A DNA stretch of 26,486 nucleotides from a virus: positions 1-26,486 of IMG/VR virus record IMGVR_UViG_3300037245_000515, one strand, 5' to 3'. The notes below the pieces were generated by a model. That model did no database searches, had not been told where the DNA came from, and saw only the letters and a program-made list of their open reading frames with translations. A program made the position numbers and the translations under genes. How positions within the stretch are numbered: the stretch's first letter is position 1; each line of letters begins with the position of its first letter. Of the stretch, positions 1 through 26,486 are shown in pieces.

Positions 1-2
1 GG

Positions 3-311
3 CTTGATCTGTACATCCCTGCGGAGCATGAGGACTTTGTTGGTATCACCTACCATGAGAAGTACTTGACAGAGGGACAGATACTTGAGATCGACTGCAA
101 GATTGCAGACAAGTGTGACTTGGGTACGATCATCTACATACCAGAGGGTGACGAGTTGCAGGGTGGTAGACTGATCGAGCATGACCATGCTATCAACAGT
201 TGCTTACCGGTATGCTTGTTCGCTACGGCCAGAGAAGCCATTGATCATCTGACTGAACTGTACGAATACAGTCAAGGTGCAAGCGGTACCAGCTTTGGGA
301 GGAATGCTTAA
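3..311 (+). CDS. 5'-truncated protein, possibly nucleoside deoxyribosyltransferase-like
   Basis: The frame is open from the left edge, so the true start lies outside the window; the TTG at 66 is only an internal codon. About 102 residues are visible. They begin with LDLYIPAEHEDF and then run through an ILEIDC helix, an acidic CD turn followed by a hydrophobic strand (TIIYIPEG), and a GGRLIEHDHA segment. This order (Pro-containing strand, Asp-bearing helix, CD then strand, Gly-rich turn with Glu and His) resembles the C-terminal half of nucleoside 2-deoxyribosyltransferase-like (DUF4406-type) proteins common in phages. That is a pattern match by eye, and the N-terminal half is missing. The stop codon overlaps the next gene's ATG by one base, which indicates translational coupling to the phosphoesterase. 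The role is unproven; a nucleotide-metabolism function would fit the neighbours. Confidence 0.6.
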   Translation, partial: LDLYIPAEHEDFVGITYHEKYLTEGQILEIDCKIADKCDLGTIIYIPEGDELQGGRLIEHDHAINSCLPVCLFATAREAIDHLTELYEYSQGASGTSFGRNA

Positions 312-1006
312 TGAATACTCTTGCAATAGGAGACCCACATGAGCCTGTGAGTCACCCCGGATATCTATCATTTTGTCAGGACCTACAACAGAAGTATGGT
401 TGTGATTCAGTGGTGATCGAGGGTGACATAGCAGACCATCAGGCGATCAGCTTTCATGCTGCTAACCCAATGTGTCCCGGTCCTAACGACGAGGCTGAGA
501 TGACTGCACTGGCTATTGCTAAGTGGTACAAGGCTTTCCCCAATGCTAAGGTGTGTATCGGCAACCATGATTGTAGAGTATTACGCTTGGCAGAGTCATC
601 GTGTATCCCTGCTCGGTACATCAGGAACTACAATGAGACATGGTGTACACCGACCTGGGAATGGGACTATGAGTTCTTCATTAACAACGTATGCTATACG
701 CATGGTACTGGATGTGGTGGGATACACCCGGCGTGGAATCTGATGACCAAGAAGATGAAGTCGGTTGTGATCGGTCACTGTCATTCAAGAGCAGGTGTGA
801 AGTGGATGAGCAACGGTGACGAGAGGTTCTTTGCTGTGGACGCTGGATGTGGGATTGATGTGAGAGCCTACCAATTTGCTTACGGCAAGCACTTCGCTAC
901 TCGTCCGTTTCTTGGTGCTGCTGTCATACTGAACGATGGAACAGAGCCACACAGCCTACCGTTATTGTGTGGACATGGTGAGAAATATCACAGGAGTAAT
1001 TTCTAA
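311..1006 (+). CDS. Calcineurin-like metallophosphoesterase
   Basis: 231 residues, the size of a stand-alone phosphoesterase domain. All the expected metal-binding blocks are present in order: GDPH (residues 7-10), EGDIADH (37-43), GNHD (84-87), YTHG (129-132) and GHCHS (155-159). Members of this family use a two-metal centre to hydrolyse phosphomonoesters or phosphodiesters, including nucleic-acid 2',3'-cyclic phosphates. The substrate cannot be read from the sequence. There is no signal peptide, so it should act in the cytoplasm. It overlaps both neighbours by one base (TAATG-type junctions) and lies upstream of an RNA ligase in the same operon, so a role in repair of RNA ends is possible but inferred. 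Confidence 0.93.
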   Translation: MNTLAIGDPHEPVSHPGYLSFCQDLQQKYGCDSVVIEGDIADHQAISFHAANPMCPGPNDEAEMTALAIAKWYKAFPNAKVCIGNHDCRVLRLAESSCIPARYIRNYNETWCTPTWEWDYEFFINNVCYTHGTGCGGIHPAWNLMTKKMKSVVIGHCHSRAGVKWMSNGDERFFAVDAGCGIDVRAYQFAYGKHFATRPFLGAAVILNDGTEPHSLPLLCGHGEKYHRSNF

Positions 1007-1185
1007 TGGATACACTAATCGTATCAGAACAAGACGGAATGAAGATGACACCGCAACATGAATATCCGGGGTTGCATACGTGCGACTGTGGTAGTGGGAT
1101 AGTACCTGAGTCGGTGTACCTAAACAAGAAACTCATTGGCTTTCATTGTCGCCGGTGTGTAAGAAACTATGTGCGAAGGGGGTAG
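1006..1185 (+). CDS. Small cysteine-pair protein (59 aa), zinc-ribbon-like
   Basis: Starts with ATG inside the TAATG junction with the phosphoesterase and ends at TAG at 1183-1185. The protein has 59 residues. It carries C26-x-C28 (HTCDCGSG) and C48-x-x-C51 (HCRRC), a spacing compatible with one zinc site, and has a basic C-terminus (VRRG). The stop codon lies within the purine-rich ribosome binding site of the next gene. No family is recognised. Similar cysteine pairs recur in several of the following small genes, which supports it being a real gene. A nucleic-acid or protein-binding adaptor role is speculative. Confidence 0.7.
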   Translation: MDTLIVSEQDGMKMTPQHEYPGLHTCDCGSGIVPESVYLNKKLIGFHCRRCVRNYVRRG

Positions 1186-1186
1186 T

Positions 1187-1423
1187 ATGAAGGCGAATGT
1201 GACAGGTGACAAGGGTGAATGGGTGTGCTCTATTCTTGCTAACTTATCAGAGGGAGAGGGTTTGCAGTCCAAGAATGGTGAACTGAGGGTACGGATAGGT
1301 TGTTCTCAGTACCTCCTTCGACAAGCAGATGGTGAAATCTCTGTGTGGGAGTCTCAGGATTGGCCCCACGATACCAAAGGTGTTAGAGTACATGTGCAAA
1401 TGAATTTGAATGTGACAAAATAA
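1187..1423 (+). CDS. Small beta-rich phage protein, first tandem paralogue
   Basis: The ATG at 1187 is preferred over the upstream in-frame ATG at 1169. It has a strong ribosome binding site (AAGGGGG) five bases upstream and begins one base after the previous stop codon. The product has 78 residues (MKANVTGDKGEW start). Alternating hydrophobic residues suggest strands: ELRVRIG, SQYLLR, GEISVWES and VRVHVQMNLNV. No catalytic motif or membrane segment is seen. The C-terminal half aligns with the next gene, including Y-L-[LI], the x-V-W motif, a following W, and the ending strand. The two genes therefore look like a tandem duplication. Function unknown. Confidence 0.75.
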   Translation: MKANVTGDKGEWVCSILANLSEGEGLQSKNGELRVRIGCSQYLLRQADGEISVWESQDWPHDTKGVRVHVQMNLNVTK

Positions 1424-1434
1424 GGGGTAGTACA

Positions 1435-1704
1435 ATGCAGCAAGACATGATATATGATGTGAACATAATTGAACCAAGTAGCCGCTTCATCCCGATAAAT
1501 TGGACTGATGTAATGATTGGGGATGGTACGATAGATGATCGTGGTGATGTCCGGTTAAAGATATCCGCACACACCTACCTAATCTTTTGTAACAAGAACA
1601 GAAACAACGGTTCCTTTCAGGTGTGGGGCTACAGTCACTGGACTACTCCAAGAGCCAAGCACTGCAAGATAACACTAAAGGTGGAGGCAACGATCAATGC
1701 TTAG
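1435..1704 (+). CDS. Small beta-rich phage protein, second tandem paralogue
   Basis: 89 residues starting at an ATG preceded by AAGGGGTAGTACA, nearly the same leader as the gene before it. The region from about residue 35 (DVRLKIS, HTYLIF, GSFQVWGYSHW, CKITLKVEA) matches the preceding protein strand by strand. This points to duplication of the gene together with its ribosome binding site. The N-terminal 30 residues differ. It has only two cysteines, not in a CxxC pair. The end overlaps the RNA ligase start by eight bases. Function unknown; a small soluble regulatory or host-interaction protein is possible. Confidence 0.8.
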   Translation: MQQDMIYDVNIIEPSSRFIPINWTDVMIGDGTIDDRGDVRLKISAHTYLIFCNKNRNNGSFQVWGYSHWTTPRAKHCKITLKVEATINA

Positions 1705-2617
1705 TGACTACAGTAAGGTGCATCAGATATACCATCGAGATACCAACTTGATGAAGGGACAGCAGGTTATCATTCAGGAGAAGGTGGATGGCTCACAGAT
1801 ATCCTTCGGTCGTAAGCTGGATGGATTCCTGCATGGCAAGAGTCATAAGAAGCAGCTTGACATGACAGCACCTAACACAATGTTTGGCCCAGCCGTAGCC
1901 TCTATCAAGCGGGCAGATGATAAGATGTGTATGGGGTTGGCTCCGAACTACATCTTCCGGGGTGAGTACTTGAGTCGGCCTAAGCATAACATCCTATGCT
2001 ATGATCGGATACCCAAGCAGAACGTGATCATCTTTGACATCGAGGCTGGTGATGATACCAAGGCGTACTTCCCTCCCGATGTGGTGAGGAACATAGCGGA
2101 GAAGGCTGGCTTTGAGGTAGTGCCTACTCTGTGGAAGGGACAGTACGATGACGTGGACTTCGACCTGATCAATGAGTTGTTGAAGACTCGCAGTATATTG
2201 GGTGGGAATCTGATTGAAGGTATCGTGATCAAGTGTTACAGCCAGCGAGATGCCAACGGCGACACCCTGATGTGCAAGTACGTGCGGGACGACTTCAAAG
2301 AGATGAACGGTGGCAAGAAGAACAAGACACAGGTTGACATCGTGAATGACATCGGCAACGCTCTTGCTGTACATGCGAGGTTTGAGAAGGCTGTGCAACA
2401 CGCCATTGAAGAGGATGAGTTGATGGGTGACATGACTGACATGGGTATCCTTATGAGGAAGTTGAACGAGGACTTCGAGGAACATGTTGACGAGATCAAA
2501 ACCCAACTGTACTCTCACTACCGCAAACAGATTCAGAGGGTATCAGCTAACGGCTTCGCTACGTGGTACAAGGGCAAGCTGCTTGATCAAACGTCTATGT
2601 CGAAGAGGTTGTTATGA
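1697..2617 (+). CDS. ATP-dependent RNA ligase, Rnl2-like
   Basis: 306 residues, close to the usual length of Rnl2-type RNA ligases (about 330). Nucleotidyltransferase motifs are seen in order: motif I EKVDGS with the predicted adenylated Lys29; motif III-like FRGEYLS (Glu90); IIFDIE (motif IIIa, about 110-116); motif IV EGIVIK (174-179); and motif V CKYVRDDF with Lys194. A charged helical C-terminal part (about 205-306) matches the position of the Rnl2 C-terminal domain. The enzyme should seal RNA 3'-OH/5'-phosphate nicks through an adenylated intermediate. The ATG overlaps the previous gene by eight bases, and the stop overlaps the next start by four. In phages such ligases often repair tRNAs cut by host defence nucleases. 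That role is inferred here. A DNA ligase is less likely because the OB-fold domain is absent. Confidence 0.9.
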   Translation: MLSDYSKVHQIYHRDTNLMKGQQVIIQEKVDGSQISFGRKLDGFLHGKSHKKQLDMTAPNTMFGPAVASIKRADDKMCMGLAPNYIFRGEYLSRPKHNILCYDRIPKQNVIIFDIEAGDDTKAYFPPDVVRNIAEKAGFEVVPTLWKGQYDDVDFDLINELLKTRSILGGNLIEGIVIKCYSQRDANGDTLMCKYVRDDFKEMNGGKKNKTQVDIVNDIGNALAVHARFEKAVQHAIEEDELMGDMTDMGILMRKLNEDFEEHVDEIKTQLYSHYRKQIQRVSANGFATWYKGKLLDQTSMSKRLL

Positions 2618-2814
2618 GTTGCTTCATGTGCGGCAGACGGAGATGGATGGCTCAGGGTACTCATCTAACACAATTTGGAAGTCATGTTGATATCAGCATA
2701 ACACCGAAGAGATTTATCTGCACTGACTGTCGAGACCGGTTAGCAAAAGCTGCAATGAAAGCTGTCATGGTTGAGATGGATTTGAATCCAAGAGGTGAGG
2801 TGGATTTCGATTGA
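2614..2814 (+). CDS. Small two-CxxC zinc-binding protein (66 aa)
   Basis: Starts at the ATGA overlap with the RNA ligase stop. The 66 residues contain C3-x-x-C6 (SCFMCGRR) and C37-x-x-C40 (FICTDCRDR), a standard four-cysteine zinc-ribbon arrangement. The C-terminal half is helical and amphipathic (KAAMKAVMVEMD). Basic residues next to both knuckles would suit nucleic-acid contact, but this is inference. It is translationally coupled to both neighbours. No named family is recognised. Confidence 0.78.
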   Translation: MSCFMCGRRRWMAQGTHLTQFGSHVDISITPKRFICTDCRDRLAKAAMKAVMVEMDLNPRGEVDFD

Positions 2815-2954
2815 GTGTACTAACAACATGTAAGAAGTGTGAGCGACAGTCCAGAGTACAGAGGGGTACTGTCGTTCACCGTGAAGGCAAATGTTATATA
2901 TGTTTACTAAAGGAAGGCAAGGTGAAGCGTGAGGTTTATAAAGAAATTGACTAA
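2811..2954 (+). CDS. Small two-CxxC zinc-binding protein (47 aa), TTG start
   Basis: This frame opens at TTG 2811, four bases inside the previous gene (TTGA overlap), and ends at TAA 2952-2954. The 47 residues include C7-x-x-C10 (TCKKCERQ) and C28-x-x-C31 (KCYICLL) with a basic stretch between. It is therefore a complete four-cysteine zinc ribbon of about the minimum size. No ATG start is available, so TTG is chosen by the coupling pattern. The C-terminus overlaps the next reading frame by 26 bases. It is short and unrecognised, but the conserved cysteine geometry shared with its neighbours argues that it is real. Confidence 0.6.
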   Translation: MSVLTTCKKCERQSRVQRGTVVHREGKCYICLLKEGKVKREVYKEID

Positions 2955-3312
2955 GATGGTAGTGGACATGGAGAAGAGGCTGACTCAGGCTGAGATCAAT
3001 ATAACGTCTGAGACGAGCAGAGCAGACAGACTACGTGACCGGGTTGACAAGCTTGAACTCAGGATTTGTTACTTGGAGTGTGAGAGGCATGACTACCGAT
3101 TCATGGGCAGGATTGACATCAACAAGCAGTACCAAGGAGTATACAAAGTTCTCAACATCCTCCTACCAGACTACCGGTACACTTTCCTCTGCTCTCAGTG
3201 TGGTCATACGTTGCAACTGAAAGCGGAAGGTATGTCTCAGCAGCAGCGAGTTGCCTTGAGAAAGTTGGGACTACTGGAAGAGGTACCCGGAGATCGGAAG
3301 GCACAGAAATGA
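2929..3312 (+). CDS. Coiled-coil protein with CxxC motif (127 aa)
   Basis: Begins at GTG 2929 behind purine-rich AAGGAAGGCAAGG; an in-frame ATG at 2956 is the alternative start. Residues about 8-50 form a charged heptad-like helix (MEKRLTQAEIN, RADRLRDRVDKLE) that predicts a coiled coil and oligomerisation. A second part holds one C88-x-x-C91 pair (FLCSQCGH) plus C47 and C51. The C-terminal 25 residues are helical and charged. The stop overlaps the next ATG by four bases. A small DNA- or protein-binding factor is plausible; no family is assigned. Confidence 0.75.
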   Translation: MRFIKKLTKMVVDMEKRLTQAEINITSETSRADRLRDRVDKLELRICYLECERHDYRFMGRIDINKQYQGVYKVLNILLPDYRYTFLCSQCGHTLQLKAEGMSQQQRVALRKLGLLEEVPGDRKAQK

Positions 3313-3512
3313 AGAAAGACCTGTCTATACCAACCACTCTGTTTCCAGTCGGTCGATGTGGTCAGCACCGGACATACCGTGGACTTGGAAAGCCAAAGAA
3401 TAACTGCTTGCAATGCTGGAGGATGTGGCTGTCTGAGCACACACATAGATGGAGTGAGTTGTCAGTCGATGAGATAAGAACCCTGATGATGATCATGGGA
3501 GGTTTCCTATGA
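3309..3512 (+). CDS. Small Cys/His-rich protein (67 aa)
   Basis: The start is the ATG in the ATGA overlap with the previous gene. The longer upstream extension of this frame would overlap that gene heavily and is rejected. The 67 residues contain C17-x-x-H20 (RCGQH) and C33-x-x-C36 (NNCLQCWRMW), followed by H44 and H46. This is a possible zinc knuckle. The C-terminus (DEIRTLMMIMGG) is a helix rich in Met and Leu. The stop overlaps the next ATG by four bases. Function unknown. Confidence 0.65.
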   Translation: MKKDLSIPTTLFPVGRCGQHRTYRGLGKPKNNCLQCWRMWLSEHTHRWSELSVDEIRTLMMIMGGFL

Positions 3513-3601
3513 TTTGTTGTAACTCTGCCTTCATAGCTGGTATCTTCGTCGGGTGGATTATCATTGGCATAGCACTGTGTATTGCAGGAGCATTCAAATG
3601 A
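3509..3601 (+). CDS. Membrane micropeptide 1 (30 aa)
   Basis: ATG at 3509 overlaps the preceding stop by four bases, and the TGA at 3599 overlaps the next ATG. The 30-residue product is almost entirely one hydrophobic helix (AFIAGIFVGWIIIGIALCIAG) with a short polar start containing two cysteines and a Lys at the end. It would insert as a single transmembrane segment. No usual gene finder would report it at this length. The evidence is the unbroken overlap chain through three successive hydrophobic peptides. Role unknown; lysis or membrane modulation are possibilities. Confidence 0.5.
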   Translation: MICCNSAFIAGIFVGWIIIGIALCIAGAFK

Positions 3602-3675
3602 ACTGGATACATTGGATTGGCACTGCTGCTCTGTTGATTTTTGCACTGTGCTTTATAATGGGAGAACACGAATGA
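3598..3675 (+). CDS. Membrane micropeptide 2 (25 aa)
   Basis: ATG at 3598 is coupled by an ATGA overlap to micropeptide 1, and its TGA at 3673 overlaps the next start. The 25 residues (MNWIHWIGTAALL start) hold one short hydrophobic helix with Trp residues at the entry face and GEHE at the end. A single-pass membrane peptide is the only prediction that can be made. It is too small to assign a family and could be a chance open frame, although it sits precisely in the overlap chain. Confidence 0.4.
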   Translation: MNWIHWIGTAALLIFALCFIMGEHE

Positions 3676-3782
3676 TGAGTAATGACATGAGAGAAAAGAT
3701 ATTTGGTTTGGTTATCTGTGGTATGATCTGTCTTACGATCATTGCAGTTGTATCAATAATGGGAAGCTCTATGAACAGCTAA
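3672..3782 (+). CDS. Membrane micropeptide 3 (36 aa)
   Basis: Starts at tandem ATG codons (3672 or 3675), again overlapping the previous stop, and ends at TAA 3780-3782. The 36 residues show a polar N-terminus (MSNDMREK) followed by a strong transmembrane helix (FGLVICGMICLTIIAVVSIM) and a short polar tail. This is a typical N-in single-pass topology. It is the last gene of the + strand operon; nine bases later a hairpin begins that ends the opposite operon. Possible roles include a small holin-like or inner-membrane regulatory peptide. No homologue is recognised. Confidence 0.5.
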   Translation: MMSNDMREKIFGLVICGMICLTIIAVVSIMGSSMNS

Positions 3783-3783
3783 C

Positions 3784-3822
3784 AAAAAAAGGGGAGGCCG
3801 ATGTGCGATAGTCGGTCTCCCC
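3784..3822 (-). terminator. Rho-independent terminator of the late (-) operon
   Basis: The bases 3791-3802 (GGGGAGGCCGAT) pair with 3811-3822 (GTCGGTCTCCCC) as a 12-bp stem with two G-U pairs and an eight-base loop. On the - strand the stem is followed directly by seven T residues (A-run 3784-3790). It therefore terminates the long virion operon after the XhlA-like gene. For the + strand there is no U-tract, so termination there would be weaker. Confidence 0.88.
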
Positions 3823-3832
3823 ATACTCATAT

Positions 3833-3997
3833 TTACATTACAACTCCAACAATGACAGAGGCGATAGCCGCTATCACTGCACCTGCCATCATCAACCGGA
3901 CTCTAAAGTGTTGGCCCATGTGTATCTTCATCGTTGACTTGACCCACTTCATATCACACTTGATCTCAGCTACATCCTCAAACAGTCTGTTAGCCAT
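3833..3997 (-). CDS. XhlA-like small membrane protein (54 aa), possible holin
   Basis: The start ATG overlaps the stop of the 1147-residue gene by one base (TAATG). The 54 residues have a hydrophilic N-terminal helix (MANRLFEDVAEIKCDMKWVK), a basic linker, and a C-terminal transmembrane helix from about residue 35 (MMAGAVIAAIASVIVGVVM). This layout matches XhlA/hemolysin-type accessory holins, which have an amphipathic helix then one C-terminal anchor. That family assignment is by architecture only. It is the final gene before the terminator, a common position for lysis genes, but no endolysin is visible in the window. Confidence 0.7.
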   Translation of the reverse strand: MANRLFEDVAEIKCDMKWVKSTMKIHMGQHFRVRLMMAGAVIAAIASVIVGVVM

Positions 3998-6900
3998 TAG
4001 TCTTCTACTCCTTTCGATATATCCTCGATGTCTTTCATGTTGGCTTCCATGACTATGTTCTTACGGACAGCAGCCTTGCTCTCCTTCACAGCCCAATTCA
4101 GAATCTCCTGCTTGAACTGCGGGCTTTGTCTTTGATACCCCGGCTTCTCTATGATACGTGGAAGAGCCTTACCTAATAGGAAACCCAAATCATCCTGATA
4201 CTTCTGATATAAGTCACCATTCAGTCTCCAGTTCCTCACCAGAGTTCTGCTCAAACCACCAAGAGTCACCTGATACCTGTCCATCTCGTCCTGTACGGAA
4301 CGGGGTAGACTCTTCTCTACTTTTAACCCGGCCTCTCGCTGCCTTCGGACATCAAACGTGGCATTACGCCTCTCGAACTTAGCAATCATCTCCTGCTCTG
4401 CTATCTGTGGCTGGTGATCTCTTAACGCCTCCTGTGCCAGAGGTCCCAAGTTCTTCCATTCCTTACCATAGACATCCAATGAGTAGTGATCTCTCATCTC
4501 AGACAGGTCATCAAGAGCATTCGTCTCGAAGGTCTGTACCCCAATACCGTGAAACGCAAGGGGAAGTACCATAGCATTTGCCGCCCTCGATTCGCTGTAC
4601 CGGAAAGCATCAATCGTATCCTGCAAGACCAACGGTGCCAGCTTCTGATAGATAGCCCACTCCATTAGTTCAGCTTTGTTCTTGAACTCAGGAAGAGGCT
4701 CACCTAAAAATGTTTTCTTTGAAGCCAACTCAATAACCAAGCCCGGAGTCGGTGCAAGTTTAGACTGGATGAACCGGCCAAATGTTTCGAGCCTGTTCTT
4801 TGTAAACAATTCCCCGGAGGACACGGCCTTACCTGTACCGGTAGCCAACTGTGCTGCTGTCCTTATGATCTGCTGGAAGCCACCCCATATATCTATGCGA
4901 GTCCTGCCAATCTTGATCTTACCGAAGTCACTTGATCTCCAGTCCTTCTCAACCTTCAACCCCAAGGCTATAGCCATAGCCATCACCGTACCACCAGCTA
5001 TCATAAAGTTCACCATCTGACTTGCCATGATCTTCGATGACGGACGAGGCTTACCGGTTACAACATCAACCAGACTGTATATGCCACTGCCTAACATCTC
5101 GAACCTTGAAGCCACATAACGTGGTGAGAAGAAAGCTGCATTCAATATGGGTAGGGCACCCTGTATCGTTTTGTTTGTGATGTTACCACGACCGGTTGAC
5201 ATGTTGATTAACTTTGCCAGTCTCTCATACTCCGACTGAGAATAGTTCATGCCTTCCCACTGGTTTGTTACTTGGTCCCATATACCAGCACGTAGTTTGT
5301 TCATGCCTACCACTGCTGCACGTTCCGAAGCCCTGACCAATGCACCTAAGAATGGTATCTGTTTAGCCCAGCTACTCATGTACCGTTCCTCAGTCTTTGA
5401 TAGACCGGCCTCAAGTTCCGATGTAAACAACCCACTCTCTTCCGCAAACTCAGCACCCTTCCTTGTAAGCAGTTCCTTCTGAGCCAAGTCAGCCCAATCA
5501 CTGCTAAAGTATGCTGCGTAAGATGCACCCAAAGCTTTTACCCACTGCTTAGGCCACTTGAACAGAGTCGTTAAACCCTGTCTGCCGATCATCGAAACCT
5601 CAGATGATGCGAGTAGTGTGGTTGGGAAGTTCACAAGGTTCACGGCAAAGTCGTATGCCTTACCACGTATACCCTTAGCTGCCTCTGCCAGTCCAGAGAG
5701 TACCTCTTTACCAGTCACCCGGCCAAGTGCTACCATCTCTGACTCAGTGGGAACGAACCCCATCTGTATCTTCTTCAATGCAGCAAGAGCATGGTCCTGC
5801 TCAAAGAACTGTAGTCCTTTAACAAGTATCGCCTTACGAATGTTCTCGTAGTCCTGTGGGGATACCTGTTCATCAGTGAAGTTATCGAAGGTAGCCTTCG
5901 GCATCTCGCCAGCCAGTTCACCTCTCGCCTCATCCTGTGCTGCTTGTATGTCGGATGGGTCTTTCTTCAATGCCAGATGTCTACGTTCCTTGGCTCTGCC
6001 CACTCGCTTACCCAACTCCAGTGATCTCTCATCTGCTGTGAGTCTGCGTGCTGTGGGGAATGCTGCCTTTACGATTGACTTGTTAAGCTTGTCAATGGAC
6101 TGTTTGTTCTCAGCCTCTTCCGGTGTCATCAGTTCGTCTACTGGCTCAATCTCTTTACCCTCAACGATAGCATCCTGTACCTTCACCAGATCATTCTTAG
6201 CCTGCACCTGCTCAGTATATGCCTCGTAGTCACCCTCTTGTGCTTCCGGGTTCTCTTCAAGGTACTCGTCCTGAGACATGGCTGTTTCTTCTGACAAGGA
6301 TACTTCAAGAAATGCTGCACCCTCTTCCTCAGTATAGACACCGGCATCTATGTCGGCTTCCACCTGATCGAACTCTTCATTCAACTCAGCCTTGGATTCA
6401 TCAGACAACTCAGGATTCTCATTCACTGCACTACGGAACTGATCGAGTCTCATGTGCTGATTGTCCAGACCAAGCATCTTCTTGGCTTTACCTGTTGCCT
6501 TACCTGCTGCTGCAAAGCCTCCACTCATTACCAACTCAAGTGGTCCACCGATACCGGCTGACTGTGCAACACCTTCCAGCAACTCCTGATCACGATCTGT
6601 AAACACATACCGCCAGAGGTTCTCATTGAAAGTCTGTGAGCCTTCTTCAACTGCCCCACGTCCAAAGGCTTTCATCCCCTCCCATAGTATCTTCTTACCA
6701 CCCTTCTTAACCATCTCACTGAATCCCTTTGCGAGACCCAGCTTCTTACCGAATGTCCACTGCTCTATAGCAGCTTCACCTAAGCCTGTCAGTTCAGCTT
6801 GGAATAACGCAGGTATAATGCCAGTGCCTTCATTCCTTGCATCTTCGTATGAAGTACCAGCTTTGGCCTGTGACATCACAAGGATACCACCACCGGGACC

Positions 6901-7440
6901 GGCTACTACTGTACCAAGAGCAGCTTCCAGCATCAAAGGTATTGCTTCAACCACACCCTGCACCAGCTTCTCAGGACTCTTGATTATGTCCAGTGCGGTG
7001 TCAAGGAATCCTGCATCCTCATCCAACTGTATCTGTACGTCCTCGTTCTCACGGTAGTACTGTTCCAGCCCGGCACCCATCTGCTCAGTCCACTGTTCGA
7101 GACCGGCTTGCATCTTCTTCTGAAACTCAGGCTGTCCACCCAATGCTTTACCAGCACCAGTGTTCCAGAACCAATCACGGTATGCTCCACCGAACTCCTG
7201 CTCTATACGAGCGAGACCGATCACACCTTTAGTCAGATTGATACCACCTGATTCAACACCATGCTTGATTGCAGTACCGATACTCTTAGGTTGATCAGGG
7301 GCATCTAATGTGAAGCCCTCTGGTATGTCTTTGTTCCGGTCCAAGTACTGCTGTGCCCATTGCTGAGATTCTCTGTGTTCCCTTTCCGCATCTGTCTCTG
7401 CGTGGAAACCTTCTGGTAATCCTAATTGACTCTCTGCCAT
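3997..7440 (-). CDS. Large internal virion / DNA-ejection protein (1147 aa)
   Basis: 1147 residues. The N-terminus is mixed helix with an amphipathic hydrophobic segment at about 163-190 (LMLEAALGTVVAGPGGGILV). A very acidic stretch follows (about 335-460), then a helical C-terminal region. That region holds motifs I associate with the ends of large phage polyvalent proteins: a LLASSE...GRQG block, an ASERAAVVGMNKLR helix (about 700-715), FFSPRYVASR (about 770-780) and a strongly hydrophobic helix at about 809-832. No peptidase, transglycosylase or MuF domain is seen. Size, amphipathicity and position downstream of the fibre suggest an internal protein ejected into the host envelope to pass DNA. 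It overlaps the coiled-coil gene by 19 bases and uses the recurring GGGAGACAGACATG leader. Confidence 0.75.
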   Translation of the reverse strand: MAESQLGLPEGFHAETDAEREHRESQQWAQQYLDRNKDIPEGFTLDAPDQPKSIGTAIKHGVESGGINLTKGVIGLARIEQEFGGAYRDWFWNTGAGKALGGQPEFQKKMQAGLEQWTEQMGAGLEQYYRENEDVQIQLDEDAGFLDTALDIIKSPEKLVQGVVEAIPLMLEAALGTVVAGPGGGILVMSQAKAGTSYEDARNEGTGIIPALFQAELTGLGEAAIEQWTFGKKLGLAKGFSEMVKKGGKKILWEGMKAFGRGAVEEGSQTFNENLWRYVFTDRDQELLEGVAQSAGIGGPLELVMSGGFAAAGKATGKAKKMLGLDNQHMRLDQFRSAVNENPELSDESKAELNEEFDQVEADIDAGVYTEEEGAAFLEVSLSEETAMSQDEYLEENPEAQEGDYEAYTEQVQAKNDLVKVQDAIVEGKEIEPVDELMTPEEAENKQSIDKLNKSIVKAAFPTARRLTADERSLELGKRVGRAKERRHLALKKDPSDIQAAQDEARGELAGEMPKATFDNFTDEQVSPQDYENIRKAILVKGLQFFEQDHALAALKKIQMGFVPTESEMVALGRVTGKEVLSGLAEAAKGIRGKAYDFAVNLVNFPTTLLASSEVSMIGRQGLTTLFKWPKQWVKALGASYAAYFSSDWADLAQKELLTRKGAEFAEESGLFTSELEAGLSKTEERYMSSWAKQIPFLGALVRASERAAVVGMNKLRAGIWDQVTNQWEGMNYSQSEYERLAKLINMSTGRGNITNKTIQGALPILNAAFFSPRYVASRFEMLGSGIYSLVDVVTGKPRPSSKIMASQMVNFMIAGGTVMAMAIALGLKVEKDWRSSDFGKIKIGRTRIDIWGGFQQIIRTAAQLATGTGKAVSSGELFTKNRLETFGRFIQSKLAPTPGLVIELASKKTFLGEPLPEFKNKAELMEWAIYQKLAPLVLQDTIDAFRYSESRAANAMVLPLAFHGIGVQTFETNALDDLSEMRDHYSLDVYGKEWKNLGPLAQEALRDHQPQIAEQEMIAKFERRNATFDVRRQREAGLKVEKSLPRSVQDEMDRYQVTLGGLSRTLVRNWRLNGDLYQKYQDDLGFLLGKALPRIIEKPGYQRQSPQFKQEILNWAVKESKAAVRKNIVMEANMKDIEDISKGVED

Positions 7441-8099
7441 GTCTGTCTCCCGTCATACGAAACCATTTGAACACCGGCTGCATTCGTAACATACTCAGCT
7501 TTTCCTTTAGCTGCCGTAGGCTGTGCCGTTGGTGCCTGTGCTGTCTTGCCCCGGTCGGCAAGAATCTGAGCGAATACATCAGCTTGGTCCTTGTCACCGA
7601 ATATTTCCGACTGTCTACCGGATACACCGATCTCAATCCTCAGCTTCTCATTGTCTGCCACGGCTTGTGAAATAGTACCAGCCTGAACAGCATCATCGAG
7701 AGCCTTCAACTGTGTATCCATCTTTGATTTCTCTCGTACTTCCTTCTCCATCTGGTACGAACTCTCCAACTCCTTACGAGTCATTAGCATTTCAAGATCA
7801 TGCTGTCGCACCTGCTCAACTTTGTCCTGCTCCCACGCCATATTTCTACGGGCAGTCTCAGCACCAAGGAAGGATTGAAACTCCATAGCTGCATGTCTAT
7901 TCTGAGCATCCATAATAGCCATGTCAATGTCTGACTGAGCACGCATGTTTTGTGCTTGTAGCTGTGCGTCCTGAGCCATCTGCTGTCGTTGTGTTACCGC
8001 AGCTTCACCGGCTTGTCTAACTCTCTGCTCACCCTTACCGGCCTCTACTGCAAACTGAGCCAGTGTCTTAACATCTCCATGTGATATTCTGATACCCAT
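7422..8099 (-). CDS. Coiled-coil internal virion protein (225 aa)
   Basis: 225 residues. From about 15 to 145 the sequence is a long, Gln/Ala/Met-rich charged helix (VTQRQQMAQDAQLQAQNMRA, then KVEQVRQHDLEMLMTRKELE). It should form an extended coiled coil or helical bundle. The C-terminal 60 residues are more globular, with an Ala/Pro/Thr linker (AQAPTAQPTAAKG) and a terminal strand-like GRQTWQRVN. Small Gln-rich helical proteins next to a giant internal protein are typical of short-tailed phage ejection complexes; that comparison is inferred. The ribosome binding site is AAGGAGACAG. The gene overlaps the next by 19 bases, implying coupled synthesis. Confidence 0.72.
   Translation of the reverse strand: MGIRISHGDVKTLAQFAVEAGKGEQRVRQAGEAAVTQRQQMAQDAQLQAQNMRAQSDIDMAIMDAQNRHAAMEFQSFLGAETARRNMAWEQDKVEQVRQHDLEMLMTRKELESSYQMEKEVREKSKMDTQLKALDDAVQAGTISQAVADNEKLRIEIGVSGRQSEIFGDKDQADVFAQILADRGKTAQAPTAQPTAAKGKAEYVTNAAGVQMVSYDGRQTWQRVN
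7438..7451 (-). promoter_or_regulatory. Recurrent extended ribosome binding leader
   Basis: The - strand reads GGGAGACAGACATG, ending in the start codon of the 1147-residue gene. The same 14 bases precede two other genes in this operon. The GGGAGA part is a good Shine-Dalgarno sequence; the conserved ACAGAC spacer goes beyond what ribosome binding needs. Confidence 0.7.
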
Positions 8100-8111
8100 A
8101 ACTCTGTCTCC

Positions 8112-8276
8112 TTATTCTTCTGCATCCAGCATTCGCTGTGCTTCAATCCTACGTGCTTGTATCTTTTCCATAGAGACATACCTAACCCTTTGCCTTGTCT
8201 CTGTGATCTTAACGTAAGGCTTTACAATACCATCGTCAGGGTCTTTACGCATTACTCTTCTAAAACGCTTTGCCAT
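8112..8276 (-). CDS. Small basic protein (54 aa)
   Basis: ATG at 8276 with a GTAGGAG ribosome binding site eight bases after the fibre stop; ends at TAA 8112-8114, twelve bases before the next start. The 54 residues are strongly charged: a basic N-terminus (MAKRFRRVMRKDPDDG), a central strand (PYVKITETRQRVRYVSM) and a helical end (KIQARRIEAQRMLDAEE). It is likely a small virion or assembly factor because it lies between the fibre and internal protein genes. No family is recognised. Confidence 0.75.
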   Translation of the reverse strand: MAKRFRRVMRKDPDDGIVKPYVKITETRQRVRYVSMEKIQARRIEAQRMLDAEE

Positions 8277-8284
8277 AACATCTC

Positions 8285-11200
8285 CTACGTTGCTATGATA
8301 CCCACGCTTTCTAAGGCTTCGAGTATCGAGTTAATCGTCGTGGTGTTCTTGTTACCCCATGAGTACAGTTCGCCATCATCGTGTGAGCCACAGTATATTC
8401 TGTCACCCATAACACATCCACCGAACAAACCATCTTGATCACCACCTGCTTGATCAGCTACCTTTATCCAAGAGTCAACACCGTTCCACTTTAACAACAT
8501 AGAACCGGGCTGTGTTGAACCATACAGTTCGCCTTGATAAACGAACAGTACAAGGATGTTAGTTTCATCCTCAAACTGATTAGCTACTGTAGCCCATGCA
8601 CTTGAACCATCCCACTCAAGCAGCTTACCAACACCCTGATCGCCACCATAAATCTTTCCATTGTACACAGCCAAACATCTTATGTTTGTAGAACTGTCAT
8701 GGAATGAGGCAACACTTGTCCAAGCATTCGTACCATTCCACTTCAACAGATTACCAAGAATCTGAGAGCCAGCATACACTTCATCATTGAAAGTTACCAG
8801 TGATGGTATACTTGCCTCAGCAGCAAACTGTGGTGCTACCTCTACCCAAGCATTAGTACCATTCCACTCGAACAGTCTACCACCGTCACCTGTGCCACCA
8901 TATATCTTGCCATTGGCAACAGTCAAGGAACGAATCTTAGTCTGTGAGTTCAACTGTGGAGCAACGGACACCCAAGCATTCGTACCGTTCCACTCAAAGA
9001 GTTGACCAGTTGGCTGAGTACCACCGTATACTTTACCACCGAGTACACACAAACTTTTGATAACTGTCTGAGAATCAAGCAGGGATGCAACGGATGTCCA
9101 CTCCGTATCACCGGGACTCCATTCTAACAACTCTCCACCTGACTGAGTTCCACCATACAGCTTACCATTCATTGTAACTATAGCATGAAGTGTGGTCTCA
9201 CTACCGGACATTGTAGCCTCCAGTATTAACTCGGATAACGCATGGTCAACATGATCAATCGCATCCTCTGGAGAGAAGCCACCACCGGTTCCTACTTTCC
9301 AAATAGCATTACCAGTGCTGGTGTCCTTTGTCAGTACGTACTCATTGGTCGCACCACTTACATCTGTCAGTGCGTCTATTGCTGCCTGCTGTGTTGATTG
9401 TCCAGTACCACCATGAGCGATACCAACATCAGTAGCCTCCCATACGCCAGTTGCAATCGTACCAAGTGTCGTAAGGTTAGCACTACCAGCCCATGTTGTA
9501 TGAGGTTCATGTTCATCACCAACAAAGCCCGTCAAGGTATCATGGTCAATGTCTGTAGTCAGGTTGTGAATGTGATCGTAAGCAGCTTGTAACTCTGCGA
9601 TAGATATTTCATTCGTACCATCCTTCAAGTCACCGGCAAGATATAGATCACTCCAGCGTATAGTTTCCTCAGAAGCCACTGATGCGTAGACTTGGAAGTA
9701 CCAATCCCATCCTGCATTCGTAGTCCATGAACTACCCTGATTAAATGAAACTCCCCAACTACCACCGGGGGAAGTGGAAGGGGTGCCATACGCTCCCCAT
9801 ATACCACCAGCAGGTGTGTGCATTACTATAGCATACTGTACTCCATTCAACAGAGCATAAGGTGTATCAAAGTCAATGGTTGCTTCGGTAAGAACATTAC
9901 CAAGTCCGTCAAGATCAACTACCTTCTCAACCAAGACTGAACCTGTAGGCTTACCACCTGATGTAGCGTAGATACCAACAGTCAGCAGTATCTCACCGGC
10001 CTGATTCTCACGTAATTTAAGAATGACCCTACCGATTAAATAATCTTCATCGGGAGTAAAGGTCTGCATACCCCACTGGTTTGCTGTTATAGCATACTCT
10101 GTTGACTCGGATGTACTTTCCTCTTGAAGTTCAAAGCCACCACCGGGAATAAGTTCCACTGCACCCAAGCTATAGAGGTTATCCTCATCAGGAACTATGT
10201 CACCAACTTGACCGATGTTATTAGCACCCATGTCCAGATCACCAGTCATGGCTCTTGTACCGTCTATGAGAAGATACCCTACATGATCGTCATCTGTCAG
10301 TCCAGTTATCGAACCGTGATCAATGTCGGTCGTCAAGTTATGTGTGTTCGTCAGGGTGTTGTGATCTATTGCTGACTGTGCTATTAACTCAAGTCCCGTC
10401 TCTCCAGTATTAACTTGAAGTATCTTGAACTGTTCCCCAACATAAGAAGCCGGGGTATCCGTAAGGGCTGTGAAGGTTGTAACTCCGCTTCCCCCTGCAC
10501 CACTACCAGCCGTAGAGTTTGGTATGAATCCACGCAGGTCTTGATAGGAACTGCCGCCAAGATAATTTATTGTGCTCGTCTTTCTTTGTATCGTGAACCT
10601 TGCGATGAGGAACCCAACACCTTTGAAAATTTTTGGTATGGTGAAATTGGAATAGCCAAGAGAATCAGTTTGTGCCAATGCCTCAGATGTATAAGTACCT
10701 GCTGGTACATTGCACAGCATGTGGGAAGTCTCACCACTCTTATTACATACTCCCCATATAACTACACTAAGCCATCTGTTGTTAGGGATGGGTGTACCGT
10801 CTGACGTTTTCACTATGTCGTTCAGAGTAATTATGGGATTGTATGCCGTGTCCGGGTCATTCACAACTTCCATATTATCCGTTGGCATTGACAGTGCTGG
10901 GTAAACCTGATTGTGCATCTGAAATACACGACCAGAAGTTATAGAGACATACGAGTTAGCTGTATCAGCCACCGTCAATGTACCCTCTGCACCCAACTCC
11001 CACTCAGCTTCTATCCCTCTGATTCTTGCACCAATATGGGAAGCATGTCCCTGATTGGTTGTAGTGTCCTGTATCTCATCATTCCAGTTTTGATTTCGTA
11101 GTGCCCCTGATGTTCCAGTAGTAACAGCCGATTGTAATACTAACTGTGCTACCCTTATGTGTTCTACATCTCTCGGCCATCCTGTAGACTCGTCAGCTAA

Positions 11201-12133
11201 TGTCAGTACCTTTGTTGACTTAGGTATGTAGACGTATACTGTTGTAGGAGCAGTGTCAGTTCCAACTTCGGAAGTCAGATCAATCGTTGCTCCGGGGTCT
11301 GTGTCCAGCATCGTAAAGCCATCACTGAACATCATAGTCATATCGGGATGACCGTTGGTTGGGGTGAGTGTACCTGTTACAGTACCACCGTCTTCTGTTA
11401 TGAAGAAATCGAATGACTCCCTGAAAGTTCCATTCCAAAAGTTCTGAGTTGTATCTACTGCCTTACCGGAAATTTCCAGTTGTATCGTACCATCTGCGTC
11501 TTCGACAGCTACTCCACCAATCTGTATTGCGTAGCTGGGGAATGACGGGCGTACATTAGTCAGGTTGTTTAATACCCCATCACCATCTTCCGACAGCCAT
11601 AGAGTATCGCCCTCGGTAAAGCCAGATGTGTCTACACCACGCACCTTACCATCCTGACTTACAATTCCAACGGTCCCGGTTGGTATGTCCATAGTTGTAA
11701 CCAGCACCACTCCCCTGAATGTTACAAAGGTATTGGCGGCTGCTTCCGCTACAGACGGACGACCAGCCGTAGCACCGACAGGATAAATAGCAGTTCCATT
11801 GTAGATGGTAGAGCCTGTGCCATTATATACAAGCACAAAGGATTCTTGACCAACCTGCAATACCGGGCCAAGACCAGTTGTTAGATCGAGAGTATGCTCA
11901 TCAGGATTCCACTTGCTTCTTCCTTCTGCACCGTCTCCGGGTGTTGCTGTTATGTCGTAGTCCACATAGCCAGTACCAATACCAGCCGATATCAACTCAC
12001 CTGTTAATGTCAACTCTGCAAAGGTAGGGGTTGAGTCCGAATTCAGTCTCAATGATGCCAGCTTTTGAAGAGCACGCACTACCCCCAACTTATCATCAGG
12101 GCTTGGTATTGGTACTAAATTAGGACTTCCCAT
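8285..12133 (-). CDS. Tail fibre / receptor-binding protein with propeller-like C-terminus (1282 aa)
   Basis: 1282 residues in clear modules. Residues 1-45 are a probable virion attachment end. About 70-225 is a capsid-distal repeat domain seen in phage fibres (KWNPDEHTLDLTTGLGPVLQ, VRGVDTSGF..GDTLWLS). About 235-540 holds beta-rich shaft modules. About 590-660 carries classic fibre repeats (THNLTTDIDHGSITGL, YLLIDGTRAMTGDLDMG). About 668-820 is a beta-sandwich module also present in the 301-residue tail protein. About 855-945 has another DIDH repeat and IAHGGTGQST. Residues 982-1260 are seven Kelch-like blades, followed by a short helix (INSILEALESVGI) that could trimerise. The protein should recognise the host surface, probably sugars. 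The ATG follows GCAGGAG. A fibre is certain by composition; the receptor is unknown. Confidence 0.88.
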   Translation of the reverse strand: MGSPNLVPIPSPDDKLGVVRALQKLASLRLNSDSTPTFAELTLTGELISAGIGTGYVDYDITATPGDGAEGRSKWNPDEHTLDLTTGLGPVLQVGQESFVLVYNGTGSTIYNGTAIYPVGATAGRPSVAEAAANTFVTFRGVVLVTTMDIPTGTVGIVSQDGKVRGVDTSGFTEGDTLWLSEDGDGVLNNLTNVRPSFPSYAIQIGGVAVEDADGTIQLEISGKAVDTTQNFWNGTFRESFDFFITEDGGTVTGTLTPTNGHPDMTMMFSDGFTMLDTDPGATIDLTSEVGTDTAPTTVYVYIPKSTKVLTLADESTGWPRDVEHIRVAQLVLQSAVTTGTSGALRNQNWNDEIQDTTTNQGHASHIGARIRGIEAEWELGAEGTLTVADTANSYVSITSGRVFQMHNQVYPALSMPTDNMEVVNDPDTAYNPIITLNDIVKTSDGTPIPNNRWLSVVIWGVCNKSGETSHMLCNVPAGTYTSEALAQTDSLGYSNFTIPKIFKGVGFLIARFTIQRKTSTINYLGGSSYQDLRGFIPNSTAGSGAGGSGVTTFTALTDTPASYVGEQFKILQVNTGETGLELIAQSAIDHNTLTNTHNLTTDIDHGSITGLTDDDHVGYLLIDGTRAMTGDLDMGANNIGQVGDIVPDEDNLYSLGAVELIPGGGFELQEESTSESTEYAITANQWGMQTFTPDEDYLIGRVILKLRENQAGEILLTVGIYATSGGKPTGSVLVEKVVDLDGLGNVLTEATIDFDTPYALLNGVQYAIVMHTPAGGIWGAYGTPSTSPGGSWGVSFNQGSSWTTNAGWDWYFQVYASVASEETIRWSDLYLAGDLKDGTNEISIAELQAAYDHIHNLTTDIDHDTLTGFVGDEHEPHTTWAGSANLTTLGTIATGVWEATDVGIAHGGTGQSTQQAAIDALTDVSGATNEYVLTKDTSTGNAIWKVGTGGGFSPEDAIDHVDHALSELILEATMSGSETTLHAIVTMNGKLYGGTQSGGELLEWSPGDTEWTSVASLLDSQTVIKSLCVLGGKVYGGTQPTGQLFEWNGTNAWVSVAPQLNSQTKIRSLTVANGKIYGGTGDGGRLFEWNGTNAWVEVAPQFAAEASIPSLVTFNDEVYAGSQILGNLLKWNGTNAWTSVASFHDSSTNIRCLAVYNGKIYGGDQGVGKLLEWDGSSAWATVANQFEDETNILVLFVYQGELYGSTQPGSMLLKWNGVDSWIKVADQAGGDQDGLFGGCVMGDRIYCGSHDDGELYSWGNKNTTTINSILEALESVGIIAT
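8354..9190 (-). repeat. Seven ~42-residue Kelch-like blade repeats in the fibre gene
   Basis: Residues 982-1260 of the fibre repeat about every 42 residues (126 bases). The consensus is a strand ending in V-x-NGK-[IV]-YGGTQ, then G-x-LLEWNGTNAWxxVA and a variable loop before the next blade. Six full copies and a shorter seventh are seen. Copies 2-4 share the identical string WNGTNAWV or WNGTNAWT. Seven blades would close a beta-propeller, a shape suited to ligand binding at the fibre tip. Confidence 0.88.
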
Positions 12134-12135
12134 TA

Positions 12136-12717
12136 TTATACTCCTGCTGTTTTTCCAAATGCCCCGCCACTGCCACTCAAACCATGTGTACCAAACATCT
12201 GTTGGAACATAGTTACATGAGGGGCAGAATTCGCAGGATTGATTAGCTTGCCGGTTCCTGCACGTCTCGGTCCAGAGGGTGTCCTTGCTGCACTGCCAGC
12301 ACCTATTGATTTAGCGAGACCAGCGATGTCACCATAACTCGGACCAACATCCTCTCGTCTCTCTACGAAACCAACCTTATCCAGAAGCGACTGCGACAAT
12401 CTCTGTGCTGAAACATCCGCCGCCTTTAGCCGTGTCGGTGCTCCAACTTCCTCTTCAAACCTCTTACCAAGACCAGCCGCCTGAGTTGTACTGGCAAGAC
12501 CGGAACTAACAAGAGACTGCGTACCAGATGCAACCGCTTGACTCTTCCCTCTTGCAAGACCAGCCTCAGTAGCTTTCATAAACGTACCCTCTTGGCCTTC
12601 CATCTCAATCCGACGATCAAGAATGTCAAGACCCTGCTGATACCTTTTCTCATTAGCTTCATTGGCCCTTGCCTGTTGTTCCTGAAACTGTGCTATCAAT
12701 GTGTCAACAAGTCCCAT
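12136..12717 (-). CDS. Ala/Gly-rich helical virion protein (193 aa)
   Basis: 193 residues. The N-terminus (to about 60) is a charged helix (LIAQFQEQQARANEANEKRY) likely to be a coiled coil. The middle is Ala/Ser/Gly-rich (ASGTQSLVSSGLASTTQAAG) and the end is a flexible Gly/Ser/Pro-rich tail. Such sequences occur in small internal virion or tail-associated proteins. The start ATG overlaps the previous stop (TAATG), and the stop lies two bases before the fibre start, so it is tightly coupled between the propeller-like tail protein and the fibre. A role in anchoring fibres or as a minor ejection protein is inferred from position. Confidence 0.65.
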   Translation of the reverse strand: MGLVDTLIAQFQEQQARANEANEKRYQQGLDILDRRIEMEGQEGTFMKATEAGLARGKSQAVASGTQSLVSSGLASTTQAAGLGKRFEEEVGAPTRLKAADVSAQRLSQSLLDKVGFVERREDVGPSYGDIAGLAKSIGAGSAARTPSGPRRAGTGKLINPANSAPHVTMFQQMFGTHGLSGSGGAFGKTAGV

Positions 12718-14351
12718 TATTTAATCCTTCCTGCCAGTTTGGTATTTATGTTTAACTTACTCAGAGACCACGACTCACCGGCTGTGCTATTCCTCAACAC
12801 AACTCCAAGCCACTTACCTCTTGCTTTGTCCCTGAGTCTCTTCTGTCTGCCGGGACCAGAGTATGTTCTGGTGATCACCGGGGTACCACCGTCCTTGACT
12901 TTCTCAACCAGCTTCTCAGCATTGTCTCCAACGTGTATGTCAAGTGTAACTCCATCAGAGTCTGTGTGTGAACCACCAGAGGCTCCACCACTTGTCTCTA
13001 AAGTCAGAGAGTTCAAACGCCCCTGTCCGTCACCGTCCTCTTCATCCAAGTCCGTGATAGGTAGGAGTACCTCAGATGAGATAGCTTGATCAGTCGCTCC
13101 GATGTCATCATCTTTCTTTGTGGCATCAAACTTTCTAATGTAGCCATCAGTACAGCCGTAAAGCAGGTCAGCATTTGATGGGTCATTCGAGGGGTAGTAT
13201 AACTGAGAGTACACACCACATTGATTTGGGTATGACTCAGGAAAGAACCCCAATCCCTTTACGTCAAAATAGTAATCCGAATTGCTGCCATCCGCAAGTA
13301 ATGTAATGCAGATCAAAACAGCATCCCGGTCAAAGTCGTATCCAAGAGTTACTCGATGTGTGGTTGGGTTTGCCCCTTCATCCTTAACCAGAGTTGGTAA
13401 GCTGAGAAGTGACAGGTTCTCCAAGAACATCGTACCCTTTCTAATCCTACTCAATCCGTCTGCTCCGAAGATATACAGATCACCCTTCTTATCGAAGCAC
13501 CATGACTGAGCACCGAAGATACCAGAGAAGTCATCCACTGAATGAAGTTCTCCGCCTACGGCTGGGTCTCCCTGTAAGTAGTGCATACTGGAAGCACAGC
13601 CAAAGATCATGTAGTCATCATGGAATGGTATCAGTGCTCTAACAATGTCACCGACCTTACCAGCATCTGAGTTAGTCCCAGCTACAGGTGTCATCGCATC
13701 ATTAGAAATGTACACAAAGTCAAACGGATTCAGTTGCCGTGACATGTACCACTGGTGAGGGTCAAAGGGGTTTCCGCTTAGTACTGCTCTACCTCTATAC
13801 CAGCAACCTAAGTATGCCTTTGGAGGAAGTGAACCCGATGTCAAGTTTCCAAGGACTCCACCACCTGTTTCTCCACCGGCGTATGTCGTCCAGTCGTAGC
13901 CGTGTGGTGCCGTACTCGCTTCATCGACAGCAGTTGGGTAAATACTCTCCGGGTCCATATTGCCTCCAGAGAGCGTTTCACCTCCACCAGTGATGAAGGT
14001 TCCAGATAAGGTAAAGCCATAGATAATTCCTTTCGCTGTGTCCACGAAGTCTACTGACATGGTTGCCCCGGAAGATGCACCGGTTATGATCGAGCCTCTG
14101 TCTGGTGCTGTTGTCAGTGGGGTATCAAGTGTAAGCTTTGTGTTTGAAAAATCAACTATCTTTAGATTGGTTCCGTTGACGACGAATGCTTTCTGCAACC
14201 CGGAGAACATATTGAGATTGTCTGACGTATCAACTGTCAGTCCTACTACTTCTGTAAGTGTACCTGCCACGTCAGCCTCCGCATATATTATATCGTTGCC
14301 AGCAGCAACCAAGTGCTTTTTGTTTTCTTGTGGTTGGATTGTAACAGCCAT
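12717..14351 (-). CDS. Propeller-like tail protein, probable tail nozzle/stabilisation protein (544 aa)
   Basis: 544 residues of beta-rich sequence with repeated motifs of the type hydrophobic strand-turn-W/Y: HLVAAGNDIIYAEAD near residue 15, AYLGCWYRGRAVLSGNPFDP about 180-200, and DDYMIFGCASSMHYLQGD about 245-262. Further copies are WCFDKKGDLYIFGADGLSRI about 280-300 and DLLYGCTDGYIRKFDATKK about 395-412. This recurring DxLYxxG-x-D-G pattern suggests a propeller-like fold, as in the tail nozzle or stabilisation proteins of short-tailed phages. The C-terminus is a basic strand domain. It follows the adaptor region and precedes the fibre, the expected gene order. The normal N-terminal portion may be encoded separately by the 75-residue gene upstream. 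Confidence 0.7.
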   Translation of the reverse strand: MAVTIQPQENKKHLVAAGNDIIYAEADVAGTLTEVVGLTVDTSDNLNMFSGLQKAFVVNGTNLKIVDFSNTKLTLDTPLTTAPDRGSIITGASSGATMSVDFVDTAKGIIYGFTLSGTFITGGGETLSGGNMDPESIYPTAVDEASTAPHGYDWTTYAGGETGGGVLGNLTSGSLPPKAYLGCWYRGRAVLSGNPFDPHQWYMSRQLNPFDFVYISNDAMTPVAGTNSDAGKVGDIVRALIPFHDDYMIFGCASSMHYLQGDPAVGGELHSVDDFSGIFGAQSWCFDKKGDLYIFGADGLSRIRKGTMFLENLSLLSLPTLVKDEGANPTTHRVTLGYDFDRDAVLICITLLADGSNSDYYFDVKGLGFFPESYPNQCGVYSQLYYPSNDPSNADLLYGCTDGYIRKFDATKKDDDIGATDQAISSEVLLPITDLDEEDGDGQGRLNSLTLETSGGASGGSHTDSDGVTLDIHVGDNAEKLVEKVKDGGTPVITRTYSGPGRQKRLRDKARGKWLGVVLRNSTAGESWSLSKLNINTKLAGRIK

Positions 14352-14353
14352 GA

Positions 14354-15259
14354 TTAAGTCTCATACCAAATCTTATTTTCTGCGGCAGCGACCAAACGCT
14401 TGATCGTCACAATTCCATTTAATCCATTCTCTGCTCCGGGTGAGCCTGATGCGGATGGTGGTGCTAAAGCTACTGTCTTAAACTCGAACACAGCACTATC
14501 GTAATCCTGACCATGAATTGTTTTCCGTACACCCCACTCATAGTCTGTATCGTACTCAAGTGGTTCACCTAAGAACATGAACAGACTTATAATACTGTAA
14601 CGAGACCGGTCATTCTGAGCTACGAGTGTTTCACCTTTGAATCCGAAATACACTGTGTAAAACTCTATGTCCTCATCGTCTACATCACTCCACTGCATCT
14701 GTAACAGACCATCAGAGTTTAGGTAGACATCAGTGAGAAGATTAGTTGGGTAATCCAGAGTCGGTGTTGATATTCCTAAGTCATCGCCCCACATCTCAAA
14801 GTACATGGCACGCGACTGGTACATAGTCCAAGTACCAGCAGCAGGAACATTCCATACGCCTCTCCACCATTGGGAGGGTGCGGTGTTATGAATATGCCAA
14901 TCAAAATAGTTAAAGCCTTCGTCTGCTGCTCCTATTACAGTTACAACAATAGCATACTGTATTCCAATTTCCACGATATAGGGAGTATCAAAAGTAAAAG
15001 TCATTAAGGTATCAGTGAGAGGAATAAGATTGCCCGCCACTGATTTTGAAGCCAAGGCGATTCCACTTGGTTTTCCATCGGCGACTAATTCTAACGTGAC
15101 AACCACTGTTGTAAATGTACCGTATCTCTTTCCACGTATCTTTGGATACAGTGCTGAGTAACTTTCCTCAGCGGTAAATAGAACACACATTGCCTCTTGT
15201 CCATATCCTATCAAACCACCGGAGGACGCTATCTCGTAGCTTTCACGTTTAGTTGCCAT
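14354..15259 (-). CDS. Tail protein with beta-sandwich and fibronectin-III-like domains (301 aa)
   Basis: 301 residues. About 20-160 is a sandwich domain (VVVTLELVADGKPSGIALAS, FTFDTPYIVEIGIQYAIVV, W-rich loop, MYFEMWGD) that is homologous by eye to residues 668-820 of the fibre. About 165-265 looks like a fibronectin type III unit (PTLDYPTNL, LQMQWSDVDDEDIEFYTVYF, YDTDYEWGVRK, AVFEFKT). The last 18 residues (VTIKRLVAAAENKIWYET) resemble the N-terminus of the following 544-residue protein. Carbohydrate binding on the tail surface is plausible. It starts on a TAATG overlap with the 75-residue gene and ends two bases before the propeller-like gene. Confidence 0.75.
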   Translation of the reverse strand: MATKRESYEIASSGGLIGYGQEAMCVLFTAEESYSALYPKIRGKRYGTFTTVVVTLELVADGKPSGIALASKSVAGNLIPLTDTLMTFTFDTPYIVEIGIQYAIVVTVIGAADEGFNYFDWHIHNTAPSQWWRGVWNVPAAGTWTMYQSRAMYFEMWGDDLGISTPTLDYPTNLLTDVYLNSDGLLQMQWSDVDDEDIEFYTVYFGFKGETLVAQNDRSRYSIISLFMFLGEPLEYDTDYEWGVRKTIHGQDYDSAVFEFKTVALAPPSASGSPGAENGLNGIVTIKRLVAAAENKIWYET

Positions 15260-15486
15260 TAGATCACCGAATTAACAAAGCAGATTGCAACCACCGGCTG
15301 TTCTGCTGCTCCTATTAGTGTACCGTTTCCCCACTTGTCCAAAGCCAGTCGTTGCCCTATCCGTACTCTGCTTGCCTGAGCATCGACTGGTCTACAATTA
15401 TTCATGTGTTCCGTGGTGAGTTCAGGGGCATGTCCCAAGAGACTACCCCTAAACAAACCTTTAATCGGTGGCAATAATTCTGCCAT
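15259..15486 (-). CDS. Short tail-associated protein (75 aa), possible split N-terminus of the nozzle protein
   Basis: 75 residues with TAATG overlaps at both ends, so it is clearly translated within the cluster. The sequence (SLLGHAPELTTEHMNNCRPV, then RVRIGQRLALDKWG) resembles the beginning of phage tail/nozzle proteins, where an N-terminal arm of the form N-x-RP-x-(D)...R-x-QR precedes the first propeller strand. It ends at AEQPVVAICFVNSVI, a first beta strand. It is too short to be a complete nozzle. The N-terminal arm and body (the 544-residue protein) may now be separate polypeptides. Function otherwise unknown. Confidence 0.65.
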   Translation of the reverse strand: MAELLPPIKGLFRGSLLGHAPELTTEHMNNCRPVDAQASRVRIGQRLALDKWGNGTLIGAAEQPVVAICFVNSVI

Positions 15487-15788
15487 TACGTCCTCCAGAG
15501 AATATACACTTTCTCGCCCGTTGTTCCAGCGAAGAATAGTTTATTCGTATTACTGATTGGTATGATGATAGGATGAGCAGCCGGTAGAACTGCACCAGCA
15601 GCCGCACCAGCAGCCGACCCAGCAACGGAAACTGTCTTACCAGCTTCGGGCCAAATCTGTACCTCTCTGCATACCTGATTGGCACCCTGACCCTTAGAGT
15701 CAACGAAGGTGACAACCTCTACATCAAAGCCCCCTGATACAATACCAGATGGGGCAGCGTTATCTTTTTCGTGTCCGTCTGATGCCAT
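15486..15788 (-). CDS. Small beta-rich virion protein (100 aa)
   Basis: 100 residues. The strands VEVVTFVD, CREVQIWPEAG, HPIIIPISNTNKLFFAG and EKVYILWR suggest a small beta-sandwich. A flexible Ala/Gly insert (AAGAAAGAVLPAAH) sits at about 60-72. There is no signal peptide or membrane segment. It is sandwiched between virion genes and begins behind GTAAAGGAAAAATC. A structural or fibre-attachment role is suggested by context only. Confidence 0.65.
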   Translation of the reverse strand: MASDGHEKDNAAPSGIVSGGFDVEVVTFVDSKGQGANQVCREVQIWPEAGKTVSVAGSAAGAAAGAVLPAAHPIIIPISNTNKLFFAGTTGEKVYILWRT

Positions 15789-15798
15789 GATTTTTCCT

Positions 15799-16287
15799 TT
15801 ACGACTGGTTCAGTTGAATCTCTTCTGTAGGCCCGTCTTTGAGTTCGAGGTTGGTCGAAAGGTAATAGACTTCGATCAACATCTTACCAGCCGATACCGA
15901 TGTGTAATCAGCATCCACAGTAACTACAGCAATAACTGATGTGTCCGAACCATTAGCAATGACTCCAACATCCGCAGAGATAATTGCCGACTTGACCAGA
16001 TTTCTCGCCTTTGCAAATACGTTGTGTGTGCTTGCCTGCGAGTACGCATTGTCATCACCAGCATTACCAAGTTTCAATACAGCACTGACATCGCCAGCAA
16101 AGCCCTCAGATACTGTTACCTTGGAACCAATGACAAAGGAACCAGCCGGTATCTGTTTGTTCAATGTCTTTGTGCCAGTTGCTCCACTGTCAACCAGATC
16201 ACTAAACTTTATAATCTGAGATACCTTACGTATCCCCATGCCTGTCCCACTTCTTTCCATTGTAGCTTCACAGTTTCCTGCACTCAT
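15799..16287 (-). CDS. Beta-rich structural protein (162 aa)
   Basis: 162 residues. A central beta-sandwich-like core runs from about residue 35: TLNKQIPAGSFVIGSKVTVS, GDVSAVLKLGNAGDDNAYS, DVGVIANGSDTSVIAVVTVD and GKMLIEVYYLS. Its repeated Gly/Asp turns and the final YYL strand are usual for head-decoration or tail-surface proteins. In-frame ATGs at codons 10 and 17 are alternative starts, but GAAAGGGAAAG stands correctly before the first. The gene lies ten bases before the 100-residue gene and follows the adaptor. Confidence 0.7.
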   Translation of the reverse strand: MSAGNCEATMERSGTGMGIRKVSQIIKFSDLVDSGATGTKTLNKQIPAGSFVIGSKVTVSEGFAGDVSAVLKLGNAGDDNAYSQASTHNVFAKARNLVKSAIISADVGVIANGSDTSVIAVVTVDADYTSVSAGKMLIEVYYLSTNLELKDGPTEEIQLNQS

Positions 16288-16299
16288 GTCTTTCCCTTT

Positions 16300-17070
16300 C
16301 TAAAGTTCTTGTCCGTATACCGTCATGCTTCCTCTCGGAATCCACCACTTCCTGTAATCAAAAATCGAACCCCGTCTGATACCTCCATCGTGTACCTCAC
16401 CAACGGTATCCGGTGCAACGCCTTTGTCTTTTCTTATCAGAGACTGAATCAACTCTACTGCTTTCGCGGTCTCAACTCCGATCTTCTCATCTTCTTGGTT
16501 CTCTGCAATAGCAAGACAGCACTGCAAGATAGCCTCTGACTCCAGTGGGCCTCCGATGAAATAATCGGTATCACTCTCTGGTCTATCAGGAAGCATCACG
16601 TAAGTACTGTTTAGAGTAGAGGTGGATGTCGGTGTAGGATAAACAATCATTTCCTTTATCGACCCAACGCTCTTATCAAACTTAACTGTGCGGATAGAAT
16701 ACATTGTGGGGAAACTGAAATACTCCAGATTGTTTCTGCCCCGCATAATCTTCTGCTCTGTTGTGTTTTCTAACCACTGGCCTCTTCGCTGTTCCTCATC
16801 ATACTCCAGCTTACGATAGAACCTGTCAAAATCTTTTGGTACCGGGTACTCCCACTTGTTCGTCTCCAGTGTGATCTTCCACGGTTGTCTCAGGAACGAC
16901 CAAACATACGTCTCTGATTCTTTCGGATTGATCGGTGACAGAAACTTCATGTATCCCCGGTATACTATATCCTTGGCCTTTGCAACATCGGTAGCTACGT
17001 TGAAGTCCATACCCAAGAACTCACCTACCTTTGTGTACGCATCCAAAAATTTCCATCTCATATCTGCCAT
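16300..17070 (-). CDS. Head-tail adaptor / connector protein
   Basis: 256 residues. The N-terminus is helical (DVAKAKDIVYRGYMKFLSPI) followed by WSFLRQPWKITLETNKWEYP, a pattern seen in phage head-tail adaptor proteins: helix, hydrophobic WSFL strand, then V-P-x-DF (VPKDFDRFYR). The middle is strand-rich (PTMYSIRTVKFD, IVYPTPT), and the C-terminal helices (ESEAILQCCLAIAENQEDEK, AKAVELIQSLIRKDK) would form the ring's helical bundle. The adaptor attaches below the portal and joins it to the nozzle. The assignment is from sequence pattern, size and location between capsid and tail genes, not from a database match. Confidence 0.72.
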   Translation of the reverse strand: MADMRWKFLDAYTKVGEFLGMDFNVATDVAKAKDIVYRGYMKFLSPINPKESETYVWSFLRQPWKITLETNKWEYPVPKDFDRFYRKLEYDEEQRRGQWLENTTEQKIMRGRNNLEYFSFPTMYSIRTVKFDKSVGSIKEMIVYPTPTSTSTLNSTYVMLPDRPESDTDYFIGGPLESEAILQCCLAIAENQEDEKIGVETAKAVELIQSLIRKDKGVAPDTVGEVHDGGIRRGSIFDYRKWWIPRGSMTVYGQEL

Positions 17071-17130
17071 GTCAATTCCTTATAATGTGACAGAGCCGGT
17101 CTTCCATGACCATGCCCCATCGGGAGACAG

Positions 17131-17472
17131 TTACTCTTTGTCTTTATCTTTGTCCTTATCCAACAAGAACACTCTCAGAATAGCTTCCTCATATCTCTTA
17201 CCACCCAACGAATACTGTCTCATCTGTGGGTTGTGAGGACGTTCGATAAGAATGTTCATTACTTTCTTCAAGATTGCGAGTTCAGCATCAGTGATCTCTA
17301 TTGTCTCTTTGTCACATCCAAGTATACTTCTCGCAAGAATAATACCATCGCAGGTCTCAATGCCGTTCCGGTACATGCCGGGCATTCTCAGCATCTCAGA
17401 TAGTTCCTTCTTTACGTCGATCTCTTTTTCTTCACCCTCTGCCATGTAGTTCTGCAAATTCAATACGTGCAT
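17131..17472 (-). CDS. Small protein with (KD)n tail (113 aa), possible assembly factor
   Basis: The ATG at 17472 follows TTGGAGACAG; the longer in-frame extension runs into the terminator hairpin and is rejected. The 113 residues are helical (EKEIDVKKELSEMLRMPGMY, DAELAILKKVMNILIER) and end in an alternating Lys-Asp run, KDKDKDKDKE. It is the first gene downstream of the terminator after the decoration gene and stands 60 bases before the adaptor gene. Short helical proteins in this place may be head-completion or assembly factors. The function is not known. Confidence 0.7.
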   Translation of the reverse strand: MHVLNLQNYMAEGEEKEIDVKKELSEMLRMPGMYRNGIETCDGIILARSILGCDKETIEITDAELAILKKVMNILIERPHNPQMRQYSLGGKRYEEAILRVFLLDKDKDKDKE

Positions 17473-17484
17473 TTTTCTGTCTCC

Positions 17485-17519
17485 AAGAAAATAGGGGGTG
17501 AGCCAAATTGCCCACCCCC
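17485..17519 (-). terminator. Terminator after the decoration gene
   Basis: The bases 17494-17503 and 17510-17519 form a 10-bp GC-rich stem (GGGGGTGAGC with GCCCACCCCC, one G-U pair) and a six-base loop. Read on the - strand it is followed by TATTTTCTT, a partial U-tract. It begins 12 bases after the decoration stop codon and overlaps no gene. A partial terminator would reduce expression of the tail genes relative to capsid genes. Confidence 0.75.
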
Positions 17520-17531
17520 AACAATACTTCT

Positions 17532-18794
17532 TTAACCTTCCTGTGCAAACTGAACCCAATCATAGATCACGACATCATCCTCAGCCGCACCATTCTTGGT
17601 GGCCAGAGTCGCTACCATAACAGCATCCTCCGGGAAGTCATCCCCACCAGCCGCAATATCAGCAGCCAAGATCGGGTCTGCATTGTCAACACCATCCACA
17701 TAAATGCGAATGTCTGTACCATCGTAGTACATACCAAGAGTGGTGTACTCATTGATAGTCAAAGCCTTGACATCGGCAGCATGGATGATCGGAGTCTCAC
17801 CGACAGCCACATAGACCGCATCAACACCAGTTGCATCCGCATGGAAACTCTGGAAACCCAAAGCGTTGGAGTCGATCAGAGCCGCACCATTGTCAGCAAT
17901 CAGATCACCAACGAGTTCCTGCCCTGTAAGCAACCCAAGGAAAAACCCAATGTCATCTGCTGTGACGGTGTTAGTTTTCAGCCTTGCCTCGAACGCCCAT
18001 TTCTTACCACCATTAGCAAGAATAGGACAAGCGTACTGAATCTCAACTGCATCATTATCAGCCGAACCCAGCATCTGCAATGCTCCGACAGCTTCGGAAT
18101 TCACACTGATGTTAGCAGTGGTATCACTGTACGAATTAGCAGGAACATCACTGCCCCTACGGAAGTCAGCCTCGACCAAAGAACCAGACATAGGATTCTC
18201 TCTCAACTGTTTCAAGTTGAAGTTTTTCCATATTGCATCTGTGGGAAGCTGAACAGCAGTACGACTCGAAGCCGTTACAACATCAGCACCATCACATGCC
18301 GCGATAGGAGAAACCTTAGCCAGAACAAGACCGGCAACACTTGAGCGATCAACGGTCTCAACAGCTACAGCTACACAAGGCAGTGCAGTACTGTCATTAA
18401 CCAATGTCTTCTCACCCGCTTCAAGGTACAACTTATCCCCAGCCGTGATACTCTTGTCCGTGTAGACGTTGAGATACGACTCATTGGGAACATAGATATC
18501 AATCCAACGAGGACCGATAAGACCATCTGCATCACTACAAGCATGACCAGCGAAGTAAGCTGCGTTGTCTGCGGTAACCAATTCCACACGCATGAACTTG
18601 CCTTCGTTCTGTCCACCGTCATCCGTGGTACCACTGCGAGGCAGGGCAGCAAGGGCGGTGTTCACGCCATTGATATTGTCAGTAGAATCTACATTGTAGG
18701 CTACCGGCATTCCTTCTTTGATTACTACAGCCGCTTCAAAATAAACTTTCTTCCGAAAGGCTTGGGCTTCTTGACCCATTACACTTTCACTCAT
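17532..18794 (-). CDS. Head decoration-like protein with lectin-like C-terminal domain (420 aa)
   Basis: 420 residues in two parts. About 10-165 resembles phage head decoration proteins: a beta barrel of short strands with AAVVIKEGMPVAYN, a central ITAGDKLYLEAGEKTLVND and the final VAVAVETVD...VAGLVLAKV. About 185-420 is a jelly-roll domain of the concanavalin/LamG kind, with WAFEARLKTNTVTADDIGFF, LGMYYDGTDIRIYVDGVD and DVVIYDWVQFAQEG. The gene lies directly after the putative capsid gene, has its own ribosome binding site (AGGAGAG) and is flanked by hairpins, as expected for an abundant protein. It probably trims the capsid surface and may bind glycans; binding is inferred. Confidence 0.72.
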   Translation of the reverse strand: MSESVMGQEAQAFRKKVYFEAAVVIKEGMPVAYNVDSTDNINGVNTALAALPRSGTTDDGGQNEGKFMRVELVTADNAAYFAGHACSDADGLIGPRWIDIYVPNESYLNVYTDKSITAGDKLYLEAGEKTLVNDSTALPCVAVAVETVDRSSVAGLVLAKVSPIAACDGADVVTASSRTAVQLPTDAIWKNFNLKQLRENPMSGSLVEADFRRGSDVPANSYSDTTANISVNSEAVGALQMLGSADNDAVEIQYACPILANGGKKWAFEARLKTNTVTADDIGFFLGLLTGQELVGDLIADNGAALIDSNALGFQSFHADATGVDAVYVAVGETPIIHAADVKALTINEYTTLGMYYDGTDIRIYVDGVDNADPILAADIAAGGDDFPEDAVMVATLATKNGAAEDDVVIYDWVQFAQEG

Positions 18795-18849
18795 GTTACT
18801 CTCCTGTTAAAGAATTATTTTTATTCTACTAAATGCAGATCAAGGTGAA

Positions 18850-18877
18850 CCGGTGAGGGTTTACAAGCCCCCACCGG
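18850..18877 (-). terminator. GC-rich hairpin after the major capsid gene
   Basis: The bases 18850-18859 (CCGGTGAGGG) pair with 18868-18877 (CCCCCACCGG) as a 10-bp stem with one G-U pair and an eight-base loop, starting nine bases after the capsid stop codon. The - strand downstream has no clear U-tract (TTCACCTTGATC). It is therefore better seen as a partial terminator or an RNA 3'-end stabiliser. The following leader to the decoration gene is A/T-rich and might hold a promoter, but no convincing -35/-10 pair is seen. Confidence 0.65.
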
Positions 18878-18885
18878 ATAATAGG

Positions 18886-19974
18886 TTACTGCTGCGAAAT
18901 CAGGAAGCCAGCCCGTTGCCTGTTTGTACAGGTAATTGCCAACGATACATCCAAGGCAACCGTCAGGGTGTTATGATTATTATCTCTTGGCGTTGGTTTG
19001 CCGAGAGTAAAATCATTCTCTCTGAGAACACGAATCTTGAAGTAGTCATGGTTGACGCCATAAATCGGGTCAGTACCCATGACCGTACTATAAGTAGCAC
19101 TGTCATCAAGGAACGGAACATACACAAAGGGAACACCTTTGTACAAAACACGACCGAAATACTTGGCAAGGTCAGGACCAACATTGTCGTCCATCTTACG
19201 AGCCAGAGCCTCAAGGTTTCCGATTACGTTATCATTACTGTAATAACGGAAAGGAGTTGGGGATGTCTCTTTTGCCACTGCTACGGGAATCATGGTCGGG
19301 ATGAAGTGAGTCTTTCTGGTGGCTCTCGCCATGAGGTCCAGAAGGTTATCACCAAACTGACCATTATGGTCTGCGTAGTACGAAGCCCAACGAGGTTTGT
19401 CAGAAGCGGAGCAACTGATTCCACCAAGATCGTAAAGGGTTCCAGAGCCATCATTATAACGGCCACTGTACGCATTCCACGCACCGGTACTATCATCAGT
19501 ACCAAGAGACAACCACGAAGCAAGACCGTGTGGGTTCTTCTTGTCGGCTGCTTTGGACGGGGGAAGAATCAACTTCACCTGCAAAAGTTCACCAAACTCA
19601 CGGTACATGTTCAACTGTTTGCCTGTCAGGTACTTATAGATTCGTACCTTGTTGCCGGTGTTCATTGCCAACTCAAGACGACTGTAATCCATGTTCGTTG
19701 TAGCATGTGCCCAGCGAACTATGATCTCTTCATCCGTGTTGACTACGTTATGGGTATCCTCTTCCCACAGCGAAATCATCTTGGCGTTACCGGTATCCTT
19801 CAAAGTGATGAAGTCCTTGATAGAGTCACCACTATCACGCTCCGCACTTTGCATCCATGTGTTATACAACTCATGGCTGATATCATTGAAAGTCATCTCC
19901 AAAGCTTCCTTACGGTAAGAAGCCAGAGTAGCTATTCCAACGTCTACTGCTTGTTCTACTGTGATGTCACTCAT
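18886..19974 (-). CDS. Putative major capsid protein (362 aa)
   Basis: 362 residues, a usual length for a major capsid protein. It lies directly after the acidic scaffold gene and before the decoration gene, the standard order. The N-terminus is helical (VGIATLASYRKEALEMTFND), followed by mixed alpha/beta sequence; the C-terminus ends with a strand and an R-rich turn (LAITCTNRQRAGFL). An HK97-like fold is the expectation for tailed phages, not something that can be seen directly. The ribosome binding site AAAAAGGAG is strong, and the hairpin after the stop is consistent with a highly expressed message. Confidence 0.8.
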   Translation of the reverse strand: MSDITVEQAVDVGIATLASYRKEALEMTFNDISHELYNTWMQSAERDSGDSIKDFITLKDTGNAKMISLWEEDTHNVVNTDEEIIVRWAHATTNMDYSRLELAMNTGNKVRIYKYLTGKQLNMYREFGELLQVKLILPPSKAADKKNPHGLASWLSLGTDDSTGAWNAYSGRYNDGSGTLYDLGGISCSASDKPRWASYYADHNGQFGDNLLDLMARATRKTHFIPTMIPVAVAKETSPTPFRYYSNDNVIGNLEALARKMDDNVGPDLAKYFGRVLYKGVPFVYVPFLDDSATYSTVMGTDPIYGVNHDYFKIRVLRENDFTLGKPTPRDNNHNTLTVALDVSLAITCTNRQRAGFLISQQ

Positions 19975-19992
19975 TGACAGTTTCTCCTTTTT

Positions 19993-21018
19993 CTACGCCT
20001 CGACACCTGCTTTCTTAAAAGCATCAGCCACGACTTTCTCCATCGCTGCATCCGTGCCGGGCTTGGGTTGTTTTTTCTGATGTTTGTTACGGTTGGGGCG
20101 AGTTGTCATCTGCTTCGACCGGCCACGGAGTTCCTTTGCTACTTTCCGCATTGCCTTCTTTTCCCCGTTCTCTCCTTCGTAAAGTGTGACTGCACCATCC
20201 AGACATTCCTTGAATGTTCCGAACTTACCCGTATCATACAAGGCGGTAGCCTGTCCGTAGATAGACGCTCTTGCTTTCACAGAACGGTTTCTCTCGTCAG
20301 GGACGCCATCGCTATTCAGCGGGAGTTTGTCATACTGTCCGAAGATGGGGTGGTCCTTAGTCAGATCATCCAGCCTCTTGTTAGTATCGCAGAAATTTTC
20401 ATACGCCTCTTTGTTCTTAGCTGACTGTGCTCTCACTTCATCTGCTTCTGCTACAGTGTTTAGAGAGGTTGTCAACTTTTCGACTGTAGTACTGAGACCC
20501 TTCAATGCGATGGCTACGGCAGGATTATCTTTCTCCAACGCTGCCATATCTTCATCACTGATTAGCCCTTCGGTCTCAACCTTCTCAGTCTTTTTAGGAA
20601 CCACAACGCTATCTTCCTCAGAAGATTCCTTAACGTCCTTGGTTTCCAGCAATGATAAGATGTCCTTTACAATGTCAGGGTCAACATCGTTAAGCTTCTG
20701 AACCATCTCAGCACTGTATCCCAACACATCAATACCTTCGACTTCAACATCATCATCGGCCTCAGCCTCGTCGTCGTCATGCTCATCGGCATCATCTGTA
20801 TCGTCGTCAACACCTTTCTCGGTGTCGTCATCATCGGCCTCAGCCGAATCTTTATCGACCTTGCCTTTGTCGTCGTCATCAGAATCTATATACTGATCAT
20901 CGTCGTCGTCGGCATTGTCGTCATTTACTGCATCAATAGCTTTGGCAACCGACTCTGGTACACCATCAACCATTTTTTCTTCGCTGTCTACTATTTCGTT
21001 ACCATCTTTGTCTAACAT
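19993..21018 (-). CDS. Capsid scaffolding protein
   Basis: 341 residues. The N-terminal third (about 33-94) is a run of Asp and Glu with few other residues. The middle (about 100-235) is helical with a coiled-coil tendency (VAIALKGLSTTVEKLTTSLN). The C-terminus is strongly basic (KELRGRSKQMTTRPNRNKHQ) and ends in a short amphipathic helix (MEKVVADAFKKAGVEA). An acidic N-terminus with a basic C-terminal helix that binds the shell is typical of scaffolding proteins of short-tailed phages. It lies 18 bases before the capsid gene, and its start is one base after the preceding stop. Confidence 0.85.
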   Translation of the reverse strand: MLDKDGNEIVDSEEKMVDGVPESVAKAIDAVNDDNADDDDDQYIDSDDDDKGKVDKDSAEADDDDTEKGVDDDTDDADEHDDDEAEADDDVEVEGIDVLGYSAEMVQKLNDVDPDIVKDILSLLETKDVKESSEEDSVVVPKKTEKVETEGLISDEDMAALEKDNPAVAIALKGLSTTVEKLTTSLNTVAEADEVRAQSAKNKEAYENFCDTNKRLDDLTKDHPIFGQYDKLPLNSDGVPDERNRSVKARASIYGQATALYDTGKFGTFKECLDGAVTLYEGENGEKKAMRKVAKELRGRSKQMTTRPNRNKHQKKQPKPGTDAAMEKVVADAFKKAGVEA

Positions 21019-21019
21019 A

Positions 21020-21373
21020 TTAGTCTCCCGTCTTAGCAGTACTCAGTTCAACGTCCTTGAAATCGTCTTTGGTTTTGTCCTTCTTACCCTTTGCTTGTTT
21101 ACGCAGGATAAAGCTATCGCCCTCAGCCTCAGATTTCTCGATCTCCATGTTCGATATATCCTCAAGGAAGTCAACCAGACCATCAGCCAGTTCACTCGCA
21201 AAACTCACACCCTTGATATCCTCAAGGAAGCATGTAGCCTTCTGTGTCCCAGCACTTAGTTGAATAGCCAAAGCCCAATTATCATCATCGGGTCTACGCA
21301 ACCTGATAAGCTTCATCATGGTCCCGTCACCCAAGTCCTTCTCAAAATACATACCCTTCAAATTTGTAGCCAT
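21020..21373 (-). CDS. Small head-region protein (117 aa)
   Basis: The ATG at 21373 (MATNLKGMYFEK) is used, with GGGAGACAGAC before it; the six-codon upstream extension has no ribosome site. The 117 residues have an N-terminal strand-rich part (MYFEKDLGDGTMMKLIRLRR, WALAIQLSAG) and a Lys/Asp-rich tail (KQAKGKKDKTKDD). It is coupled to the FmdB-like gene (stop TAG is the start of the leader) and to the scaffold gene. An assembly accessory role is inferred from position. No family is recognised. Confidence 0.68.
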   Translation of the reverse strand: MATNLKGMYFEKDLGDGTMMKLIRLRRPDDDNWALAIQLSAGTQKATCFLEDIKGVSFASELADGLVDFLEDISNMEIEKSEAEGDSFILRKQAKGKKDKTKDDFKDVELSTAKTGD

Positions 21374-21384
21374 GTCTGTCTCCC
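21371..21384 (-). promoter_or_regulatory. Recurrent extended ribosome binding leader
   Basis: GGGAGACAGACATG, identical to the leaders of the 1147-residue gene and the GroES-like gene. Its first G completes the TAG stop of the FmdB-like gene. Confidence 0.7.
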
Positions 21385-21722
21385 TATCCAAATGAATTTC
21401 TGTCTACCCAGCTTCGTTCATGTAGTCTTTGTTTTTGTTCGGTCAGATTCTTGAGTACCATGTTACAGTCCTTATCGAAGGTGGCACCCGGATGGATTTT
21501 GTATATAGAACCATCGTCTATCTGTGACTGATGACATCCAAGAGCAAAGGATGTTCTTTCCTTGTCACCACATACTCGATTTTGTATGGACTGTAGTGTG
21601 TGTTCCGTCTTTCCACCACATTCCTCACATGGACATTTCTCAAACTTTTTGTCTCTCTTCATGGGCTGTATGTCACTTGTGATGTGATCACACTTGTCAC
21701 AAAGAAAATTGTATACTGGCAT
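21384..21722 (-). CDS. FmdB-type zinc ribbon protein
   Basis: 112 residues. The N-terminus starts MPVYNFLCDKCDH, and cysteines at 8, 11, 30, 32 and 35 (CPCEECGG) give the FmdB-like zinc ribbon, followed by HTLQSI. FmdB-type proteins begin with M-P-x-Y-x-F-x-C-x-x-C. The rest, about 70 residues, is unlike the family and ends with a charged helix (EQKQRLHERSWVDRNSFG). This family is frequent in phage head-gene clusters, where its role is unknown, perhaps in capsid assembly or as a regulator. It starts behind AAGGGGAG and is followed directly by the 117-residue gene. Confidence 0.82.
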   Translation of the reverse strand: MPVYNFLCDKCDHITSDIQPMKRDKKFEKCPCEECGGKTEHTLQSIQNRVCGDKERTSFALGCHQSQIDDGSIYKIHPGATFDKDCNMVLKNLTEQKQRLHERSWVDRNSFG

Positions 21723-21723
21723 T

Positions 21724-22020
21724 CTATCTCCCCTTATGATCTTTACCGTTTCCTTTAGCCTCTCGCTTTAGTACGGACACATCGAAGTTGAGATACTTAA
21801 CAGACAATCGAAGCAAATCAATGTTTGCCTGTATCTCCTTCATTACGTTATCAGCCGACTCGTTTTCTTTCCGCTTCATCACATCCGTTGCGGTGGGCCA
21901 AGCTTTAGCCGGGTCCTCTTCAACGTATATTAGCCGACTGATCTCCAGCAACTGTTCACACACATGTCTCTCAAAGTCAATGTGTTTCTTAAAGCTATCT
22001 TCCAATGACAAAATACTCAT
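21724..22020 (-). CDS. Small helical head-region protein (98 aa)
   Basis: The ATG at 22020 (MSILSLEDSFKKHIDFERHV) with GGGGAAGA before it is preferred over an upstream start that would overlap the neighbour by 74 bases. The 98 residues are largely helical: HVCEQLLEISRLIYVEED, SADNVMKEIQANIDLLRLSV. The tail is basic (KREAKGNGKDHKGR). It overlaps the preceding beta-rich gene by 26 bases and precedes the FmdB-like gene by one base. Unrecognised; a minor head protein is likely. Confidence 0.68.
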   Translation of the reverse strand: MSILSLEDSFKKHIDFERHVCEQLLEISRLIYVEEDPAKAWPTATDVMKRKENESADNVMKEIQANIDLLRLSVKYLNFDVSVLKREAKGNGKDHKGR

Positions 22021-22360
22021 AAACCACATCTTCCCCAGCGTTCGCGTTCTTGATGTACACCGTACCAACAGGGTTGAACACTGCTACTTGACCTGCGGGT
22101 ACCGTAATCTCAGGGCTGTAGGTTGAATTAAAGCTTGTGTCTACTGTCAGATCGAATCCGATTGCCTTTATGATAATCAAATCAACAGTAGCAACACCAC
22201 CAAGATCAAGAGCCTCTTCGGTATCAGCAGAACTTATCTGTTTGTAGTTCTGTTGCTTTGCGGCGGGTGTCTCAGCCAAAGTAAATCTGTCCAGAAAACT
22301 TGAGTCCTTTCCAAGACCCAAGAGTTCTGCCACTATATTGATGCTGGCGGTTGCGGCCAT
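21995..22360 (-). CDS. Beta-rich head-region protein (121 aa)
   Basis: 121 residues beginning with MAATASINIVAELLGLG. The second half is strand-rich (VDLIIIKAIGFDLTVDTSFN, GQVAVFNPVGTVYIKN, EDVVYEYFVIG) like small beta-sandwich virion proteins. A short helical start precedes it. The ribosome site AAGGGG is followed by ATG two bases after the previous stop. A minor virion or decoration component is inferred from gene position between portal and scaffold. Confidence 0.7.
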   Translation of the reverse strand: MAATASINIVAELLGLGKDSSFLDRFTLAETPAAKQQNYKQISSADTEEALDLGGVATVDLIIIKAIGFDLTVDTSFNSTYSPEITVPAGQVAVFNPVGTVYIKNANAGEDVVYEYFVIGR

Positions 22361-22362
22361 CG

Positions 22363-22536
22363 TTAGCCCCTTTTCTTTTTCTTATCACGTAGTCTTTTAA
22401 TCTCAGCAGGAGACATACCAGCCGCTTTCAAACGCTTCTCGATTGCAGTGGTTCGCTCTGTCTCATGGTCTTTCTTTTTCTTCTTGCTAAAGATTCCCAT
22501 CTTTGATGCTTCACCGTATCCAATACCTTTAGGCAT
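22363..22536 (-). CDS. Small lysine-rich protein (57 aa)
   Basis: The ATG at 22536 is chosen (MPKGIGYGEASKMG), overlapping the lipoprotein stop by eight bases; a GTG start at 22548 is possible and would add four residues. The 57 residues are very basic, with KKKKK near the middle and KKKKR at the end, and a helical patch (RLKAAGMSPAEIKRLRDK). This composition suggests nucleic-acid binding or packing inside the capsid, or a small assembly factor. Function unknown. Confidence 0.65.
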   Translation of the reverse strand: MPKGIGYGEASKMGIFSKKKKKDHETERTTAIEKRLKAAGMSPAEIKRLRDKKKKRG

Positions 22537-22996
22537 GTGCCTGCTCACTTTCTTTCAATGCTGAGATGATTGCTTTGCCAATCACGTAAGCCTCTTTGTC
22601 CCGAAGTCTTTCCTCAACTGCGGCTTTGACTACGCTACCAACAGTATCACCGGTGTCATCATAAAGTTTGACCTTTGCCGTTTCCTCAACTGCTTGGATT
22701 ATAGCCTCAGTGATAATGCGAACCTGATTGTACTTATCATCCGCTACCACAAGTTCCTGTTTCTTCCGCATGTTAGTGTAAACGCCCGCGAAGATTGACA
22801 GGATAGTACTGAGAGCCAGAGCCGGTACAGCTAAAGGATTGCCAGTAGCCGCCAAGCCACCAACAGTACCATCAACGATCATAACTGTATCACTCTTGAC
22901 CGCACCATCCTTCGGAATGAGAATCGAATCCAGAACAGCACAGCCAGATATAAGCATAGCAATACTGCATACTAAAGTCAGTAAATACTTATTCAT
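22529..22996 (-). CDS. Phage membrane lipoprotein (155 aa)
   Basis: 155 residues. Residues 1-19 are a lipoprotein signal peptide (MNKYLLTLVCSIAMLISGCA, lipobox I-S-G-C with Cys19 as lipid site). After a short linker, residues about 45-73 form a second hydrophobic segment with Gly/Pro (VGGLAATGNPLAVPALALST, then ILSIFAGVY), followed by RKKQ and a charged cytoplasmic or periplasmic helix. The product should be a lipid-anchored envelope protein with one membrane span. Possible roles include superinfection exclusion, lysis (spanin-like) or envelope modification. Its position between GroES-like and head genes is unusual. It has AAGGGG before the ATG. Confidence 0.75.
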   Translation of the reverse strand: MNKYLLTLVCSIAMLISGCAVLDSILIPKDGAVKSDTVMIVDGTVGGLAATGNPLAVPALALSTILSIFAGVYTNMRKKQELVVADDKYNQVRIITEAIIQAVEETAKVKLYDDTGDTVGSVVKAAVEERLRDKEAYVIGKAIISALKESEQAHA

Positions 22997-23007
22997 TTTG
23001 AATCCCC

Positions 23008-23271
23008 TTACTCTGTGTATGTTGCTACAATTTCTTCTTCTTTGATGACAGCATAATGATGGCTACCATCCCTGATCAATGTTCCTGTGTAGTCAGCAAA
23101 GAGAACCAAATCGCCTACGGAAAGTTCATCAACCTGCTCACCGACCTCAACAATTACTCCACGTTTCTCTTTCTTGTCTGTGTTACCCGGAAGCAAGATA
23201 CCGCCGTTCGACACATCATCAACTTTGTTTCTCTTGATCAGTACTCTGGTTCCTAATGGTGTGATCTTCAT
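23008..23271 (-). CDS. GroES-like co-chaperonin
   Basis: 87 residues, slightly shorter than E. coli GroES (97). Family features are seen: N-terminal ITPLGTRVLIKR; a mobile-loop region from about 16 to 37 with NGGILLPG, where ILL (25-27) fits the hydrophobic tripeptide that contacts GroEL; RGVIVEVGEQ; VGDLVLFADYTGTLI; and a C-terminal YAVIKEEEIVATY. It should cap host GroEL and assist folding of the phage capsid protein, as T4 gp31 does. It lies between portal and lipoprotein genes and has the recurrent GGGAGACAGACATG leader. No GroEL gene is seen in the window. Confidence 0.93.
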   Translation of the reverse strand: MKITPLGTRVLIKRNKVDDVSNGGILLPGNTDKKEKRGVIVEVGEQVDELSVGDLVLFADYTGTLIRDGSHHYAVIKEEEIVATYTE

Positions 23272-23282
23272 GTCTGTCTCCC
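23269..23282 (-). promoter_or_regulatory. Recurrent extended ribosome binding leader
   Basis: GGGAGACAGACATG immediately after the portal stop codon and ending in the GroES-like start codon; an exact copy of two other leaders in this operon. Confidence 0.7.
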
Positions 23283-25016
23283 TTAAACTACGTTACCATC
23301 TTTCTCTTGTTTTTGTCGAGAGTTTGCAGCAGACGAATTAGGATTATTCCCTGTCCTTCCGTCCTGTACATCCTTCGACTTTACTTTACCAGATGTCGGT
23401 GTGTATGGATTCAACTGAGTTGACTGATTGGGTACAGCCGTTTCATACCAGTCATCCATTCCACGAATACCAGCCAACTTGCCTAAGTACTTCGTGACCT
23501 TTGGTACATTGAGTGAAGCCCCCTGTTGTGCTCCGATCTGAGCCGAAGGAAGAATCCACTGAGTCAGTAAGCTAAGGACTCGGTTAAACTCAACACTCGG
23601 AGACAGTCGCTGCATGGAGTACGGTTCTACTTCAAACTCATAATCCCAAAACTCGCCATCTCTTGCAGCCCGGTCAAAGGTAACTTCTATGTCACCGTAA
23701 CCGTCAATCCGCTTTACCTGTGGAACAGAAATTAGCGGGTCACTCCAGAAGAACCAGCACATCTTATTACTGATACTCTTGGTAAAATCGTATACTGCTT
23801 CCGTCATATCGTCAACACTCTTGGAGGCATTGGCAAAGGATAATTGGTCCTGTCCCAATGTTGCTGCTCCAGTTCCTTGTCCACCAAGCGTATACAGGTT
23901 GTTGCCCTGCATTGAATACTGCTGCTCTAAATAACTAATCCATTGATAATGCTGTGGGTCAATACCGTCCCACTTAATATCCTTCATACCATCAACATTA
24001 GTTACCTTGATAGCCTTCTGGTCCGGTGCAGCAGCAAGCCTCTCAGCGTCCTCTGCTCCATCCCCTTCGTAAGCAAGCACAGTCTTTTGGGCCTCTGCTT
24101 GTTTCCGCATCTTATTGACTATGATGTTTAGAGTCGTGTCCAGGTCCATCCAGTACCAGACAGGAGGGATAGGCATTGCTGTGCCGGGGAACTCTTTGAA
24201 ATACAACTTATCATAGGGTCCACCCTCCGGGGTCTCAGCTTCGATAGTACGCAGGATTGTTGCAGAATGCGGTTCGATTGTGAGAATAACCCTCTCATCA
24301 GGAACCCAAATATCCATAAGCTGAACGTATTCTTTTAGGGACTGATACTCGCCCTCAGGTTTTGCGATCTTCTCAGGATTGTACTGATCAGAAGAACCAT
24401 TCAAACGGTAAGAAGGATTCAGGATATCCCGATGTTTGTGAAACTCTTCCCTTGCGGCCTCAATCGGCATCCTATAGAAGTTACCCTCAAACTCGAAACC
24501 CTCAAAGCAGGTCGCAGTAGCATCACCGATGTAATCAACTACATCAATCGGGTCAGAGTATACTTGGCCTACTGCATGAGTGTGTCCATAGATATCTACT
24601 TCCGACTCTTTCATAATGCCGGTCTTCATAATACCAAGACCAAGCATAGCATCACGAACGACTGGCCTCAAAGAGTTCCTTGCAAACTTTATCTCTTTGA
24701 TAAGGTGGTTGAAGGCCAACTCCGTTGTCATAGCAAATGGACGGAGTTCTTTCTTTTTCGTGGTAATCAGAAGCTGAGGATTGCTCATCACCAGATATGG
24801 AATGAGAATACTCAAGCCACGGTCAATCAGGTTAATAGGATGACTGCTGCCCTCGCCATCTTCGCCCCTTGAAAAATAACCGGACTCCAATGCTCTCAGC
24901 ATCATTGCTCTTTTTGCAAGAGTTGGTCTTACTACAGTCTGCCAAGTCTTTGTACCCTTCACAAGTCTCTGCGGAAAGGAGAGCCTTACATTTTTTTCTT
25001 TGAGTATCGAAGTCAT
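23283..25016 (-). CDS. Portal protein (577 aa)
   Basis: 577 residues, in the length range of portal proteins of short-tailed phages. It follows the large terminase by eight bases with an AAGG ribosome site, the standard portal position. The N-terminal third is helical (AKRAMMLRALESGYFSRGED). The middle is alpha/beta with a WVPDERVILTIEPHSATILR strand region and DLDTTLNIIVNKMRKQAEAQ, a long helix typical of the stem/wing. About 380-450 has Q-rich and acidic helices (DQLSFANASKSVDDMTEAVY). The C-terminus is Asn/Ser-rich. The portal forms the dodecameric ring through which DNA enters and leaves. The assignment rests on position, size and pattern. Confidence 0.82.
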   Translation of the reverse strand: MTSILKEKNVRLSFPQRLVKGTKTWQTVVRPTLAKRAMMLRALESGYFSRGEDGEGSSHPINLIDRGLSILIPYLVMSNPQLLITTKKKELRPFAMTTELAFNHLIKEIKFARNSLRPVVRDAMLGLGIMKTGIMKESEVDIYGHTHAVGQVYSDPIDVVDYIGDATATCFEGFEFEGNFYRMPIEAAREEFHKHRDILNPSYRLNGSSDQYNPEKIAKPEGEYQSLKEYVQLMDIWVPDERVILTIEPHSATILRTIEAETPEGGPYDKLYFKEFPGTAMPIPPVWYWMDLDTTLNIIVNKMRKQAEAQKTVLAYEGDGAEDAERLAAAPDQKAIKVTNVDGMKDIKWDGIDPQHYQWISYLEQQYSMQGNNLYTLGGQGTGAATLGQDQLSFANASKSVDDMTEAVYDFTKSISNKMCWFFWSDPLISVPQVKRIDGYGDIEVTFDRAARDGEFWDYEFEVEPYSMQRLSPSVEFNRVLSLLTQWILPSAQIGAQQGASLNVPKVTKYLGKLAGIRGMDDWYETAVPNQSTQLNPYTPTSGKVKSKDVQDGRTGNNPNSSAANSRQKQEKDGNVV

Positions 25017-25024
25017 AAGTTACC

Positions 25025-26485
25025 TTAGTATATAAAACGCTTTGGTTGTTTCTGTTTACCCAGCTTTCTCTGTCTCATTCGCTGACCAAGACTCCTACCG
25101 TTCGAGGCTTTTTGTTTATCAACCAATGCTTTAGGCTGATACGTCAAAGCCAAGCAACACAAACCAAGAGCGATTACTCTGTCTCCATGTGCTGCATTTG
25201 CAGAACCATCTTCATCTTCTGCTGCTTTAGCCGGGTGTGGTGTACCTGCATTGTTAAACAGATACGATTCCATTTCCCGTATTGTTGCTTCACAGTGAAT
25301 CTTTATGTGCTTTACCATTGGGTTCTTAGACAGACCAGCTTTCAAAGCAACATCCAAATTCATCAGCAATGCAAACTTCGTGCCCTCCGGTCCTTTGGTA
25401 TTACACCAACCAAGTTTGTTCTTTTTCTTTTTCCGCTTGGCTGTTTCATCTCTGCGAACGTATACGAATGGATACTGGTTCTCAACTATCCTGCCTTCAA
25501 AGACACCACCAATACCATTAGACTCCCATATCAAGTAGGGTTCTTTGTCTCGTCCTCCAATCCATTTACAGAGAGCGACTGCTGTATCCGCAAAATTCTC
25601 CGGTGATGTATTAGCATCAATCCATTGACCAACTTCCTCACCAAGATTGACATCAACGATACTGAGCACACTGTTGCTTGCCCCACGACCAAGACCAATA
25701 TCCCCGCCAACAATAAAATTATGTGATTGATCTGGACGACCATTGTAAAGTTTTCCCCACCATCTTAGACGACCTACGCCACCTTGAACTACCTTATACC
25801 CTGCTACTTTGTGCTTTCTGTTGTACTGAACAACAATATCACCCTTGAATTTTGGCTCAGAAACGCATGTTTGTTCAATACGATGCAAGGTTGCCGGGGT
25901 AAATACGGACGAACCAGAACCTCTTGGCCTCATATCAAGGTTACAAGCGATGTCTCTTGCTCGTCTTGTCCGGGATTGTCTATCATACCAGACACTACGC
26001 CAGCCACCCTCGTTCGAGTCGCCACCGTCTGCCACAAATTTGATAGCTTCCAGCTTCTTCGCCCAAGGACAATCAGCATGTTTTCTTCTGAGTTCACTCA
26101 GCGTAAAGCCTATCATCGGTTCTATCTCGTTAAACACTTCCGGTATCAATTCACGATACCATTCTATGTCCCTGATCTCAATGATGTCGTAATCAGGGGT
26201 GATGTACTGACCCATATTCTTAGTTGGGTTCTCCCACCACGGCATTTTAGTAACCGGTATCTCACCAAACTTCTGTGTGATCAACTGGTTATAGGGATGT
26301 TCAACACCCCAAAAGTGAGTACTGTTAAAAATAACACATTTCGATGTGTCATTAACAGAGTCGTTAATATTCAGTGCCATGTTATGATCTATACGACCAT
26401 ACTCATCGACCAGTATACCTTTCTGCCGGTCGCCTGCACCGAAGTTCTCGTTTGTTGCTTCACCAGATATGACCGAAGAATTGTC
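25025..26485 (-). CDS. Terminase large subunit, 5' end missing
   Basis: About 486 residues are visible; the frame is open at the right edge, so Walker A and the start lie outside. Near the visible beginning, GILVDEYGRI (residues 23-32) is the Walker B-like motif with acidic D27 and E28. The nuclease domain follows: FIVGGDIGLGRGASNSVLSI (about 257-276, catalytic Asp262), YLIWESNGIGG (about 317-327, Glu321) and AAHGDRVIALGL (about 432-442, Asp435). These three acidic residues match an RNase H-like terminase nuclease. The C-terminus is basic (QRMRQRKLGKQKQPKRF). It cuts and pumps DNA into the capsid through the portal. No small terminase gene is visible. The ATG at 26380 is internal, not the start. 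Confidence 0.9.
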   Translation of the reverse strand, partial: DNSSVISGEATNENFGAGDRQKGILVDEYGRIDHNMALNINDSVNDTSKCVIFNSTHFWGVEHPYNQLITQKFGEIPVTKMPWWENPTKNMGQYITPDYDIIEIRDIEWYRELIPEVFNEIEPMIGFTLSELRRKHADCPWAKKLEAIKFVADGGDSNEGGWRSVWYDRQSRTRRARDIACNLDMRPRGSGSSVFTPATLHRIEQTCVSEPKFKGDIVVQYNRKHKVAGYKVVQGGVGRLRWWGKLYNGRPDQSHNFIVGGDIGLGRGASNSVLSIVDVNLGEEVGQWIDANTSPENFADTAVALCKWIGGRDKEPYLIWESNGIGGVFEGRIVENQYPFVYVRRDETAKRKKKKNKLGWCNTKGPEGTKFALLMNLDVALKAGLSKNPMVKHIKIHCEATIREMESYLFNNAGTPHPAKAAEDEDGSANAAHGDRVIALGLCCLALTYQPKALVDKQKASNGRSLGQRMRQRKLGKQKQPKRFIY

Positions 26486-26486
26486 C

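Follow-up and report, generated by a model that had tools for sequence, protein, structure and literature searches.

A viral gene lying beside the major capsid protein (MCP) gene encodes a 420-residue product in which two predicted folds are joined, an N-terminal beta-barrel of the kind seen in capsid decoration proteins and a C-terminal concanavalin A-like jelly roll, and related loci carry the same type of barrel with the jelly roll exchanged for unrelated modules. We consider it probable that the product is a capsid decoration protein that displays a glycan-binding lectin domain outward from the head, and that this outer module is exchanged by recombination. The presence of the protein in virions, its copy number and its outward orientation are what we infer within this reading, while glycan binding and the nature of the ligand form its least certain part. 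Decoration proteins that present an adhesive domain on the capsid are already known, T4 Hoc being one; what is new is the exchangeable concanavalin A-like module. The analysed DNA, hereafter the window, comprises 26,486 bases and is a virus record of IMG/VR to which no cellular genome is attached; its head-gene region is summarised in Table 1.

Table 1. Features of the two-domain gene and of the neighbouring head genes in the window.
Feature	Position	Strand	Basis or remark
Two-domain head protein gene, 420 aa	17532..18794	-	Residue 1 at 18794, ATG start, stop codon 17534-17532
Residues 1-163, putative capsid-anchoring decoration domain	18306..18794	-	Predicted beta-barrel, gpD/TW1/phi29 gp8.5 type by structure match
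Residues 164-183, predicted flexible linker	18246..18305	-	pLDDT <50 at residues 167-176
Residues 184-420, exchangeable concanavalin A-like (LamG/lectin-type) jelly roll (predicted)	17535..18245	-	Model, with Foldseek matches in PDB and BFVD
Major capsid protein (MCP) gene, 362 aa	18886..19974	-	phrog_9953 major head protein, E 7.4e-4
Acidic 341-aa gene, scaffold-like by position	19993..21018	-	Position and composition; upstream of the MCP gene
577-aa gene, portal-like by position	23283..25016	-	Homologue in the corresponding position in L012 and L013
Putative terminase-like gene (by position), runs off the window end	25025..26485	-	

The interval that the sequence-only reading had singled out, with its strand unstated, is a real gene on the minus strand, and all of the LamG/concanavalin motifs named in that reading (K-K-W-A-F-E-A-R, G-M-Y-Y-D-G-T-D-I-R-I-Y-V-D-G and D-W-V-Q-F) occur in the minus-strand product. 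An open reading frame of 278 aa overlaps it on the plus strand (17508-18344), and the conservation found elsewhere is that of the minus-strand protein, which is conserved in L073, L013, L009 and L056. The MCP gene lies immediately upstream at a spacing of about 90 bases, and the decoration gene adjoins an MCP gene in most of the related loci examined, an arrangement typical of gpD-type proteins; the position beside the MCP gene was thereby confirmed both in the window and in its relatives. Further upstream, the acidic 341-aa gene had no Pfam or PHROG family match and is syntenic in L012 and L013 at 39-55% identity. The portal-like gene is 66-69% identical to its homologue in these two loci, with no informative family match in Pfam or PHROG, and the terminase-like gene likewise matched no Pfam or PHROG family.

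Since the sequence libraries gave only sub-threshold matches on their own, relatives were collected and structures were predicted, and the Pfam and PHROG domain calls were dropped as a basis for assignment. In the window protein, Phage_cement_2 (PF09956) matched residues 113-157 with E 0.018, the N-domain scoring 17.8 bits, below the gathering cut-off of 24, and the head decoration family phrog_122 matched weakly (E 0.027); across the N-domain members, Phage_cement_2 matched 9 of 56, with a best E of 3.6e-5. PDB sequence and profile searches with the full protein, the module profiles and the N-domain profile returned nothing significant, and the N-domain profile had no direct profile link to the decoration protein of L173.

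The AlphaFold model of residues 1-163, built from 56 sequences, was of moderate confidence (pLDDT 76.5). When this model was compared with the PDB by Foldseek, the best 50 matches all came from capsid or prohead structures, the strongest being HFTV1 (8qsy, E 2.1e-4), the base of the phi29 head fibre gp8.5 (6qyy, E 4.6e-4), TW1 (5wk1_K, E 8.4e-4) and Pam3 (8hdt_G, E 9.4e-4), with other capsid entries from Borrelia phage BB1, Sf11, Pa193, T1 and phiCD508 among the 50. TM values of the model to the matched capsid chains were about 0.5-0.7. Nearly all of these chains appear to be decoration or stabilising proteins, judging from their length (mostly ~110-210 residues) and their titles; for phi29 the title states it outright. 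The decoration-like barrel that had been proposed for the N-terminus is therefore borne out as a predicted fold, since capsid structures alone occupy the top 50, and at the level of prediction this fold is the gpD-type beta-barrel. Proteins of the gpD type bind as trimers to the three-fold positions of the expanded capsid, and phi29 gp8.5 carries a fibre. The hundreds of copies per head mentioned in the sequence-only reading would be expected from gpD-type stoichiometry.

The full-length AlphaFold model (42 sequences) had a mean pLDDT of 83.9 with a low-confidence linker at about residues 167-176, and it returned 473 PDB matches at E<=0.001 in Foldseek. Legume lectins (2pel, E 4.0e-8) and the carbohydrate-recognition domain of Emp47p (2a6z, target TM 0.64) were at the top, Crh5 and GH16-type glucanases were also among the best, and the best matches spanned about 240-270 columns. 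In BFVD, many phage proteins were matched, some of them named concanavalin A-like. The PDB match table comes without query positions and the fold matches rest on predicted models; the lectin-fold match was assigned to residues 184-420 from the alignment length, the Laminin_G_3 match and the separate N-domain result. Structure prediction, which had been suggested earlier for residues 185-420, was run within the full-length model and yielded a concanavalin A-like fold with the two-sheet jelly roll of the lectin/glucanase superfamily, so that the lectin-like jelly roll claimed for the C-terminal part stands as a predicted fold with lectin and glucanase matches in the PDB. With Pfam Laminin_G_3 (PF13385) the module shares the fold and a weak sequence match (E 0.0057, residues 309-381), although the window score of 17.2 bits lies below the gathering cut-off of 27.6; the best E among 30 family members was 3.1e-5. 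As predicted folds, the assignments of both halves of the protein are firm.

Relatives were gathered from IMG/VR with an MCP profile (60 loci) and with an N-domain profile (70 loci). Across the roughly 70 anchor-bearing loci, the anchor carries C-terminal modules of three mutually unrelated classes, one orphan (L132), or none, and the three classes did not cross-match by phmmer or profile search. The largest class, betaC (n=43), mostly ends in a short tail of the T-T-Y-Y type; the lectin class comprises 17 anchors with the window counted, and the short class (n=7) is about 130 residues long. The module-free case is L015 (= L075), in which a 212-aa protein (6177-6815) consists of the anchor and ~46 residues without a display module, its open reading frame ending near the contig end; it had clustered with betaC through the common tail and is counted here as module-free. 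The MCPs of L015 and L013 share 92% identity.

Pairs of loci with closely related capsids illustrate the replacements. The window and L012 have MCPs that are 84% identical and nearly all of their flanking genes match at 42-77% (two small window genes have no match), and in the decoration gene only residues 1-161 of 420 match. Between L061 and L058, the MCPs are 92% identical and the neighbours match at 60-87%, and the decoration gene has no match. Exchange is also visible within the lectin class: the N-domain of the window is 60% identical to that of L073 versus 81% between L073 and L013, while residues 184-420 show the reverse, 83% between the window and L073 versus 61% between L073 and L013, with a recombination crossover among the three near the domain boundary, between about residues 120 and 210. 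L009 and L056 show a like imbalance (49% in the N-domain, 71% in the C-domain).

When the module classes were mapped onto trees, the lectin label required 5 changes on the N-domain tree versus 14.5 when shuffled, which indicates that whole genes often move together. On the MCP tree (39 rows, module labels assigned by hand), the lectin label was as scattered as shuffled labels, with 10 changes for 10 rows versus a shuffled mean of 8.9, and the betaC label showed some clustering (7 changes versus 13.4 shuffled). In pairwise identity, the portal-like gene followed the MCP most closely (Spearman 0.77), ahead of a 256-aa gene (0.63), two other genes (0.49 and 0.41) and the decoration N-domain (0.28), with a 121-aa gene at 0.06. 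Because this last gene is decoupled from the MCP too, the decoration gene is not alone in its high mosaicism, and the idea that it is the sole mosaic gene was rejected. The frequent exchange of its outer module, as judged by sequence comparison, is what would be expected of a surface-exposed adhesive part. All of the relatives come from metagenomic contigs, and although single swaps could be imitated by chimeric assembly, the pattern over so many loci could not.

Several other features were seen around the decoration gene in these loci. In at least three loci, L005 (2088-2513), L009 (2763-3473) and L038 (6102-6704), a free-standing HNH-endonuclease-like open reading frame separates the MCP gene from the decoration gene, and open reading frames of similar size occupy the same spot in L029, L051, L052, L053 and L058; the HNH-like frames might help drive exchange at this spot. 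In L005 the decoration gene (2620-3644) is broken by a frameshift after ~29 codons, with the N-domain partly missing and the remainder open, which could be either an assembly error or real. A different protein of 268-293 aa replaces the decoration gene after the MCP gene in eight loci (L047, L048, L050, L052, L057, L058, L065 and L068).

At least two unrelated N-termini also bear the lectin module in genes close to capsid genes, and the idea that the module is always tied to its own anchor was rejected. In L001-L003, which represent another phage type, a module ~40% identical to residues 184-420 of the window protein stands behind a different N-terminus, which in L001 matches phrog_673 (E 8.6e-10). 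These loci have a lambda-like gene order of portal, S49 protease, module gene and MCP, the MCP of L003 belonging to phrog_1005 (E 8e-45). A second module subtype, homologous to the first from end to end (hhalign probability 99.2%, E 1.6e-19), was used in a further scan that gave 30 loci, 18 of them new. Among the new loci, L149 has the module on a window-type anchor, and L154 and L158 have it on distant anchors of that kind; elsewhere it is joined to other N-termini or stands by itself. A window-type MCP was detected by HMM in 10 of the 18, and loci with the module near such an MCP include L150, L152, L154-L156, L158, L166, L169 and L172; L165 and L168 have a phrog_212 MCP, and in 6 of the 18 no MCP was detected by HMM or PHROG searches. 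At least two lectin-type genes in tandem were identified by HMM in L155, L156, L159, L162 and L171, with three in L159 and four in L162, where one is a short 141-aa frame. Distant module matches were found in two environmental GenBank records; in MW202601 (environmental, Manatee Spring) the match lies two genes past the annotated MCP.

In the explanation that we favour, the N-terminal beta-barrel (residues 1-163) would clamp to the outer face of the icosahedral head in the fashion of gpD, and the linker (~164-183) would hold the concanavalin A-like domain (184-420) out, in many copies, into the surrounding medium. This domain would most likely bind a glycan of bacterial cells or of their matrix, weakly per copy and strongly when multivalent, and such reversible adhesion could enrich virions near hosts before the tail engages. 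Recombination would swap the outer module while the anchor still fits the shell, giving rise to unrelated display modules on the same anchor in relatives. As a guess, a bacterial surface or extracellular polysaccharide would be a more economical ligand than mucus, and the attachment to mucus envisaged in the sequence-only reading is speculation. For Hoc and further decoration proteins, multivalent adhesion that enriches virions near hosts has been put forward in the literature (PMC10385173, PMC7602432).

Concanavalin A-like folds have structural and enzymatic roles as well, and we think it unlikely, if worth weighing, that the protein decorates the head with a jelly roll that binds no sugar and serves as a structural element or spacer, stabilises the shell, or confers surface charge or virion dispersal. 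Such a role would agree with the very acidic C-module (calculated pI ~4.05-4.24 in eight proteins), as low pI has been discussed as a clustering or dispersal feature of Hoc (PMC10385173), and with the dispensability of the module in L015/L075; the unrelated replacement modules and the crossover near the domain boundary, however, fit a specificity module better. That the C-domain is an active GH16-type hydrolase clearing a path through matrix polysaccharide is extremely improbable in our view: the best fold matches include GH16-type glucanases and there is a weak profile match to 3o5s (E 0.063), but the GH16 catalytic pattern (E-x-D, one or two residues, E), the single arrangement tested, is absent from the window module and from the modules of 15 relatives. 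This absence, together with the repeated replacement of the outer part, favours binding over catalysis.

Phage tail proteins often contain lectin-type domains, and several of the BFVD matches are named putative tail protein or phage tail repeat like, as would suit an adhesin of the tail, neck or head-tail connector whose gene happens to lie close to the MCP gene. The capsid or prohead origin of 50 of the 50 best N-domain matches in the PDB and the placement of the decoration gene behind the MCP gene in most of the loci examined argue against such an adhesin, which we regard as very improbable. Returning to the proposed display of a glycan-binding domain, our results suggest that the phage head, besides the tail, has an exchangeable sticky surface. 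A wider proposal, which we put forward tentatively as a possibility with less than even prospects, is that the decoration gene is an exchange platform in which display domains are repeatedly installed, swapped and deleted on a conserved anchor, that adsorption or niche would thus depend on a recombining head surface in addition to the receptor-binding proteins of the tail, and that the jelly roll circulates among unrelated phages and between several anchors.

Among known systems, T4 Hoc likewise combines a conserved capsid-binding domain with variable outward display domains, and there is evidence that it binds bacterial surfaces and mucin glycans (PMC10385173). In Hoc, however, Ig-like domains are strung together for display and the anchor is C-terminal, whereas the window protein has an N-terminal anchor of another fold and a concanavalin A-like display domain; the Ig-like display and C-terminal Hoc capsid-binding domain that define Hoc were not found in it. 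Moreover, whole modules without detectable homology are exchanged here, while in Hoc it is the Ig sequence that varies. The gpD-type (beta-tulip) proteins lambda gpD, TW1 gp56 and the phi29 gp8.5 base resemble the window protein in the fold of the N-domain and in having an MCP-adjacent gene (PMC7602432), but the window protein has no above-threshold match to a curated family and bears a lectin-type domain of 236 residues. The N-domain is best matched by capsid chains of HFTV1, and the head of that virus also bears a module for which glycan binding has been proposed, although in HFTV1 the stabilising protein is separate from the turret that has the galactose-binding-like and deacetylase-like domains (PMC12494034). 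Modular virion-surface domains are likewise found in the Ig-like adhesins of gut phages (PMC13370021) and in the MCP of phage Douge, whose Ig-like domain binds mycobacterial glycans (PMC13033339); these domains are Ig-like or BACON with adhesion or glycan binding shown by experiment, in contrast with a concanavalin A-like module known from sequence and prediction.

In a set of 50,697 phage records, searches with the decoration, MCP, portal-like and terminase-like proteins came up empty, and cultured relatives sought with the L003 and L009 homologues as well gave no match. Two scans of GTDB genomes with the module and the MCP found no relative, host or integrated copy. In the open-licence literature on concanavalin A-like or lectin domains joined to capsid decoration proteins, this architecture was not found. 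The adhesive domains described on phage heads so far are mainly Ig-like (Hoc, Douge and gut phages), and a concanavalin A-like domain on a gpD-type anchor is apparently an independent solution that recurs in a large uncultivated group. The natural swaps on near-identical capsids (MCP identities of 84% and 92%) are a ready-made experiment, by which it can be tested whether the head surface evolves as a host or niche determinant like tail fibres.

Other genes of the window were also noted. For a 162-aa neighbour, the names Invasin_D3 and cytolethal distending toxin C (E 0.04-0.09) were taken as chance. Just downstream of the portal-like gene, an 87-aa open reading frame (23008-23271, minus strand; MKITPLGTRVLIKRNKVDDVSNGGILLPG...) resembles GroES-type co-chaperonins and has no match in the syntenic L012 and L013. 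A 1147-aa protein (3997-7440, minus strand) weakly matches the virion RNA polymerase family phrog_2206 over residues 143-465 (E 2.1e-8). Read by eye, two plus-strand frames are a nucleic-acid-ligase-like protein of 306 aa (1697-2617; IIQEKVDGSQISFG) and a metallophosphoesterase-like protein of 231 aa (311-1006).
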